Of a stretch of 64,000 nucleotides of DNA, positions 1-64,000 are shown piece by piece. How positions within the stretch are numbered: the first letter of the stretch is position 1; each line of letters begins with the position of its first letter. The translations under genes and the position numbers were made by a program. Origin of the DNA: Flavobacteriales bacterium (lineage in GTDB: Bacteria; Bacteroidota; Bacteroidia; Flavobacteriales; CAJXXR01); the NCBI GenBank assembly GCA_025210805.1, contig JAOAQX010000006.1, positions 124,001 through 188,000 on the forward strand, read 5' to 3'. The notes beneath the pieces were generated by a model. It had not been told where the DNA came from. It ran no database searches and saw only the letters and a program-made list of their open reading frames with translations.

Positions 1-158
1 ACTGGAATATGCTTCTGATTTTCTCTTCTATTGCCGTTGTAGGAATCCTTTTGGGTACTTATTTAAGCAAATTTATCTCTGCAGGAAATCTCAAAAAAGG
101 TTTCGGATACTTTGTTCTTATCATGGCAGTGTATATTTTAGCTAAAGAACTACTTTAA
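1..158 (+). CDS. TauE/SafE-family sulfite exporter/permease, C-terminal end (partial)
   Basis: The reading frame is open from the window edge (first full codon at base 3) to a TAA at 156-158, giving about 51 residues. They form two hydrophobic stretches joined by the loop GTYLSKFISAGNLKKGFGYF, and the protein ends ILAKELL. This tail is typical of the last two membrane helices of TauE/SafE (TSUP) permeases, inner-membrane transporters linked to sulfite or organosulfonate export in characterised members. A rhodanese gene follows on the same strand, a common partner that supports sulfur metabolism. The substrate cannot be read from the fragment. Confidence 0.7.
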   Translation, partial: WNMLLIFSSIAVVGILLGTYLSKFISAGNLKKGFGYFVLIMAVYILAKELL

Positions 159-256
159 TTTAAACCAAATCATCCCTATCAAATCATAAAATGTTTTAAG
201 GATCATTTAAAATTAAAATGATTGTTGGGTAAATTAACACAGAAACAACTCAGATT

Positions 257-556
257 ATGAATATCGAAAACTTAACAAAAGATCCATTTTGGAGTGCTTA
301 CCAAGCCGATGAAAATGCGGTACTTATTGATGTAAGAACGGCTCCTGAAATTGCAGAAAAAAACATTGAAGGGCATTTGGCAATCGACTTTTTTGCCTCA
401 GATTTTCAAACCAAAATCAACGAACTTGATAAATCTAAAAATTACTATATGTATTGCCGCTCTGGAAACAGAAGTATGCAAGCTTGTTATATGATGAATC
501 AAATGGGATTTACCGGTAAACTGATAAACCTAGCTGGTGGAATGCTTGCTTGGTAA
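257..556 (+). CDS. rhodanese-like domain protein
   Basis: A 99-residue single-domain rhodanese, predicted cytoplasmic because no signal peptide is visible. The loop CRSGNRS carries the catalytic cysteine (Cys67) that takes a persulfide sulfur and passes it to a thiol acceptor. Other family marks are LIDVRTAPE (residues 23-31), GHLAIDF (39-45) and a C-terminal NLAGGMLAW. Length and motifs match stand-alone single-domain rhodaneses. It follows the TauE/SafE permease by about 100 bases and ends just before a strong hairpin terminator. The specific sulfur donor and acceptor are unknown. Confidence 0.9.
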   Translation: MNIENLTKDPFWSAYQADENAVLIDVRTAPEIAEKNIEGHLAIDFFASDFQTKINELDKSKNYYMYCRSGNRSMQACYMMNQMGFTGKLINLAGGMLAW

Positions 557-572
557 TGCTCATAAACACTCC

Positions 573-612
573 AAAAAAGGCTGTTCGAAATCATTTCGAA
601 CAGCCTTTTTTT
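573..612. terminator. bidirectional rho-independent terminator between rhodanese gene and panD
   Basis: Near-perfect inverted repeat AAAAGGCTGTTCGAAAT / ATTTCGAACAGCCTTTT around a two-base loop, with A and T tracts on either side. It lies between two convergent genes and can serve both. Confidence 0.85.
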
Positions 613-639
613 ATGAGAATGATTGATCAAACACAGTGT

Positions 640-990
640 TTAATCCAATAAGTTCGTTTCTTCGTTTGGAAAAACAATACTTGGGCTAAAGTTTTTAGCT
701 TCTTCCATGCTCATTTGTCCGTAGGCAATAAGAATGAGTACGTCTCCTTTTTGTACCCTTCTGGCAGCAGCACCATTTAGGCATATTTCACCAGAATTTC
801 TTTTCCCTGCGATGGCATAAGTCTCAAGTCGTTCTCCATTGTTTACATTTACAATCTGGATTTTTTCTCCTACTACTAAATTAGCAGCTTCGAGCAAGGC
901 TTCATCTATGGTGATACTTCCAATATAGTTGAGGTCTGCATTGGTTACCTTTACTCTATGAATTTTTGATTTTACTACAGTAATTGTCAT
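640..990 (-). CDS. panD: aspartate 1-decarboxylase
   Basis: Converts L-aspartate to beta-alanine for pantothenate and coenzyme A synthesis in the cytoplasm. The 116-residue length is usual for PanD. The self-cleavage site is YIGSITID: Gly24-Ser25 is cut and Ser25 becomes the pyruvoyl cofactor. The conserved GAAAR segment (residues 73-77) and a C-terminal FPNEETN tail are also present. It starts four bases after the panC stop codon, so the two genes form an operon that supplies both halves of pantothenate except pantoate. Transcription ends at the hairpin at 573-612. Confidence 0.96.
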
Positions 991-994
991 TTCC

Positions 995-1846
995 TTAGGG
1001 TTTCACTTTCATATTGTCTATCAATCGAACAGCGCCTACATAAACAGCAATACAGCAAATGATTTCTGCTGCCTGATTCCAATGGGTACAGTTTTCAAGT
1101 GTTTGGGCATCTATCGCTCTCAAATATTCTACACGTGTATTAGGGAGTTGATTAAGTACCGCAATTTTATCTTTCAATACCTGCTGTAAATCAGTAGTTT
1201 TATCTGTTTTTTGAATAGATTTCAAAGTTTGGGACAAATGTAAGGCTTCTTTTCGATGTTCTAAAGACAATCTTCTATTTCTTGAGCTCATTGCTAATCC
1301 ATCTTCTTCTCTCACAATAGGACAACCCACAATACTCACTGGAATTTCTTCCTTTCTCACAAAATAACGTATAATCGCCAGCTGTTGATAGTCTTTTTCA
1401 CCAAAATAGGCAATATGTGGTTTTACAATCAATAATAATTTCCTTACAACATCAACCATGCCATCAAAATGACCTGGTCTAAATTCTCCTTCTAAGCTTT
1501 GAGTAAGTACACCGTAATCTATTTTTTCTACCACAGGCTCTTCTGGATATACATCTAAAACAGCAGGTGCATAAATCACCAATTTATCTGCCAAATCTTT
1601 CAATAATTCTTGATCTTCGGCTAAAGTTCTTGGATACTTTTCTAGGTCAGATGGATCATCAAACTGTGTAGGATTTACAAAAATACTCACTACTACAATA
1701 TCATTTTCCTCGTAGGCTCGGTGTACTAAAGAATAATGACCTTGGTGCAAAGCACCCATTGTAGGGACAAAACCTATAGACTTTGCTGCTTCCTTTTGTT
1801 TCGAAATAAAACTATTGAGTTCTTGTTTGGTATGAAAAACGATCAT
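995..1846 (-). CDS. panC: pantothenate synthetase (pantoate--beta-alanine ligase)
   Basis: Joins pantoate and beta-alanine with ATP to make pantothenate. The ATP-site HIGH-like motif is [10 protein letters not shown] near the N-terminus, followed by SIFVNPTQF, the pantoate-binding [10 protein letters not shown] region and the KMS-like MSSRNRRL. I chose the ATG at 1846 ([10 protein letters not shown], 283 residues); an upstream in-frame TTG at 1852 would add only two residues. It is the first gene of the panC-panD operon. The region upstream holds a copy of the dispersed repeat (1901-2010). Confidence 0.95.
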
Positions 1847-1900
1847 ATACAAATTGTTTTAATAGACTGCGAATTTACTAAATAACGTGAGTTCGACATA

Positions 1901-2010
1901 ATACCATTTATGGTGTAATTACTCATAGGTATAATACCGATACATTGCTAAAGATCAGTTATGAACACAGTGAAGTTAGTGAGTAATTGTAGCAAGTAGT
2001 CTATATAAGA
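1901..2010 (+). repeat. dispersed intergenic repeat, copy A
   Basis: Begins with the near-palindrome ACCATTTATGGT, then GGTATAATACC (palindrome), CGATACATTGC, TATGAACACAGTGAAG and AGTGAGTAAT, and ends near TATATAAG. It aligns along its length with copy B at 28364 and, reversed, with copies D and E. It lies upstream of panC on one side and the pyk operon on the other. It carries no reading frame. Confidence 0.75.
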
Positions 2011-2155
2011 GTTCAGCAACACTTCTGCCCTATCGCTTTGATTCTGATGAGTCGAGACAAATTTTTCTTTTATCACTTGTTTTTAATTTCATTTAGACCC
2101 AATATCCTTCCTAAAATATCAACGCAATTTTAACACTCACTTAAAACAATATCTC

Positions 2156-2163
2156 TACCTTTG
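2156..2163 (+). promoter_or_regulatory. -7 promoter box TACCTTTG of the IPExxxVDY-pyk operon
   Basis: Exact match to the Bacteroidota primary-sigma -7 consensus TAnnTTTG. It ends only four bases before the ATG at 2168, so transcription would begin at or within about two bases of the start codon (predicted leaderless mRNA). Confidence 0.65.
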
Positions 2164-2167
2164 TCTT

Positions 2168-2668
2168 ATGAGTACTTTGGTTTTAGACTGGGAATTAAAT
2201 TACGATTTTAAACTTCTGGCTATCAGAACTTCTGTAGAATCGAGCAAGCTATGTTATTTTATTAACAAAGTGCTTGAACTACAACTGGGAAGAATGGATG
2301 AAGATTTAGATTTCTATTTCAAAAAAAGGAAAAAAGAAGCCTTATTTCCTTCTTTTTCTTATCGGCAAACCGATGATTTTCCTACTTGGTATTTAATTCA
2401 AAACATTATTGAAAATGAATTATATGTGGAATATGATCAAGAAAACGAACCGCTTTTTAAGGATCTAAAAGATGATGTAGAGTCAGATTATCTATACCTT
2501 GTACCTGAACTTGATGGAGTGGCTTTCTTTTTACTTATTTACCCTCCATTTACAGGAATAAGAACCCAAGAAATTATCAATACACTAGATGAACTTCCCT
2601 TTATTGATGCCGTTTTTGAAAAAAGCCCAAATCAACTAAAGGATATCGAAAACCTATTAATACACTAA
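2168..2668 (+). CDS. IPExxxVDY family protein
   Basis: A 166-residue cytoplasmic protein with no signal peptide or membrane segment. The family is named for a short motif that appears here as VPELDGVAF (about residues 112-120). The family is widespread in Bacteroidota and nearly always sits directly before pyruvate kinase, as here, with a six-base gap. Its biochemical role is not established; the position suggests a link to pyruvate kinase expression or activity, which is inference. The start is fixed by the promoter box just upstream. Confidence 0.8.
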   Translation: MSTLVLDWELNYDFKLLAIRTSVESSKLCYFINKVLELQLGRMDEDLDFYFKKRKKEALFPSFSYRQTDDFPTWYLIQNIIENELYVEYDQENEPLFKDLKDDVESDYLYLVPELDGVAFFLLIYPPFTGIRTQEIINTLDELPFIDAVFEKSPNQLKDIENLLIH

Positions 2669-2674
2669 AAAACT

Positions 2675-4090
2675 ATGAAAAAAACAAAAATTGTTGCCAC
2701 AATAGGTCCGGCTTCTATGGAACTGGATACTTTAAGACAGATGATTAAAAAAGGAGTAAATGTTGCTCGAATCAATTTTTCTCATAGTTCGCACCAACAA
2801 GCTCGTGAAATAGGAAAACGTGTTCGTCAACTTAACGAAGAATTGAACACCAACGTGGCAATTCTTGCAGACCTTCAAGGTCCTAAAATCCGTTTAGGAC
2901 TTATGGAAGAAGGGACAACGGTAAAGAAAGGTGATCAGCTTATTATTCAAACCGAAGAAATTACGGGGAACAACGAAAGACTCTTTATTAGTTATAAAGA
3001 TTTTGCAAAAGATGTAAAAGTAGGGGATCGAATTTTAATGGATGATGGAAAAATCATTATGGAAGCTATCGCCACTAATAACATTAACGAAGTAACCGCA
3101 GAAGTAATTCACGGTGGACCTGTGAAATCTAAAAAAGGAGTGAATCTACCCAACACCAAACTTTCTACTCCTAGCCTCACACAAAAAGATTTAAAAGATC
3201 TTTATGTAGCCATGCAAGAAGAGTTTGAATGGATTGGGCTTTCATTTGTTCGTAATTCAGCGGATATCATTTCGCTCCAAAGCATCATTAGAAGTAATGA
3301 CTCTACGGCACGAGTGGTTGCAAAAATAGAGAAACCCGAAGCGATAGACGATCTAGAAGAAATCGTGAAAATAAGTGGTGCAGTGATGATTGCTCGTGGT
3401 GATTTAGGTGTAGAGGTTCCTATGGAGCAAGTTCCTGCATTGCAGAAAAAAATCATCAGAATGGGAATGCGTTATTCTACCCCCGTGATTGTGGCAACAC
3501 AAATGATGGAATCTATGATTGAGAATGCATCGCCTACAAGAGCAGAAGTAAATGATGTAGCAACAGCCGTGTATGATGGAACAGATGCGGTAATGCTTTC
3601 TGGAGAAACCTCAGTAGGGCGTTATCCACTAAAAGTAGTGGAAGCTATGGTAAAAATCATTGAAGAAGTAGAGGCTTCTGGAGAAGTGACAAAACATGAA
3701 TTCCCTCCTGTAGATCAAAATAAAAGGTATATCTCAAACTCTATTTGTTATCAAGCTTGTAAATTGGCAGATCAAGTAGAAGCAAAATCCTTGGTTTGTA
3801 TGACGCATTCAGGTTTTAACGCTTTTAAAATTTCGAGCCATAGACCCGTTGCCGAAATTTGTGTTTTCACCCACAACAAAAGCATCCTTAACACATTAAG
3901 TTTACTCTGGGGAACTAAAGGGTATTTTTATGATCACACAAAAGATACCGACTCTACCGTAAAAGACGTACATCAAATACTTAAAGATGAGGAAGTCATT
4001 AAAAATGGCGATTATATCATTAATGTAGCGAGTATGCCTGCTTTAGAAAAAGGTATGACGAATATGCTTAAATTGAGCGTGGTAGATTAA
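2675..4090 (+). CDS. pyk: pyruvate kinase
   Basis: Transfers phosphate from phosphoenolpyruvate to ADP, the last step of glycolysis. The protein is 471 residues, the usual length. It opens with TKIVATIGPAS, has the catalytic lysine in VVAKIEKPEA (Lys217), the metal and phosphate site MIARGDLGVE (238-247) and ATQMMESMI, followed by the C-terminal effector domain. It is translationally close to the IPExxxVDY gene and shares its promoter. A long hairpin after the gene (4138-4186) probably ends the transcript. Confidence 0.97.
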   Translation: MKKTKIVATIGPASMELDTLRQMIKKGVNVARINFSHSSHQQAREIGKRVRQLNEELNTNVAILADLQGPKIRLGLMEEGTTVKKGDQLIIQTEEITGNNERLFISYKDFAKDVKVGDRILMDDGKIIMEAIATNNINEVTAEVIHGGPVKSKKGVNLPNTKLSTPSLTQKDLKDLYVAMQEEFEWIGLSFVRNSADIISLQSIIRSNDSTARVVAKIEKPEAIDDLEEIVKISGAVMIARGDLGVEVPMEQVPALQKKIIRMGMRYSTPVIVATQMMESMIENASPTRAEVNDVATAVYDGTDAVMLSGETSVGRYPLKVVEAMVKIIEEVEASGEVTKHEFPPVDQNKRYISNSICYQACKLADQVEAKSLVCMTHSGFNAFKISSHRPVAEICVFTHNKSILNTLSLLWGTKGYFYDHTKDTDSTVKDVHQILKDEEVIKNGDYIINVASMPALEKGMTNMLKLSVVD

Positions 4091-4137
4091 TCTACTCATT
4101 ATCAGTTGCCAAAAATAGTTTTCTGGCAATAATTCAA

Positions 4138-4186
4138 AAAAATATGAATATCAACAGGCTTTCACTTGTGTGGTATTCATATTTTT
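4138..4186 (+). terminator. hairpin terminator after pyk, overlapping the hemJ promoter
   Basis: A 13-base perfect inverted repeat AAAAATATGAATA / TATTCATATTTTT with a 23-base loop, ending in a run of T. A smaller stem TTGCCA/TGGCAA precedes it at 4106-4129. The 3' arm overlaps the TATTTTTG box that appears to drive hemJ. Confidence 0.6.
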
Positions 4187-4187
4187 G
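4180..4187 (+). promoter_or_regulatory. -7 promoter box TATTTTTG for hemJ
   Basis: Exact TAnnTTTG match 23 bases before the hemJ ATG. It is built from the T-rich arm of the upstream terminator, so terminator and promoter share bases. Confidence 0.5.
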
Positions 4188-4210
4188 TATGATCAAAAAC
4201 TTTATTTCTG

Positions 4211-4747
4211 ATGTTTTTATACCTTAAAGCACTACATATCATATTTGTTGTAACTTGGTTTGCAGGATTGTTTTATATCGTTCGGCTATTTATTTACCAC
4301 CACGAAGCACGAGAAAAGTCTGAAACGGAACGAAATATTCTTTTTCCCCAATATCAATTGATGGAAAAAAGACTGTGGACCATTATTACTTGGCCGTCCA
4401 TGATCCTTACCCTCATTCTGGGAACCAGCCTCTTGATTCTCATTCCTGGATATCTTAGTCAAGGTTGGATGCATTTTAAATTATTGTTCTTGATATTACT
4501 TGTATTTTACCACCTCTACTGTCATCATATCTACAAAAAATTACAACAAAACGACCTACAATGGAGCAGTACTTGGTTGAGGATTTTTAATGAAGTTGCC
4601 ACATTATTGCTTTTCGCTATCGTATTCTTAGTTGTGCTAAAGAATAGCCTCAGCTGGATTTATGGCGTGGTGGGGATTTTTGCCCTAAGCGGGTTGTTGA
4701 TGTTGGGGATTAAATGGTATAAAAAAATTAGAGCAAAAAAATCATGA
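4211..4747 (+). CDS. hemJ: HemJ-type protoporphyrinogen oxidase (CopD/UPF0093 family)
   Basis: An inner-membrane enzyme that oxidises protoporphyrinogen IX to protoporphyrin IX in haem synthesis. The 178-residue length is usual for HemJ. Family marks are LKALHIIFVVTWFAGLFY with the conserved helix-1 histidine (His9), VRLFIYH, the lysine in WMHFKLLF and the LRIFNE segment. Four to five hydrophobic helices are visible. Its stop overlaps the next start by four bases (ATGA), so it is co-translated with the DUF3109 gene. A CopD-like transporter is the main alternative, but the residues named favour HemJ. Confidence 0.85.
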   Translation: MFLYLKALHIIFVVTWFAGLFYIVRLFIYHHEAREKSETERNILFPQYQLMEKRLWTIITWPSMILTLILGTSLLILIPGYLSQGWMHFKLLFLILLVFYHLYCHHIYKKLQQNDLQWSSTWLRIFNEVATLLLFAIVFLVVLKNSLSWIYGVVGIFALSGLLMLGIKWYKKIRAKKS

Positions 4748-5322
4748 TTATACATCAGAACACTTTGGTTTCAGAAGAACTATTTGAGGAGGAATTTGTT
4801 TGTAATCTCTCGGCTTGCAAAGGTGCTTGCTGTATTGAAGGAGATGGTGGTGCTCCACTTACAAAAGAAGAGGCTCAAAAAATTGGAGATCATTGGGAAC
4901 CCATAAAATCCTACCTTTCTGCTGATTTTACCCAAAAGGTAGAGCAACAAGGTTTTTCTGTAAAAGGATGGGACGGCGGACTAGAAACCCCATTAAATGA
5001 AGGAAAAGAATGCCTTTATGTGAGTTACCAAGAAGACGGAAGCTTGCGTTGTGCTATAGAGCAAGCAGAAGCTGATGGAAAAATTAACTTTCCAAAACCA
5101 GAATCTTGTGCGCTTTACCCCATTCGAATCGTTCCGCTCCCTACTTTTGAATCACTCCGTTATCACCGTTGGGAAATTTGTTCGGATGCCTGTAGCCTTG
5201 GTAAAGAACTTCAAGTTCCCATCTATAAATTTCTTAAAAAACCCTTAATCCAAAAATATGGAACCGAATGGTATGAAGGATTGGAGCTGATTGCCGAAAA
5301 TTATTTGGGAAGTAAAACCTGA
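4744..5322 (+). CDS. DUF3109 family cysteine-rich protein
   Basis: A 192-residue soluble protein with the cysteine cluster CNLSACKGACC (about residues 20-30) and further cysteines in GKECLY, LRCAIE, ESCALYPIR and EICSDACSLG. This pattern suggests an Fe-S or zinc site, and the arrangement matches DUF3109, a family common in Bacteroidota with no assigned reaction. It overlaps hemJ by four bases, hinting at a function near haem or iron metabolism (inference). Its last 22 bases overlap the end of the convergent lipoprotein gene. Confidence 0.8.
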   Translation: MIIHQNTLVSEELFEEEFVCNLSACKGACCIEGDGGAPLTKEEAQKIGDHWEPIKSYLSADFTQKVEQQGFSVKGWDGGLETPLNEGKECLYVSYQEDGSLRCAIEQAEADGKINFPKPESCALYPIRIVPLPTFESLRYHRWEICSDACSLGKELQVPIYKFLKKPLIQKYGTEWYEGLELIAENYLGSKT

Positions 5323-6176
5323 TTATTTAAATGAAAATAGTTTAAAAAATCCTGTCTCTCATCTCGGCTAAAAACATAAACAGGCACATTCATCGGAATC
5401 GTCTTTCTTATTTCTCTTTTCAATTCTTGAGAAAGAGAATCATAAGGCATCTTGAATTTTTCTAATGCAAGCACCCGCCTTCTTTGATAATAGATCGACC
5501 AAATATTCAGTTTTTGTCGAAGAAATTGTTCATAGGAAGTTTGATCATTTACAAACCAACACAAAACCGTTTTGTTATTAAAGGAATCATTTGTTTTCCT
5601 TAAATATTCTGTAGCATTTTTTCCAAAGTGTTCTTTATTGATGATTATGGAATCTTGAATAAAAATTAAATTATCATAATCCCTCATTCCACATATTATG
5701 CTGTTAAAAAACCTAGAAAAAATAATAGGAACATTTTGTTGATTACTTAGTTTCTCCCTAAAAACAGAATCATTCAAGATTAATGACTGACAGAAAGTTT
5801 CACCCATTTTATAACTGCTATATCTCACTTGATCATTTTTATCTTTAAAAGCAAACAGATAAAGAGCGAAATCGGCCTTATACAAACGATACAATCTCTG
5901 TTGAACCGCTCGCATACTGGTCTTTTTATCAATCTCTACAATGACTTTTTCTTTTTGAAAATACGCGCTATCTTGCGCTATTTTTGAAAGAGAATCTGTT
6001 TCTCTTATAAAACCTAACCCCTTTAAAGAGTTCAGTAATCGGAAATCAGAATTAGCTCCAAGATACTTCGGTAAATCAATATTTGAATAATCAGTCGGCT
6101 CCTTTTTGCTTTCCTTATTTTCTTTGCATGAAAAATACAGCGTAGAAAATAACAGGATATATACTAGATGTTTCAT
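5301..6176 (-). CDS. hypothetical lipoprotein
   Basis: A 291-residue protein I do not recognise. It starts MKHLVYILLFSTLYFSCKE: a short hydrophobic signal followed by the lipobox FSC, so it should be a lipid-anchored envelope protein with the mature protein starting at Cys17. The rest is hydrophilic and lysine- and serine-rich, with aromatic clusters near YQRRRVLALEKF and FSRDERQDF, and no membrane segment. It is transcribed alone, and its 3' end overlaps the convergent DUF3109 gene by 22 bases. Confidence 0.7.
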   Translation of the reverse strand: MKHLVYILLFSTLYFSCKENKESKKEPTDYSNIDLPKYLGANSDFRLLNSLKGLGFIRETDSLSKIAQDSAYFQKEKVIVEIDKKTSMRAVQQRLYRLYKADFALYLFAFKDKNDQVRYSSYKMGETFCQSLILNDSVFREKLSNQQNVPIIFSRFFNSIICGMRDYDNLIFIQDSIIINKEHFGKNATEYLRKTNDSFNNKTVLCWFVNDQTSYEQFLRQKLNIWSIYYQRRRVLALEKFKMPYDSLSQELKREIRKTIPMNVPVYVFSRDERQDFLNYFHLNNQVLLPK

Positions 6177-6353
6177 ATTTTAATTTCTTTATAAATCAAT
6201 TAAAAATCTAACGTCAAAAGTCCATTAATAATATAAAACAAAAAATGAATACAAGCTCTTTTAATGAAACCCATCCTTTTGCCCCAACGAATCGTTAATA
6301 TCACGATTAAAACGTTTTTGACATACATCAAATAAACAATCTATAAGAAAAGA

Positions 6354-6361
6354 TACTTTTG
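6354..6361 (+). promoter_or_regulatory. -7 promoter box TACTTTTG before the DUF1800 gene
   Basis: Exact TAnnTTTG match 62 bases before the ATG at 6424, in an AT-rich gap of about 250 bases that holds no other feature. I did not find a clear -33 TTG at the usual spacing. Confidence 0.5.
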
Positions 6362-6423
6362 AAAAGTGAAAAATCTGAACCTTCGTTCTTAGGGTTTGAT
6401 TCAAAATTTTCAAATCATCTTAT

Positions 6424-8094
6424 ATGAAATTAGCGAAAAAAGATACCGTTAAGTTTTTAATGCAAAGTACTTGCGGATTCCCTCCTGAGTTGATAGATCA
6501 AGTTTCTGATATGGGTAAAGAAGCTTGGCTTGAGCAACAAATGTCTATGCCCATGAATGATTCTTGCGAGAAAAAAGTGGGAACTATTTGGGAGTATTTT
6601 AAAAGAAAACATATAAAAGCTTGGGGAAGAGATACCATAGTAGATAATGTTCAACTTCAAGTATATTGGCTATACTGGCGTATGGCATGGTGGGATACAA
6701 ACTTAAAAACTGAAGAATATTTAAGACATCGTATTGCCATGGCATTATCCGAGATCTTGGTCATCTCTGATAAATCCGTTTTGGAATTGAATGCGTTTGG
6801 TTTATCCAATTACTATGATATGCTGTACGAGAATGCCTTTGGGAATTATGAAGATCTTCTGTATAAAGTTTCCTTGCACCCAAGTATGGGAATCTATTTA
6901 TCTCACCTCAACAATCCTAAAGCAGATAAAGCTAAAAACATTCATCCAGATGAAAATTATGCAAGAGAAATCATGCAACTTTTTAGTATTGGATTATATG
7001 AACTAAATATCGATGGAAGTCGTAAAAAGAATGCACAAGGGAAACCTATTGCTACTTATGACAATAAAGACATTAAGGAGGTTGCACGTGTGTTTACAGG
7101 TTTAGGCCCTGCCGAGTATTGGTGGCCTTGGAAAGATTATTCTGGTACTGAGGTATATTGGGGAGTCAATGAAAACAAAGGTCCTACAAATATCAACATG
7201 AGTAAACCCATGAAAGCCTTTGAACAACATCATGATAGAGGGGCTAAAACGATCTTAAAGAAACATCCACTACCCGCGAATCAAGATACCCTTCAAGATA
7301 TTAAGGAGACAGTGAATATTTTGGTAAATGAACAAAATACGGCTGTTTATATCTCAAAAAGGCTTATACAGTCACTCACAAGCTCAAATCCTTCAAAGGA
7401 CTATATAAGTGCGATTTCCAAAACATTTATGGATAATGGAAATGGAGTGACAGGAGACTTAAAAGCAGTCATCAAAGCCATTCTTCTACACCCTGAAGCC
7501 GAAAAAGGTATTAAGATGAAAGAACCTATGTTTAGAGCAACGCAAATTCTAAGAGGCTTTAAGGCTCATAATGAATCTGATTTACTGTGGGCTACAGGTT
7601 TACTTATTGAAGAAAACTTTAACCAACACCCGCTCTCTGCTCCTAGTGTATTTAATTTCTTTTTGAGTGATTATGCACCTCATGGAGACATTGAAAAATC
7701 AGGTAAAGTGGCTCCTGAATTCCAGATGATGAACGCAGCTACTTCTATTGGTTATGTCAATGCCATGTATAATTTTTTCTTCGGAAAAAACTACCTTTTA
7801 GTTTCCACCCAAGCATCCAGCACAAGAATTGATGTTCCAGAATTGGACTACGAAAAAATCAATAAAAAAGATGAAGTAAAGCTGGATCTTAAAAAAGAAG
7901 AAGCACTCGCAAAAAAGAATCCATCTGAACTCATAGATCATTTAGACTTGATGTTGACTGGGGGAAATCTAAATCCTCAAACAAAAAAAGACATTCTGAA
8001 AGCTATTTCACCTTATACAAACCGCCCTGATTGGGTAGTAGAAACTGCTTTGTTTATGATAACTATCAGCCCTGATTTCACCATTATAAGTTAA
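6424..8094 (+). CDS. DUF1800 domain-containing protein
   Basis: A 556-residue protein of the DUF1800 family, recognised by FLMQSTCGFP at the start, HRIAMALSEILVISD, DENYAREIMQLFSIGLYEL, the EVARVFTGLG segment, and APSVFNFFLSDYAP in the second half. DUF1800 proteins are nearly always encoded next to a DUF1501 protein, as here (six-base gap), and probably act together; the biochemical function is unknown. No classical signal peptide is visible at the chosen ATG. A promoter box lies at 6354-6361. Confidence 0.9.
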   Translation: MKLAKKDTVKFLMQSTCGFPPELIDQVSDMGKEAWLEQQMSMPMNDSCEKKVGTIWEYFKRKHIKAWGRDTIVDNVQLQVYWLYWRMAWWDTNLKTEEYLRHRIAMALSEILVISDKSVLELNAFGLSNYYDMLYENAFGNYEDLLYKVSLHPSMGIYLSHLNNPKADKAKNIHPDENYAREIMQLFSIGLYELNIDGSRKKNAQGKPIATYDNKDIKEVARVFTGLGPAEYWWPWKDYSGTEVYWGVNENKGPTNINMSKPMKAFEQHHDRGAKTILKKHPLPANQDTLQDIKETVNILVNEQNTAVYISKRLIQSLTSSNPSKDYISAISKTFMDNGNGVTGDLKAVIKAILLHPEAEKGIKMKEPMFRATQILRGFKAHNESDLLWATGLLIEENFNQHPLSAPSVFNFFLSDYAPHGDIEKSGKVAPEFQMMNAATSIGYVNAMYNFFFGKNYLLVSTQASSTRIDVPELDYEKINKKDEVKLDLKKEEALAKKNPSELIDHLDLMLTGGNLNPQTKKDILKAISPYTNRPDWVVETALFMITISPDFTIIS

Positions 8095-8100
8095 AAAATT

Positions 8101-9459
8101 ATGAAAAAACTAGATAGAAGAGAATTTTTAAGATTAAGTAGTTTGGCGGGTGCCGCTACTTTTCTAAGTCCTTATACCAGTTTAGCTTCAGACCTCGGTG
8201 TTTTAGGAGAAAATGAAGACTATAAAGCCTTGGTTTGTATTATGCTTAGTGGTGGAAATGATAGCTTTAATATGCTGGTTCCCATCAATGATAAAAGCTT
8301 TAAAAAATACAAAAAAAGCCGATCTAATTTAGCTTTAAAAGAGAACAGCTTACATAGGATTAACTTTACTGATCAGCATGCTCAAAGCTTTGGTTTACAC
8401 CCTGCAATGAGTAGAACAAAAAGTTTATTTAACCAACAAAAACTTTCGTTTGTAGCCAATATTGGAACGCTAGTAAAACCTATTAGCAAACAAGAATATT
8501 TCAACAATTCAGTTCATTTGCCTCTTGGATTGATGTCTCATGCAGATCAACTAAGACATTGGCTTACCTCGGTTCCTAATGAAAGATTGAATTATGGAAT
8601 TGGTGGTAGAATTGCTGATATGGTTCAGAAATACAATAAGAACCATGAAATACCTATGAATATTTCATTATCTGGCTCTAACTATTTCCAACAAGGGCTA
8701 GAAGCCACAGAATATGCCATTACTCAAAATGGAAGTGTGGGACTCAATATCAACGAGAAAAGGAATATTCTAGATAAGACTCTTTACGAAAGCTTTAACA
8801 ATATGCTCGATAGGCAATATTCAGATAGCTTTAAGCAAACCTATATGGATATTCTAAAAGACGCACAAGGAAATCATGACGATTTTAAAAAAGCCACAAA
8901 GGATACCAAGATCAGTACTCCATTTTCAGATTCTCAATTATCCCAAGAACTCAAAATGGTTGCCAAAACTATGGCAAGTGCAAAAAAATTGGGAATGAAA
9001 AGGCAAACATTTTATGTGCTTTACCACGGATGGGATCATCATGATGAATTATTGAATTCTCAAGAAAAAATGCTTTCAGTTTTAGACAATGCTCTATATG
9101 AATTCTATGAAGCTTTGGATGAAAAAGGTCTCTCTAAAAATGCCATCACATTTACGGCATCAGATTTTGGAAGATCTCTTACTTCCAATGGAAACGGAAC
9201 AGATCATGCATGGGGAGGAAATTCAATAATTATGGGAGACGCTATCAAAGGTGGACAAGTCTTTGGAGATTACCCATCTTTACATTTAGGAAGTTCTTTA
9301 GATGTAGGTGGTGGTGTTTTGATTCCCACATTAAGTACAGATCAACTCTATGAAAAACTTCTTGAGTGGTATGATATTTCCAATGCTAACCTAGGCAAAA
9401 TACTCCCTAATCTTGCAAACTTTAAAAAGAGTGAAAATCAACTAGATTTTCTGAAGTAA
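8101..9459 (+). CDS. DUF1501 domain-containing Tat-exported protein
   Basis: A 452-residue protein starting with a twin-arginine signal, DRREFLRLSSLAGAATFLS, so it is likely folded in the cytoplasm and exported by Tat. Family marks are VCIMLSGGNDSFNMLVP, the NIGTLVKP segment, ADQLRHW and ASDFGRSLTSNGNGTDHAWGG near the C-terminus. DUF1501 is related to the sulfatase/alkaline phosphatase fold, with metal ligands inferred in the GGND and DHAWGG segments. It is co-transcribed with the DUF1800 gene. The substrate is unknown. Confidence 0.92.
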   Translation: MKKLDRREFLRLSSLAGAATFLSPYTSLASDLGVLGENEDYKALVCIMLSGGNDSFNMLVPINDKSFKKYKKSRSNLALKENSLHRINFTDQHAQSFGLHPAMSRTKSLFNQQKLSFVANIGTLVKPISKQEYFNNSVHLPLGLMSHADQLRHWLTSVPNERLNYGIGGRIADMVQKYNKNHEIPMNISLSGSNYFQQGLEATEYAITQNGSVGLNINEKRNILDKTLYESFNNMLDRQYSDSFKQTYMDILKDAQGNHDDFKKATKDTKISTPFSDSQLSQELKMVAKTMASAKKLGMKRQTFYVLYHGWDHHDELLNSQEKMLSVLDNALYEFYEALDEKGLSKNAITFTASDFGRSLTSNGNGTDHAWGGNSIIMGDAIKGGQVFGDYPSLHLGSSLDVGGGVLIPTLSTDQLYEKLLEWYDISNANLGKILPNLANFKKSENQLDFLK

Positions 9460-9498
9460 TTAATAACCAACCTTACCTCTACTAACTCGACTGTTTTT

Positions 9499-9526
9499 AA
9501 CAAGGTGATGTCCTATCACCTTGTTT
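9499..9526 (+). terminator. hairpin after the DUF1800-DUF1501 operon
   Basis: An 11-base perfect stem AACAAGGTGAT / ATCACCTTGTT with a five-base loop, 39 bases after the DUF1501 stop codon. The T tract is short, so termination may be weak. Confidence 0.55.
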
Positions 9527-9670
9527 AAAAACTTCCCAAAAAAAACATTTGAAGATTCTTCCAAAAGAATTCTACACCCTTTAAAAACTGATTTAAGTAA
9601 CCGTTTTTCTGCAAGATGTTCCTCAAAAAAAAATCTTTTAGGCTCCTCAAAACTTTTATTCTCGTTTCAA

Positions 9671-11110
9671 ATGCATTCTATTTTCTATTCTTTCCTTCGC
9701 TTTAGCAATTGGACAAAAATCATTTTATTGTTCTTTTTCTTTTTACAACCATCACATCTATTTGCCCATGTAAAATGGTTCTCAAGTTTTGATTTTCTAG
9801 AAAAATCAAAATCTATACAAGAAATAACCGATTTCACTTTTTGGATTCTGAGTGCCTTTAGCATTCTTGTTATTCTGTTATTTTTACTACTCGATAGAAA
9901 AATACAAGAATCTAGGTGGCATATTAAATTAGATAAATGGCTAGACCAAAGCAAAAAATATGGACATTACACCATCACCATTGCCACCTTTGTGGTTCTT
10001 TTTATGGCTTGGGCAAATGATACTGTTCTCACACCAGAACTCAAAGCACCTTCACAATGGGTAATCTGGTTTCAATTTTTTCTATCACTCTTAGTCATTA
10101 TTCCTACTACTACAAGAATTTCTGGAGTGTTACTAATTGCCTTATATTCTTATGCCGTCTTCCAATTTGGGTTTTTCTATATGCTAGATTATGTTCACTT
10201 TGTGGGAATTGGAATTTACTTGGCTACCCGAAAATCTCAAAACACCAAATTACGTAATATAGCCATTCCATCGCTCTATATTTCTTTAGGTTTTTCCTTG
10301 ATATGGTTGGCTTTAGAAAAGCTATTCTTCCCCACATGGTCTAGTCAGTTATTAGAACAATACCCTGTTTTGGCTCTTGGATTCTCTCATGACTTCTTTA
10401 TCAAAGGTGCAGCTTTTGTTGAGCTAGGTTTAGGTTTTGTGATGCTTTTAGGCATCGTACCTAGATTTCTTGCTGTACTTATTAGTTTGGTTTTTATCCT
10501 AACTTCATTGTCATTTGGTAAAATTGAAATTATCGGACATACTTCCCTCCATGCCATGCTTATCCTTTTTATACTAACAGGTACTCAAGGGGCTTATCCT
10601 CGACTCATCAAAACACATTGGAACAAAATGAAGAAAATTGCTATAGCAGGATTGTCTTATTTGATTCTGATAACCAGTTTTCTTTTTATCTATAAAACCG
10701 TTGCAGACAAACAATATCATTGGGCTTTAAACAAAGCCAAGATGAATACTTCTGCCTCTGCACATTGTTCAAAGATGGTAGATGTTTCACACTCTAAAAA
10801 CATCCCTACTATTTCCTTAATGGAAGTCTTGAAAGAGCCTATGGATATGGGCTACAATCTTCATGTAATTATGAAAAATTGGAAATTCACACCCGAAAAA
10901 GTTGGGGAAACCTACCAAGCAAATCAAGGGCACATTCATGTATATATTGACGGCAAGAAAGCCGGTAGAATGTATTCAGACTGGTTTTATCTTGGAAAAC
11001 TTTCCAAAGGTGTTCACAAAATTGCTATAACAATAAATGGTGATGATCATACTGCCATTACCCTCAACAATAAAATGATAGGTGAAGAGAAAAAAATACT
11101 TGTAGAATAG
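9671..11110 (+). CDS. multi-pass membrane protein with DoxX-like helices and a C-terminal exported domain
   Basis: I chose the ATG at 9671 (MHSIFYSFLRF, 479 residues) because the longer open frame begins with a TTG inside the terminator hairpin at 9521. After an N-terminal hydrophobic helix come about ten more membrane segments. The helices around VELGLGFVMLLGIVPRFLA and HTSLHAMLILFIL resemble DoxX-type proteins. The last 110 residues are soluble and histidine-rich (GYNLHVIMKNWKF, GHIHVYIDGKKAGRMYSDWF, GDDHTAITLN), a beta-rich domain that could bind metal. The function is unknown; the preceding DUF1800/DUF1501 genes are probably a separate transcript. Confidence 0.65.
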   Translation: MHSIFYSFLRFSNWTKIILLFFFFLQPSHLFAHVKWFSSFDFLEKSKSIQEITDFTFWILSAFSILVILLFLLLDRKIQESRWHIKLDKWLDQSKKYGHYTITIATFVVLFMAWANDTVLTPELKAPSQWVIWFQFFLSLLVIIPTTTRISGVLLIALYSYAVFQFGFFYMLDYVHFVGIGIYLATRKSQNTKLRNIAIPSLYISLGFSLIWLALEKLFFPTWSSQLLEQYPVLALGFSHDFFIKGAAFVELGLGFVMLLGIVPRFLAVLISLVFILTSLSFGKIEIIGHTSLHAMLILFILTGTQGAYPRLIKTHWNKMKKIAIAGLSYLILITSFLFIYKTVADKQYHWALNKAKMNTSASAHCSKMVDVSHSKNIPTISLMEVLKEPMDMGYNLHVIMKNWKFTPEKVGETYQANQGHIHVYIDGKKAGRMYSDWFYLGKLSKGVHKIAITINGDDHTAITLNNKMIGEEKKILVE

Positions 11111-11119
11111 TCAGAACAA

Positions 11120-11160
11120 AAAAAATCCGAACCAACTAAAAATAAGTTGATTCGGATAAA
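11120..11160. terminator. bidirectional terminator between the membrane protein gene and ahcY
   Basis: Inverted repeat ATCCGAAccAACT / AGTTgaTTCGGAT with a seven-base loop, flanked by an A tract on the left and A-rich bases on the right. It lies between convergent genes; the T tract favours use by ahcY on the minus strand. Confidence 0.75.
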
Positions 11161-11181
11161 AAGTAAAATTTTACCATTAAA

Positions 11182-12489
11182 TTAGTAACGGTAGTATTCT
11201 GGCTTATATGGTCCTTCTACTGTTACCCCTATGTATTTTGCTTGCTCCGTAGTGAGCTCTTCAAGTTCTACTCCTATTTTTGCAAGGTGTAGTCTTGCCA
11301 CTTTTTCATCTAAGTGCTTAGGAAGCATATACACTTTGTTTTCATAACGATCTGTATAGTTCCATAATTCTATTTGAGCCAAAGTTTGGTTTGTAAACGA
11401 GTTACTCATTACAAAACTTGGGTGTCCTGTTGCACATCCTAAGTTCACCAATCTTCCTTCTGCCAAAACGATGATGTCTTTTCCGTCAAGCGTATATTTA
11501 TCTACTTGTGGTTTGATTTCAATTTTTGAAGCTCCATGATTGTTATTCAACCAAGCCATATCGATTTCATTATCGAAATGCCCGATATTACAAACAATGG
11601 CTTTATCTTTCATTGCCTCGAAGTGCTTTCCTTCTACAATATTGAAGTTTCCTGTAGTGGTAATTACAATATCCATTTTACCTACTACATTATCCAATTT
11701 TTTCACTTCAAAACCGTCCATAGCAGCTTGCAATGCACAAATTGGATCTATTTCTGTAACCGTTACAATGGCTCCAGCACCACGGAAAGAAGCGGCAGTT
11801 CCTTTTCCAACATCTCCGTAACCACAAACAGCTACTCTTTTCCCTGCCAACATAATATCTGTAGCTCTACGAATAGCATCTACTGCTGATTCTCTACATC
11901 CATATTTATTGTCAAACTTAGATTTTGTTACACTGTCGTTAATATTGATTGCTGGGATTGGCAATGTTCCATTGTTCATTCTTTCGTAAAGACGATGAAC
12001 TCCAGTCGTTGTTTCTTCAGAAAGTCCCTTGATATCTTTTACAAGCTCTGGAAAACGATCAAGAACCATATTAGTAAGATCTCCTCCATCATCAAGAATC
12101 ATATTCAATGGTTTCCCATCTTCAAAAGCATGAAGTGTTTGTTCAATACACCAATCAAACTCTTCTTCGTTCATTCCTTTCCAAGCATAAACTGGAATAC
12201 CGGCTGCGGCAATAGCGGCTGCGGCATGATCTTGAGTAGAGAAAATATTACAAGAAGACCAAGTTACATCAGCTCCAAGAGCTACAAGTGTTTCGATAAG
12301 AACGGCGGTTTGAATAGTCATGTGAAGACAACCAGCAATACGAGCTCCTTTAAGCGGTTGCTCTGTTTTATATTCCTCACGTAATGACATAAGCCCTGGC
12401 ATTTCTGCTTCTGCCAATTCTATTTCTCTTCTTCCCCATTCGGCAAGAGATATATCTTTTACTTTGTATCTTTGAGTTTCCGTTTTCAT
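11182..12489 (-). CDS. ahcY: adenosylhomocysteinase (S-adenosylhomocysteine hydrolase)
   Basis: Hydrolyses S-adenosylhomocysteine to adenosine and homocysteine, keeping methylation reactions going and recycling methionine. The 435-residue length fits the short bacterial form. Visible motifs are [16 protein letters not shown], the aspartate in ILDDGGDLT, the NAD-binding loop [16 protein letters not shown] and the C-terminal YKPEYYRY whose lysine and tyrosine contact NAD of the neighbouring subunit. It is monocistronic, with its own promoter box (12525-12532) and terminator (11120-11160). Confidence 0.97.
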
Positions 12490-12521
12490 AAAATGAATTG
12501 TTTATATCCTAAATAGTTGAG

Positions 12522-13163
12522 GTGCAAAGTTACAAAAAGAATATATCGGTTGAGACATTTTTAATCAAAGACATTTTTATTTATGTTTTTAACACACAGG
12601 ACTGTATAGAACAGTGTGATTTTACATGGGTTCTAGATAAGTACAAAGATGAATTAAGCAAGTGGAAAAAAAGAAAAAATTTAGATGAATTTGTGGCAGT
12701 TCGTTGGTTTCATCACGACTATTTAGGAATCAAAGATAAAATTGCTATTTCTGACACAAAAGAACCCTACTGCCAAGGTATTCCATCCATGTCTATCTCT
12801 CATTCTAAAGGTAAAATTGCCTTAGCTTATTCTCCAAAGGATAAAATAGGAATAGACATTGAAAAAACCACAAATTCAGTAGAGTATGTGAAAAGTAAGA
12901 TTCTTTTTCCTTCAGAATTTTGCTTAGAAGAAACGCTAATCGAACCTGATATTAGAGAAAAATATTTTATGAGAATATGGACTGCAAAAGAAGCAAGTTA
13001 CAAAGCTTCGGATTCCAATAAATTCTCCTTTAAAGGCTATGAAACTCTTGATCTGTTATCAAATAAAGCAGAATGTTTGATTCACGAACACAAAGAGCGT
13101 TTTAAATTATTCTTTTTAAAGGAAGATTTATTTTACTTTTGTCTTGCAATAAAATCTGAATGA
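12522..13163 (+). CDS. 4'-phosphopantetheinyl transferase superfamily protein
   Basis: Moves phosphopantetheine from CoA to a carrier-protein serine. The Sfp-type signature is split as expected: SISHSKGKIALAY, then GIDIEKT with the magnesium ligands, then MRIWTAKEASYKA. Length 213 residues is usual. The only available bacterial start is a GTG at 12522 (the upstream frame is closed at 12510-12512), and it overlaps the divergent ahcY promoter, so the true start is uncertain. It overlaps the next gene by four bases (ATGA), so the two are co-translated. Confidence 0.8.
   Translation: MQSYKKNISVETFLIKDIFIYVFNTQDCIEQCDFTWVLDKYKDELSKWKKRKNLDEFVAVRWFHHDYLGIKDKIAISDTKEPYCQGIPSMSISHSKGKIALAYSPKDKIGIDIEKTTNSVEYVKSKILFPSEFCLEETLIEPDIREKYFMRIWTAKEASYKASDSNKFSFKGYETLDLLSNKAECLIHEHKERFKLFFLKEDLFYFCLAIKSE
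12525..12532 (-). promoter_or_regulatory. -7 promoter box TAACTTTG(C) of ahcY
   Basis: Exact TAnnTTTG match read on the minus strand, 35 bases before the ahcY start codon. The box lies inside the first codons assigned to the divergent phosphopantetheinyl transferase gene. Confidence 0.7.
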
Positions 13164-13864
13164 TAGAATTCAAAAAAAATAAAAATGAGCTGGCTATTTT
13201 GCTAGATCCTGGAAAACTTCCATTGGAGGAGATTTTTTATATTATTGACTTAGGTGTAGAACACCATGTCGATTACTTCTTTGTTGGCGGAAGCCTAATG
13301 ATGGAGAATAATATAGAAAAAATACTTCAATATATCCGCTCAAAATCTTCTATTCCTTGCATTCTTTATCCTGGAAGTAATTCTCAAATTCATCCAGATT
13401 TTGATGCTCTTCTTTTTATGAGCTTAGTATCTGGAAGAAACCCAGAATATCTGATTGGTCAGCAAGTTGTCTCAGCCCCCATTATAAAGAAAATGGGACT
13501 TCAAGCTATTTCAACTGCCTATATTCTCATAGCCGATTCTGCTTTGACTTCTGTAGCCTATATGAGTCAAACACAACCGATTCCTACTGCTAAATATGAC
13601 ATTGCTATTGCTACGGCAATGGCTTCAGAACTCCTTGGCTTCAGCACTTTATTCATTGATGGAGGGTCTGGAATTGAGCAGATTATTTCGGCCGAAACTT
13701 TATCAAAAATCAGCGGAGCAGTCTCATTACCCATCATCGTTGGAGGAGGCGTTTCTTCTCTAAACGAAGTTCAATCTCTTTGGGCATCAGGAGCGGATAT
13801 TGTAGTGATCGGTAACGCCATAGAAGAAAACCCTGAATTGATCAAAACCTTATCTCAAAGGTAA
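13160..13864 (+). CDS. geranylgeranylglyceryl/heptaprenylglyceryl phosphate synthase family protein
   Basis: A 234-residue TIM-barrel enzyme joining a polyprenyl diphosphate to glycerol-1-phosphate, the committed ether-lipid step in archaea and present in many Bacteroidota. Motifs are LAILLDPGK, VGGSLM, CILYPGSNSQI, LFIDGGSGIE and the phosphate-binding IIVGGGVSS with GADIVVIGNAIEE. The physiological product in Bacteroidota is less certain than in archaea. It overlaps the upstream transferase gene by four bases and is convergent with the next gene, three bases away. Confidence 0.88.
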   Translation: MIEFKKNKNELAILLDPGKLPLEEIFYIIDLGVEHHVDYFFVGGSLMMENNIEKILQYIRSKSSIPCILYPGSNSQIHPDFDALLFMSLVSGRNPEYLIGQQVVSAPIIKKMGLQAISTAYILIADSALTSVAYMSQTQPIPTAKYDIAIATAMASELLGFSTLFIDGGSGIEQIISAETLSKISGAVSLPIIVGGGVSSLNEVQSLWASGADIVVIGNAIEENPELIKTLSQR

Positions 13865-13867
13865 AAT

Positions 13868-15445
13868 CTACTCTACTTTCTTAAACGCTAGTATACAATA
13901 ATGTTCATTTTCTAGTGCATAATAATGTTGCACTTTTGTTTGGTAATGTTTTTCGATATGCTTTTCGATATTCTTTGCTACACCACTTGCTACATCTTTA
14001 AGGATAAACAAACCATTTCCTTCTATAAAATAGTCAAAAGAATCAAACTTCTCATTGTTTAAAGGATTTTGAGCCATCCAACCAGAAAAAATAATTTTAT
14101 TTTTAGGATAATCTCTAGATAAAAATAAAGGATGTGTAAATGCACTTTGAGAATGGTTTCCAAAAAGTATAAGTTTTTTACTTGGATTTTTTTCCAAATA
14201 TTCTTTTTGAAATGCAAGGTTCCGATTTCTAATAAGAAAATTATCAGCGGTCCATTTTATTGCTTTCGCAAATTTATAGGAGAAAATTCCCATCATCAAG
14301 ATAAACACGCCTTTAATCAAGTATCCTTTTTTTAGATGCTTCTGATGATCATTTAAAAAACCAATAAAAACTACAAGCATTAAAATAGGCAAAGCAAAAA
14401 CTCTAAATTTTATTGTTTTAAACAAGCCAAGTATTATAAACATCCCTACGACCATAGAAAGAAAAACAAGTATCTTTTTATTTCTTTTTGGATTTACTAT
14501 CAAGTATAGAACAATCAATACCAAGAATATCACCATAAAAATGGCTACACTTTTGTTGGTAAGTAACTGTTTTATCGAGCTAATTTTTTTAAAAAAACTA
14601 AGGTTCTCTATTTCTTCTTCAAATTCCTGTAAATACTCTAAAGTGATTATTTTTTCATCTATTAAAAATGAACGAAATAGAATCATTTCTGGCTCATTTT
14701 TGTTGTGCACCTGATAAATATTATAATTATCATGCAGCGAACCTCGAAGTTTGTTATACGTATAAAAATCGCTCCATTCTTGGCTTGCATGGCTTTGCTT
14801 ATCAACAAAAATAACCATTGCTGTTATCATTATCAGCACAAACATTTCCAATATACCCTTCTTTCTGATATCAAAAAGAGCTTTATCACCTAGAACCACA
14901 AATGGAGTACTTAGTAACAGAATAAATAAAGAAACTTCATATCTAAGCATCGTGCTTAAAATGAGTAATAGTAAAGCATCCCACCGAATTTTTTTGAAAT
15001 ACAATAGGGAAACCACTGCGGTAATTGCTAAAACACCAGCAACTTGAGAAAACTGTAACCATATAAAGAATACCAAAAAAAATGGTATAATCAACAATAC
15101 TGAAAAGAGCTTATGTTTCAATGAGTTTTCCCGCGAAATAATCAAAGTAATCAACCATGAAAACGCAATTAACTGCAAGGAGTATAACAATACAGAATAC
15201 CATTCCACCGAAGGGAATGATTGATGAAGTAACTTCAAAAAACTCCCAATACCGATGTGAACAAATACCAAATGACTATCTGGATGACCATGATATACCC
15301 CCGATGATATAAGAGACATCAAAACATCATCCCCATCTTCATATCGAAAAGGTACTAATGCGTCTAATAAACACACTAAAATGATACTTAAGAGCAGTAT
15401 CAATCCAAATTTTTTGTAATTATTTTTCAATTTTATTTTTTCCAT
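13868..15445 (-). CDS. large polytopic membrane protein of unknown function
   Basis: I chose the ATG at 15445 (MEKIKLKNNYKKFG, 525 residues); the longer frame runs back into the divergent purK gene. About ten to twelve hydrophobic helices are visible. After the first helix comes VPFRYEDGDDVLMSL, an acidic first external loop, and a soluble C-terminal domain of about 130 residues ends NEHYCILAFKKVE. That layout (acidic first loop, many helices, C-terminal periplasmic domain) resembles GT-C type glycosyltransferases, but no diagnostic motif was recognised, so this is inference. Confidence 0.7.
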   Translation of the reverse strand: MEKIKLKNNYKKFGLILLLSIILVCLLDALVPFRYEDGDDVLMSLISSGVYHGHPDSHLVFVHIGIGSFLKLLHQSFPSVEWYSVLLYSLQLIAFSWLITLIISRENSLKHKLFSVLLIIPFFLVFFIWLQFSQVAGVLAITAVVSLLYFKKIRWDALLLLILSTMLRYEVSLFILLLSTPFVVLGDKALFDIRKKGILEMFVLIMITAMVIFVDKQSHASQEWSDFYTYNKLRGSLHDNYNIYQVHNKNEPEMILFRSFLIDEKIITLEYLQEFEEEIENLSFFKKISSIKQLLTNKSVAIFMVIFLVLIVLYLIVNPKRNKKILVFLSMVVGMFIILGLFKTIKFRVFALPILMLVVFIGFLNDHQKHLKKGYLIKGVFILMMGIFSYKFAKAIKWTADNFLIRNRNLAFQKEYLEKNPSKKLILFGNHSQSAFTHPLFLSRDYPKNKIIFSGWMAQNPLNNEKFDSFDYFIEGNGLFILKDVASGVAKNIEKHIEKHYQTKVQHYYALENEHYCILAFKKVE

Positions 15446-15558
15446 TACAAGTATTTGTACAAAAATAGGTATTTGAACATAATTTCCTCTATTTCCTTCT
15501 TGCTTTAAAAAGAAAAATCGCACATTGATTAAGTAGATTTTCTTTTTCGATAAATCCC

Positions 15559-15567
15559 TATCTTTGC
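15559..15567 (+). promoter_or_regulatory. -7 promoter box TATCTTTGC of purKE
   Basis: Exact TAnnTTTG match followed by C, 13 bases before the purK ATG. It predicts a very short 5' leader of about eight bases. Confidence 0.7.
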
Positions 15568-15580
15568 AAAAAAACAATTT

Positions 15581-16729
15581 ATGTCCCAAGATTTTTATTC
15601 TCAAGACTATAAAATAGGTGTTTTAGGTGGTGGTCAATTAGGAAGAATGCTCTTTCAAGCATCACTAGATCTAGATATTCATTTATATTTTATAGACCCA
15701 AGTCCTGAGGCTCCTTGCTCTAGAGTTTCATCGCATTTTATGGTTGGAGATCTTCAAGATTTTGATCAAGTCTATCAGTTCGGAAAAGACAAGAAAATTG
15801 TTACTATAGAGATTGAACATGTAAATGTAGAAGCTCTTAAAAAACTAGAAAGCGAAGGTGTAAAAGTATTTCCACAGCCAGATTTAATAGCCCTTATTCA
15901 AGACAAAGGACTCCAAAAACAATTTTATGCCGAAAATGGAATTCCTACCGCTCCTTTTAAATTCCTAAAGAACAAGGAAGATTTACTTGAGCAATACGAC
16001 GGAAAATCTTGGGTTCAAAAACTTAGAAAAGGGGGGTATGATGGACAAGGAGTAACCGTTTTACGTTCAGAAAAAGATCTCAAAAATGCTTTTGATGCTT
16101 CAAGTATTTTGGAAGAAATGGTAGATTTTGAAACAGAAATCTCTGTAATAGTTGCACAAAACGAACAGGGAGAAATTAAGAGTTTTCCTGTAGTGGATAT
16201 GGAATTTTCTGAAGAAGCAAATTTGGTAGAGTTTCTTTTTTCTCCTGCCGAAATTGACTCTTCTATCCAAAAAAGAGCAGAAGAAATTGCTACTTCAGTA
16301 ATCAAAAAACTAGGTTTAGTAGGGATTTTAGCTGTAGAAATGTTTGTAACAAAAAGCGGAGATATTTTGGTAAATGAAGTAGCGCCAAGACCACACAACT
16401 CAGGGCATCAAACAATAGAAGGAAACAAAATTTCTCAATACGAACAGCATTTAAGAGCAATTCTTAATCTTCCTCTGGGTGACACAAGTATTATTAAACC
16501 ATCAGTGATGGTTAATCTTTTAGGGGAAAAAGGGCATCAAGGGAAAGTCTTTTACGAGGGTCTTGATGAAACGCTTAAAATGCCTGGAGTGAATGTTCAT
16601 ATCTATGGAAAAGAAGAAACAAAACCTTATAGAAAAATGGGACATATCACTGTTTTAGCTAATAAATTAGAAGAAGCTAAAAAAATTGCCCGTAGCTCAA
16701 AAGAATTACTAAAAGTAAAAACAAAATAG
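15581..16729 (+). CDS. purK: 5-(carboxyamino)imidazole ribonucleotide synthase
   Basis: An ATP-grasp enzyme that carboxylates aminoimidazole ribonucleotide with bicarbonate and ATP in purine synthesis. It is 382 residues, the expected size. The N-terminal GVLGGGQLGRML, the ATP-grasp segment SWVQKLRKGGYDGQGV, and the metal-binding LVNEVAPRPHNSGHQTIE are all present. The stop is followed after one base by purE, which takes the unstable product, so the two are a tight operon driven by the box at 15559-15567. Confidence 0.96.
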   Translation: MSQDFYSQDYKIGVLGGGQLGRMLFQASLDLDIHLYFIDPSPEAPCSRVSSHFMVGDLQDFDQVYQFGKDKKIVTIEIEHVNVEALKKLESEGVKVFPQPDLIALIQDKGLQKQFYAENGIPTAPFKFLKNKEDLLEQYDGKSWVQKLRKGGYDGQGVTVLRSEKDLKNAFDASSILEEMVDFETEISVIVAQNEQGEIKSFPVVDMEFSEEANLVEFLFSPAEIDSSIQKRAEEIATSVIKKLGLVGILAVEMFVTKSGDILVNEVAPRPHNSGHQTIEGNKISQYEQHLRAILNLPLGDTSIIKPSVMVNLLGEKGHQGKVFYEGLDETLKMPGVNVHIYGKEETKPYRKMGHITVLANKLEEAKKIARSSKELLKVKTK

Positions 16730-16730
16730 C

Positions 16731-17231
16731 ATGAAACCACAAGTAGGAATTATTATGGGAAGTAAATCTGATCTCCCTGTAATGCAAGAAGCCATTGATA
16801 TTTTAAAAGAATTAGGAGTGGCTGTAGAAATAAAAATTGTATCTGCACATAGAACGCCCGAGTGGATGTTTGAATATGCTTCATCTGCCCACGAAAGAGG
16901 TTTGAAGACTATTATTGCGGGTGCAGGTGGTGCCGCTCACTTACCCGGAATGGTTGCATCTCTTTCTCCTCTTCCTGTTATTGGAGTTCCTGTAAAATCA
17001 AGAAATTCTATTGATGGATGGGATTCTGTTCTTTCCATTCTTCAAATGCCAGGTGGTGTTCCCGTAGCTACTGTTGCTCTTGATGGAGCTAAGAATGCTG
17101 GAATTCTAGCTGCTCAAATTATAGCAACAGGGAATGAGGCTATTATGCAAAATATTATCACCTACAAAGAAGCTCTCAAAAGCAAAATAGACCTGCAGAA
17201 TGAAGAGTTAGCTAAAGAACTTAATGGCTAG
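16731..17231 (+). CDS. purE: 5-(carboxyamino)imidazole ribonucleotide mutase
   Basis: Class I PurE converts N5-CAIR to CAIR, the step after PurK. It is 166 residues long, with the signature VGIIMGSKSDLPVMQEA at the start, SAHRTPEWM carrying the catalytic histidine, and AGAGGAAHLPGMVA with GVPVKS. Its dependence on N5-CAIR fits its position one base after purK. The operon ends at a strong hairpin (17251-17296). Confidence 0.97.
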   Translation: MKPQVGIIMGSKSDLPVMQEAIDILKELGVAVEIKIVSAHRTPEWMFEYASSAHERGLKTIIAGAGGAAHLPGMVASLSPLPVIGVPVKSRNSIDGWDSVLSILQMPGGVPVATVALDGAKNAGILAAQIIATGNEAIMQNIITYKEALKSKIDLQNEELAKELNG

Positions 17232-17250
17232 CTAACAGTATTTCGAACAT

Positions 17251-17296
17251 AAAAAAACCGCTTTAAACTAATTACTAGTCTAAAGCGGTTTTTTTT
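17251..17296. terminator. bidirectional terminator between purE and the OmpA-family gene
   Basis: Inverted repeat AAAACCGCTTTA / TAAAGCGGTTTT with A and T tracts on the two sides; it lies between convergent genes. Confidence 0.85.
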
Positions 17297-17321
17297 ACAC
17301 TTAATCTAATCGTTTTACCGA

Positions 17322-18434
17322 TTATTTTTTTCCTTGAGAAATGATTCTAAACTCAGTTCTACGGTTTTCTCTGTGCTCTCTTTCAGTACAAGAAACACCA
17401 TTTGAACATCTGTTTTTCAATTGCTTTTCTCCGTATCCGTTAGCTACTAATCTTGAAGGGTTAATTCCTTTTTGGATTAAGTAGTTTACTACAGAACGTG
17501 CTCTTCTCTCAGAAAGATCTTGGTTGTAAGAATCCGAAGCTCTTGAATCTGTATGTGAAGCAATTTCTACTGATACGTTTTTCTTATCGTTTAAGATTGG
17601 CAATAGAAGTTCATCAATTTTCTTTTTAGCTTCTGGAAGAAGTTTAGCAGAGTTTAAATCATAGTTAATTGGTAGAAGGTTATACTGTGTAAGTTTACAG
17701 TCAACTTCTTCCCATTTAGTAAGACCACCTTTTGTCACCAAAACTTCTTTCTTTATAGTCGTATATTCAGCAGGTACCTCTATAGTTTCTGTCCATGCAT
17801 CTTTTTCCAAAACAGTTTTCTTGATTGTTTTGTAAACAGCAGGTACATCGATAGTTTTTGTAGTAGTTGGTTGATCTACAACTTTTACTTTGTAAGTTTT
17901 TACAATCTTATCTACTGGCGTAGATGTTGTGTGAGCATCTTTATCAAGGTCTTTTGTAGCCACCTCTTTATTTTCTGCTGGATAGCTTTTATAACACCAT
18001 GTTCTACAGTCATTAGGATCAGCTGAAGTACAATTTGGAATTTTTTCTCCCATTTCCCACTTAGAATATGCTGGAGCTGTTTCTACAGTAACTACATTAT
18101 TCTTAAAAGTGGCTTTATGATATTTCAGTTTATTTGAAGCATCTTTTGCCGTATATTCCTTCTCTACATACTTGAATGTTGCAGGAACAATCTGTAATTT
18201 TTTATACCCATCCTTTACAACAACCTTTTCTGTTACAGTTTTGTACTTTGCTGGGTGAACAACTAATTTTTTATAAGCTGCCTTTGTCATTACCTTTTCC
18301 TCAACGTTTTTGTAAACATCAGGAGTAATACAACGCACATAGCATTTTCCTGGCTCTGGGTTAGATGGTAAATCTTGTGCCAATGCCATGTTGGTCATAC
18401 TAAGAGCAGCAATACCTAATAATATTCTTTTCAT
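17322..18434 (-). CDS. OmpA-family outer-membrane protein with an N-terminal repeat array
   Basis: I start at the ATG at 18434 (MKRILLGIAALSMTNMALAQ), a clear signal peptide; the longer frame adds nine charged residues before it. The mature protein has two parts. Residues 30-240 hold about seven degenerate units of roughly 23 residues of the form PAxYKTVxEKVxxKxxYKKL, split by a cysteine-bearing stretch (CTSADPNDCRTWC). Residues 250-370 are an OmpA-like peptidoglycan-binding domain (INYDLNSAKLLPEA, ASHTDSRASDSYNQDLSERR, NGYGEKQ). It probably ties the outer membrane to peptidoglycan; the role of the repeats is unknown. Confidence 0.88.
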   Translation of the reverse strand: MKRILLGIAALSMTNMALAQDLPSNPEPGKCYVRCITPDVYKNVEEKVMTKAAYKKLVVHPAKYKTVTEKVVVKDGYKKLQIVPATFKYVEKEYTAKDASNKLKYHKATFKNNVVTVETAPAYSKWEMGEKIPNCTSADPNDCRTWCYKSYPAENKEVATKDLDKDAHTTSTPVDKIVKTYKVKVVDQPTTTKTIDVPAVYKTIKKTVLEKDAWTETIEVPAEYTTIKKEVLVTKGGLTKWEEVDCKLTQYNLLPINYDLNSAKLLPEAKKKIDELLLPILNDKKNVSVEIASHTDSRASDSYNQDLSERRARSVVNYLIQKGINPSRLVANGYGEKQLKNRCSNGVSCTEREHRENRRTEFRIISQGKK

Positions 18435-18615
18435 GATTTTATTTTTTGTTTTATGATGCAAATAAAATAAAACTTTTTTTCTTACACAATTTTATTAGGT
18501 TATTTTCATTTTAAGTTCGATGAATGCTTTCATTCTTATGTTAAGAATATAAATCACTATGTTATATTATTACAAGTATTGAAAACATCCTTTGTTATAC
18601 AATGTAGTGTCAACA

Positions 18616-18650
18616 AAAAAAGACCTAATCAACTTAATGATCAGGTCTTA
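18616..18650 (-). terminator. rho-independent terminator after the MscS gene
   Basis: On the minus strand, AAGACCTgATCA / TGATtAGGTCTT forms a 12-position stem with one mismatch, followed by a run of seven T. Confidence 0.85.
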
Positions 18651-18683
18651 GCGTATTTAATTTTGATAATATATTCCTATATA

Positions 18684-19490
18684 TTATGCATTATTGTGTA
18701 CGTGTACATCCATTTGCGGAAATGGGATCCCGATATTTTCTTTATCGAATTCTTTTTTGATTGCTTCGTGCATAAAAGCATAAACCGTCCAGTAATCTTC
18801 TGTTTTTGTCCATGGTCTTACAGAAAAATTCACCGAGCTATCAGCTAGTTCTGTTACCAAAATATCTACTGGTTTGTCCTTTAATATTTCTGGGCAAGAA
18901 TCACACACTTTTTGAATCACTTGACGAGCTTTATCAATATCATCTGTGTATCCAATCCCGAAGGTCATAGGAACTTTTCTGATATCATTTGCCGTAAGAT
19001 TTTCGATAGGACCACCTGTAACATTTCCGTTAGGAATAATAATAATTCTGTTATCAAGTGTGGTTAAAACAGTATTGAATATTTCAATTCTTTTTACGGT
19101 CCCTGAGTATCCTTGAGCTACAATAAAATCTCCTTCACGGTAAGGCTTAAAGATGAGAATCAAGATTCCTGATGCCAAGTGACTCAAGTTTCCTTGAAGT
19201 GCCATACCAACAGCGAAACCTACAGCTCCTAATACTGCAACAAAAGATGTGGTTTCTAGTCCAAACATAGCGGCAGCACTCAATAACACCAAAACTTTAA
19301 TGGTAATAGCTGTCAAGGATTTTAGAAAAGGAATTAACGAAGGCTCGGCTTTTCTTTTTTCCAACACTTTTCCAACTAATTTGGCAATAAGGCTAGAAAT
19401 CCAAAATCCTATAATAATCGTTAATATAGCTCCTAAAGCTTTTGGGGCATACTCCACTAGCATTGAAGTAATTTTATCCATGTAATCCAT
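18684..19490 (-). CDS. small-conductance mechanosensitive channel (MscS family)
   Basis: An inner-membrane channel that opens under membrane tension to release solutes on osmotic downshock. The 268-residue length matches minimal MscS. Three helices are visible; the pore helix is VLGAVGFAVGMALQGNLSHLASG with the usual glycine/alanine pattern, followed by the beta domain (YREGDFIVAQGYSGTVKRIE, IIIPNGNVTGGPIEN) and a mixed C-terminal domain. It is monocistronic and ends at the hairpin at 18616-18650. Confidence 0.95.
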   Translation of the reverse strand: MDYMDKITSMLVEYAPKALGAILTIIIGFWISSLIAKLVGKVLEKRKAEPSLIPFLKSLTAITIKVLVLLSAAAMFGLETTSFVAVLGAVGFAVGMALQGNLSHLASGILILIFKPYREGDFIVAQGYSGTVKRIEIFNTVLTTLDNRIIIIPNGNVTGGPIENLTANDIRKVPMTFGIGYTDDIDKARQVIQKVCDSCPEILKDKPVDILVTELADSSVNFSVRPWTKTEDYWTVYAFMHEAIKKEFDKENIGIPFPQMDVHVHNNA

Positions 19491-19658
19491 AATTTTTTGT
19501 GTTTTTAATTTTATTTTTTGTTTTCACGAAAGTAGTAAATTATTCCTAAACCTACTTGATATCGCTATAACTTTTAGACGATTAGTATATAACAAAGTTT
19601 AATTGGTACAAAAAAGGCTTTGAGTGGAGTTATTTATGCTATTCAATGAGCATCTTTA

Positions 19659-19690
19659 TTCAGAACATATAAAGTGCTTTTCAGAACAAA
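19659..19690 (+). promoter_or_regulatory. 21-base-period direct repeat upstream of the FN3 surface protein
   Basis: TTCAGAACATA (19659-19669) recurs as TTCAGAACAAA (19680-19690), a match in 10 of 11 bases with a period of 21. The downstream copy ends 62 bases before the ATG at 19753. Similar 21-period repeats precede both other proteins with the same N-terminal module. Candidate site for a LytTR-type regulator. Confidence 0.5.
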
Positions 19691-19752
19691 GGGTATTTTC
19701 GGTAATAAGTACAAGAGCTTAAAGTATTTTTTTTGCTAAAAAGAAACTAATT

Positions 19753-21297
19753 ATGACTACTTCGCAAAAATCGCTCTCTTGTTTCCTTTTGTCCCTGTTA
19801 ACTATTTTTGTTTCCGTTGAAGCATTCAGTCAAATAGGAATAGGAACAACCACTCCGCATTCTTCCAGTGTATTAGACGTACATTCAACAAATAAAGGGT
19901 TTTTACTACCTAGAATCCGTCATCATAGTGATATCTCTAATCCCGCAGAAGGTTTAACTATTTACGACTTATCTGATAGATGCATTAATTATCATAATGG
20001 AACCGACTGGCAATCCTTCTGCTCTGATAATATCGCTCCAAATGCTATATTAGATTTAAGAGTAACGGATTCTACATCAACTTCTATTTCACTAGCATGG
20101 TCACCAGCATTTGATAATACTTCTACTGAAAAATACTTTATCTCTCAAGATGGGACAATTATTGACTCTGTTGATGCTCCTACAATTACATACGTTTCTA
20201 CTGGATTGAATCCAAATACTTCCTATGAATTCCATATTCGTTCTATTGACCCCTTCCTTAACTTATCTAATGCTAGTAATATTATAAATCATAGAACAAA
20301 GAACATCATCCCACCTACTCAACAAGCAGTAAGTCACATCACAGCAAGCTCAGCTCGTGCAAACTGGACAATAGCTAACACTAGTAATGTTTCTAGTTTT
20401 GAGATCTATTTTAGCACATCGAACACTGCCCCTACTTTAAGCACCACTGCCACTATTGCATCCATACCAAATTCTTCTACTTATCGAAACATAACAGGCT
20501 TAACGGGATATACTAATTACTATATATGGATAAGATCTGAAAACAGTTCTGGAGATAAATCAGAATGGAGCGGAATGCAACCTGTAAGAACCAATATAAG
20601 AACACCTTACCAGAATGCCATCACGAATGTTTCGGCAAATCAATTTAGAGTAAATTGGAGCACTGTTAACCAAGCTTCAAGCTATGAAGTCTATAGGAGC
20701 TCCTCATCTTCGGCTCCTAGCTCTACAACCTCTCCAACCTACATCGTAAATGGAGGAAATTCCACTTATCGATATATTCCTTCATTAAGCAGCTACATCA
20801 TTTATTATTCTTGGATTAGGTCTGTAGCAGCAGATGGAAGTAAATCATCATGGAGTAACAGAAGAAATGCCAGAACCTTGGACAATATCGCTCCAAGTGT
20901 TTCCAATTATTATATAACAGAACCCGCTGCTGACGCAAGTGATCATATTAGAAATATTTCTTGGAATGGCTTGACGGATCATGGAGGATCTGGTGTCAAA
21001 GAGTTTCGTTATGAAATATATAGTTATCCAAAAGCTGGTTGCTCTGGTTGTGCACCTGCTAATGCTATTAATGATGTAAATAGTGGGAATTACACTTATG
21101 GAAGTGGCTCGCAAATAAAAATAGGAACGACACCCATTTCACAAACTTATTCGTGGTCTTTCACAGCATATGGAACTCATTACTTCCCTGTTACCGGTCT
21201 TCCTGACAATGATGACTATGTTGCTTGGTATAAATTATGGGTAAAAGATCATGCTGGAAATGAAAGATATATTGGAAAAAGCCACCTAGCTTATTAA
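19753..21297 (+). CDS. secreted fibronectin type III surface protein with IGIGT N-terminal module
   Basis: A 514-residue protein with an N-terminal signal peptide ending near VEAFSQ. The mature start is IGIGTTTPHSSSVLDVHSTN, a Bacteroidota surface-protein module that ends with NGTDWQSFC; two other genes in this window share it. Three fibronectin type III domains follow (about residues 95-180, 187-275 and 283-372; SGLNPNTSYEFHIRS-like strands), then a last beta domain (376-514) with CSGC. No T9SS C-terminal domain is seen. It is probably an adhesin or matrix protein. It is convergent with the kinase of the first LytTR system. Confidence 0.8.
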   Translation: MTTSQKSLSCFLLSLLTIFVSVEAFSQIGIGTTTPHSSSVLDVHSTNKGFLLPRIRHHSDISNPAEGLTIYDLSDRCINYHNGTDWQSFCSDNIAPNAILDLRVTDSTSTSISLAWSPAFDNTSTEKYFISQDGTIIDSVDAPTITYVSTGLNPNTSYEFHIRSIDPFLNLSNASNIINHRTKNIIPPTQQAVSHITASSARANWTIANTSNVSSFEIYFSTSNTAPTLSTTATIASIPNSSTYRNITGLTGYTNYYIWIRSENSSGDKSEWSGMQPVRTNIRTPYQNAITNVSANQFRVNWSTVNQASSYEVYRSSSSSAPSSTTSPTYIVNGGNSTYRYIPSLSSYIIYYSWIRSVAADGSKSSWSNRRNARTLDNIAPSVSNYYITEPAADASDHIRNISWNGLTDHGGSGVKEFRYEIYSYPKAGCSGCAPANAINDVNSGNYTYGSGSQIKIGTTPISQTYSWSFTAYGTHYFPVTGLPDNDDYVAWYKLWVKDHAGNERYIGKSHLAY

Positions 21298-21314
21298 TTT
21301 TCTTAAGTGAATTT

Positions 21315-21351
21315 CAGGATCTAAAAATATCTTTTCAATTTTTAGATCCTG
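21315..21351. terminator. shared terminator embedded in the 3' end of the kinase gene
   Basis: Inverted repeat CAGGATCTAAAAAT / ATTTTTAGATCCTG with a nine-base loop. The right arm is the last five codons and stop of the minus-strand kinase gene, so one hairpin in coding sequence can end both convergent transcripts. Confidence 0.7.
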
Positions 21352-23047
21352 ATTTATTTAATGGTGCACTAATCGTTAATGACAAACCATTATTTGAGCT
21401 TATAATTTGAATATTTGCCTCTAACTGCTCTAAGGTAGAATTTATAACAACGCTCCCAAAGCCCCTACTTTTTTTGTTTAGACCAGGACCATTATCAATA
21501 TAACTCATCACTAATTGATTATTTTCTTCATACTGCATTTTTAATGTCATAATTAAAGTTTTATTAGGGATTTGTGCATGTTTAATAGAATTCGTTATTA
21601 ATTCATTATAAAGAAGTCCAATAGTAACCATTTTATCCAAAGAAAGCTCAAAAGATTCTTCAATTTCAATGTCTATTTTAGGACTTAATTGAAAGTGGTA
21701 ACTAGAAATCATATATTTTACTAAATGAGACATATACTCATAAACATTAACCATTTCTTCTGAGGACGATTGATAAATTAAATCATGTCCTGCAGATATG
21801 CTGAAAATTTGATTTTTAATTGATTTAATCTCTGAATTTTCTTCATATTGGAGCTCCATAAGTCCAACAATAAGCTGTAAATTATTTTTAACTCTGTGGT
21901 GTAATTCCTTAAGTAGTATTTTTTCGCGTTTGATTGCCTTTTTTAACTTCCTATTAATCTCGTTTTTGACTTTATATAACCTATTTCCACGTTTAAGTAA
22001 TAGAAACGCTGTTAGAGCTAATAGAAAAAAAATGGTAGAGCTAATGAATGCTAAGACATTATACCTCTTATTAACTTCAAGAGCTTTTTCTTTATTTGAT
22101 AAAGCTAATTTTATCTTATCATTTTCATATTGTTCAGTGATTTGGACAATTTCCACTTTGTTTCTTCTCTTAATATTATTAATGGTATATTCATAGTACT
22201 GTTTATAATCTTTCAATGCTAATTCTGCTTTTTTTTGAGCTTCTAATATTCTTGAACGTGCAAGGAATAAAAATGTAAACTCATCTGTTCCACCATAGAA
22301 AAAGAAAGTATCAATTGCTGAATTTATATAGTAATACGCTGAATCTATTTTTCCATATTTCTTATGCCAATTACTTAAATGGGCAAGCATCACAGTAAGC
22401 CCCCTTTTATCCTTAGAGTGCTTTATATTTTCTAGAGACATCATTATTGAACTTTTAGATTTGAAAGGATTTTTCTTAAACTCAAGAAAAGATTTTACCA
22501 TATAGCATTGACCAAGATTGTTATAATCTTTATAAATCTTCCCCCAATAAATTGCATTTTGTAATGCCTTTTCAGCTAAAACTGTATCATTTTGCACTCT
22601 ATATAGAGAAGATTTTCTCAAGTAATAAAAAGGGTTTAATGAATAAAATTTTGTTTTCTCTATCTCCGCTTTTGAAGCATCTAACATTTCAAGGCTCTTA
22701 TCAAACATTGAGAGTTTTTCATATAATAAAGAAGAGGTTATTAATGAAGAAATTCGAATGGAATCTGAGAGTTCGTATTGGTCTTCTAAAATATTCAACA
22801 GTATATCTAATGCTTTCTCATTGTAATTATTGGCATCTAGAATAACTGCTTTTTGATACATCAATGCCGTGCTATCGTAATTTGAAAATAGAATAAAACT
22901 ATCTATTTCTTGAAGATTTCTATGCGTAAAAAAATCTCTTCCAAATGAAGGTTTTAGGTCTTTAGAAAAACCTATTTGAACAGGAATCAAACAGATGAAA
23001 AAACACCAAAATAAAGAAGAAACAATTAATAATTTGCAATTGCTCAT
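21335..23047 (-). CDS. TPR sensor histidine kinase (HisKA_2 type)
   Basis: A 570-residue membrane kinase. A signal or anchor helix (residues 5-25) is followed by an exported region of TPR-like helices (about 55-300), a membrane helix at 332-351, a coiled linker, the HisKA_2 dimerisation segment LLKELHHRVKNNLQL with the phosphorylated histidine near 384, and a HATPase_c domain with NELITNSIKHA (N box), IDNGPGLN (G1) and SRGFGSVV (G2). All key ATP-site residues are present. It lies 85 bases after the LytTR regulator, so the two probably form one operon. The stimulus is unknown; TPR repeats suggest a protein or peptide ligand. Confidence 0.88.
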   Translation of the reverse strand: MSNCKLLIVSSLFWCFFICLIPVQIGFSKDLKPSFGRDFFTHRNLQEIDSFILFSNYDSTALMYQKAVILDANNYNEKALDILLNILEDQYELSDSIRISSLITSSLLYEKLSMFDKSLEMLDASKAEIEKTKFYSLNPFYYLRKSSLYRVQNDTVLAEKALQNAIYWGKIYKDYNNLGQCYMVKSFLEFKKNPFKSKSSIMMSLENIKHSKDKRGLTVMLAHLSNWHKKYGKIDSAYYYINSAIDTFFFYGGTDEFTFLFLARSRILEAQKKAELALKDYKQYYEYTINNIKRRNKVEIVQITEQYENDKIKLALSNKEKALEVNKRYNVLAFISSTIFFLLALTAFLLLKRGNRLYKVKNEINRKLKKAIKREKILLKELHHRVKNNLQLIVGLMELQYEENSEIKSIKNQIFSISAGHDLIYQSSSEEMVNVYEYMSHLVKYMISSYHFQLSPKIDIEIEESFELSLDKMVTIGLLYNELITNSIKHAQIPNKTLIMTLKMQYEENNQLVMSYIDNGPGLNKKSRGFGSVVINSTLEQLEANIQIISSNNGLSLTISAPLNKSGSKN

Positions 23048-23132
23048 TTTAAAAAATTAGAAATTATCTTTCGATGGCAATATTGGAATAATTCACAGTA
23101 AAATCTTATCATATATAATTGATATAAACACT

Positions 23133-23828
23133 TCATAGACTACCTAAAAGTTTTAAAGCATTCTTTTTTCGTGTAGTACCAATTGGTAATTCAGTACCAT
23201 TTATAAATACTTTGGACGAATTATATTTTTCAACCTTTTTTGTATGGATTAAGTATTTTCTATGGATTTTGATAAAATCACTAGAGTGGATTAGTTGCTC
23301 AAGATTCTGAAGAGAATTTCGAACCAAAATTGGCGCATTCTTGTTTTCTAAATAAATATTTACATAAACATGATCAGCCTCAATAAAGAGAATTTTACGA
23401 ATATCCAACCTTATAGTACTATATCCATCTTTAATAATTAGAACATCATCAGCATCTCTACTATTTAATGATATCATTTCTAGTGTAGTATATAATGTAT
23501 CTTTATTTATTGGTTTTGTTAAAAAACCATTCGGATGTGTTGCCCTTGCACGCTCTATAGTTTCATCATCAAAATGAGAGGAAATAAAAACAAATGGAAT
23601 ATTCTCTTGTTTAACCAAAATTTTTGCTAAATCGATTCCCGAATTTTTCTCATTTAAATTAATATCCAGTAATGCAATGTCAATAGAGAATTCATTAATA
23701 CATGCAATCGCTTGACTGAATGTCCTTGCTATTTTAATGTTCTCATAACCTTTTTGTATCAGATAATGAGCAAAAGCTTTGGCAATAATTACATCATCTT
23801 CTACAATTAAAATGCAACTGAGCTTCAT
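23133..23828 (-). CDS. LytTR-family response regulator
   Basis: A 231-residue cytoplasmic regulator. The receiver domain (residues 1-120) has the acidic pair VEDD, the phosphoacceptor aspartate in IALLDINLNE, the threonine/serine in FVFISS and the lysine in FLTKPIN. Residues 130-231 are a LytTR DNA-binding domain (ILFIEADHVYVNIYL, FIKIHRKYLIHTKKV, LPIGTTRKK). LytTR domains bind direct repeats about 21-22 bases apart. It is the first gene of the regulator-kinase operon; an inverted repeat lies just upstream at 23858-23889. Confidence 0.92.
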   Translation of the reverse strand: MKLSCILIVEDDVIIAKAFAHYLIQKGYENIKIARTFSQAIACINEFSIDIALLDINLNEKNSGIDLAKILVKQENIPFVFISSHFDDETIERARATHPNGFLTKPINKDTLYTTLEMISLNSRDADDVLIIKDGYSTIRLDIRKILFIEADHVYVNIYLENKNAPILVRNSLQNLEQLIHSSDFIKIHRKYLIHTKKVEKYNSSKVFINGTELPIGTTRKKNALKLLGSL

Positions 23829-23857
23829 GTACGATATTTATATTTGCATTAGTAGGG

Positions 23858-23889
23858 ATTACAATATTACATAAAAATATTGTTGTAAT
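23858..23889. promoter_or_regulatory. inverted repeat upstream of the first LytTR regulator
   Basis: ATTACAATATT faces AATATTGTtGTAAT (one-base bulge), 30 bases before the regulator start codon. It may be an operator or only an AT-rich palindrome. Confidence 0.35.
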
Positions 23890-23952
23890 ATAAAAACTAT
23901 AATATTTAATCAAAAAGCAATAATAAAACTATTTCGCACCTAATTTCTTCCT

Positions 23953-26520
23953 CTATTCCACCCGTACTCGGTACCCATAAAGTGTTCCATCGCTTGCTCC
24001 CGAAATCAATAATAAATGGTTTTTAGAACTAATTATTCCAGGTGCAGTATTTCCAAATACCGGAAAACCATCTTTCAAACTTCCCTCGGTGTCTATGAGG
24101 TAAATTTCATCTAAGGCAGGATTATTAACAGCGAAAAAATTATTTTTAGAATTAACCGCCAATGAAGACTGAAGTAGTTCATTTTCAAACTCATAAACCT
24201 CTTTCCCTATAAAGAGTTTTTTATTGGATAAATAAATATTCTTGCCATGCTTATTGTGATAGAAAATATTACTCATTCCATGGGCTCTTGGTTTTACACT
24301 TCCGTTGTATCGGATATCATAAAAAGCTTCTTTTCCTAAGATTTCAAAAAGAACATTGGCTCTGTCTGAAAGCGTAAACATACTCCCATCGGGTATTTGA
24401 ATGGTTTCATTCACTTTAATCCTTGTTTTTCCCACACGGTTTAGAACACTTACTTTGTTTCCACTACGTGGAATAAGGAGATAATCTTTACCCTTTTCTC
24501 TCAAATGTTGTGGCATTCCTGTACTTGCTGTATTTTGCTTCCAAGCTTTCCACCCTTTCACAGGTTTTCCTTGGGCATCATACATCGCAAGATTTTTTTC
24601 ACAAGGAACAAGAATTCGATAATTTTTATTTCTATCATAATCAAATAATCCATGACCTGCCTGTGCCTGAGAAGGTAAATTCACAGGATAACCTTTCACT
24701 TTCTTTCCGTTTCTATCCAGTAAATACAGGTTGTCTTCTGTATTGAAAAGTAATTGAAGTCTGCCATTTTTATAAATATCTATCTGATTAATATTTCCTA
24801 AAATGGGTTTTGGTAATTCCTTTTTCCAAAGAATTTTACCTGTTTGTGAAATCAAATAAAGAATATTGTTTTTGTCTTGAATAGCTATTTCTCTTTCTTT
24901 TGTTTGATGATTTTTTACAATCTGTGGAGCCATTCTTGGCTTAGCTTCCAAGCTTAAACTCCAGGCTAATTTTGTTTCCTCTTTTGGCAGTTCAACCTTA
25001 GGATTCTTATTGGCTAAATTAATTTGTAGATAATCATCTTCTGCACTAATTTGCATCATTACCTTACCTAGGTTCTGAATACTTTGTCCGACCTCTTTCT
25101 GTTGAGTTTTATTTTTATCATTAGCCATTTGCATCGGGAAAAGCTTTAGGGCTTCATCAGAAATATAAACCTGAACATTGGTATTGGTATTTAATTCTTC
25201 TGCTATCTGATTATAAGCTTCTTGCTTGCTCAAAACATTATCTGCTTTGTAGTCATTTACTACTGCTTTAAGATTTGCTATTTCGTCAGAAACAATAAGA
25301 AACTCATCCAAAACAATGGCTTTTGGACTTTTGAAACTTTTGAAAAAACTTCCAAAAAAATAGTATAATAACTCAGGGTTTTTAAAGCTAGAAATGTTTA
25401 CTTCTCTATAAATATCCTCAGATGCATTTAAAAAATCTGGGGCAAATTCGGCATCTTTTAATTTGATGAGTCCTACCTTATTTTGATCTTCAATTGTGTT
25501 TCCACAATACGCTATAGAAAACTCATTATCAATAGATTTAGCAAGTTGTTTTTCTTTTACCTTGTGTTTTTTTCTATAACTTCTATAACTTTCAAATTGT
25601 AGATTTCTTTCCAAAACATTGAGTCTTTTAGGAAGGTAATTATTAAACTCTGGAAAAAGATAACTTACGTAATACTGAGTATTTGAGGGTAAATAATTGG
25701 CAACTTGAGCCTCTGTTTTTCCTTGGTTTTGAAACTGGAAAAAGAAATCGTTTTTGGGAGAAACAGTTGAAATTCCACTCCATAGCATGGTTTTAGAATC
25801 CATTTGCAGGTCTAAAGCCACCCATTCTTCTAAGCCTGAAAAAATTTCAAAGGTTTTTCCATAAGTCATATTCAATATTTTCAAACCTTCTTCGGTTTGC
25901 AGGTAGATATTTACAACCTCTGATCGATCTGCCGATTGAAATGCTTTTTGGAACTGAAGATCTTTTGTGAGATCATTTTCTGCTGAATATTGTCTAATGG
26001 CATCTTTAAGTAAAATTTCTTCGTTACTCAAAATAAAATATTTTTCTATCTGAGTAAGGTATAAATTCCATTTTTTAAGGCTGATAATCTCTTGATTATC
26101 ATAAGTAATTTTGTTTTTTTCTTCTGTATCCAAACTACTTTGAACTCCTTGCCATAATTCCTCATTTTCGTTGTCTAAAATGAAAAGTTGTCCAAATTTC
26201 TTAGCGCCTGTTGGGTGCATTGAAAAAGAATAATCATAAGCTCCCCAAAGCGAATAACCTTTGTTATCAAGTTGATTGTTGAGTTGATCAATGGATTCAA
26301 AAAAACTATTGAATTTATTAGAATTGGTCAATAGTTTCGAGAATTCCATTTCCTCAAAAGCCTTTTTGGTTTTTTTAAGATTTCTTCCTTCCACAATTAA
26401 TGCGGCATTTTGTGGAATTACCTGAATATTCTCTGTTTTTTTATATTGAACTTCTTCTTTACAAGAAAATACACTTAGAATAACAGTGAGTAGTATGATG
26501 AGTGATTTTAGGGCTTTCAT
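23953..26520 (-). CDS. large lipoprotein with a C-terminal repeat (propeller-like) region
   Basis: The ATG at 26520 gives 855 residues with a signal and lipobox (ILSVFSCKE). The first part, from ENIQVIPQNAALIVEGRNLKK to about residue 500, resembles DUF3352-type proteins, although I cannot confirm this. The second part (about 540-855) has repeated strands such as NILYLISQTGKILWKKELP, NLYLLDRNGKKVKGYPVNLP, EIYLIDTEGSLKDGFPVF and DGTLYGYRV, which look like blades of a beta-propeller. It is probably an outer-membrane lipoprotein of unknown role. It starts 18 bases after rnhB ends, so it is likely in the glycosyltransferase-rnhB operon. Confidence 0.75.
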   Translation of the reverse strand: MKALKSLIILLTVILSVFSCKEEVQYKKTENIQVIPQNAALIVEGRNLKKTKKAFEEMEFSKLLTNSNKFNSFFESIDQLNNQLDNKGYSLWGAYDYSFSMHPTGAKKFGQLFILDNENEELWQGVQSSLDTEEKNKITYDNQEIISLKKWNLYLTQIEKYFILSNEEILLKDAIRQYSAENDLTKDLQFQKAFQSADRSEVVNIYLQTEEGLKILNMTYGKTFEIFSGLEEWVALDLQMDSKTMLWSGISTVSPKNDFFFQFQNQGKTEAQVANYLPSNTQYYVSYLFPEFNNYLPKRLNVLERNLQFESYRSYRKKHKVKEKQLAKSIDNEFSIAYCGNTIEDQNKVGLIKLKDAEFAPDFLNASEDIYREVNISSFKNPELLYYFFGSFFKSFKSPKAIVLDEFLIVSDEIANLKAVVNDYKADNVLSKQEAYNQIAEELNTNTNVQVYISDEALKLFPMQMANDKNKTQQKEVGQSIQNLGKVMMQISAEDDYLQINLANKNPKVELPKEETKLAWSLSLEAKPRMAPQIVKNHQTKEREIAIQDKNNILYLISQTGKILWKKELPKPILGNINQIDIYKNGRLQLLFNTEDNLYLLDRNGKKVKGYPVNLPSQAQAGHGLFDYDRNKNYRILVPCEKNLAMYDAQGKPVKGWKAWKQNTASTGMPQHLREKGKDYLLIPRSGNKVSVLNRVGKTRIKVNETIQIPDGSMFTLSDRANVLFEILGKEAFYDIRYNGSVKPRAHGMSNIFYHNKHGKNIYLSNKKLFIGKEVYEFENELLQSSLAVNSKNNFFAVNNPALDEIYLIDTEGSLKDGFPVFGNTAPGIISSKNHLLLISGASDGTLYGYRVRVE

Positions 26521-26538
26521 TATCAATATATCTTCGTT

Positions 26539-27138
26539 TTAAAAAGGCAATTTGGTTTGCTTGCTAAGTAGTTTAAAAGTTTTCCGATGGTATGGCGAAG
26601 CTCCGAATTTTTCTATGGCTTCACGATGTTTTTTTGTTGGATAACCTTTGTTAGCCTTCCAATCGTATTCAGGATGGCTTAAATGGTATTTTTCCATAAG
26701 TAAATCTCGCTCTGTTTTTGCAAAAATAGAAGCGGCAGCTATACTCATAAATTTTGCATCTCCCTTCACGATACAATGATGCTCAATATCTTTGTAGGTA
26801 TTAAAACGATTTCCATCTACTAAAATTCTATCAAAGTTTTCTTTCAATTCATCGAGTGCACGATGCATTGCCAAAAAAGAAGCTTGCAGAATATTAATTT
26901 CATCAATTTCAGTTTCAGAAACAATTCCTACTCCATAAAAATAACCTTGCTCTATCATTTTTTCCCGAGCTTCCATTCTTTTTTTATGACTCATTTTTTT
27001 TGAGTCATTAAGCTCAGTAATTATTTTATTTTCGGGTATAATGACTGCTGCGGCCACCACTGGACCTGCCAAACAACCTCTACCTGCTTCATCACATCCT
27101 ACCTCTATGCCTTCTTCTTTGTATTTATTTTGCAACAT
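26539..27138 (-). CDS. rnhB: ribonuclease HII
   Basis: Cuts RNA in RNA-DNA hybrids and removes single ribonucleotides from DNA. It is 199 residues, the usual size. The catalytic signature is GCDEAGRGCLAGPVVAAAV, followed by LNDSKKMS, ILVDGNRF, IVKGDAKFMSIAAASIFAK and the C-terminal KKHREAIEKFGASPYHR. The four acidic metal ligands are intact. Its start overlaps the end of the glycosyltransferase gene by 14 bases, so it is translated from that transcript. Confidence 0.96.
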   Translation of the reverse strand: MLQNKYKEEGIEVGCDEAGRGCLAGPVVAAAVIIPENKIITELNDSKKMSHKKRMEAREKMIEQGYFYGVGIVSETEIDEINILQASFLAMHRALDELKENFDRILVDGNRFNTYKDIEHHCIVKGDAKFMSIAAASIFAKTERDLLMEKYHLSHPEYDWKANKGYPTKKHREAIEKFGASPYHRKTFKLLSKQTKLPF

Positions 27139-28246
27139 AATCTATGGCTTTACTAATATTTAGGGCTACTTTTTCCCAAGTAAAAAATTGGGCTCTAGCC
27201 AAGCCTTTTTCTACTAAATCTTCTTGTCTCTTAGAATCTAAAATGTCTGAATATGCCTTTTTTATTGCTTCTTTATTTTCTGGATCAACTAACAAACCTG
27301 CATCCTTCACAATTTCGGGCATACAACTATTATTTGCTGCTAAAACTGGACACCCACAAGCCATCGCTTCCACAAGAGGAAGTCCAAATCCTTCATAGGT
27401 AGAAAGGTTCACCAATGCTTCAGCTCCATTGAGCAATTCTATCAATACTTCATCTGTTTGTCTGCCCAAAAAAAGAAGGTCTTTTTTATGCGAAACTGAG
27501 TTGAATAACGTCTCTAATTCTCGATCAGAAAACATGGGTTTTCCCACAATCAAGAATTTCATGGAAGAGCCTGTTTCTGTTTTAAATTCATCAAACGCTA
27601 AAACGGTTTTACTGATATTTTTCCGTTTGCTTATGGCTCCTACAAACAAAAAAAATGGTTGAGAATCTGTATATTTTCTCTGTATTTCTCTTTTGGATAT
27701 TTGGGCTAATTGTTTAAAATTCTTTGAAACACCATTATAACAAACTTGGATTTTGTCTTTCTCTAATCCATAAACTTCTTGAATCTCTTTTGCCGAAAAT
27801 TCTGAAACGGTAAGGACCAAATCTGATCGATGCGCAAACTTTGGGAAATTTCTTCTCAAATAATAACCATTCCACCCTTTTAAAAGAGATCTATTCCTAA
27901 GAAAATTAACATCATGTTGCACACTAATTTGCTTAGTAGTGGTAAAATGACAGACATAGGACTCTGGAGAAAAGAAGAGGTCTATTTCATATTTCTTCAA
28001 GACTCTTGGGAGTTGAAATTGAAACCAAATATCCCAAAGAACAGGATGAACTGCTGGTGGACCAAATACTACAGGAGTAATATTTTCTGCAAAGATAAAT
28101 TCTGGATCATAAGCCCTGTCAAAGAAAAAGAAAAAATGATCTTCTTGTCTGATTTTCACCAGCTCTTGAAGACTCTCAAAGGTAAATCTTCCGATACCTT
28201 CTATCCTATTTTTCAGCAATAATCTTACGTTGACACCAATATTCAT
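27125..28246 (-). CDS. glycosyltransferase family 4 (GT-B fold) protein
   Basis: A 373-residue cytoplasmic or membrane-associated sugar transferase. The C-terminal half carries the family signature LFVGAISKRKNIS, LLFLGRQTDEVL, NLSTYEGFGLPLVEAMACGCPVL and AGLLVDPEN; the glutamate of EGFGLP contacts the nucleotide sugar. The N-terminal half begins IGVNVRLLLKNRIEGIGRF, typical of group 1 mannosyl- or rhamnosyltransferases. It is likely involved in surface polysaccharide assembly, in line with the divergently oriented flippase gene. A promoter box lies at 28262-28269. Confidence 0.9.
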   Translation of the reverse strand: MNIGVNVRLLLKNRIEGIGRFTFESLQELVKIRQEDHFFFFFDRAYDPEFIFAENITPVVFGPPAVHPVLWDIWFQFQLPRVLKKYEIDLFFSPESYVCHFTTTKQISVQHDVNFLRNRSLLKGWNGYYLRRNFPKFAHRSDLVLTVSEFSAKEIQEVYGLEKDKIQVCYNGVSKNFKQLAQISKREIQRKYTDSQPFFLFVGAISKRKNISKTVLAFDEFKTETGSSMKFLIVGKPMFSDRELETLFNSVSHKKDLLFLGRQTDEVLIELLNGAEALVNLSTYEGFGLPLVEAMACGCPVLAANNSCMPEIVKDAGLLVDPENKEAIKKAYSDILDSKRQEDLVEKGLARAQFFTWEKVALNISKAIDYVAK

Positions 28247-28261
28247 TTTACAAAATTAAAT

Positions 28262-28269
28262 CAAATATA
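28262..28269 (-). promoter_or_regulatory. -7 promoter box TATATTTG of the glycosyltransferase-rnhB operon
   Basis: Exact TAnnTTTG match on the minus strand, 15 bases before the start codon of the glycosyltransferase gene. Confidence 0.55.
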
Positions 28270-28363
28270 TTGCTTGATTCATACGAATTATGTTTTTTTG
28301 TCGTTTCATTGATACTTGTATTTCTGATTTCAAAATCTTTTAGATTTTGAAAAAGAAAATAAG

Positions 28364-28498
28364 ACCATTTATGGTGTTAATTTACCCTCCGGTATTATGC
28401 CGATACATTGCGAAAGCTCTATTATGAATGAAATGAAGTAGTGAGTATTGAACAAGTAGTTGTATCAGTGAGTAATTTAGCACGTAATCGGTATAAGA
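28364..28498 (+). repeat. dispersed intergenic repeat, copy B (longest)
   Basis: About 135 bases from ACCATTTATGGTGTTAATTTACC through CGGTATTATGCCGATACATTGCGAAAGC, ATGAATGAAATGAAGTAGTGAG and AACAAGTAGTTGTATCAGTGAG to TAATCGGTATAAG. It is the reference copy for the family and lies just before the flippase gene. Confidence 0.8.
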
Positions 28499-28519
28499 TA
28501 AAAATTTAGCACCAAACGT

Positions 28520-29965
28520 ATGCAAAGGAAGTTTTTGATTAACCTTGGTTTTCTGCTTTTTCTCAATTTTTTGATCAAGCCATTCTATATTCTTGGAATT
28601 GATGCGGAAATGATCAATGCAGTGGGAACAGAATCTTATGGAACTTACTTTGCGGTGTTTAATTTTTCTTATTTACTTCAAATAATTCTCGATCTAGGAA
28701 TTAATAGCTATAACACTCAGCATATTTCTCGTCACCATTCACTTATGGGAAAATATTTTAGCCATTTAATTGGGGTTAAATTGATGTTGGTGCTCGTTTA
28801 TCTGATGTTCACACTAGGGCTAGGTTTACTTTGGGGTTACCAAGAGCTGGAATTAAAAATGCTACTTTGGTTGGGTATTAATCAATCTCTTATGGCATTG
28901 ATTCTTTATTTGCGATCTAATATTGCTGGTTTGCAAATTTTTTGGCTAGACAGTGTTATTTCTGTTTTGGATAAACTCCTTCTTATTTTCTTTGCAGCGT
29001 ATTTATTATGGGGTGAAGCTTTTCCGAAACCTTTAGATATTATGTGGTTTATTTATGCCCAAACTTTGGCTTTTGGTACTTCTTTTTTGTTTGCTTTGTT
29101 TTGGGTTTGGAAAAAATCTGCTTTTGTTCTTCCACGTTGGAATAAGCTAATCACTCTTGCTATTCTCAAAAAGAGTTATCCTTTTGCATTATTAGTTTTA
29201 CTAATGACTTTTTACTATAAAAGTGATACCATCATGCTAGAAAAAATGCTTCCCGATGGCACGCTTCAATCGGGTTATTATGCACAAGCATATCGTTTTT
29301 TTGAGGCAGGAAATATGGTTGCTTATCTTTTTGCCACTCTTTTGTTACCAATGTTTTCAAAGCTTTTGGCAAAGAACGAAAGTATTCATTCCTTAGTGAA
29401 AATTTCTTTTCAGGTATTGTTTCCTATCTCCATTCTAGTAGCAACTGCTGCTTTGTTTTTCGGAAATGAGATTATGCAATGGAAATATGAGGATTTACAT
29501 GAACATTCTTCGCATATTCTTGCTGTTCTGATGTTTTGTTTTGTGTTTATTTCCACCACTTATATTTTTGGGACTTTGCTTACCGCAAATGGAAATGTTA
29601 AATTACTCAATATTCTTTCGCTCTCTGCTTTGGTGATCAACATTGTTCTTAATCTTATTTGTATTCCAAAATGGCAAGCCTTGGGCTCTGCAATTGCCAG
29701 TTTAATCACGCAAATTTTTGTTTCTGTTGTACAAATCATTTTTTCACTTAAACATTTTAAGATTGAAGTGTCTCTAGCCTATTATTTCCGTATCATCACC
29801 TTCGTTTTAGTGGTTTTGGCTTTTGGGTTTTTATCTACCTCATTGAGCTCTTTATGGTTACTAAATCTCTCCATTTTCCTTGGTGTTTCTCTCTTTTTGG
29901 CTTATGCCACAAAAGCGATTCCATTTAAAAACATGTTGGATATTGTAAAAGATCGATCGAGCTAA
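28520..29965 (+). CDS. oligosaccharide flippase family protein (Wzx/MATE-like)
   Basis: A 481-residue inner-membrane protein with about 12-14 hydrophobic helices and few charges. The pattern of paired helices, the first motif NAVGTESYGTYFAVFNFSYL and the glycine-rich helix starts are typical of polysaccharide biosynthesis flippases that move lipid-linked sugars across the membrane. With the divergent glycosyltransferase it suggests a surface glycan function; no wider polysaccharide cluster is in the window. The upstream gap contains repeat copy B and no TAnnTTTG box. The exact substrate is unknown. Confidence 0.82.
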   Translation: MQRKFLINLGFLLFLNFLIKPFYILGIDAEMINAVGTESYGTYFAVFNFSYLLQIILDLGINSYNTQHISRHHSLMGKYFSHLIGVKLMLVLVYLMFTLGLGLLWGYQELELKMLLWLGINQSLMALILYLRSNIAGLQIFWLDSVISVLDKLLLIFFAAYLLWGEAFPKPLDIMWFIYAQTLAFGTSFLFALFWVWKKSAFVLPRWNKLITLAILKKSYPFALLVLLMTFYYKSDTIMLEKMLPDGTLQSGYYAQAYRFFEAGNMVAYLFATLLLPMFSKLLAKNESIHSLVKISFQVLFPISILVATAALFFGNEIMQWKYEDLHEHSSHILAVLMFCFVFISTTYIFGTLLTANGNVKLLNILSLSALVINIVLNLICIPKWQALGSAIASLITQIFVSVVQIIFSLKHFKIEVSLAYYFRIITFVLVVLAFGFLSTSLSSLWLLNLSIFLGVSLFLAYATKAIPFKNMLDIVKDRSS

Positions 29966-30005
29966 CAGACTGTTTTGAAATATTGTATATATTCGTTTCA
30001 AAAAT

Positions 30006-30117
30006 AATTATACTGATTACTAGTTCAACACTCATTGACCTCATTTTATTCATCAATTAGTTTTCAGCAATGTATCGGTATAATACTATAAGCGTAAATG
30101 ATCACTATAAATCGTAT
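30006..30117 (-). repeat. dispersed intergenic repeat, copy D (reverse orientation)
   Basis: Read on the plus strand it runs ATACTGATTACTAGTTCAACACTC, CCTCATTTTATTCATCAATTAG, CAGCAATGTATCGGTATAATAC, GTAAATGATCACTATAAAT. This is the reverse complement of copy B with scattered changes. It fills the gap between the flippase and the lipoprotein gene. Confidence 0.75.
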
Positions 30118-30120
30118 TAG

Positions 30121-30825
30121 ATGAAATTAAAAATTGTATTCCCCATTCTTTTAGCCTTCCTCAGTATTTCTTGTACCGAAACCATTGAAATTCCCTATAA
30201 AGAGACAAAATTGGAAGGAATAGGAACTGTAAAATGGGCAAAACTCTCTCAAAGGGTTAATAAAAAAGGTGAAGTAGAATGTAAAAATTATTTTAGCACT
30301 AATACAGTAAAGAATGAAATTTTTGACTGCTACGGATGCACTAAACAGGCTCTCGTAAGTCAGTTATTCACACATCCCATGGCGTTGATAGAGGTGAAAA
30401 ACAAGAAAGATCTTGAATACTTCAATTATGAAATTAGCCTAGAATCTAAAGAGCATATCAAAGAACTAAGAAAATATGTTCTGGATAAAATAGATTCAAA
30501 AGTTTATAGAGAAAAACGTTCTAAAAAAACCTATTTTCTTACTCACAAATCACCTCAGGTTTCTGACTCCAAGACAAAATGTTCTAGTTCAGGATCAAGC
30601 AATGTAATCACTATCAAGCATTGTAGTCCAAAAGAAATATCGAAATTACTAAGCTCTTATACCAGAACACTATTTTTTCATGCTACTGATAGTGTTTCTA
30701 AACACTCTCTAGAATTACCTTGGACACAAAATTTTTCGACACTCGAAACTGCTTTGGAAAAAGAAGGCTGGAATATTAAGGAAACTCAAAAAGAATGGGA
30801 ATATTTGGTGGTAGAACAACGTTAG
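30121..30825 (+). CDS. hypothetical lipoprotein
   Basis: A 234-residue protein I do not recognise. The signal peptide and lipobox MKLKIVFPILLAFLSISCTE predict lipid attachment at Cys18. The mature part has a conserved-looking pair of cysteines in NEIFDCYGCTKQ (about residue 65) and two more in KCSSSGSS and IKHCSPKE, which could form disulfides. The rest is lysine- and glutamate-rich. It has its own terminator (30850-30897). It does not clearly belong with the flippase, because a repeat copy separates them. Confidence 0.7.
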   Translation: MKLKIVFPILLAFLSISCTETIEIPYKETKLEGIGTVKWAKLSQRVNKKGEVECKNYFSTNTVKNEIFDCYGCTKQALVSQLFTHPMALIEVKNKKDLEYFNYEISLESKEHIKELRKYVLDKIDSKVYREKRSKKTYFLTHKSPQVSDSKTKCSSSGSSNVITIKHCSPKEISKLLSSYTRTLFFHATDSVSKHSLELPWTQNFSTLETALEKEGWNIKETQKEWEYLVVEQR

Positions 30826-30849
30826 ATACCAAATAGAAATGGAATTTTA

Positions 30850-30897
30850 AAACAAAACCCTCAAAAGTCGAATATCGATTTCTGAGGGTTTTGTTTT
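30850..30897. terminator. terminator between the lipoprotein gene and paaD
   Basis: A 13-base perfect stem AACAAAACCCTCA / TGAGGGTTTTGTT, followed by TTT, between convergent genes. Confidence 0.8.
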
Positions 30898-30945
30898 AGC
30901 TTATAAACAAGACACAAGTGTCTCATACCGATTATATCATTTACT

Positions 30946-31443
30946 CTAAATACATTTGAAATAATCAAAAGGTTCTAAGCAATCATCACATTTATATAAG
31001 GCTTTGCAAGCTGTAGAGCCAAATTGACTGATCATTTCTGTACTTTGTGAATGACAATGCGGACACTCTATAGTTTTGTGCTCTTTGAGAAGGAATCCTT
31101 TATTTGGAGATCCAACAGGAGGAGCAATTCCATATTCTTTTAGTGCAACTCTTCCTTTTTCACTAAGCCAATCTGTAGTCCAAGCAGGATGAAGAACGGT
31201 TTTTATTTCCGCTAACTGCAAATCTGCTTCTTTCATTACAGCACGAATATCACGCTCAATAAAATCCATTGCGGGACAACCAGAATAAGTAGGTGTAATC
31301 GTAATGATAAATGCACCCTTATTGTTTTTTTCTACTGCTCGAACAATTCCTAAATCCACAATAGATAAAACAGGAACTTCTGGATCCCTCACGGCTTCCA
31401 GTAGTTCCATAATGGTATTTTGATAATCTGGAATAGAAATCAT
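30946..31443 (-). CDS. paaD: phenylacetyl-CoA epoxidase assembly protein PaaD
   Basis: Accessory protein of the multicomponent phenylacetyl-CoA epoxidase, thought to help metal-centre maturation. It is 165 residues: a DUF59-type domain (PDYQNTIMELLEAVRDPEVP, TPTYSGCPAMDFIE) followed by the PaaD-specific zinc segment with CPHC and CDDC pairs near the C-terminus. It is the last gene of the paaABCD row, 12 bases after paaC. Usually paaE, the reductase gene, would be near; here the strand switches after paaD. Confidence 0.93.
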   Translation of the reverse strand: MISIPDYQNTIMELLEAVRDPEVPVLSIVDLGIVRAVEKNNKGAFIITITPTYSGCPAMDFIERDIRAVMKEADLQLAEIKTVLHPAWTTDWLSEKGRVALKEYGIAPPVGSPNKGFLLKEHKTIECPHCHSQSTEMISQFGSTACKALYKCDDCLEPFDYFKCI

Positions 31444-31455
31444 GGTTTGTGTAGA

Positions 31456-32217
31456 TTACCAGTTTGCGTTTGGAATAGTTCTTTGCATATATTGCAACTC
31501 AGACAAAACATGTCCAAGATACTCTGTATGAACTCCATTTCTTCCACCTTTCATAATATCATAAGCTTCTGACGGAAGTTCAAGTGTAGCTTCAGCAATT
31601 TGTTCTTTTACAAAAGCCATCCATTGATCTTTTATTGGTTCCATATTTGGAACAATTCCTTCTTTTTGAAGTGTTTCTTCTATTTCATCAGTTTCAAAAA
31701 GCTCTCCCGAAAAAATCCAAATATCATTTAGGGCATTTTGCACTTTTTCATGACTTTCTTCCGTTCCATCTCCAAGTCTTTTCATCCATCCTGAAGAGAA
31801 TCTCAAATGATAAGTAACTTCTTTTAAAGACTTTGTAGCAAAAGCTGAAAGAAATTCATTTGTACTGTTTTCTAATGCTTGATAATAGAAATAGTAGAAT
31901 GCATCAAAGAGAAATTGACGAGCAATTGTGTCTCCAAAGTGTCCATTTGGCTGCTCTGAGATTAAGCAGTTTCTAAATTCTCTTTCTGTTCTGAGAAAAG
32001 GAAGATCATCTTCGGTTTTTCCTTTACCTTCTACCTTTACGGCTTCTTGGTATAATGAACGAGCTTGCCCTAAAAAGTCCAAAGAAGTATTGATCAATGC
32101 AATATCTTCCTCTAGAACAGGTCCTTTACCGCACCACTCACTCATTTTATGCCCAATAATCAATTGATTATCAGCTTGTCTCACCAAGTATTCGAATAAA
32201 TTATTTTTTTCTGCCAT
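31456..32217 (-). CDS. paaC: phenylacetyl-CoA epoxidase structural subunit PaaC
   Basis: Structural ferritin-like subunit that pairs with catalytic PaaA in the epoxidase that activates the aromatic ring of phenylacetyl-CoA. It is 253 residues, the expected size. Family marks are ADNQLIIGHKMSEWCGKGPVLEED, NTSLDFLGQARSLY, FLRTEREFRN and the C-terminal GRNGVHTEYLGHVLSELQYM. It lies nine bases after paaB in the operon. Confidence 0.95.
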   Translation of the reverse strand: MAEKNNLFEYLVRQADNQLIIGHKMSEWCGKGPVLEEDIALINTSLDFLGQARSLYQEAVKVEGKGKTEDDLPFLRTEREFRNCLISEQPNGHFGDTIARQFLFDAFYYFYYQALENSTNEFLSAFATKSLKEVTYHLRFSSGWMKRLGDGTEESHEKVQNALNDIWIFSGELFETDEIEETLQKEGIVPNMEPIKDQWMAFVKEQIAEATLELPSEAYDIMKGGRNGVHTEYLGHVLSELQYMQRTIPNANW

Positions 32218-32226
32218 AGTTTTTTT

Positions 32227-32517
32227 CTAAATATTTTCTACTCCATCTGGAATGTGGTAAAACGTAGGATGGCGATAAACTTTGTCGTTGGCAGGATCAA
32301 AAAGTGGTCCTTTTTCATCTGGTGACGAAGCAACAATATTTTCTGATTTTACAACCCAAAGTGAAACCCCTTCTTGACGACGTGTGTAAACGTCTCTGGC
32401 ATTTTCTATTGCCATTTTTTCATCGGCAGCTAAGATACTTCCAGCATGTTTGTGGTGAAGTCCGTTTTTACTTCTGATAAAAACCTCCCAAAGAGGCCAT
32501 TCTGTATTATTTGACAT
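32227..32517 (-). CDS. paaB: phenylacetyl-CoA epoxidase subunit PaaB
   Basis: A small 96-residue bridging subunit of the phenylacetyl-CoA epoxidase. Marks are WPLWEVFIRSKNGLHHKHAGS, the Asp/Arg stretch ENARDVYTRRQEGVSLWVV and the tail DKVYRHPTFYHIPDGVENI. It lies between paaA (41-base gap) and paaC (nine-base gap). Confidence 0.95.
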   Translation of the reverse strand: MSNNTEWPLWEVFIRSKNGLHHKHAGSILAADEKMAIENARDVYTRRQEGVSLWVVKSENIVASSPDEKGPLFDPANDKVYRHPTFYHIPDGVENI

Positions 32518-32558
32518 GATTTTTTCTTTTTTTGTGATTGGTAATTTAGCTAGGATTA

Positions 32559-33482
32559 TTAATTATGCTTTTCCGCATAGGCTAATGCTGCTTTTCTTAC
32601 CCATTCTCCTTCTGTTTCGGCTTTTCTTCTGGCACGGATTCTATCTCTGTTACACAGTCCGTTTCCTTTGATAACTTGGTAGAATTCTTCCCAATCTATT
32701 GGGCTATGATCATATTGATTTTCTTCTTCATTCCATTTAAGATTTTCATCAGGAACGGTAAGACCTAGGAATTCTGCTTGTGGAATTGTTTTAGTGATAA
32801 ACTCTTCACGTAGTTCGTCATTTGTTTGACGTTTAATTCTCCATTTCATAGACTGAGCTGTATTTGGAGAATCTTTATCAGAGGGTCCAAACATCATTAA
32901 AGAAGGCCACCACCAACGGTTTAAGGCATCTTGTGCCATAGCTTTTTGCTCAGGAGTCCCTTGTGCTAAAGTAGCAATGATATCATATCCTTGTCTTTGG
33001 TGAAAAGATTCTTCTTTACAAATTCTCACCATAGCTCTAGCATAGGGTCCATAGGACGTTCTACAAAGAGACACTTGGTTTTGAATAGCTGCACCATCTA
33101 CTAACCAACCTACGGCTCCAATATCTGCCCAAGTCAATGTTGGGTAATTAAAAATACTTGAGTACTTTGCTTTTCCTTCCAATAGTGCATCTACGGTTTC
33201 TTGTCTTGAGGTTCCAAGTGTTTCCACTGCACTATACAAATAAAGTCCATGTCCAGCTTCATCTTGAATTTTTGCAAGAAGTGCCAATTTTCTTTTCAAC
33301 GAAGGTGCACGGGTAATCCAATTCCCTTCTGGTAGCATTCCTACTACTTCAGAATGTGCATGTTGAGACATTTGGCGAACCAATGTTTTTCTATACGCTT
33401 CAGGCATCCAGTCTTTTGGTTCTATCTTCTCCTCACGGTCTATTCTTTGTTGAAACTTTTCTAATAATTCTGTTTCACTCAT
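32559..33482 (-). CDS. paaA: phenylacetyl-CoA epoxidase catalytic subunit PaaA
   Basis: Di-iron oxygenase subunit that epoxidises phenylacetyl-CoA using oxygen and electrons from a reductase. I chose the ATG at 33482 ([14 protein letters not shown], 307 residues), since the longer frame adds 19 lysine-rich residues not typical of PaaA. Di-iron ligands lie in [16 protein letters not shown] and [14 protein letters not shown]; the C-terminal [20 protein letters not shown] is characteristic. First gene of the paaABCD operon. No exact TAnnTTTG box was seen upstream. Confidence 0.95.
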
Positions 33483-33803
33483 TTGAATTGATTTTTCAGG
33501 TTTTCTAATGGTTTTTCTTTCTTTTTTCCTATAAATCAATTGATTTGTGGATAAAAAAAAGGAAAGTTAAAACCGGCTCGGTATAAAGTTACTAGAAATA
33601 ATAAATACTTGTGATAGTAAAATAGATAAAGCTTTGTTTACTAATATAATGACTAAAGATTCACAAAATTTAATCTTTCTATGTTTATTGCCCTAAAATT
33701 AAGGTCTTTTGTGCAAATATTATTTGATAATTATCATATTGTAAATCAAAAAAGCCATCAGCTTAGTCAAGCTGATGGCTTTTATTTATTTTTTTGAAGG
33801 TAA
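33483..33803. other. intergenic region upstream of paaA
   Basis: About 320 AT-rich bases without a credible gene. It should contain the paa promoter (near matches TAACTTTC and TAACTTTA on the minus strand only) and, at its right end, the terminator 33747-33784 of the neighbouring secreted-protein gene. Confidence 0.6.
33747..33784 (-). terminator. rho-independent terminator after the small secreted protein gene
   Basis: Perfect stem AAAAGCCATCAGCTT / AAGCTGATGGCTTTT with a four-base loop; on the minus strand a run of T follows. Confidence 0.9.
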
Positions 33804-34373
33804 TTAGTGAGAAGAGTAAATTTTCTCTACTGATGATTTTCCACCTTCATACTCTTTCTTTACGATAAAGAACCCTTTACCAATTGGCTCTTTTACTTCT
33901 CTACCCATTAAGTCATAATATTTAGTATGTAATAACTCTGCTTGAGCTTCTAATTCAGATATGTTTAATTTATCTCCTACACCTAATGTTTTTGAAAAAG
34001 TACAATATGCAGGATTCTCTGTATTCATTCCGTCTTTAAGCTTTAAGCTTATCGTAACAAATTCCAAAGCCGTATTTTTTACTTTTATTTTTGCGGTAAA
34101 TGTTTTTGTATCTCCAGCGTTAATAGGAACACAAACTTCGTTTGCAATAACAAATTCAACGTCTGCATCAGATTCTGCCTTTAACCAATAATTACAAACG
34201 CTTAGCATTTCTGTCTTATTGTTTTTTACGTCAATTTTCACTGTATATTCACCAGCGTTTGAACCTGCTACAACTGGTTGAAAAGTTGTCTCAAGGTTTT
34301 TACATTCACTCCACTCTTGTCCGAATGAAATAAAAGAAATCATTGCAAAAATAGATAGTAGAAGTTTTTTCAT
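33804..34373 (-). CDS. secreted protein with a sorting-domain-like C-terminus
   Basis: A 189-residue protein with a signal peptide (MKKLLLSIFAMISFISFGQ). The middle is a beta-rich domain with four cysteines (ECKN, VCNYWL, EVCVPINAGD, AYCTF) and resembles a CARDB-like or Ig-like fold: NAGEYTVKIDVKN, TKTFTAKIKVKNT. The end, YYDLMGREVKEPIGKGFFIVKK, resembles a short T9SS type A sorting domain, so it may be a T9SS cargo; the match is by eye. It has its own promoter box (34400-34407) and terminator. Confidence 0.7.
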   Translation of the reverse strand: MKKLLLSIFAMISFISFGQEWSECKNLETTFQPVVAGSNAGEYTVKIDVKNNKTEMLSVCNYWLKAESDADVEFVIANEVCVPINAGDTKTFTAKIKVKNTALEFVTISLKLKDGMNTENPAYCTFSKTLGVGDKLNISELEAQAELLHTKYYDLMGREVKEPIGKGFFIVKKEYEGGKSSVEKIYSSH

Positions 34374-34399
34374 AATTAATGATTTAAAGGTCTAGTTAC

Positions 34400-34407
34400 C
34401 AAAGATA
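34400..34407 (-). promoter_or_regulatory. -7 promoter box TATCTTTG of the small secreted protein gene
   Basis: Exact TAnnTTTG match on the minus strand, 26 bases before the start codon. Confidence 0.6.
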
Positions 34408-34488
34408 GTAAATATATTTTGGGCTAAGAAATCTTTTTATTGTAAATTCAGGTAAAAGAACCCGTGTTTTATTGTTAATGATTGTTAA

Positions 34489-35349
34489 TTATCTAAATAT
34501 CCAATCAAACTTTTTTGGTTTTGGGATGCTCAGACTTATTTTTTCATTCCAAATAGGATGCTGAAAGGTTATATTATTAGCAAAGAGAAAAAGCCCTTTA
34601 TCTTGCGGGGTTTTCTTGGCATTATAGAGCTTATCACCCGCTATAGGGGTTTCATTTTCTGCACAGTGAATACGGAGTTGGTGTGTTCTGCCTGTAAAAG
34701 GTGTTAATTCCAATAAATGCAAAGGTCCCCATTTTCTGGACTCGGCACTTTTTAAAACCTTAAAACCACTTTTGCTTGCTTTATTTTCAATTGCCCTTTC
34801 CCAAAATCCTTCCTGTTTAGTAAAATTACCTTGTACAACTGCCAGATATTTTTTTTCAATTGTCTTATTTTCAAAAGATTTTGAGAAATAATCTCTCACC
34901 TTTTTAGTTTTTGAAATAATGAGAAGACCAGCTGTTAACTTATCTAATCGGTGGCAAGGCTGAAATGAATCTTGAAATGCCATAATTCTACTCCTTTTCA
35001 GGTTGCATGGTAAAGCATTTTCTATTGTTTTATAATAATTTCCAGAAACAGGAAATCCTGCTGGTTTCTGCACGACTGCTAAATATTCGTCTTCGTAAAT
35101 TACCGATATTTCAAGGGGAAAAATCTTCGCTAGTTTTGAATTTTTCCATTCTATTTCTACCCAATCGTTGGGATTTATTAAAGTAGCCGTTCTTGCGATG
35201 TTTCCATTCACTTGCACTTGATTTTTCTTAATCAATTTTTTCCATTGACTTTTGGAAACCACTTGAGGAATGAGGGTAATATCCAATTCAGACAATCGGA
35301 TGGTTTTCTCTATATGAGGAATTTGAAATTTTTGAATATCACTAGACAT
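34489..35349 (-). CDS. RluA-family pseudouridine synthase
   Basis: Isomerises uridine to pseudouridine in rRNA or tRNA. It is 286 residues. An N-terminal S4-like RNA-binding part (SQWKKLIKKNQVQVNG) is followed by the catalytic domain with CHRLDKLTAGLLIISKT (catalytic aspartate in HRLD), EKKYLAVVQG and the RTHQLRIHCAENETPIAGDKLY motif. The RNA target cannot be read from the sequence. It lies 11 bases after holA and is likely the last gene of the mlaD-to-holA operon. Confidence 0.9.
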   Translation of the reverse strand: MSSDIQKFQIPHIEKTIRLSELDITLIPQVVSKSQWKKLIKKNQVQVNGNIARTATLINPNDWVEIEWKNSKLAKIFPLEISVIYEDEYLAVVQKPAGFPVSGNYYKTIENALPCNLKRSRIMAFQDSFQPCHRLDKLTAGLLIISKTKKVRDYFSKSFENKTIEKKYLAVVQGNFTKQEGFWERAIENKASKSGFKVLKSAESRKWGPLHLLELTPFTGRTHQLRIHCAENETPIAGDKLYNAKKTPQDKGLFLFANNITFQHPIWNEKISLSIPKPKKFDWIFR

Positions 35350-35360
35350 TGGGAAGATGA

Positions 35361-36365
35361 TTAGATATGGATCATCTTAAACACCAATTCTTTTAGGAGC
35401 TGCTCATCTGATAAGCTCACATTATCATACCCCTTGGAACGTACATCTGCTTCTCTCAAAAAGGAAAGAATTTGCACACTTTTTCTTAAATCAAGATATT
35501 TTGCAGCCGTTAAGTATTCTCCTACAAAAAAAGGATGAACCCCAATGGCTTTTGCTATTTCTCTTTCATTTTGGGTATTCATTCCGTGAATGATAATGAG
35601 TTTGGTAATATAATTATACAAAGAGGAAAGCGTAACAACAAGTGGGTGCTTTTTGGGATTTTGAGCAAAATGCTTTACAATCATCTGGCAACGTAAGGCA
35701 TTTCTTGTAGAAATTGCTTTTTGTAATTCAAAAATGGTAAACTCTTTTAAAACACCTATTTTTTCGGCGATGATATCTTCTGTGAGTGCTTCTCCTTCGG
35801 GAATGGTGATAAACAATTTAACCAACTCATTATAGATCAAACTTAAATTCGTACCCGTTTTTTCCAATAATAAACGAATGCTTCCTGGAGCTATTTTTCG
35901 TTTACTATCGGTTACAAAATTCTCCACCCATTTGAAGGCTTCATTTTCATAAAGTGGCTTGGCTTCCAAAAAAGCGATTTCTTTTGGGAAACTTTTATAC
36001 AGTGCCGAGCGTTTATCTATTTTCTTTTGGCGGTAGCAGATTACCAAAACCGTTTTTGGAGCAATTTTTTGGAAATAGTCTTTAAATTTTTCTATTCCTT
36101 TTAATAATTGAGCTTCTCGAACGATAACCATTCTGTTCTCTGCCAAAATAGGATATTGTTTGGCCGAGGAAATAATATCCAATACATTGGAATCTTTTCC
36201 ATAAAACACTTGAGAATCAAAGTCTTTCTGTCCTTCATCCAATAAAGTGTCATCTATTAAATCGGCAATGTAATCTGTAAAAAAAGGTTCTTCTCCCGAA
36301 AGAAAATACACGGGTGAAAAATCCCTTTTTTTTATACTACGAATGATTTCTTCGGCCTTTTTCAC
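35361..36365 (-). CDS. holA: DNA polymerase III subunit delta
   Basis: Clamp-loader subunit that opens the sliding clamp during replication. It is 334 residues, usual for HolA. Motifs are PVYFLSGEEPFFTDYIADLI at the start, the SAKQYPILAENRMVIVREAQ segment, LLEKTGTNLSLIYNELVKL and the helical C-terminus (FFVGEYLTAAKYLD). Gap of nine bases to the upstream small gene. Confidence 0.93.
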   Translation of the reverse strand: MKKAEEIIRSIKKRDFSPVYFLSGEEPFFTDYIADLIDDTLLDEGQKDFDSQVFYGKDSNVLDIISSAKQYPILAENRMVIVREAQLLKGIEKFKDYFQKIAPKTVLVICYRQKKIDKRSALYKSFPKEIAFLEAKPLYENEAFKWVENFVTDSKRKIAPGSIRLLLEKTGTNLSLIYNELVKLFITIPEGEALTEDIIAEKIGVLKEFTIFELQKAISTRNALRCQMIVKHFAQNPKKHPLVVTLSSLYNYITKLIIIHGMNTQNEREIAKAIGVHPFFVGEYLTAAKYLDLRKSVQILSFLREADVRSKGYDNVSLSDEQLLKELVFKMIHI

Positions 36366-36374
36366 TATTTTGAA

Positions 36375-36860
36375 TTATTTCAGCATGGTATAGTAAGCAC
36401 TTTCAGAAATAGGTTCTTTGGCTGCTTCCAAGAATTCCTTTTTTGAACCAAGAGTTGTTTTATAAATGAAATCTTCTGCGGTAATTTCACCAGTTTTAAA
36501 ACGTTTTTTGAGATCATTGATATGCATGGTTTCAAAAATCCCTTGCACCTCAACAGCTATTTGCCAACGATCAAAAAGCTCTACACCAAAGGTTTCTGAA
36601 ATTTCTCTTAATGCACGCACAGAGGAATCAATAGAACACCCTGAAGCTTGATTCTCTACTTCATCAGAAAAAAGAACAATCATTTGATCCGCCACAAGCT
36701 GATAAGAGGCTTGAAGTGGACTCCCGTGTACTTGCCAATTTTCACAAAGTGTTTCTAGTTTTTTGTTGAGTAAAGGTAGCTGACTTTCCGTAAAGGCTTT
36801 ATCGGAAAGGTATATCCATACTTTATTATTGTTTGAAAGAGATTCAAAAGGAACAAACAT
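36375..36860 (-). CDS. conserved Bacteroidota protein of unknown function
   Basis: A 161-residue soluble protein beginning MFVPFESLSNNNKVWIYLSD. The family is found in Bacteroidota next to the Fe-S oxidoreductase genes, as here, and is sometimes labelled as an ABC transporter ATPase, but no Walker A or signature motif is visible, so that label is not supported. It contains two cysteine-poor alpha/beta halves with CSIDSSVRALREISETFGVELFD in the middle. It lies nine bases after the Fe-S gene in the operon. Confidence 0.75.
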   Translation of the reverse strand: MFVPFESLSNNNKVWIYLSDKAFTESQLPLLNKKLETLCENWQVHGSPLQASYQLVADQMIVLFSDEVENQASGCSIDSSVRALREISETFGVELFDRWQIAVEVQGIFETMHINDLKKRFKTGEITAEDFIYKTTLGSKKEFLEAAKEPISESAYYTMLK

Positions 36861-36869
36861 ATCTTAAAA

Positions 36870-37664
36870 TTATAAGTCTTGAGCGTTAGCAACGAGTTCT
36901 GCAATATCATAAACGGCAATATCCGCTTCTTTGTTTTTTGCTTTTACTCCATCGGTCATCATGGTATTACAAAAAGGACAACCTGTGGCAATAATATCGG
37001 GTTTTACTTCCAAAGCATCTTCTGTACGTTCTACATTGATGTCTTTATCTCCTTTTTCGGGCTCTTTAAACATTTGAGCACCTCCTGCTCCACAACACAA
37101 TCCACGAGATTTACAACGTTTCATCTCATGAAGTTCATTGGTAAGTTTCGTAAGAATTTCTCTTGGTGCTTCATAAACCTCATTGGCTCTACCGAGGTAA
37201 CAAGGGTCATGGAAGGTGATTTTCTTGTTCTTAAACGTTCCGTTTTCTATAGTAATTTTCCCAGCATCTATCAAACTCTGAATAAGCTCGGTATGATGAA
37301 TTACTTCATATTCTCCACCGAGTTGTGGATATTCATTTTTAATTGTGTTATAGCAATGCGGACAAGTAGTTACAATCTTTTTTATTTCATAAGCATTTAG
37401 AATTTCGATATTCATCATGGCTTGCATTTGAAATAAAAATTCGTTTCCAGCTCGTTTTGCAGGATCTCCTGTACAGTTTTCTTCGGTTCCTAAAACAGCA
37501 AAGCTTACTCCTGCTTTATTGAGGATTTTTACAAATGCTTTGGTTATTTTCTTTGCTCTATCATCAAAACTACCAGCACATCCTACCCAAAAGAGTACTT
37601 CTGGAGCTTTTCCTTCTGCCATCATTTGTTCCATGGTGGCTACTTGTGTATATTGATTGCTCAT
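36870..37664 (-). CDS. (Fe-S)-binding protein with two CCG domains (HdrB-like)
   Basis: A 264-residue soluble protein with the cysteine-rich CCG pattern of heterodisulfide reductase HdrB and the GlcF/LutA families: VGCAGSFDDRAKK, CTGDPAKRAG, TCPHCYNTIKNEYP, HDPCYLGR, GLCCGAGGAQMF and TGCPFCNTMM. These cysteines bind an unusual Fe-S cluster that handles electrons or disulfides. Its start overlaps the upstream membrane Fe-S gene by four bases, so both parts probably form one membrane-bound oxidoreductase of unknown substrate. Confidence 0.9.
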   Translation of the reverse strand: MSNQYTQVATMEQMMAEGKAPEVLFWVGCAGSFDDRAKKITKAFVKILNKAGVSFAVLGTEENCTGDPAKRAGNEFLFQMQAMMNIEILNAYEIKKIVTTCPHCYNTIKNEYPQLGGEYEVIHHTELIQSLIDAGKITIENGTFKNKKITFHDPCYLGRANEVYEAPREILTKLTNELHEMKRCKSRGLCCGAGGAQMFKEPEKGDKDINVERTEDALEVKPDIIATGCPFCNTMMTDGVKAKNKEADIAVYDIAELVANAQDL

Positions 37665-39022
37665 GCGTTTGCTTCTTTGTTGTTTTCTTCTTCTTTGAGT
37701 TCTTCTGCCCAGTTCAGTCTATCTGCTGGAGAGAATTGCCATGGGGCTCCGTTATTTTCAATATTATTAAAAATCATATTGAGTTCTGTAGGTGCTGCCG
37801 ATTCTTCCATCACTAAATATCTTCTTAGATCTACAATAATAGATAATGGATCAATATTTATTGGACAAGCTTCTGTACAAGCATTACACGAGGTACAAGC
37901 CCAAATTTCTTCTCTGGAAATATAATCGTCAATCAAAGATTTTCCGTCTTCTTTATCTGCTCCGTTTTTATCTTGGAAATTTCCTATTTCTTCAATTCTA
38001 TCACGAGTATCCATCATGATTTTCCTTGGCGAAAGCTTCTTTCCTGTTTGATTCGCAGGACACTCTGAGGTACAACGCCCACATTCTGTACAAGAATATG
38101 CGTTCATTAGCTGAACCCAAGTAAGATCAGTAGCATCTTTTGCTCCAAATCTTTCTGGTGTGTCTTCTTCGGCTCCTGGATCTGGTGCTGCAAAAGGATC
38201 GGCATTAGGATCCATCATCATTTTTACCTCGTTAGTAACCGCTTCCAAATTGTCTAATTTCCCTTTTTCTTCAAGTTTTGCATAAAATACATTTGGGAAA
38301 GCTAAGGCAATATGTAAATGCTTTGAATAGATAATATAATTTAGAAAAAAGAGAATTCCGATAATATGGAACCACCAAGTAAATCTTTCGATGAACATTA
38401 ATGCTCCATTTGACAATCCGTCAATAAGAGGAACCAGCATAGAGCTGATGGGAAATGATCCTGCTTGAACAAAATGGTCTGCTCCTCTTGTTTGAAGAAT
38501 ATAGTCTGAAGCATTCATAAAAAGGAATGCCGACATCAAAGCAATTTCGATCATTAAGATTAGGTTCGCATCATTCTTTGGCCAACCTTTCATTTCACTA
38601 AGATTAAATCTTCTAATTTTTACAATATTTCTTCTCACAAAGAATACCACACATGCCAGAAGAACAAGGAAAGCCAAAATTTCAAATGATCCGATTAGGA
38701 AATCATAGAACCCTCCCATAAATGATAAAACACGGTGGGTTCCAAAAAGACCATCGATGATTATTTCGAGTACTTCTATATTGATAATCACAAAACCTGC
38801 ATAGACAATTATATGTAGAAGTCCTGCAATAGGTCTTACCGTCATTTTACTTTGTCCTAAGGCAACTTTTGCCATCAGTTTCCACCTTTCGGCAGAACGG
38901 TCAGAGCGGTCTATTTTTTTTCCTAAGAAGATATTTCTTCTAATCCTTTTTATATTCTTCGTAAAGAAAAATATAGCTCCTGCCAAAAGAATGGCAAATA
39001 AAATATTAGAGATGATTCCCAT
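37661..39022 (-). CDS. membrane-bound (Fe-S)-binding protein (HdrC/NarI-like fusion)
   Basis: A 453-residue protein. The N-terminal half has about five to six membrane helices with a histidine-bearing pattern (IAGLLHIIVYAGFVII, WWFHIIGILFFLNYIIYSKHLHI) as in haem-b cytochrome subunits. The C-terminal half has two 4Fe-4S motifs, CTECGRCTSECP and CTSCNACTEACP. It probably passes electrons between quinone and the CCG protein encoded next, with which it overlaps by four bases. The reaction is not known. Confidence 0.9.
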   Translation of the reverse strand: MGIISNILFAILLAGAIFFFTKNIKRIRRNIFLGKKIDRSDRSAERWKLMAKVALGQSKMTVRPIAGLLHIIVYAGFVIINIEVLEIIIDGLFGTHRVLSFMGGFYDFLIGSFEILAFLVLLACVVFFVRRNIVKIRRFNLSEMKGWPKNDANLILMIEIALMSAFLFMNASDYILQTRGADHFVQAGSFPISSMLVPLIDGLSNGALMFIERFTWWFHIIGILFFLNYIIYSKHLHIALAFPNVFYAKLEEKGKLDNLEAVTNEVKMMMDPNADPFAAPDPGAEEDTPERFGAKDATDLTWVQLMNAYSCTECGRCTSECPANQTGKKLSPRKIMMDTRDRIEEIGNFQDKNGADKEDGKSLIDDYISREEIWACTSCNACTEACPINIDPLSIIVDLRRYLVMEESAAPTELNMIFNNIENNGAPWQFSPADRLNWAEELKEEENNKEANA

Positions 39023-39063
39023 AGTTTTTTATAAAAATCTGTTTGTTGTTTCTGTTTACTGTT

Positions 39064-39957
39064 TTATTTTTTGTCCTTTCTTCCGAAAACAGAAAAATGA
39101 ACATATCTCTTTGGGTGCTCTTTTAGGTCTTTCAAGAGTTTATCGAGAGATTCGGTGGATTTACTTAGGTTGTTGTAAAGGGTTTCGTCTGTTGTGAGTT
39201 TATGCAAAGTTCCTTGGTCTGAATTGAGCTTTGCAATCATTTTGTTTGATTCATCAAGCGTGTTTTGAAGTTTTTGGCTGAGTTTCTTCATTTCAATATC
39301 TTGAATAGCTTGATTTGCTGAGCTTGTTGTTTGTTCTATCTCTTGTAAAGTGGACTGAGCTATTTGGCTCGTTTTTTTAAGAGAAAGCATTAGAGCATCT
39401 ACATTGTTGAGTTTTTGATTCAGATTAGCCTCTGCCATAAATTTATTGAGGTTCTGGGCTAGTGTTTTAAACTCAGCTAGTGTTTGATCTACTTGCGTCA
39501 TCAAAACATCTATTTTCCCTGTCATAGGGCCAATGGCATTTGTTACACCCGCCAAGGCACTTGCTTCTACAGTTCCAATAAATTTTTGATCTTCTTTTAT
39601 GAGTTCTTGTGAAGCTCCTAATTCTAGGTCAATCATCATTCCTCCCATAAGACCACTAGACTTCAAAACTGCCTTGGTGTCATTAGGGATTGGGTGATCT
39701 GTAGTGAGCAAAAGCTCTACTAAAATCGACGATTTCTTATTTTTTAGGATTTCAATATTTTTTACTTGCCCCACTTTGATTCCATTAATCATTACGGGTG
39801 CACCGTCCTGTAGGTCATTTGCTTGATCATATTCCACATAGGTATTGTATCCAAGAGAAAAAGCATTGTTTCCTTTCACAAAATTGATCCCGAAATACAA
39901 CACAATCAAGCTTATGATAACCGTAGTTCCAATAAGTGATTCTTTTTTAGCTTTCAA
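39064..39957 (-). CDS. MlaD (MCE) family protein
   Basis: A 297-residue protein with one N-terminal membrane helix (TTVIISLIVLYFGINFVKG), then a MCE domain (about residues 35-120; NDLQDGAPVMINGIKVGQVKNIEI and SSGLMGGMMIDLELG). A long helical coiled-coil tail follows (130-280). MCE proteins move lipids between the inner and outer membranes. No mlaE or mlaF genes are in the window. It is the first gene of the operon that continues with the Fe-S genes; box at 39984-39991. Confidence 0.9.
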   Translation of the reverse strand: MKAKKESLIGTTVIISLIVLYFGINFVKGNNAFSLGYNTYVEYDQANDLQDGAPVMINGIKVGQVKNIEILKNKKSSILVELLLTTDHPIPNDTKAVLKSSGLMGGMMIDLELGASQELIKEDQKFIGTVEASALAGVTNAIGPMTGKIDVLMTQVDQTLAEFKTLAQNLNKFMAEANLNQKLNNVDALMLSLKKTSQIAQSTLQEIEQTTSSANQAIQDIEMKKLSQKLQNTLDESNKMIAKLNSDQGTLHKLTTDETLYNNLSKSTESLDKLLKDLKEHPKRYVHFSVFGRKDKK

Positions 39958-39983
39958 AATTATATTTTTGGTTGATTAACCCA

Positions 39984-39991
39984 CAAAGGTA
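39984..39991 (-). promoter_or_regulatory. -7 promoter box TACCTTTG of the mlaD-led operon
   Basis: Exact TAnnTTTG match on the minus strand, 26 bases before the MCE gene start codon. Confidence 0.6.
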
Positions 39992-40092
39992 ACAAAACTT
40001 TAGGGCTCTCAGATAACTAAAAAAACAATTCTTCAATTTGATTTTCTAGTCAGTAGATGCTTCAAATGGTATGGCAATAATCATTTTTTTTA

Positions 40093-40100
40093 TATATTTG
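40093..40100 (+). promoter_or_regulatory. -7 promoter box TATATTTG of the small lipoprotein pair
   Basis: Exact TAnnTTTG match ending five bases before the ATG at 40106, predicting a leaderless or near-leaderless mRNA. Confidence 0.6.
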
Positions 40101-40105
40101 GTTCT

Positions 40106-40516
40106 ATGAAAAAAATCTTATTTCTTTTTGCAATAATTTTTTCCTTTGTCCTTGGATCATGTACCAAAGAACTGGATAATCGTCCTGCTCAATTAATTGA
40201 TGAAAATGCACTTCATGAAGACCCGAAAAATATCCTAAAATTCAAATGGAAAGGGCCTAGAGAGCAAAACCAAAGGCTTACGATGTGGAAAAGTAATTTG
40301 GATGAAAACACCGCAGGCTTAAAAGCACCAGATTTATTTAGAGTTGCGCTGCCAGTTTATCTAGAATCTACTGGAGAACACGATGTTTTTGAAATTGAAA
40401 TAAAAACTTGGCAACCTACTAATTTTGCTCAATATAATTGGAAAATCGAAACCTTTTATCCAGAAGGTGTAGTGGAGTCTAATATTAGAACATTTGTTCC
40501 TAACAGTAAACCATAA
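40106..40516 (+). CDS. hypothetical lipoprotein, 136 residues
   Basis: I do not recognise the family. A signal peptide with lipobox (IFSFVLGSCTKE) predicts lipid attachment at Cys19. The mature part is tryptophan-rich (FKWKGPREQNQR, TMWKSNLD, IKTWQPTNFAQYNWKIE) and beta-strand-like, with no cysteine besides the anchor. It lies six bases before a second lipoprotein gene, so the two form a pair with one promoter (40093-40100) and one terminator (41227-41262). Confidence 0.75.
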   Translation: MKKILFLFAIIFSFVLGSCTKELDNRPAQLIDENALHEDPKNILKFKWKGPREQNQRLTMWKSNLDENTAGLKAPDLFRVALPVYLESTGEHDVFEIEIKTWQPTNFAQYNWKIETFYPEGVVESNIRTFVPNSKP

Positions 40517-40522
40517 AACCCC

Positions 40523-41203
40523 ATGAGATATTTTATTTTAGCAGTATTCGGATTAAGCCTCATGGTGAGTTGTACTAAAGAAGAAAGTACGCTTGATTTT
40601 GATAATAAAGTTTTGAGTTATGTACATGCAGACACAAAACAACCGATGCCTTGGTTCTCTAGATCTACAAAGAGGAAAACGAGTATCTATGAGTTGAATA
40701 CCAATCTTATTCTTGATGAATCTGAGACTGAAACAAAGGTCAATAAAAGACTGATTCTCGCTCAAGAGAACTTAAAGCACAATTTGACAGCAAAGGGTTC
40801 CAGTGAAATAATTCCTTATCACCTTTCTCATATAGATGAGATGACTTGGCATACAAATGGATATTTACTTCCTGCCAATCCTATAAAGGTTGATTTTGCC
40901 TATGAGTATTTAGATCCTGAAAACTATGATGATTTTTTCAATATTTTAAAAGGAAAACCAGGGTATCAATTTGTAAAATCTACCACAAATTTTGGTTCGG
41001 GATTTAGTTTTACCAATAAACCTTTGATAGATAGTCTCATTATTCACCAAAACCTAAATTTTGAAATTCTCTCTCTAAACACTTCTTTTGTTCAAAAGAA
41101 TTTAAAATTAGAAAAAGAATATCATACAAAGATTAATCATTACTTTATTCGTCCTATCCAAGACCATAAGGTTGCTGAAAGAAGCATTAAAAAAGTTGAG
41201 TAA
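40523..41203 (+). CDS. hypothetical lipoprotein, 226 residues
   Basis: Second gene of the lipoprotein pair; family not recognised. The lipobox LSLMVSCTKEE places the lipid at Cys17. The remainder is hydrophilic, with two histidine-rich stretches (HLSHIDEMTWHTNGY and the C-terminal KEYHTKINHYFIRPIQDHK) and no further membrane segment. It is not clearly homologous to the first lipoprotein. Its position next to the surface-protein cluster is noted, but no functional link is shown. Confidence 0.72.
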   Translation: MRYFILAVFGLSLMVSCTKEESTLDFDNKVLSYVHADTKQPMPWFSRSTKRKTSIYELNTNLILDESETETKVNKRLILAQENLKHNLTAKGSSEIIPYHLSHIDEMTWHTNGYLLPANPIKVDFAYEYLDPENYDDFFNILKGKPGYQFVKSTTNFGSGFSFTNKPLIDSLIIHQNLNFEILSLNTSFVQKNLKLEKEYHTKINHYFIRPIQDHKVAERSIKKVE

Positions 41204-41226
41204 AGGAAGAAACAAAAAAATAGACA

Positions 41227-41262
41227 AGACCAGTTTTTAGATAATAGAAACTGGTTTTTTTT
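41227..41262 (+). terminator. rho-independent terminator of the lipoprotein pair
   Basis: ACCAGTTT / AAACTGGT stem with an 11-base loop, then a run of eight T. Confidence 0.88.
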
Positions 41263-41293
41263 ATGTAAATACATACCACAGTGTATGATACTC

Positions 41294-41420
41294 ATAAAAA
41301 AAGCGGCTCCAGAAGAACCGCCTACTCCTCATCCTATTTTATTTTAATTAGCTCGCACCCTAATCAAAATATAATGAGTTTTAAAGAGTAATATATAATG
41401 AGTTATACATTACTACCACA
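41294..41420 (-). ncRNA. candidate small RNA on the minus strand
   Basis: On the minus strand an exact TAnnTTTG box (TATATTTG, 41427-41434) is followed about 110 bases later by a 7-bp stem GCGGTTC / GAGCCGC (one G-U pair, loop TTCTG) and a run of seven T. No reading frame longer than about ten codons lies between. The transcript would contain AACTCATTATAT twice and a possible internal stem from AGTAAT / ATTACT. The presence of a terminator with no gene in front of it is the main argument. Confidence 0.4.
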
Positions 41421-41426
41421 CAGAGA

Positions 41427-41434
41427 CAAATATA
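41427..41434 (-). promoter_or_regulatory. -7 promoter box TATATTTG of the candidate minus-strand RNA
   Basis: Exact consensus match read on the minus strand. No clear -33 TTG was found. Confidence 0.4.
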
Positions 41435-41609
41435 GGCTAATGAAAGCCATTAGTTGGTGTTAGTAAAGCATTTGGGAAAAATACACTATAAAAAATGACT
41501 TTTTCGAATTTTAGCATTTAATGATACATCCTTTCTTAAACAGAATAAACACAACCTAATAAATTGATATCAAATTCATTAATTTTAAATAAAACCTTTG
41601 TTATTCGTG

Positions 41610-41641
41610 AAAATCACAAAATAAAGCCACAAAATCACAAA
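41610..41641 (+). promoter_or_regulatory. 21-base-period direct repeat upstream of the surface protein at 41712
   Basis: AAAATCACAAA occurs at 41610-41620 and again, without change, at 41631-41641: an 11-base exact repeat with period 21. A third CACAAA lies between them at 41628. The downstream copy ends 70 bases before the ATG. Candidate LytTR regulator site. Confidence 0.6.
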
Positions 41642-41711
41642 TAGTATTAAGTACAATTTTGGTTGATTCAATACCCGCATTTTTGCATTATTAATTAAAA
41701 AAAATAGTAAA

Positions 41712-43076
41712 ATGCACTATAAAAATTGCATAAGAGGAATCTTTTTCATAATTCCGTTTTTGTCCTTAGCACAAGTGGGGATTGGTACGTCAAATCCAGA
41801 TGCATCGGCGATTTTAGATGTTACCTCCACTAATAAAGGGTTCTTACCACCAAGAATGACTGAAACCCAAAGAGGTGCTATCAATGGGGCTGTGGAAGGA
41901 CTTGTTGTATTCTGTACGGACTGCTGCACTGATGGAAGACTATCGTTTTATAATGGAACTGCTTGGACTAATATTCCAGGGTGTTCTCAATCAACAAATC
42001 TTGGTCCCTTAGAAGATAGAGATGGAGATGGAATTCCTAATAATGTGGACATTGATGATGATAACGATGGTATTTTAGACGCAGAAGAATATCAAACTAT
42101 TGTTTTGAATCAAGCTACGACTATTCCCACTGGGAACGGAAATCCTTATGGGGGAGCATCTTTAGATAGTCTCAATAGCTATACGGGATATAGAGGTTTA
42201 AGAATCTCAGATGCTTCAGGGCAATATGCCTTGGATATTGTGGACTTGTATCAAGATGATGCCAATGCCTCTGTACCTGCATCATTCACTTTATTAGGAC
42301 AAATTAAAGATTATAGTGGGAATGCTCTTAAAAATGGTCCAAGGGCTTATGCTGTTTTATTATTTACAACACAATACTCCCCAACACCATGGAAATTTGA
42401 TGAGTTGAATATTTCAGAAATAAATAGTTTATCTAGCCATAGTGCTACAAAAGATGCCTACTCATTTGAAAATGCTACATTATCGAATATCCCAACTCCT
42501 GGTCGAGACGCTGCCATATTCTATATAGACCCCAATAACTCTAATAAAATCGGTAATGTAAAAGATTTTGATCAAGATTATTCTACAAATCCAGCTGATT
42601 ATCAACCCTCAGACATCGGGAGTCAGGCGAGTTTCTCAACAGCTTATTCTAATTCAGGAAATTCTTTAAAAGAAGTCTTATTGAATATGGCAAACAGTTC
42701 GAGTAATCACTCACTTAAAGTTAGTTTTGATAGTTTATACACTCAAACAAAACTTCATCTATGGGATGCTGCACAAGCAAACAGTATGGGTTGGATATTT
42801 GAAGCAGCTACCTCCACGAGTACGCCTCAAGACTTCGACAACGACGGAATTCCAAATCACTTAGACACCGATTCTGATGGTGATGGTTGTTCGGATGCTT
42901 ATGAGGCTGGCTTAGCAGGAGCACAAGGGAATCCTAATTTCGCCTATGATATAAATAATGTAGGAGCCAATGGTTTTATAAACACCTTAGAAACCAATGA
43001 TGATGGAATACCTACTTATGGCGCTCTAAATTTATCGACTGCTGTGTATAATTCATCAAATACAACTTGTCCATAA
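41712..43076 (+). CDS. secreted surface protein with IGIGT module and calcium-binding type III repeats
   Basis: A 454-residue protein with a signal peptide ending near SLAQ. The mature protein starts VGIGTSNPDASAILDVTSTN and the module continues to PPRMTETQRGAINGAVEGL and YNGTAWTNIPGC. Two thrombospondin-type-3-like calcium repeats follow: DRDGDGIPNNVDIDDDNDGI (about residue 100) and DFDNDGIPNHLDTDSDGDG (about 375). Between lies an unassigned beta-rich region of about 250 residues. The C-terminus (SSNTTCP) lacks a recognisable T9SS domain. Likely an adhesin or matrix protein, adjacent to the second LytTR system. Confidence 0.8.
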   Translation: MHYKNCIRGIFFIIPFLSLAQVGIGTSNPDASAILDVTSTNKGFLPPRMTETQRGAINGAVEGLVVFCTDCCTDGRLSFYNGTAWTNIPGCSQSTNLGPLEDRDGDGIPNNVDIDDDNDGILDAEEYQTIVLNQATTIPTGNGNPYGGASLDSLNSYTGYRGLRISDASGQYALDIVDLYQDDANASVPASFTLLGQIKDYSGNALKNGPRAYAVLLFTTQYSPTPWKFDELNISEINSLSSHSATKDAYSFENATLSNIPTPGRDAAIFYIDPNNSNKIGNVKDFDQDYSTNPADYQPSDIGSQASFSTAYSNSGNSLKEVLLNMANSSSNHSLKVSFDSLYTQTKLHLWDAAQANSMGWIFEAATSTSTPQDFDNDGIPNHLDTDSDGDGCSDAYEAGLAGAQGNPNFAYDINNVGANGFINTLETNDDGIPTYGALNLSTAVYNSSNTTCP

Positions 43077-43121
43077 TATCAGTGAGTAATTATATAAGTT
43101 GTTGTATATTTTGAATGTTAG

Positions 43122-43158
43122 TTAGCCACCAAAACAAATTTTTGGTGGCTTTTTTTTA
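43122..43158 (+). terminator. rho-independent terminator after the surface protein gene
   Basis: AGCCACCAAAA / TTTTGGTGGCT perfect stem with a five-base loop and a run of T. Confidence 0.9.
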
Positions 43159-43171
43159 TTCACATCTTTGC

Positions 43172-43275
43172 ATTATACCAATTACTAAAATCACTTGTAT
43201 CAATGCATTCATAATTGAGCTTTAGCAATGAATTGGTATGATAATTATGAATAAATTAATACCAAAAATGGTATT
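43172..43275 (-). repeat. dispersed intergenic repeat, copy E (reverse orientation)
   Basis: ATTATACCAATTAC, CACTTGTATCAATG, CATTCATAATTGAGCTTTAG, CAATGAATTGGTATGATA, AATTAATACCAAAAATGGTAT in order: the reverse complement of copy B with changes and a short deletion. A nearby piece at 43077-43095 shares ATCAGTGAGTAATT with copy B. Confidence 0.75.
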
Positions 43276-43282
43276 AATACAA

Positions 43283-43312
43283 AAAAAAGCACTCAGAAAA
43301 GAGTGCTTTTTT
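43283..43312. terminator. bidirectional terminator before the minus-strand surface protein gene end
   Basis: AAAAAAGCACTC / GAGTGCTTTTTT perfect stem with a six-base loop. It most likely serves the minus-strand gene ending at 43342. Confidence 0.88.
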
Positions 43313-43341
43313 GTAAAAAAGTATCGATTTGATAGAATACG

Positions 43342-45183
43342 TTACATAGACTTATAATTATACCACAGTACAGGTAAAAAATTAGCATTAGACCGATATG
43401 GATTCCCTTTATCATCATATCTTAGAACATTAGAATTTATAATACCCGCAGCTCTTGTCCACCATTCATAAGACCCACCATTATTGTATGCATTAACTAC
43501 AAAAGAAACTTCCTGATTATCACAAACTAAAGCACCTCTACCGCTTATTTTAGAGATAACCCTTTTTATTGGGTTCAAAGAATAAAGATTAGATAAATTC
43601 ACTACATCATCTGTATAATCAGTATTGGTCATATAATATTGTAAATTACTATGAAAATACAAGACACTATCCTGAGTAAGAAATACCGATTGCCCAAATC
43701 CTCCATGAGCACTTCGAATATTCAAATTATTTAAATCAGTAGCATTCGGTGCATATAATTTATTTTTTAAATTCAGATTTTCATAAATAGAATAATTCTT
43801 TCCATTATGAGTTTCGTATCGCAAAGTATAAACAATGGGTGCATACGATGCTGAATTCAATCCTGAATCATAAAGTTTTCCATCACTCGCTAGAATAGGT
43901 GCATGAACATATTCTCCTACATAACTTTTCGCACTGACACCTGTAGGGAATTCAATACGCCTGATTATATTTCCTTGAACAACATTTGCAAATCCATCTT
44001 CGGTAATCATAAAAGCACGTGGGGTATCCTTTTCTACCCAAAACGTCACCTCATCATCTGCTGCTCGTTTTAGTTTTGTATTAAACATTTCTAATACATC
44101 ATTAAGAACATCGGCTTCTCTTAGAGTAAAAGATTCCTTTAGCGTTGCCGGTGCTACAGATTGATGCAACTCACTACTCGTAACTTTACTTACATAAGGT
44201 GAAGAACTTGATCTTTTTCTCCCAGCAGAATAAAATTTGTTCTCAGAATAGGAATATGTATATAGTGAAAAATCTAAATTGTTTTGTTTTTTTGTTAAAA
44301 AGATATTATCGAATTTGATATTGACATTATTCCCATTTGCGTACATCTGGGTCATTTGATATCGTTTACTCCCTGAATATAAAGCAGTATCCAGATTAAG
44401 CACCTTATTGGGGTTATTGGGATCTATCAAATTCAATGTCATACCCCAGGCGGGTTGAGTTAAAGCTCCACCTTGGTAAAGACTCATACCATAGAGCGAT
44501 CCATCTTCTGCCAACATAAAAGTTTCGGCTATATGACTTACTCCATTAGGAATAAAAGTAAATTCTTTCCATGTTTTATTTGGCACCTGTTCACTTATTG
44601 CTTTCAACTCTACGGTTCCTAAGGCAGTTTCATCGGCATTGAGAGTTGAACTCGGGTAAGGTGTAAGGATACTCCGATATTGCGGTAAAATACTATAAAT
44701 TACACCAGAATTTACATAGAATTTTTTTCTGTTTTCGCCCAAATGTATAATATTCGTGCGTTGCGCAGATCTACTGATGAGGTTGATACGCTCTGATGTA
44801 ATATTTCTATAAACTGATGTATTGGCAAAGCCTGGGTATTGCCCACCCACGCTTCCTGTGATTGAAGAAATACTTAAACCTCCATTGGACCCAGAACCGG
44901 GGGAAGTTCCTCCACCACCAGAACATAAATCTTTCCATTGCGAAGCTGCAAAAACCTGAAGACAATTCGCATCTGTATTGTAAACTAATAAACCTTCAGA
45001 AGGCGAACCTCCATTTATAGCATCTCTTTGAGCAGTGGTCATTCTTGGTGTCAAAAGCCCCTTACTATCTGAAGTAATATCCAGAATAGAGGAAGGATGA
45101 GGATTGGTTGTACCTATACCGATTTGTGCACTTAAATTTGAGGCAAGTACACCAGTTAGTGCGAATAATAGCAGATGTTTCAT
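43342..45183 (-). CDS. secreted surface protein with IGIGT module (613 residues)
   Basis: The signal peptide (MKHLLLFALTGVLASNLSA) is followed by QIGIGTTNPHPSSILDITSD, KGLLTPRMTTAQRDAING and a short CLQVF...WKDLC end of the module. A glycine/serine linker (CSGGGGTSPGSGSNGG) leads to a large unassigned domain of about 500 residues with recurring short segments such as LAEDGSLYGMS, ITEDGFANV, ASDGKLYDSG and LTQDSVLYF, suggesting a beta-propeller or RCC1-like repeat. It has no visible T9SS C-terminal domain. It lies divergent from the region leading to the second LytTR regulator. Confidence 0.78.
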   Translation of the reverse strand: MKHLLLFALTGVLASNLSAQIGIGTTNPHPSSILDITSDSKGLLTPRMTTAQRDAINGGSPSEGLLVYNTDANCLQVFAASQWKDLCSGGGGTSPGSGSNGGLSISSITGSVGGQYPGFANTSVYRNITSERINLISRSAQRTNIIHLGENRKKFYVNSGVIYSILPQYRSILTPYPSSTLNADETALGTVELKAISEQVPNKTWKEFTFIPNGVSHIAETFMLAEDGSLYGMSLYQGGALTQPAWGMTLNLIDPNNPNKVLNLDTALYSGSKRYQMTQMYANGNNVNIKFDNIFLTKKQNNLDFSLYTYSYSENKFYSAGRKRSSSSPYVSKVTSSELHQSVAPATLKESFTLREADVLNDVLEMFNTKLKRAADDEVTFWVEKDTPRAFMITEDGFANVVQGNIIRRIEFPTGVSAKSYVGEYVHAPILASDGKLYDSGLNSASYAPIVYTLRYETHNGKNYSIYENLNLKNKLYAPNATDLNNLNIRSAHGGFGQSVFLTQDSVLYFHSNLQYYMTNTDYTDDVVNLSNLYSLNPIKRVISKISGRGALVCDNQEVSFVVNAYNNGGSYEWWTRAAGIINSNVLRYDDKGNPYRSNANFLPVLWYNYKSM

Positions 45184-45248
45184 TTTAAAAAATTTATTTT
45201 TATATAAATCTAATGTTTTAGACCCTTTATCACAATCTCTTCATTTAT

Positions 45249-45276
45249 TTTGTGAGAATCACCGATGTTTTTGTGA
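45249..45276 (-). promoter_or_regulatory. 21-base-period direct repeat upstream of the surface protein gene starting at 45183
   Basis: On the minus strand TCACAAA occurs at 45276-45270 and at 45255-45249, period 21. The proximal copy is followed by ATAAA, as is the distal copy before the gene at 41712. It lies 66 bases before the start codon, in the same orientation relative to the gene as the other two cases. Confidence 0.5.
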
Positions 45277-45460
45277 AAGAGTAGAAAATTTTAAAAAAAC
45301 CATTCGTACCACACTACCCGATCAAGTACTAAATACCACTTATCCTGTCTTTCTACTCAATCCCTAAACATTCTATTTGCAATGCAAAACTCGTACAAGA
45401 CAATTTTGCCTACAAATCCATTATTATTTAAAAAAAATTGAAGTATTTAATCCAACATTC

Positions 45461-45512
45461 CAACAAGTAATACTGATGAGCCATTATCACCAAAAATGGT
45501 TTAATAGTATAA
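45461..45512. repeat. dispersed intergenic repeat, fragment F
   Basis: CAACAAGTAATACTGAT resembles the far end of the family, and ACCAAAAATGGTTTAATA the near end; the two pieces are joined without the middle. Confidence 0.45.
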
Positions 45513-45646
45513 AAGGACATAATACCAAAAGGTAAAACTCGCAAGCATCACAAAAAAAAACACAATTATCACATAAACCAAATCTTCATAAGTCCAAAAT
45601 TTAATAATTATCATATTTGTTTTATCTAATGTTAAATGCACCAAAA

Positions 45647-45721
45647 ATGTTAAAAAGAAAATTATTTGTACGGTCCGTTACTACAATCTTAATATCTTTT
45701 TTTTCATGTAAGCTCGAGTGA
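45647..45721 (+). pseudogene. remnant of a lipoprotein gene (signal peptide and lipobox only)
   Basis: The frame reads MLKRKLFVRSVTTILISF, FSCKLE and then TGA: a complete positively charged, hydrophobic signal with lipobox FSC cut off three residues later. An in-frame ATG also lies at 45629. No reading frame continues it for any useful length (next frames close within 10-35 codons), so it looks like the 5' end of a decayed lipoprotein gene. A short leader-type peptide or chance cannot be excluded. Confidence 0.4.
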
Positions 45722-45942
45722 AATTGAATAGCAGCTCCATATATCTCACCTACTGAAGACTCCAAGCGATAGTAAGATTTTTTGACTCCAGAAGTACAAC
45801 GGAAAATCCTATTCTTCAAGAGGAACAGAACCTGTGACATCATGTTCTTAACAAGTGTAAAAAAACCTACAAAGATAAATTTGCCGCACCTGAACAATCA
45901 AATGCTTTAAATAACTTTTGGATTCACTAATTATTGTGATTA

Positions 45943-45973
45943 GTAAATTACCACTATAAATGGTCGTATTTAA
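45943..45973 (-). repeat. dispersed intergenic repeat, fragment G
   Basis: GTAAATTACCACTATAAATGG followed by TCGTATT matches the end of copy D (GTAAATGATCACTATAAAT, then CGTATT) and the near end of copy B reversed. Confidence 0.5.
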
Positions 45974-46013
45974 TTCTTTCGTTTGTTCATAAATTTTAAT
46001 TGTGGGTTTATTT

Positions 46014-46045
46014 AAAGAACACTCTCGAGAACGAGAGTGTTCTTT
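46014..46045 (+). terminator. 14-base perfect inverted repeat (possible terminator)
   Basis: AAAGAACACTCTCG / CGAGAGTGTTCTTT with a four-base loop. It has no long T tract and no intact gene in front of it; it may end the transcript of the broken lipoprotein gene. Confidence 0.45.
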
Positions 46046-46109
46046 ATGCTTTTACACAATTTGTTTGATAATCAAATAATCATAAAAGTTAATTTATCAT
46101 TAAAAACAC

Positions 46110-46145
46110 TTGTTGCAACAGTGTAAAAAATATAATGTATTTTTG
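46110..46145 (+). promoter_or_regulatory. promoter of the second LytTR regulator with overlapping palindrome
   Basis: -7 box TATTTTTG (46138-46145) with TTG at 46113-46115, 22 bases before it: both elements of the Bacteroidota consensus at an accepted spacing. The -33 TTG lies inside TGTTGCAACA (46111-46120), a perfect 10-base palindrome extended to CACtTGTTGCAACAGTG, which could be an operator. Confidence 0.65.
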
Positions 46146-46166
46146 CAATAAACGCACCCGATCAAA

Positions 46167-46871
46167 ATGGATACACAAATCTCTTTAGCCATCATAGAAG
46201 ATGATTTCTTCTTAGCTACTGGACTAAAAAAAATATTAAGCAATAATGGCTACAACGTACACCAAACATTCCCTTCAGGCGAACAATTTTTTTCTCAAGG
46301 TGACTTTGAGCAAATAGATCTTGTCATTATCGATATCATGCTCAAGGGAACACTCACCGGAATTGATATTGGTAAGAGGTTAAAAGATGATTATCCTAAT
46401 ATCCCTTTTATTTTTCTCACAGGGCTTTGTGACAACCAAACTATCAAAGAAGTCCTTGCTCTGGATCCAATATGCTATATCAAGAAACCTTATGATGATA
46501 CTACACTTTTAGTAAATATCAATATTGCCACTACTAAAATAAATGAAGCAACAGAAATAGAATATTCAAAAGTAAAAATTAACGATGGTAAAAAGTACTA
46601 TCATTTAAGCATCAAGGATATTTTATTTCTACAAAGTGATGGAAACTATGTAAATTTCTTTTTGACAAATGGAAAGGAAATTATGGTAAGAGGAAAATTA
46701 AATGACTACTGCGAATCACATGATTTTAAAAGCTTTATTCGCACACATGTTCGTTTCTTGATAAATCCTGATCATATTTTTCATTATAATTATCGTTATT
46801 TTGAAATAGAAAATCACCAGATACCCATTTCAGAAAAATATCGACCTGAAATGAGATTAAGATTCAAATAA
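46167..46871 (+). CDS. LytTR-family response regulator (second system)
   Basis: A 234-residue paralogue of the regulator at 23133. The receiver domain has IEDD, the phosphoacceptor in LVIIDIMLKG, FIFLTG and the lysine of CYIKKPYDD. The C-terminal LytTR domain has ILFLQSDGNYVNFFL, SFIRTHVRFLINPDHI and HQIPISEKYRPE. All receiver residues needed for phosphotransfer are present. The kinase gene follows after 14 bases; the promoter is at 46110-46145. It is flanked by two surface-protein genes whose upstream regions carry 21-period repeats. Confidence 0.92.
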   Translation: MDTQISLAIIEDDFFLATGLKKILSNNGYNVHQTFPSGEQFFSQGDFEQIDLVIIDIMLKGTLTGIDIGKRLKDDYPNIPFIFLTGLCDNQTIKEVLALDPICYIKKPYDDTTLLVNINIATTKINEATEIEYSKVKINDGKKYYHLSIKDILFLQSDGNYVNFFLTNGKEIMVRGKLNDYCESHDFKSFIRTHVRFLINPDHIFHYNYRYFEIENHQIPISEKYRPEMRLRFK

Positions 46872-46885
46872 AAAATATAGAACAG

Positions 46886-48766
46886 ATGATAAAATATATT
46901 CGCACGTATATTTTTGTTGTTTTGATTAGTGCATCCTATAATCAATATGCTTTTGGGCAGAACTATCCAGACCAGGATCAATATTTTAAAAGCACTTATA
47001 GACAAGTTGTTAAAGACATGTTTCTTGACTTTAGAAACAAGGAATCTTTACATCATTTAAAAAAAATAGACTCTTTAAAGCTCACCATTAAGGACGTTTC
47101 AAGCTTTGATAACGCCTACGCAGATTTTGCTAAGGTGTTATTCTTGTTTAAATATACCACTGGAAAAAATCAAGAGATAGAAGATCTTTTTTCCTCCATA
47201 GAAGAAGCGTTCAGTAGAAGAACAGAAAAATCTGCTATGGTTCATTTATATTTCAACTTTAAAGCGAGATATTATAGAAGTATCGGTGCATCGGAGAAAG
47301 TAATCGATGTGATTATAGATTTCAACAACTATAAACACCTCATTCTTCCTGATGATTATAATGATAGCTTGAGTAGTCTCTATTATGAGACTTTTCAGTT
47401 TAAGAAAGCCATACAAATTTATAAAAATATTTATGATCGAACTCAAGAACCCCTTAGAAGGGTTAGCATGCTAAATAACATAGGTTTAGCAAAAGATCTA
47501 ATTGATGAAAAGGAAGAAGCGCAAAGGTGCTTTAAAAAGGCCTTGGTGGGTATTGAAGAAATTATTCAAGATAGTGCACTTCTCCAATCGAGAAACTCAA
47601 ACATAAACTATCAACACGAAAATTTACAAGACTTTAAAAATTTAATTACCGAAAATTTAAAAGCTTCAAAAGATGAAAAAAATTCACTTACAGAAAAATT
47701 AAAAACACACTTAAATCATTCAAGAATATACCTAAAAAAAAACTCTGTATATAGTCATAATCATCTATACAAAATTGCTTTTCTCTATTCTAGATTAAAA
47801 GATTTTGAGCAATCAAATCAATATCTAGATACGCTTGAATCAAATTTTTTCAGAATCGAAAACCATTCACAACTTCAATCAAAAGTAAAAAGATTAAGGG
47901 TATTTAACAACTTAAAAATGGGAAAAATAGAGGATGCTTTATCTAGTTTAGAACTTGACACCAATACCGATGAATCCTCTAGAAAATACGTTGCTTTACA
48001 TAAATTTCAATCTGCTTCTTTTGAGAAAGAAAAAAAACAGATAAGCAAATCCAACACCACCATTAAGTGGCTGATCAGTTTAATTTCTCTTGGACTCATT
48101 TTGACCATCTTTATTTATAGCTTACGTATTCGAAAGAAAAAAAGGATTGAAGAGCAGAAAGCAAAATTTCATCAAAAAAGAAGTGAAGAAATAAAAGCAG
48201 AATCCGATTTATTGATCAAAGAAGCGAATCATCGTATTATGAATAGTATTCAACTCGCTGCGAATTTAGCTTCATTGGAAAAACTAGGAAAAGATGGGAA
48301 ATTTGACACCCAAACTTTTCAGCTCAAAATGCTTTCCATTGGAGAAATCCATAAACTCATCTATTCTAAAAACGAACTCTATTCCACTCAAGATTATATT
48401 GAGGAAGTAATTTCTTTATTAAAAAATGGGCTTTCATATGAAGGCGAAATTCATTTAGAAATAACTGATAAACAAACTATTCAAGAAGATGATTTGAAAT
48501 ACTTAGGACTTTTGATTATTGAACTAATTATCAACTCCATAAAGCACAGTTTTCAGCAAAGCACCAATAACGCCCTTATCTCTATATTCTTTTCAATAAA
48601 ATCTAACCAATCCTGGATACTGAATTATCATGATAACGGTTTGTTTAATTATGAGCAAACCTTAGCGGAGTATCAAGATGCTTTGGCAACACAAATTATT
48701 TATACTTTAGGAGCTCATTACCAGATTAAAAATAACAAAAACTTTAATATCTGTATTCAGAAATAA
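46886..48766 (+). CDS. TPR sensor histidine kinase with degenerate ATP-binding region (second system)
   Basis: A 626-residue paralogue of the kinase at 21335: signal peptide, exported TPR-like helices (about residues 40-370), a membrane helix (WLISLISLGLILTIFIYSL, about 393-411), coiled linker and HisKA_2 segment EANHRIMNSIQL with the phosphorylated histidine at 449. The N box is kept (ELIINSIKHS), but G1 is reduced to DNG (Asp583) without the following G-x-G, and no G2 GxG segment is visible before the C-terminus. ATP binding may be weak, or the lid has diverged. It is co-transcribed with the LytTR regulator. Confidence 0.85.
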   Translation: MIKYIRTYIFVVLISASYNQYAFGQNYPDQDQYFKSTYRQVVKDMFLDFRNKESLHHLKKIDSLKLTIKDVSSFDNAYADFAKVLFLFKYTTGKNQEIEDLFSSIEEAFSRRTEKSAMVHLYFNFKARYYRSIGASEKVIDVIIDFNNYKHLILPDDYNDSLSSLYYETFQFKKAIQIYKNIYDRTQEPLRRVSMLNNIGLAKDLIDEKEEAQRCFKKALVGIEEIIQDSALLQSRNSNINYQHENLQDFKNLITENLKASKDEKNSLTEKLKTHLNHSRIYLKKNSVYSHNHLYKIAFLYSRLKDFEQSNQYLDTLESNFFRIENHSQLQSKVKRLRVFNNLKMGKIEDALSSLELDTNTDESSRKYVALHKFQSASFEKEKKQISKSNTTIKWLISLISLGLILTIFIYSLRIRKKKRIEEQKAKFHQKRSEEIKAESDLLIKEANHRIMNSIQLAANLASLEKLGKDGKFDTQTFQLKMLSIGEIHKLIYSKNELYSTQDYIEEVISLLKNGLSYEGEIHLEITDKQTIQEDDLKYLGLLIIELIINSIKHSFQQSTNNALISIFFSIKSNQSWILNYHDNGLFNYEQTLAEYQDALATQIIYTLGAHYQIKNNKNFNICIQK

Positions 48767-48796
48767 TCCTATTTTCGTGTTCATTTACCATAAACA

Positions 48797-49723
48797 TTAA
48801 TCAATTCGCTCAAGACACCATGCTTTATCTAAAGATAATTGTTTTTTAAGTGCCTCAAGTGTTGGGAATTTTTTCTCGTCTCTTATTCTTTCTAAAAATA
48901 GAACTTCTATAGATTGATCATACAAATCTCCTTGAAAATCAAAAATATGAACTTCTATACTTTGTTTTTGAGATTGATCTAAAGTGGGCTTAAAACCAAT
49001 ATTAAGCATCCCAAAATAGCTTTTATTTTCATGCAACACTTTCACAAAATAAGCCCCTTCTTTTGGTAGAATTTTATGACGATCTATTTCTGAAATATTT
49101 GCGGTGGGAACACCCAAAGTTCGCCCTATTTTTGCCCCATGAGCTACTTTTCCATGAAGTTCATAAGATCTTGTGAGATACTCATTTGCCTGTTTTATTT
49201 CACCAGCAAGAATGGCATTTCTAATCTTTGTAGAGCTTACGGTAACCTCGTTAAGATCTTTTGCAGAAATTTCCTCTACTTCAAACTGATAATTGGAAGC
49301 ATATTTTTTGAGATGTGCAAATGAACCTTCTCTATTTTTACCAAACTGATGATCATAACCTATTACAAGACGTTTTGCTCCCAGTTGCTCTATTAAAACA
49401 CTGTGAATAAAATCTGAAGAACTCAACTGAGAAAAAGCTTTTGTAAAAGGATGAATAATTAAATGATCTAAGCCAATTTTTTCTAAAGCAGCAATTTTTT
49501 CATCCATGGTTTGAATGAGCTTCAAATCTCTATCATTCTGCAAAACCAATCTTGGGTGCGGATGAAAAGTAAGTAAAACACTTTCTCCTTGGTGGATTTT
49601 GGCAGTTTCGATAAGCTTTTCAAGAATTTTTTGATGTCCAATATGGACTCCGTCAAAAGTACCTGTGGTAATTACCGATTTGTTCTGATGTTCAAATTCG
49701 TTTATATGATGATATATTTTCAC
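48797..49723 (-). CDS. ribF: bifunctional riboflavin kinase / FAD synthetase
   Basis: Makes FMN from riboflavin and then FAD. The 308-residue length is usual. The N-terminal FAD synthetase has GTFDGVHIGHQKIL, LTFHPHPRLVL and GYDHQFGKNREGS; the C-terminal riboflavin kinase has GKVAHGAKIGRTLGVPTANI and the catalytic-region GAYFVKV and LNIGFKPT. It is convergent with the kinase gene (30-base gap) and has its own promoter box at 49770-49777. Confidence 0.96.
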   Translation of the reverse strand: MKIYHHINEFEHQNKSVITTGTFDGVHIGHQKILEKLIETAKIHQGESVLLTFHPHPRLVLQNDRDLKLIQTMDEKIAALEKIGLDHLIIHPFTKAFSQLSSSDFIHSVLIEQLGAKRLVIGYDHQFGKNREGSFAHLKKYASNYQFEVEEISAKDLNEVTVSSTKIRNAILAGEIKQANEYLTRSYELHGKVAHGAKIGRTLGVPTANISEIDRHKILPKEGAYFVKVLHENKSYFGMLNIGFKPTLDQSQKQSIEVHIFDFQGDLYDQSIEVLFLERIRDEKKFPTLEALKKQLSLDKAWCLERID

Positions 49724-49769
49724 GGAAGATTCTTTCTAATTTGTCTAATACCGATTAATATTAGATTCG

Positions 49770-49777
49770 CAAAAATA
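49770..49777 (-). promoter_or_regulatory. -7 promoter box TATTTTTG(C) of ribF
   Basis: Exact TAnnTTTG match on the minus strand, 46 bases before the ribF start codon. Confidence 0.6.
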
Positions 49778-49906
49778 AGCAATAATATATTATAGGGGAT
49801 TCTTCACTCTAAAGTACCATACTATGAATTACAAAAGAATGGAGTGCTTTCTAGCCTTCAATATTTAATTGATTATATTCGTAGAATTACTACTTATTCA
49901 ATAATC

Positions 49907-50485
49907 ATGGAATTTTCTCCCGACTTTCTTTTTTTCCCAAAAACTTATTTTCCAGATGCAAAAACAGCTTCAGTAGGAGTTATTTTGTATCAGGATGAAC
50001 TTAGTTCTCAAAAAAAAATAGCCATGATCTTGAGAAACAAATACCCAGGAGTTCATAGTAATCAGATTGGATTTTTTGGGGGAAAATTTGACTCAAGATT
50101 CGACAAGAATCTTCTAGATACCTGTTTAAGAGAATGCTTTGAGGAAAGTGGAATTTCGGTTCCTATTTCAGCCGTGAAAGATCGGCTACCCGACATTTAT
50201 ATCCATGCATCCAATTTTAAGGTCAGACCTTTTTTTATCGATTTTGAAGGACCACTTCCTGCGCTCAATTTAGACCCAAATGAAGTTGCAGAGTTTATCT
50301 CGCTCCCTTTAGAAATCTTATGGGACAATTCCTTTTTTCAAAACAAACCCATTGAGTTATTTACAGGGGAAACTCGTTTATTTCCATGCATTTTTTGGCA
50401 AGAAAGAATTATTTGGGGAGCAAGTTATATGATGCTCCTTTCTCTGAAAGAATATTTGCAAGAAAAAAAAGACACTTTATTATAA
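49907..50485 (+). CDS. NUDIX hydrolase, CoA pyrophosphatase-like
   Basis: The ATG at 49907 (MEFSPDFLFFP, 192 residues) fits the family better than the upstream start at 49844. The N-terminal stretch reads KIAMILRNKYPGVHSNQIGF and the NUDIX box follows as GGKFD...TCLRECFEESGI, with the REx2EE metal-binding core intact. The spacing of the box (GGKxD before the core) is that of NudL/CoA-type enzymes, which cleave CoA to 3',5'-ADP and phosphopantetheine. Substrate not proven. It is monocistronic. Confidence 0.85.
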   Translation: MEFSPDFLFFPKTYFPDAKTASVGVILYQDELSSQKKIAMILRNKYPGVHSNQIGFFGGKFDSRFDKNLLDTCLRECFEESGISVPISAVKDRLPDIYIHASNFKVRPFFIDFEGPLPALNLDPNEVAEFISLPLEILWDNSFFQNKPIELFTGETRLFPCIFWQERIIWGASYMMLLSLKEYLQEKKDTLL

Positions 50486-50617
50486 ATCAATTTGTTTAAT
50501 CTTCCTTTGTAGATCAAATCGATCATCCAAACTCCCAAAAAAATATCTGATAGATAAAATTGATATGAGTATAAAAAACTTTAATAAATCTTAACCTCTC
50601 TATTCCATAAAAGGTGC

Positions 50618-50625
50618 TACTTTTG
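50618..50625 (+). promoter_or_regulatory. -7 promoter box TACTTTTG of the peroxiredoxin gene
   Basis: Exact TAnnTTTG match 27 bases before the ATG at 50653. Confidence 0.65.
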
Positions 50626-50652
50626 TTCCTATAATTTCTAAAAAACAAAAAA

Positions 50653-51285
50653 ATGGCAGTATTAGTAGGAAAAAAAGCTCCAGCATTTAAGGCAAGTGCC
50701 GTAGTTAATGGAGGTCAAATAGAAGCTGACTTTTCACTTGAGCAGTTTATCGGAAAGAAAAATGTAGTTCTTTTCTTTTACCCAAAAGATTTTACATTTG
50801 TTTGTCCAACAGAATTACATGCATTCCAAGAGAAATTGGAGGCATTCCAATCAAGAAATACAGAAGTTGTAGCCGTATCTACAGACACAGAAATGAGTCA
50901 CTGGGGATGGCTTCAAATGTCTAAAAACGAAGGAGGAATCAAAGGTGTAACTTACCCACTAGTGGCAGATACAAACAAAACGATTTCTAAAAACTTTGAT
51001 GTTTTAACAGGAGATTATTTCTATAATGAAAGCGACGAACTAGACGCTACTCAAGAACTAATTGCTTACCGTGGTTTATTCTTGATTGACAAAAATGGAG
51101 TTGTACAACATCAATTGGTAAACAATTTACCATTAGGAAGAAATGTAGACGAAGCATTGCGTATGGTAGATGCTCTTACTTTCTTTGAAGAAAACGGTGA
51201 AGTTTGTCCTGCAAACTGGGCTGAAGGTAAAGAAGGTATGAAAGCTTCTCATGAAGGTACTGCAGATTACCTTTCTAAGCACTAA
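50653..51285 (+). CDS. 2-Cys peroxiredoxin (AhpC/Prx1 type)
   Basis: Reduces hydrogen peroxide and organic peroxides in the cytoplasm. The 210-residue protein has the peroxidatic cysteine in FTFVCPTELHAF and the resolving cysteine in GEVCPANWAEG near the C-terminus, the typical 2-Cys layout; SKH at the end matches AhpC tails. No AhpF is adjacent, so a thioredoxin is the likely reductant. Promoter box at 50618, terminator at 51331. Confidence 0.96.
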   Translation: MAVLVGKKAPAFKASAVVNGGQIEADFSLEQFIGKKNVVLFFYPKDFTFVCPTELHAFQEKLEAFQSRNTEVVAVSTDTEMSHWGWLQMSKNEGGIKGVTYPLVADTNKTISKNFDVLTGDYFYNESDELDATQELIAYRGLFLIDKNGVVQHQLVNNLPLGRNVDEALRMVDALTFFEENGEVCPANWAEGKEGMKASHEGTADYLSKH

Positions 51286-51330
51286 TAATACCACCCAAAC
51301 CATTGGGTAAACCAACCAAAGAAAAATGAC

Positions 51331-51363
51331 AAAAGCCTTCTGAGAAATCGGAAGGCTTTTTTA
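51331..51363. terminator. bidirectional terminator between the peroxiredoxin and phosphoesterase genes
   Basis: AAAAGCCTTC / GAAGGCTTTT perfect stem with a 10-base loop, T tract after it, A tract before it. Confidence 0.88.
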
Positions 51364-51389
51364 TGGTTCATTACAATGTCTTTTCTGTA

Positions 51390-52295
51390 TTAGGCTTCAA
51401 AAGCCGCCCAATAATCTTCTAAACACATGGGACCTTCAAGGGTTTCTTTTTCTATTTTAAGATATCCCATATCGTCAGTGATTATATGCCATTTTACAAG
51501 AGAAATATATCCGTACTGTATTTCAATAGCAGTAACAGAACGTGGATGCACTCCGCTTCCATCATTAAAAAAAGGCGTTTCATTTGGCGAGGGAAATCTT
51601 GGTCGATGCGTATGCCCTGCAATAACCATCGTTTTGGATTCATGAATCCATTTTTTTATTCTGCGTTCTACCCTAATAAGCTCGATATGATTTTGAGCAG
51701 GCGAAGTAGGATCATAAAAACCAAAAGACTGAAGCCATTTCCATATCAAACGAACAAAAAAACGATTGAATTTCCACATTGAATAATTCATGAAATCTGC
51801 CTGATGTCCATGCAGTGCTAATAGCGGAACTTGTCGATCTTTATACTGTATTCTTAGAGCTTCATGGTATTTGAGATTGGGCATAAAATCAACCATTTTA
51901 TCGGTTTTTGCATCCAGCATTTCACTAAAATGTCTTTTGACAGTTTTAGGATTTCTATAAACCATATCATGATTTCCCCAAATCATAAACAAACGATTGT
52001 CGTCATAAAAATCTTTTATCCTCAAAAAAGTGTTTTTATGAGCACGATATACCGTTTTAAAATAGATATTTTCCCAAAGCTCATTCCCGTCACCTAGCTC
52101 AATATAGGTAAAGCCCTCTTTAAAATAGCTTCCCAGAGCATGAGACATAATATTGCGGTTTTTAACGGCATCATCAGAGAAACCACCATCACCTCTATGA
52201 GCATCACTCATAAAAACAATTTTGGAATCATCATCTATCTTGAGTATTTCTGCCTCCTTGAGTGCTTTATTTAAACGTCTTCTAGAAAACCACAT
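51390..52295 (-). CDS. calcineurin-like metallophosphoesterase
   Basis: A 301-residue protein with the five metal-ligand motifs of the family: FMSDAHRGD, LGDGNELWE, IWGNHDM, ALHGHQAD and VIAGHTHRPRF. The order and spacing fit the family, but the middle insert (YSMWKFNRFFVRLIWKWLQ, about 170-190) is long and aromatic and may touch the membrane. Substrate unknown; it is not a clear LpxH. The 5' region holds repeat copy C. Confidence 0.88.
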   Translation of the reverse strand: MWFSRRRLNKALKEAEILKIDDDSKIVFMSDAHRGDGGFSDDAVKNRNIMSHALGSYFKEGFTYIELGDGNELWENIYFKTVYRAHKNTFLRIKDFYDDNRLFMIWGNHDMVYRNPKTVKRHFSEMLDAKTDKMVDFMPNLKYHEALRIQYKDRQVPLLALHGHQADFMNYSMWKFNRFFVRLIWKWLQSFGFYDPTSPAQNHIELIRVERRIKKWIHESKTMVIAGHTHRPRFPSPNETPFFNDGSGVHPRSVTAIEIQYGYISLVKWHIITDDMGYLKIEKETLEGPMCLEDYWAAFEA

Positions 52296-52398
52296 AATAC
52301 CATTTCTATTGTTAATTTACCGATATGTACCAATACTTTGTTCAAATTCTTTTGCGAATGTAGTGAAGTAAGTGGTATTCAACAAGTAATCGGTATAA
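52296..52398 (+). repeat. dispersed intergenic repeat, copy C
   Basis: AATACCATTTCTATTGTTAAT, CGATATGTACC, TTCTTTTGCGAATG, TAGTGAAGTAAGTGGTATTC and AACAAGTAATCGGTATAAT in order match copy B with deletions. It begins directly at the start codon of the phosphoesterase gene. Confidence 0.7.
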
Positions 52399-52525
52399 TT
52401 CTTCTTTTGGGAAGTAAAATTAAGGTTTCTAAAGGATTTTTGAGTTAATTTAGTCTTAATACCGATTGGAAATTCAGATGAGGAGTGAAAACTTATTTTT
52501 AAAAAAATCAGGAGCACTGTTCTTA

Positions 52526-53290
52526 TTAAACATTTAGAAACTGTATTCCTTCATAAATAAGAAACAAAGCAATGACTACCAACACATACCCTAAAACATG
52601 AATGAGTCGGTTGATATGTGATACTTTAAATTTTTTACGGTATTTAATTAGAAGATTAGTAAGTAATACAAACCACAGGTATCCTCCTATTGCAACACCA
52701 AGAGCATAAACAAATGACAGAATAAAATCTGAAGCGGTCTTCTCGCCCTGTACAGTTGTTTCAAGTGCTTTTGTGCCTTCTTCTAATATTTCCATATTCT
52801 GACTCAAAAGCATGTCTAATCCTCCGATGTTTAGTCCAATTGAAGAAGCAAAAGACAATAAAACAAAAGAAGAGGATAGCCATCCGAATAATAAAGTGGC
52901 ATTGGTGAGGTTTAGGAACATTCCTGCTCTTAAGCCTCCTTTATTTTTAATTTTACAATTAAGGTCTTCATTTTCATCAAATTGCTCAAAATCAAGTTTT
53001 GTTTTGATAATTTTATAAGCAACGCCTAATATAAAAACACTACCCACAAGAAGTATATATGGTACATAATCTTTATAATAATTATACAGTTTTGCCATCC
53101 CATATACCACAATAAGAACGTAGAATAGTTCTATAATACTTGCTCCTAAGGCTGCCCGAGTACAAAAACGCTTTCGTCCCTTTAAAGCATTAGAGGTTAC
53201 AACGACTCCTATAGGTCCTGCTACAGGCATTGAAAAGACAAAGCCCGCCAAAAGTCCTAAAATTCCAAGGGTAAAAATACTTTCTATCAT
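52526..53290 (-). CDS. LysE-family amino acid exporter
   Basis: A 254-residue inner-membrane protein with six hydrophobic segments. The first helix and loop GLLAGFVFSMPVAGPIGVVV, TRAALGASIIELFYV and NLTNATLLFGWLSS are family marks. Compared with typical LysE/RhtB (about 205 residues) it has an extra loop of about 40 residues between helices 4 and 5. Substrate unknown. Promoter box at 53307-53314. Confidence 0.85.
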   Translation of the reverse strand: MIESIFTLGILGLLAGFVFSMPVAGPIGVVVTSNALKGRKRFCTRAALGASIIELFYVLIVVYGMAKLYNYYKDYVPYILLVGSVFILGVAYKIIKTKLDFEQFDENEDLNCKIKNKGGLRAGMFLNLTNATLLFGWLSSSFVLLSFASSIGLNIGGLDMLLSQNMEILEEGTKALETTVQGEKTASDFILSFVYALGVAIGGYLWFVLLTNLLIKYRKKFKVSHINRLIHVLGYVLVVIALFLIYEGIQFLNV

Positions 53291-53306
53291 AGCGAAAATT
53301 TATAGA

Positions 53307-53314
53307 CAAAGTTA
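53307..53314 (-). promoter_or_regulatory. -7 promoter box TAACTTTG of the LysE gene
   Basis: Exact TAnnTTTG match on the minus strand, 16 bases before the start codon. Confidence 0.6.
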
Positions 53315-53466
53315 ATTGAAATTGTAACAATATCCTTAATATAATGACTAAGACAAACTTGCGTTATTCCAATAAATCAATGTATAAAATTAATATCCTT
53401 TTTACATTTAAAACGCCCATAAAGTCTTATAAATCAAAAATATACCACTAATATGACAAACAAGTT

Positions 53467-53482
53467 TATTTATCGATAAATA
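53467..53482. promoter_or_regulatory. 16-base perfect palindrome upstream of the candidate small RNA
   Basis: TATTTATCGATAAATA is identical to its reverse complement. Two further partial copies of TATCGA follow within 25 bases. It lies 46 bases before the -7 box of the RNA and could be an operator. Confidence 0.35.
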
Positions 53483-53527
53483 TAACGCAATTATCGATTA
53501 TCGAGTCTCTAATCACCAAAGAGGTCA

Positions 53528-53535
53528 TACATTTG
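53528..53535 (+). promoter_or_regulatory. -7 promoter box TACATTTG of the candidate small RNA
   Basis: Exact TAnnTTTG match. No -33 TTG at the usual spacing. Confidence 0.5.
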
Positions 53536-53540
53536 AATCA

Positions 53541-53632
53541 GAGTTAAGGAAACAAGTAGGAATTAATTCTTATTTGTTACTAAGATTTTTTGTGCGAGTT
53601 GAGACTGCCTTGGAGAAGGCAGTCTTTTTTTT
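53541..53632 (+). ncRNA. candidate small RNA, about 92 bases
   Basis: Between two minus-strand genes, a plus-strand promoter box (53528) is followed by a 13-bp hairpin AACAAGTAGGAAT / ATTCTTATTTGTT (53551-53578, fully paired with two G-U pairs), a 22-base single-stranded linker and a 10-bp terminator AGACTGCCTT / AAGGCAGTCT with nine T. No reading frame with a plausible start fits inside. Structure, promoter and terminator with no gene point to a trans-acting small RNA. I cannot place it in a known RNA family. Confidence 0.6.
53601..53632 (+). terminator. rho-independent terminator of the candidate small RNA
   Basis: AGACTGCCTT / AAGGCAGTCT with a four-base loop and a run of nine T; strand-specific because the left flank is not A-rich. 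Confidence 0.9.
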
Positions 53633-53715
53633 TGTGCACTTTTTCAAATTTTTTTTTCAACCCTTGTGACAAAAAAAACACCTTGGAATTAACCAAAGTG
53701 TTTTCTTTCTTTCTT

Positions 53716-53757
53716 GAGGTTATACCTATGGGAAAATTCACACCATTAAATGGTATA
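53716..53757 (-). repeat. dispersed intergenic repeat, fragment H
   Basis: On the minus strand ATACCATTTAATGGTGTGAAT, then CCCATAGGTATAACC: matches the first 40 bases of copy A (ATACCATTTATGGTGTAAT, then TCATAGGTATAATACC). Confidence 0.6.
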
Positions 53758-53762
53758 AGATT

Positions 53763-54677
53763 TTATTTTTTCACTTCCTTTCCTAAGAAATTATAAGTAA
53801 GTCCGATTCCCAAAACTTCTTTTAACTGTAGACCTGGAACTTTTCTTCCATCAGCTGTTTCTTGTACCAAAATATCATCGTCATAAATCATATCTAGCTG
53901 AAAGTTAACGTTGATATACTTATTTACCGTCATGGTAATTAAATTAGACCAGTTTACATCAATATTCTGTGGATTTTCTAGATAATTTGAGAACAATGCT
54001 AGAGTCGTTTCATATTTTACATTTTTCATCAACTCTGTCTTATAATTCGCAGTAAGGTTAAAACCAAGCTCTGTTCTTACTGAAGAACCTGCATCTAATC
54101 CATAACGAGTTTCATCTACCTGATCACTCAATACAAAAGTATTTTTCATGGTCACTGGAGAAATGTTTACCGAGAAATTATCGTTTGGCTTATAATCCAT
54201 ACCCAAACCTGTTTTCATAAATGCGGGTGCAAAGAAATTTGAGACAACAGTATCTCTTTCAGATGGATTTTGGAATCCGTAATCAAACTGTGTTTTCAAT
54301 TCCAAAAATGCTGAATAAAACCAATTTTTATTAGTTTTATAACCATATTTAGAATTTAGCTCGATAAGGTCATCTGACTTAAATATCTCTTTATCCCCTT
54401 GTTTAAGAAGACCATACCCTAATCTAAGGCTATTATCCCAGTTTGCCTTTCCTTTTTTATAATTTGCTTTACCATCAATAAATCCTACCAATGACATGCT
54501 GTTTTCACCTCCTGCTGCCCAGTTTTGAAGTGCTAATTGAGAAAAATTCAATCTTCCCACTGCATCATATTCCCAAAGTGGAGCTGGAGCCACATCAACA
54601 GTTTTTTCTGTCTTTTGAGCAAACCCAGTAGTAGCACATAAAGTTGCTAAGCCCAGCAATAGTTTATTTACTTTCAT
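53763..54677 (-). CDS. DUF3078 domain-containing outer-membrane protein
   Basis: A 304-residue protein with a signal peptide (MKVNKLLLGLATLCATTGFAQ). The family signature is GRLNFSQLALQNWAAGGENS, followed by alternating amphipathic strands (YGYKTNKNWFYSAFLELKTQF, and so on) and a C-terminal strand ending YNFLGKEVKK, typical of a beta-barrel. DUF3078 proteins are common in Bacteroidota and of unknown role. Monocistronic; three imperfect copies of TTCTAGCAT lie upstream. Confidence 0.9.
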   Translation of the reverse strand: MKVNKLLLGLATLCATTGFAQKTEKTVDVAPAPLWEYDAVGRLNFSQLALQNWAAGGENSMSLVGFIDGKANYKKGKANWDNSLRLGYGLLKQGDKEIFKSDDLIELNSKYGYKTNKNWFYSAFLELKTQFDYGFQNPSERDTVVSNFFAPAFMKTGLGMDYKPNDNFSVNISPVTMKNTFVLSDQVDETRYGLDAGSSVRTELGFNLTANYKTELMKNVKYETTLALFSNYLENPQNIDVNWSNLITMTVNKYINVNFQLDMIYDDDILVQETADGRKVPGLQLKEVLGIGLTYNFLGKEVKK

Positions 54678-54738
54678 AGTATTTATCTTTTTTTACAAAA
54701 TTGAATTTATTTCACTAAAAATATCACAAATATTAGAC

Positions 54739-54770
54739 ATAATGCTAGAATGCTAAGAATAATGCTAGAA
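54739..54770. repeat. short direct repeat upstream of the DUF3078 gene
   Basis: ATAATGCTAGAA at 54739-54750 and 54759-54770 (exact 12 bases, period 20), with TGCTAAGAAT in between. Possibly a regulator site. Confidence 0.4.
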
Positions 54771-54778
54771 AAATGACT

Positions 54779-55234
54779 TTATTTGGTATCAAACAGGTTT
54801 CGAAAATCCTCCTTTTTGGGTGTATATCCTTGTTGTTCCACGAGCATAAAAATCCATTTTTCCCTTCCCATAGAAGGATAAACTACTTTAGTTTTTTGCA
54901 CTAAAGGATTGTTATCAACAAGTAATTTTAAATGATCGATATCCTTTGTGTTTTCAGGTACGGATAGAATATGAATCCATTCTTCATCAGCAAAAATTAT
55001 TTCGGTTTCATTTGCTCGTACTTTCATCAAAAAAATAACATTTTCCAAACTTCTGTGAATCACCAAATCACTAAATTGAGCAAACAATAATAGTGCTTTT
55101 TTAGGCTCTTTTTCCTTGGTTTCCTTCCATAGTTTTCCGTCAATTCCTTGAACACTTAAAAAAGTGATAAAATCTTTATAGAAGATCTTTTTTTCCTCCT
55201 CGTTGAGCAGTCTATATTGGATTTCGTATTTCAT
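54779..55234 (-). CDS. conserved hypothetical protein, DUF6495-like
   Basis: The ATG at 55234 (MKYEIQYRLLNEEEKKIF) gives 151 residues; the longer frame adds 12 residues without family similarity. The pattern MKY...F..FL.VQGID...W and AQFSDLVIHRSLENVIFLM matches my memory of the Bacteroidota family DUF6495. No signal peptide; predicted cytoplasmic. Function unknown. It follows queA on the same strand but behind a terminator (55255-55290). Confidence 0.6.
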   Translation of the reverse strand: MKYEIQYRLLNEEEKKIFYKDFITFLSVQGIDGKLWKETKEKEPKKALLLFAQFSDLVIHRSLENVIFLMKVRANETEIIFADEEWIHILSVPENTKDIDHLKLLVDNNPLVQKTKVVYPSMGREKWIFMLVEQQGYTPKKEDFRNLFDTK

Positions 55235-55254
55235 GTTTTTCTTAGAAATAATAG

Positions 55255-55290
55255 AAAAAGCTATTTTCACAGTAGAAAATAGCTTTTTTA
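55255..55290 (-). terminator. terminator after queA
   Basis: AAAAAGCTATTTTC / GAAAATAGCTTTTT stem with a six-base loop, T tract on the minus strand. Confidence 0.8.
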
Positions 55291-55315
55291 TAAGATTTTA
55301 CGATTCAATGTATCG

Positions 55316-56371
55316 TTATAGAATCAACATGGCATCTCCATAAGTATGGAAACGGTATTTTTCTTTGATTGCCACATCATAAGCTTCTCTTAGGAAATCA
55401 TATCCTGCAAAAGCAGAAACCATCATCATTAAAGTAGATTTTGGTAGATGAAAATTGGTAATCATGCTATTGGCAATTCTAAATTCATAAGGTGGAAAAA
55501 TAAATTTATTTGTCCATCCATCTGCTGGATTTAGTAAATGATTTGTAGAAACAGAACTTTCTATAGCTCTCATAGCTGTAGTTCCTACACAACATATTTG
55601 CTGTTTGGCATTTATTGTTTTATTAATCAAATCGGCATGATTTTTTTCAATAATAAATTGCTCTGAATCCATTTTGTGCTTAGACAAATCCTCTACTTCT
55701 ACTGGACGAAACGCTCCAAGACCTGTGTGTAAAGTAACTTCGGCTTGGTTAACTCCTTTTATCTCCATTCTTTTGAGTAAGTGACGACTAAAGTGCATTC
55801 CGGCAGTGGGAGCAGAAACTCCTCCAATATGCTTAGCATACACAGTCTGGAATCTTTCATCATCTTCAGCATCAGGCATTCTTTCGATAAACTTTGGTAG
55901 TGGCGTTTGCCCTAATTCCAAAAGTCTTTTGCGGTATCCTTCATAGCTACCATCGTATAGAAAACGTAGTGTTCTACCTCTTGAAGTGGTATTGTCAATT
56001 ACTTCGGCAACTAGTGTTTCTTCTTCATCAAAATAAAGCTTGTTTCCTATTCTGATTTTACGGGCAGGATCTACCAAAACATCCCAAAGTCTTTGTTCTG
56101 CACTCAGTTCTCTTAGTAAGAAAACTTCAATTTCTGCTCCTGTTTTTTCTTTGTTTCCAAACATACGAGCAGGAAAAACCTTGGTATTATTAAATACAAA
56201 TGTGTCTCCTTCATCAAAATAATCGATTACATCTTTAAAGATTTTGTGTTCGATGGATCCATCTTTTCTATTGATAACCATCAACCTAGATTCGTCACGG
56301 TTTTTCGCTGGTCTATCAACGATAAGATCCGTAGGTAAATCGAAGTTGTAGTGAGACAATTTCATTTTCAT
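55316..56371 (-). CDS. queA: tRNA preQ1(34) S-adenosylmethionine ribosyltransferase-isomerase
   Basis: Uses SAM to add and rearrange a ribosyl group on preQ1 in tRNA, giving epoxyqueuosine. The 351-residue length is usual. Marks are [18 protein letters not shown], the [13 protein letters not shown] segment, the glycine-rich [28 protein letters not shown] and [17 protein letters not shown] second in-frame ATG at 56365 is equally possible. Promoter box at 56400-56407. Confidence 0.97.
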
Positions 56372-56399
56372 AAATCGGGTACCTTTTTAATTAAGAGTA

Positions 56400-56407
56400 C
56401 AAAGATA
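56400..56407 (-). promoter_or_regulatory. -7 promoter box TATCTTTG of queA
   Basis: Exact TAnnTTTG match on the minus strand, 28 bases before the start codon. Confidence 0.65.
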
Positions 56408-56580
56408 CAATAAGTTTGTAAATCTGTTAATCTAAGTTTTTTGCTTTTTTTAAACGAAAAAAAACAACGGTAAAAGCTGGGAATTCAGTAATTATTTTGG
56501 GAGTTGGTGAGAATTCATATGAACCTTCATTTGATGAGGTTTTTTACGTAATGATGATTTTTATTGTTTAGTTTGTACTT

Positions 56581-56886
56581 TTATATCCGCTTATTCCATA
56601 TTTCAGGGCTTCTACTTGTGTGAAACACTGCAATAACTTGAATACACACATCCTCAATGCGATAATAGATCATAAAAGGAAACTTTTTTACTACGTATTT
56701 TCTTATGTCTTTATATACTATTGGAAAAGCAGTAGAATTATGCTTAATACTCTCGAAACCGATATTTATTTCTGTTAAAAACGTATCAGCAATTTTTGGA
56801 CTACTTTCATGGTAAAATCCGTATGATTTATCAAAGTCAAGTTCTGCCTCCTCTAATAGTTCAATCCTAAAAGGCTTTGTTTTCAT
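56581..56886 (-). CDS. RelE/ParE-family toxin
   Basis: A 101-residue type II toxin. The fold marks are FRIELLEEAELDFDKSYGFYHE at the start, RKYVVKKFPFMIYYRIED in the middle and the terminal strand VIAVFHTSRSPEIW. This is the ParE-like branch; the family contains mRNA interferases and gyrase inhibitors and I cannot tell which this is. It overlaps the antitoxin gene by 20 bases, the usual toxin-after-antitoxin order. Confidence 0.88.
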   Translation of the reverse strand: MKTKPFRIELLEEAELDFDKSYGFYHESSPKIADTFLTEINIGFESIKHNSTAFPIVYKDIRKYVVKKFPFMIYYRIEDVCIQVIAVFHTSRSPEIWNKRI

Positions 56887-57088
56887 ATTTCTTTTTAATC
56901 AGCTCCCAATCTTTAAAGCTTGTTTCTCCTTTTTCTATTCTTTTTAATCTTTGATCAAGTAAATTTCTATGCTCCACTGGCAATTCCTGTGAATCTTCAT
57001 TAACAATCTCAATATAATCCATCTCCTTAATTAGACTAAGAAATGCAGCTATCTTACTTTGATCCTTTATATTAACAGTAAGTTTCAT
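56867..57088 (-). CDS. antitoxin of the RelE/ParE-type pair
   Basis: A 73-residue protein with a short N-terminal strand-helix part (MKLTVNIKDQSKIAAFLSLI) and a charged, helical C-terminus (LPVEHRNLLDQRLKRIEKGE) that would wrap the toxin. No clear helix-turn-helix; the N-terminal strand may allow dimerisation. Promoter box at 57105-57112. It probably represses its own operon. Confidence 0.82.
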   Translation of the reverse strand: MKLTVNIKDQSKIAAFLSLIKEMDYIEIVNEDSQELPVEHRNLLDQRLKRIEKGETSFKDWELIKKKYENKAF

Positions 57089-57104
57089 ATCAAATAATTT
57101 TACC

Positions 57105-57112
57105 CAAAGGTA
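57105..57112 (-). promoter_or_regulatory. -7 promoter box TACCTTTG of the toxin-antitoxin operon
   Basis: Exact TAnnTTTG match on the minus strand, 16 bases before the antitoxin ATG. Confidence 0.65.
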
Positions 57113-57395
57113 CGAATAAATGCCTTTTGATACTTCTAGGAGTATTATGATTAATTAAACTTGAGTATACTTTCGACTGCCATACTGTATACGAGCTGAT
57201 GTCTTGACTTTTATTCTTTATTAAAATCTACTCCTTTAATCACTATACACTTGTTAATTAAACGAATACAAACTACTTATTTTTTAAAGAAATCACCAAA
57301 AGTAGCTAATCATTTAATAAAATTTCAGATACAATATATACACCTTTCTAAAATCGGCTGATATATTATAAATCAATCTCATCCTTAAATTTTTC

Positions 57396-57436
57396 CAAAA
57401 AAAAATCGCCAAAAACTCAAAAAGTCTTTGGCGATT
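57396..57436 (-). terminator. rho-independent terminator after the acyl-CoA dehydrogenase gene
   Basis: AATCGCCAAA / TTTGGCGATT stem; on the minus strand nine T follow. Confidence 0.88.
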
Positions 57437-57469
57437 ATTTATTTCCTAAAAAAAGCTTTTTACAGTAGC

Positions 57470-58651
57470 TTAGTTTTTAAAGGCGTTTAGTCCTGTAACG
57501 TCTAATCCTGTGATGAGAAGATGGATATCATGTGTTCCTTCATAAGTCACTACAGACTCTAGGTTCATCATGTGGCGCATGATAGAGTATTCTCCTGTGA
57601 TTCCCATTCCCCCAAGCATTTGACGTGCATCTCTGGCGATATTCATTGCCATTTCTACATTGTTTCTTTTTGCCATAGAAATTTGGGCAGAAGTGGCTCT
57701 TCCTTCGTTCCTTAGGTTTCCTAATCTCCAAGTAAGCAATTGTGCTTTGGTGATTTCGGTAATCATTTCTGCCAATTTCTTTTGTTGTAATTGGAATGAT
57801 CCTATTGGACGACCAAATTGTGTTCTTTCTTGAGAATATCTTAATGCTGTGTCATAGCAATCCATGGCTGCACCAATCGCTCCCCAAGCAATTCCAAAAC
57901 GAGCGGAATCCAAACATCCTAGAGGGGCTCCAAGACCATCTTTACCGGGTAATAGATTTTCTTTTGGAACTTTTACATTATCAAAAACAAGCTCTCCGGT
58001 TGCCGAAGCTCTTAGAGACCATTTATTATGCGTTTCTGGAGTGGTAAACCCTTCCATACCTCGCTCTACAAGAATTCCTTTAATTCGTCCTTCTTCATTC
58101 TTTGCCCATACAACGGCTACATCGCAAAAAGGTGCATTAGAAATCCACATTTTTGCACCATTTAGCAAATAATGATCTCCTTTGTCCTCAATTTTTGTCT
58201 CCATTCCTCCTGGGTTCGAACCATGATTAGGTTCTGTAAGCCCAAAAGCTCCTAAAAACTCACCTGATGCCAATTTTGGCAAGAATTTCTTTCTTTGTTC
58301 TTCTGTTCCGTATTTCCAGATCGGATACATTACCAAAGAAGATTGAACAGATGCAGTAGAACGTACTCCAGAGTCTCCTCTTTCTAGTTCTTGCATGATC
58401 AATCCATAAGACATCTGATCAAGTCCTGCTCCTCCATATTCTTCTGGAATATAAGGACCAAACGCTCCAATTTCTCCCAAACCTTGTTTGATATGTTGTG
58501 GAAATTTAGCTTCTTGACAGTATTGTTCTATGATTGGTGATATTTCTTTTTTTACCCAGTCTCTTGCTGCATCTCTTACCATTTTTTGCTCTTCGGTAAG
58601 TAGTTCGTCCAGTTGATAATAGTCTGGCGCTTGGAATAAATCTTGAGCCAT
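57470..58651 (-). CDS. acyl-CoA dehydrogenase, glutaryl-CoA dehydrogenase-like
   Basis: An FAD enzyme that oxidises an acyl-CoA at the alpha-beta bond. It is 393 residues. Motifs are LLTEEQKMVRDAARDWVKKE, IPEEYGGAGLDQMSYGLIMQ, FGLTEPNHGSNPGGM, KMWISNAP, the SARFGIAWGAIGAA helix and NLESVVTYEGTHDIH with the catalytic glutamate. RGDSGVRSTASVQSSLVMYP closely resembles glutaryl-CoA dehydrogenase, whose arginine here binds the substrate carboxylate. A role in lysine or tryptophan breakdown is therefore likely. It is monocistronic. Confidence 0.88.
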   Translation of the reverse strand: MAQDLFQAPDYYQLDELLTEEQKMVRDAARDWVKKEISPIIEQYCQEAKFPQHIKQGLGEIGAFGPYIPEEYGGAGLDQMSYGLIMQELERGDSGVRSTASVQSSLVMYPIWKYGTEEQRKKFLPKLASGEFLGAFGLTEPNHGSNPGGMETKIEDKGDHYLLNGAKMWISNAPFCDVAVVWAKNEEGRIKGILVERGMEGFTTPETHNKWSLRASATGELVFDNVKVPKENLLPGKDGLGAPLGCLDSARFGIAWGAIGAAMDCYDTALRYSQERTQFGRPIGSFQLQQKKLAEMITEITKAQLLTWRLGNLRNEGRATSAQISMAKRNNVEMAMNIARDARQMLGGMGITGEYSIMRHMMNLESVVTYEGTHDIHLLITGLDVTGLNAFKN

Positions 58652-58684
58652 AAGTTCTAAATGATTGTTTTAAAAAAGTGTAAA

Positions 58685-58692
58685 CAAATGTA
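58685..58692 (-). promoter_or_regulatory. -7 promoter box TACATTTG of the acyl-CoA dehydrogenase gene
   Basis: Exact TAnnTTTG match on the minus strand, 33 bases before the start codon. Confidence 0.6.
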
Positions 58693-58903
58693 TTGTTTTT
58701 TTTGAAACTAAACACCCGATTTTTCAGCTAAAATAAACAAGAAGTAGTTGAATGTATTGAAGCGCTACCACTTTTGTTTCCTTTGCTCAGTTTAGATATG
58801 ACCATTCTGTTTTTCAAATCGTGTTTTTGATACAATAAATTTCATTAATTTTAGAATCTGATTCGTTATGTTTTTGATTCAATAACAATCTAATAAATAC
58901 AAT

Positions 58904-59932
58904 ATGATTACCTGTAAAAATTGTACAACCGAACTAAGCACTGATGCTAAATATTGCCCAAAATGCGGGCAGAAAGCAGGAGAAAAGCTCACGATGGGCT
59001 TGTTATTTAAAGATACTGTATCAAATTACCTTTCATTTGATTCGGCATTTTTCAGAACGATATTCCCACTCATTTCCCGTCCAGGAAAAGTTGCTCGTGC
59101 CTTTTACGAAGGACAAAGGGCTCATTATTTTCATCCTGCCAAATTCTATCTATTCATTTCCTTCCTCTTTTTTCTTATCATTACACTTACAGATCGTGCA
59201 ATGGAAAGTGAATGTCCCGATTATTCTCCCACAAAATCGGAAGTGACAATTAAAAGTGATACCATTTGGGATACTCAAAATGACACTTTCTATGTTACAA
59301 AATCTTATGCAATTAACCACGGAAGCTCTATTGATAAACCAACTACTAAAACAGTTTCTGAGAATATAAACATTGAAGATTTACCTAGTAAAGATGAGCA
59401 AAAAGCACCAAAATCTTTAGAAGAAAACGATCCTTCGGCATTTAGTTTTAGTATTGACAATTGGGGCTTTTTTAATGACACTTGGGTGGGAAGAAAAAGC
59501 TCTATTGGATTTGGGAATCTCATAGAGAAAAAAGGAGGCGATTTTTTAAGTGTCATCGTTTCTCAAATTCCTCTGACAATTTTCCTGTCCATTCCTGTAT
59601 TTGCTTTTTTGTTTTGGTTAATACTCTTTAAACTAAAAATCGGTTATGCGGGTCATTTTGTCTTTAGTCTCTACTTTTTTGCCGTCTGTTATATTTTAAT
59701 GATGCCTTTACTCATTTTTGGCGACTATCTTGATTTTGAAGGAATATTTATCCTTGCCGGTTATGCTTTGGTTGTATTATTTTATCTCATATTGGCAATA
59801 CGGAAAATGTATCTTCTTAGCTGGTTTAAATCCATACTTACAGGGCTTATTCAATCGGCACTCTACCTTTTATTGATTGTTCCCATGACGGTTGTTGTGC
59901 TATTTTTGGTAGTGTTTATATGGTATAGTTAG
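58904..59932 (+). CDS. DUF3667 domain-containing membrane protein with zinc ribbon
   Basis: A 342-residue protein. The N-terminal zinc ribbon has the pairs CKNC and CPKCGQK (residues 4-24). The DUF3667 segment follows (FDSAFFRTIFPLISRPGKVAR, YEGQRAHYFHPAKFYLFISF) and then a helix, a long hydrophilic loop (residues 105-215) and four more helices. Family function unknown, widespread in Bacteroidota. No terminator or clear TAnnTTTG box was found for it. Confidence 0.88.
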   Translation: MITCKNCTTELSTDAKYCPKCGQKAGEKLTMGLLFKDTVSNYLSFDSAFFRTIFPLISRPGKVARAFYEGQRAHYFHPAKFYLFISFLFFLIITLTDRAMESECPDYSPTKSEVTIKSDTIWDTQNDTFYVTKSYAINHGSSIDKPTTKTVSENINIEDLPSKDEQKAPKSLEENDPSAFSFSIDNWGFFNDTWVGRKSSIGFGNLIEKKGGDFLSVIVSQIPLTIFLSIPVFAFLFWLILFKLKIGYAGHFVFSLYFFAVCYILMMPLLIFGDYLDFEGIFILAGYALVVLFYLILAIRKMYLLSWFKSILTGLIQSALYLLLIVPMTVVVLFLVVFIWYS

Positions 59933-60016
59933 GCTGTTGAAAATTTCTTCAAGGTTTTTCTTTGTATTAAAACGGTATAAAATCTGTAATAACAACCTAT
60001 GTCGCATAATTATCAA

Positions 60017-60024
60017 TAACTTTG
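60017..60024 (+). promoter_or_regulatory. -7 promoter box TAACTTTG(C) of era
   Basis: Exact TAnnTTTG match 21 bases before the era ATG at 60046; it rules out a start at the upstream TTG (60022), which lies inside the box. Confidence 0.7.
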
Positions 60025-60045
60025 CAGGTTCAAAACACAGGTATT

Positions 60046-60924
60046 ATGCATAAATCTGGATTCGTAAACATCATTGGAAACCCAAATGTGGGTAAATCAA
60101 CATTAATGAATGCTCTTCTTGGTGAAAAACTTTCTATTATCACCGCTAAGGCACAAACCACACGTCATCGTATTTTCGGAATTTTTAATGATGAAGAGAC
60201 TCAGATTGTATTTTCTGATACTCCAGGGATTATCAAACCGCATTATGGACTACAAACCAATATGATGCAGTTTGCAGAGGAAACTTTACGTGATGCGGAT
60301 ATCATGATCTTAATGATGACACCAAAAGAACGTAAGCTAAAGGATGAAAAATTCCTTAATTCTATTAAAAAAATGGAAATTCCTGTGCTTTTGTTGATCA
60401 ATAAAATTGATGCTTCGGATCAAGTGGAAGTGGAAAATGCTGTGGATTTTTGGCAAGTGGAACTTCCAAATGCCGAAATTATTCCTGTATCTGCACTTGA
60501 AAAGTTTAATACAGACTCTCTTTTGAACCGTATTAAAAGTCTTCTTTCAGAAGGCCCTCCATATTTTGATAAAGAAGCTCTTACAGACAAACCTGAACGA
60601 TTTTTTGTATCGGAAATTATTCGAGAAAAAATCTTATTAAATTATCAAAAAGAGATTCCATATTCTGTAGAAGTAGAAGTAGAATCTTTTAAAGAAGAAC
60701 CCAATATCACCAAAATATCTACCGTAATTTATGTTGCCAGAAATTCTCAAAAGGGAATAATCATCGGTCATAAAGGAAAGGACATCAAACGTGTTGGAAT
60801 CCAAGCTCGAAAAGACATAGAGAAATTCTTAGGAACTAAAGTTTTCTTAGAAATCTTTGTAAAAGTGAGCAAAAACTGGAGAGATAACGAGAAGTCTTTA
60901 AGAAAGTTTGGATATCAACAATAA
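60046..60924 (+). CDS. era: GTPase Era
   Basis: Assembly GTPase for the 30S ribosomal subunit that binds the 3' end of 16S rRNA. From the ATG at 60046 it has 292 residues. The G domain has GNPNVGKST (G1), TTRHR (G2), DTPG (G3), NKID (G4) and SAL (G5); the C-terminal KH domain has [13 protein letters not shown]. It lies 11 bases before der, so the two ribosome-assembly GTPases are co-transcribed. Confidence 0.97.
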
Positions 60925-60935
60925 CACCACAAATC

Positions 60936-62240
60936 ATGTCAAATATAGTAGCTGTAGTAGGAAGACCCAATGTAGGGAAATCTACCCTTTTTAATAGATT
61001 AACACAAACTCGTCAAGCAATTGTAGATGAATTTAGTGGAGTAACACGAGATCGTCATTATGGTAAAGTGGAATGGAACGGTCAAATTTTCTCTTTGATA
61101 GATACGGGTGGATATGTTCAAGGTTCTGATGATGTTTTTGAGGCCGAAATTCGAAAACAAGTAGATTTAGCAATTGAAGAAGCCAATTTGATCATTTTCG
61201 TGGTGGATGTTATTTCTGGAATTACAGATTTAGATGAATCTGTGGCTCGTGTTCTTAGAAAGATTGATAAACCTACTTTGGTGGCCGTAAACAAAGTAGA
61301 TAATGGAGAAAGACTTATTGAAGCCAATGAATTTTATGGTTTAGGAATGGGAGAATTTTTCCCAATTTCTTCGATCAATGGTTCGGGTACTGGAGAATTG
61401 CTAGATGCAGTGACCTCAGAGCTTCCTCCTATTCCAGATGAATTAGAGTCTGGATTACCAAGATTCACACTAATCGGACGACCGAATGTGGGGAAATCAT
61501 CTATGCTAAATGCACTGCTTGGAAAAGAAAAAAATATTGTTACTGATATTGCTGGAACAACTAGAGACTCTTTAGATGTTGAGTATAATATGTATGGGCA
61601 TCATTTTATTATGGTGGATACGGCTGGTATTCGTAGAAAGAAAAAAGTAGCGGAAGACTTGGAATTTTATTCGGTGATGCGATCCATCCGTGCAATAGAG
61701 AATTCTGATGTTTGTATCATCATGCTAGATGCCACACGTACTTTAGATGCTCAAGATATCAATATCTTCCATTTGGCTCAAAAGAATGAAAAAGGAATTG
61801 TAGTTTTAGTAAACAAATGGGATTTGGTAGAAAAAGAAACCAATACCATTCGTGATATAGAAAATCAGATCCGAAAAAGAACAGCTCCTTTTTCAGATTT
61901 CCCAATTGTATTTACTTCTGCCCTTACTAAACAAAGGATTCACAAGGCTTTGGATGAGGCAATGAAAGTTTATGAAAGAAAAACCACCAAGATTTCAACA
62001 AGTAAACTCAACGATTTCTTCCTTCCAGTGGTAAATCATACTCCACCTCCTGCTACAAAAGGTAAATATATTAAAATCAAATATGTAACTCAGCTTCCTA
62101 CGGCAGTACCGAGTTTTGCATTTTTCTGTAATCTTCCACAATATATTAAGGATCCTTATAAGCGATTTTTGGAAAACAAACTGAGAGATCATTTCAATTT
62201 TTCGGGAGTTCCTGTGAGATTCTTTTTTAGAAAGAAATAG
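60936..62240 (+). CDS. der: GTPase Der
   Basis: Tandem GTPase for 50S subunit assembly. It is 434 residues with two G domains: [12 protein letters not shown]...DTGG...NKVD and [12 protein letters not shown]...DTAGIRRK...NKWD. A KH-like C-terminal domain follows ([15 protein letters not shown] to [11 protein letters not shown]). Second gene of the era-der operon; convergent with the sirtuin gene eight bases on. Confidence 0.98.
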
Positions 62241-62248
62241 AAAGTCAT

Positions 62249-63076
62249 TTATTGTAAAGCTTCAAATAGTTCTGATAAGAATATGCTTCCTTTTGTGGAA
62301 TATATTTCGCCATTGGGATAATCTTTTAAGAGTGAAGAAAAATGGGTTTCGTTTGGATTTACTTCTACTATTTGAGCTTTATTTCTATAGGCAATTTCGA
62401 AAATATGCTGGGGTAAATTCGTCATTCCTGTTGTACCTATAAGAATGAGTACCCCTGTTTCATTCGCAATTTTTAATGAGCTTTCCCACTTGAAGAATTC
62501 TTCATTATAATATTCATCAAACCACAAAACATGAGGCCTTAGCCATGCATGACATCTATCGCAGCTAAGCTTCGACCTTTCCTCTGCCGTTATTGAAGTC
62601 TTTTTTGTTCTATGTCTTAAATTAAGCTCTTTTGGAAAAGGGAACAACGTATTGGTACAATCATTACTGCACCGAACATAAGACAAATCTCCATGTATAA
62701 AATAACTATGAGATAAAGAATTTCCTGCCACTGTGTGTAGTCCGTCTACATTTTGAGAAATAAGGTGAAAGCTTTCAGGGTATTTCTTTTCGAGTTTATT
62801 GAGAATCAAATGTCCTATATTAGGCTTCACTTTTTCAGCCTCAGCTATTCTATATAAATACCATTTCCAAAGTTCCTCAGGGCATTTCTTAAACATCTTT
62901 TGGGTCGCCATTTCTTCTGGCATATAGTTTTTAGAACCTATGGTCCAATAGCCTTCTTTTCCTCTAAAAGTAGGAATTCCACTTTCGGCAGACAGTCCCG
63001 CTCCTATCATAAAAGTGATTTTTTGACGGGCTTTAATAGCGTTCTTACACTGTTGAAGAAGTTGTTTACTAATCAT
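62249..63076 (-). CDS. Sir2-family NAD-dependent protein deacylase
   Basis: Removes acyl groups from protein lysines with NAD. The 275-residue protein has GAGLSAESGIPTFRG (NAD loop), the catalytic SQNVDGLH, IHGDL with the active-site histidine, four cysteines of a zinc ribbon (RCSNDC and LSCDRCHAW), and GTTGMTNLPQ with the C-terminal VEVNPNET. The small insert between the cysteine pairs (about 35 residues) is longer than usual. It has no clear promoter box of its own and overlaps the terminator region of the next gene. Confidence 0.93.
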   Translation of the reverse strand: MISKQLLQQCKNAIKARQKITFMIGAGLSAESGIPTFRGKEGYWTIGSKNYMPEEMATQKMFKKCPEELWKWYLYRIAEAEKVKPNIGHLILNKLEKKYPESFHLISQNVDGLHTVAGNSLSHSYFIHGDLSYVRCSNDCTNTLFPFPKELNLRHRTKKTSITAEERSKLSCDRCHAWLRPHVLWFDEYYNEEFFKWESSLKIANETGVLILIGTTGMTNLPQHIFEIAYRNKAQIVEVNPNETHFSSLLKDYPNGEIYSTKGSIFLSELFEALQ

Positions 63077-63089
63077 CTGATCTTTTTTT

Positions 63090-63126
63090 CAAAAAAAAGA
63101 GCAACCCAAAATTAATTGGATTGCTC
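63090..63126 (-). terminator. rho-independent terminator after the T9SS cargo gene
   Basis: GAGCAAtCCAA / TTGGgTTGCTC stem on the minus strand with a six-base loop and eight T. Confidence 0.85.
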
Positions 63127-63151
63127 AAAACAATTATAAGAGGTAAATATT

Positions 63152-64000
63152 TTATTTATTTACCACAAACTTTTTACTAAGTACTTTATTTCCTAAAGTA
63201 ATTGTCACAAAATAAACTCCATTATTAAGGCTTGGTGCCACTTTTGAAAGAGCTATTTCGTTTTTATTTGCATTCAATTCATGAGAAACAATTCCGTAAG
63301 ACTTTCCTAGAATATCTTTTACTTCAATTCTTGCATCTTGAGCTAACTCTTCATTTTGGATATGGATAATTGCGTTTCCATTCGTCGGGTTTGGAGCAAT
63401 TGTCAACTCATTTTCTAAGGTTTCTTCTTCCACATTCAATGGAGCATTCGAAACTGTTAGATTGTCCATATAGAATGGGTTTCCACCTCGTCCGAAATAT
63501 TCGAATTTCAATTGAAGTTTAGAGCTGTTTAGCTTACTACCAATGTTTACAGAATATGTTTTCCAATCCGCTGCAGTTGGCTCCCAGTATGGGTTGTATA
63601 GAAGACTATCTCCATTAGTTACCATTCCTTCTTCCGCAACAGTGTTATACGCTGATGGATTTGTAGATAAGGTAGCTAGAATCTTCCAGTCTCCATTAGA
63701 AGCTCTATACATGATTCTTAGTCTATCGTCATTATCAACTAAAGAACGTTTTGCATAAGCATAGTCAAAGCTTAATTTTTTGTTTGCACTTCCTATTTTA
63801 GCATTTGTAAAATCCATTGTCTTAAATACCAATGAGCTTACATATTTTCCGCTATTTTTGTGAGAGGTTACTCTTACACAACCTGATCCATCTTTACCTG
63901 TCTCACCAGACCAGCTCCATCCTTTAATATTGTCATCTGGGTTAGTTGATGCAGTTCTTGCCCATCCACCATTTATTGATGAGAAGTTATTAAAAGTCAT
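63152..64000 (-). CDS. T9SS type A sorting-domain protein with cleaved-adhesin-like domain (5' end outside window)
   Basis: The visible part is 282 residues; the ATG at the very edge (63998-64000) is likely internal, so the true start is beyond the window. The region WARTASTNPDDNIKGWSWSG to YFGRGGNPFYMDNLTVSNAP is the beta-sandwich typical of choice-of-anchor/cleaved-adhesin domains. The last 80 residues are a T9SS type A sorting domain: IAPNPTNGNAIIHIQNEE, EVKDILGKSYG, LNNGVYFVTITLGNK, VLSKKFVVNK. It should be exported through the outer membrane and attached or released at the surface. Confidence 0.88.
   Translation of the reverse strand: MTFNNFSSINGGWARTASTNPDDNIKGWSWSGETGKDGSGCVRVTSHKNSGKYVSSLVFKTMDFTNAKIGSANKKLSFDYAYAKRSLVDNDDRLRIMYRASNGDWKILATLSTNPSAYNTVAEEGMVTNGDSLLYNPYWEPTAADWKTYSVNIGSKLNSSKLQLKFEYFGRGGNPFYMDNLTVSNAPLNVEEETLENELTIAPNPTNGNAIIHIQNEELAQDARIEVKDILGKSYGIVSHELNANKNEIALSKVAPSLNNGVYFVTITLGNKVLSKKFVVNK

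Follow-up and report, generated by a model that had tools for sequence, protein, structure and literature searches.

Why does a strong intrinsic terminator lie on the plus strand between two minus-strand genes, with no plus-strand gene for it to serve? The locus is found in a window of 64,000 nucleotides (G000:C6:124001–188000) from a 3.12 Mb Flavobacteriales genome whose family is sparsely sampled. A first-pass annotation had proposed that a promoter, a hairpin and a terminator form here a candidate small RNA unit without a gene, with a linker that could pair with mRNAs. The anatomy described is real: a −7 box, a hairpin and an intrinsic terminator, with a linker before the latter, follow one another on the plus strand (53528–53632) and no gene accompanies them on that strand (Table 1). 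Both neighbouring genes lie on the minus strand, as annotated. A plus-strand gene is indeed absent immediately upstream, the nearest one being found at about 2.3 kb and not beyond the 3 kb originally given. The analysis supports a promoter–hairpin–terminator unit that belongs to no gene as its leader or tail, and the locus is probably a genuine stand-alone sRNA gene. On balance, the favoured full explanation is a stand-alone noncoding RNA gene of ~92 nt, with its own promoter and terminator, whose linker would pair with mRNAs; this last part of the original proposal is kept as a hypothesis. A riboswitch, an adjacent gene's own terminator, a DNA operator and 6S RNA are disfavoured.

Table 1. 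Features of the locus, in positions of the window.
Feature	Position	Strand	Remarks
AhpC/peroxiredoxin gene	ends 51285	+	Nearest plus-strand gene upstream of the candidate
Terminator of the AhpC/peroxiredoxin gene	51331–51360		Its own
LysE-type gene	52526–53290	−	Left flank of the candidate
Putative −7 box TACATTTG	53528–53535	+	Bacteroidota type, TAnnTTTG; no TTG at −33
Predicted small RNA, ~92 nt	53541–53632	+	Fold z = −5.28; no internal ORF
5′ stem-loop (hairpin 1)	53541–53588	+	Core 53551–53578 is the tip; forms only as plus-strand RNA
Single-stranded linker UUUGUGCGAGUU, putative seed	53589–53600	+	12 nt in the full fold
Intrinsic terminator (hairpin 2)	53601–53633	+	Strong, one-way; stem 53601–53626, 11 pairs, 4-base loop, T run
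Terminator of the DUF3078 gene	53669–53704	−	Separate from the candidate's terminator
DUF3078 gene	53763–54677	−	Right flank, convergent with the candidate

The terminator proved as strong as first described (−17.3 to −17.8 kcal/mol), with T's extending to 53633, and on the minus strand it lacks a T run. It does not serve the DUF3078 gene, because that gene owns a separate minus-strand terminator, and it serves no other gene either, as expected for the own terminator of an sRNA. The −7 box lies upstream, 73 bp away, and is the sole TAnnTTTG on the plus strand within 51361–53640 (~2.3 kb). In the regions preceding genes on the same contig, this motif is 3.5 times as frequent as expected (48 observed vs 13.6 expected). 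The −33 element is absent from the candidate promoter, which is not disqualifying because the TAnnTTTG boxes of this contig are not preceded by a clearly conserved TTG position. The start predicted from the box coincides with the first base of the 5′ hairpin (53541).

The frequency of such terminators was surveyed over 1.788 Mb of the genome, taken in stretches with 1466 called genes, at a cut-off of −13 kcal/mol or better and with edge cases omitted. The survey yielded 419 terminators, 302 of them behind a same-strand gene and 68 orphan. Among the orphans 47 are seemingly two-way and 21 one-way, and six of the latter, including the candidate, which is the second strongest, have a TAnnTTTG 40–250 nt upstream. 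Candidates of this type are thus few in the 1.79 Mb surveyed, but the present one is not unique. At −15 kcal/mol or better, 37 terminators were found on both real strands vs none in a 188-kb strand simulated with a first-order Markov model. The remaining one-way orphans with a −7 box, at C7:216655–216696(−), C7:4226–4247(−), C28:13700–13729(+), C7:258770–258799(+) and C6:165297–165327(−), are further sRNA candidates.

Taken together, one-way and two-way orphan terminators are fairly frequent (68 of 419), which fits an unlikely but serious alternative, namely that the locus is a transcription barrier in which the weak hairpin 1 and then the strong hairpin 2 stop stray or antisense plus-strand transcription before the DUF3078 operon, the RNA being a by-product. 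Hairpin 1 is directly followed by a run of six T's, and a TTGAAA-18-TATAAT match upstream (53316–53345) is consistent with stray transcription, which could be antisense to the LysE gene. Against it, there is no second TAnnTTTG on the plus strand between 51361 and 53640, the convergent DUF3078 gene ends at a terminator of its own, and the orphans in the surveyed genome are mostly two-way, whereas this one is one-way.

The same Sigma70-like match at 53316 would be the origin of a longer plus-strand transcript that begins before 53528 and runs antisense to the LysE leader, 53541–53632 being only its 3′ end; alternatively, it would drive a short peptide gene, and a 35-codon ORF, read by eye, starts where the match ends. 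Both variants seem doubtful. Promoters of the Bacteroidota phylum are not known to be of the TTGAAA/TATAAT type, the ATG of the 35-codon ORF falls partly within the −10 box of the match, and no reading frame closes within the predicted RNA; the lack of a closed ORF inside 53541–53632 is what would be expected of a noncoding transcript.

The 92-mer folds with −30.7 kcal/mol (z = −5.28), an energy not reached by any of 200 shuffles. The core of hairpin 1, AACAAGTAGGAATT/AATTCTTATTTGTT, was initially taken to be a fully paired stem of 13 bp; the hairpin is there, but it has 12 pairs, two of them G-U, and a 4-base loop. The complete 5′ stem-loop has a fold energy of −12.8 kcal/mol on the plus strand vs −2.7 on the minus strand. 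It folds only on the plus strand because its non-Watson-Crick pairs are all G-U, which become A-C mismatches on the minus strand. Among 3000 sampled intergenic 48-mers, about one in 3000 reaches −12.8 kcal/mol while its complement stays above −4. This strand-specific folding argues for selection on a plus-strand RNA and not on a DNA palindrome. It is accordingly a very improbable reading that the hairpin is a regulator site in DNA next to a fortuitous terminator, without any RNA function. GAATTAATTC is perfectly palindromic and TTTATCGATAAA is found just upstream (53469–53480), but the mismatches of the core are G-T on the plus strand, tolerated in RNA and disruptive to a DNA palindrome, and TTTATCGATAAA is no more frequent in the genome than its control (4 sites each), so that it was rejected as an operator.

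The candidate is unlike any catalogued RNA family. No Rfam family matched the window at the gathering threshold, and at E 10 the locus gave only matches far under their gathering scores, none of them credible. Flavo-1, which the first-pass annotation had singled out for a covariance search, was found neither in the window at the gathering threshold nor in the locus at E 10. A structure-model search of 395 Flavobacteriales genomes, the source included, gave no homologue in the other 394, among them the only other member of the family; the other matches were rejected as homologues, since they look like terminators of unrelated genes. Plasmids and phages gave no match. In 59 other genomes, the family relative included, the LysE gene is unmatched at E 1e-15, and the DUF3078 gene has a differently arranged neighbourhood in that relative. 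As a consequence, there is no orthologous gap to align.

Regarding 6S RNA, 6S-Flavo (RF01685) matches at E ≤ 0.001 were found in 10 of 20 genomes searched and not in the source genome; the model is narrow, since none of these 20 genomes attains the Rfam cut-off. A weak match of 30.3 bits, at C26:65680–65821(−), adjoins zapA as in relatives and is likely the 6S RNA of the source genome; it is too diverged for the gathering score of 85 bits. That the candidate is itself a diverged housekeeping RNA of this kind, an idea raised by the missing match, has hardly any probability and was rejected, as this zapA-syntenic match lies elsewhere and the candidate fails to match 6S-Flavo even at E 10.

The part of the RNA left exposed is the linker, for which a length of 22 bases had been annotated; the full fold leaves 12 nt, since hairpin 1 reaches 53588. 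The 13-mer UUUUGUGCGAGUU (53588–53600) was chosen as seed before any target was inspected. Its complement, AACTCGCACAAAA, has one exact copy elsewhere in the 3.12 Mb, which ends on the ATG at C11:42133, the start of a secreted TSP3-repeat protein of 454 aa. A one-mismatch copy stands 2 nt before the ATG of a paralogue at C7:1299; the two products share a signal peptide, VGIGT...SAILDV...KGFLPPR, YCxxCC...FYNG and TSP3-type repeats. With up to one mismatch, there are two near-start matches vs a mean of 0.15 for shuffled 13-mers (1 of 120 shuffles has as many), and with up to two mismatches there are six vs 2.05 (0 of 120). Genomic 13-mers reach these counts in 0 of 120 and 1 of 120 cases, respectively. 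The positional enrichment near starts is modest, about 1 in 100.

Other measures do not extend this signal. The complements at up to two mismatches number 149 overall, below the reversed-pattern control (237), and the duplex energies of the linker across the whole set of starts do not surpass those of shuffled linkers (8 of 40 as good). Held-out linker-complement sites fall within 35 nt of a start in 2 of 22 cases. Targeting of the GFLPPR proteins as a family was rejected: its Mann–Whitney p of 8e-6 is partly circular, the signal being driven by the members that inspired it, and it failed on held-out paralogues; for paralogues not in the sample (the family totals 41 matches) linker pairing is no better than for average genes. 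Thioredoxin was rejected as a third target, its site lying 3′ of the stop. The pairing suggested by the first-pass annotation stays a hypothesis whose statistical support is modest. As a hypothesis, at most one or two targets, C11:42133 and C7:1299, may be indicated. The linker match may reflect shared ancestry of the two target leaders; the 150 nt upstream of the two genes look unrelated by eye. No Hfq is recognisable in the source genome. In its most specific form, which we regard as improbable, the proposal would be an sRNA specific to this lineage and independent of Hfq, with a linker, UUUUGUGCGAGUU, that occludes start codons in part of the secreted VGIGT/GFLPPR family (the CxxCC, TSP3-repeat subfamily). 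If true, occlusion by UUUUGUGCGAGUU would give a single RNA control over alternative surface proteins.

The secreted family is large in its own right, with one member in the window (41712–43076) and 40 further matches in the genome. Its proteins have a signal peptide, a VGIGTxxPxxSAILDVxSTxKGFLPPR segment and variable domains, and a subfamily carries YCxxCC and TSP3-like repeats. The two members searched gave no Pfam match over the cut-off.

From the sequence we infer transcription, the RNA ends and base-pairing as the mode of action. Transcription would run rightwards from the TAnnTTTG promoter at 53528 and would be ended by the unit's own intrinsic terminator (53601–53633). The 5′ stem-loop, with which the predicted transcript begins, probably protects its 5′ end, and the terminator hairpin would protect the 3′ end. 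The most likely mode of action is pairing in trans via the linker: the exposed 12 bases would most likely pair with translation-initiation regions of mRNAs without Hfq, and the pairing would repress translation, as with GibS in Bacteroides. GibS (BTnc035), an sRNA of Bacteroides thetaiotaomicron, pairs at start codons (PMC7366714). Like the candidate, it is a stand-alone intergenic sRNA in a host without obvious Hfq (PMC7366714). However, the 5′ end of GibS is largely unstructured and carries the seed, whereas that of the candidate is a hairpin and its exposed part is the central linker; GibS is also conserved in its genus, whereas the candidate has no known homologue.

Within the order, 85 newly described independent transcripts are available from Flavobacterium psychrophilum, 18 of the 45 non-antisense ones being strongly structured, and one of the RNAs, Rfp18, affects protease expression (PMC9723704). 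Rfp1–89 resemble the candidate as short, noncoding and independently transcribed RNAs from a Flavobacteriales member (PMC9723704), but they are detected, whereas the candidate is predicted; the comparison was made through the model search of the 395 genomes, which gave no homologue. 6S-Flavo is likewise a structured RNA of ~100 nt from the same order, whose model the candidate fails, and Flavo-1 is a structured RNA motif of the same bacterial group, from which the candidate differs in having no model match. The candidate is plausible as an ordinary sRNA. Bacteroidota sRNAs act independently of Hfq, and targets are known for few of them. Should it be transcribed, this RNA would be a clean, short and testable case from a family that has hardly been sampled, and two paralogous genes can be named as its candidate targets; otherwise the locus is an orphan terminator near a promoter-like box.

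Finally, the 39-bp right-hand unit of a dispersed intergenic repeat stands alone in the window at 53721–53759, 3′ of the DUF3078 gene. The repeat has more than 20 copies in the source genome and none was seen in the family relative. Full copies of roughly 110 bp, at C7:124822, C5:112643, C23:309008 and other places, read TTATACCGATTACTTGCTAAAA...TTTTAGCAATGTATCGGCA-TTATACCTATGAGTAAATTAACACCATAAATGGTATAA; with their inverted ends and a further inverted repeat inside, they are MITE- or REP-like.
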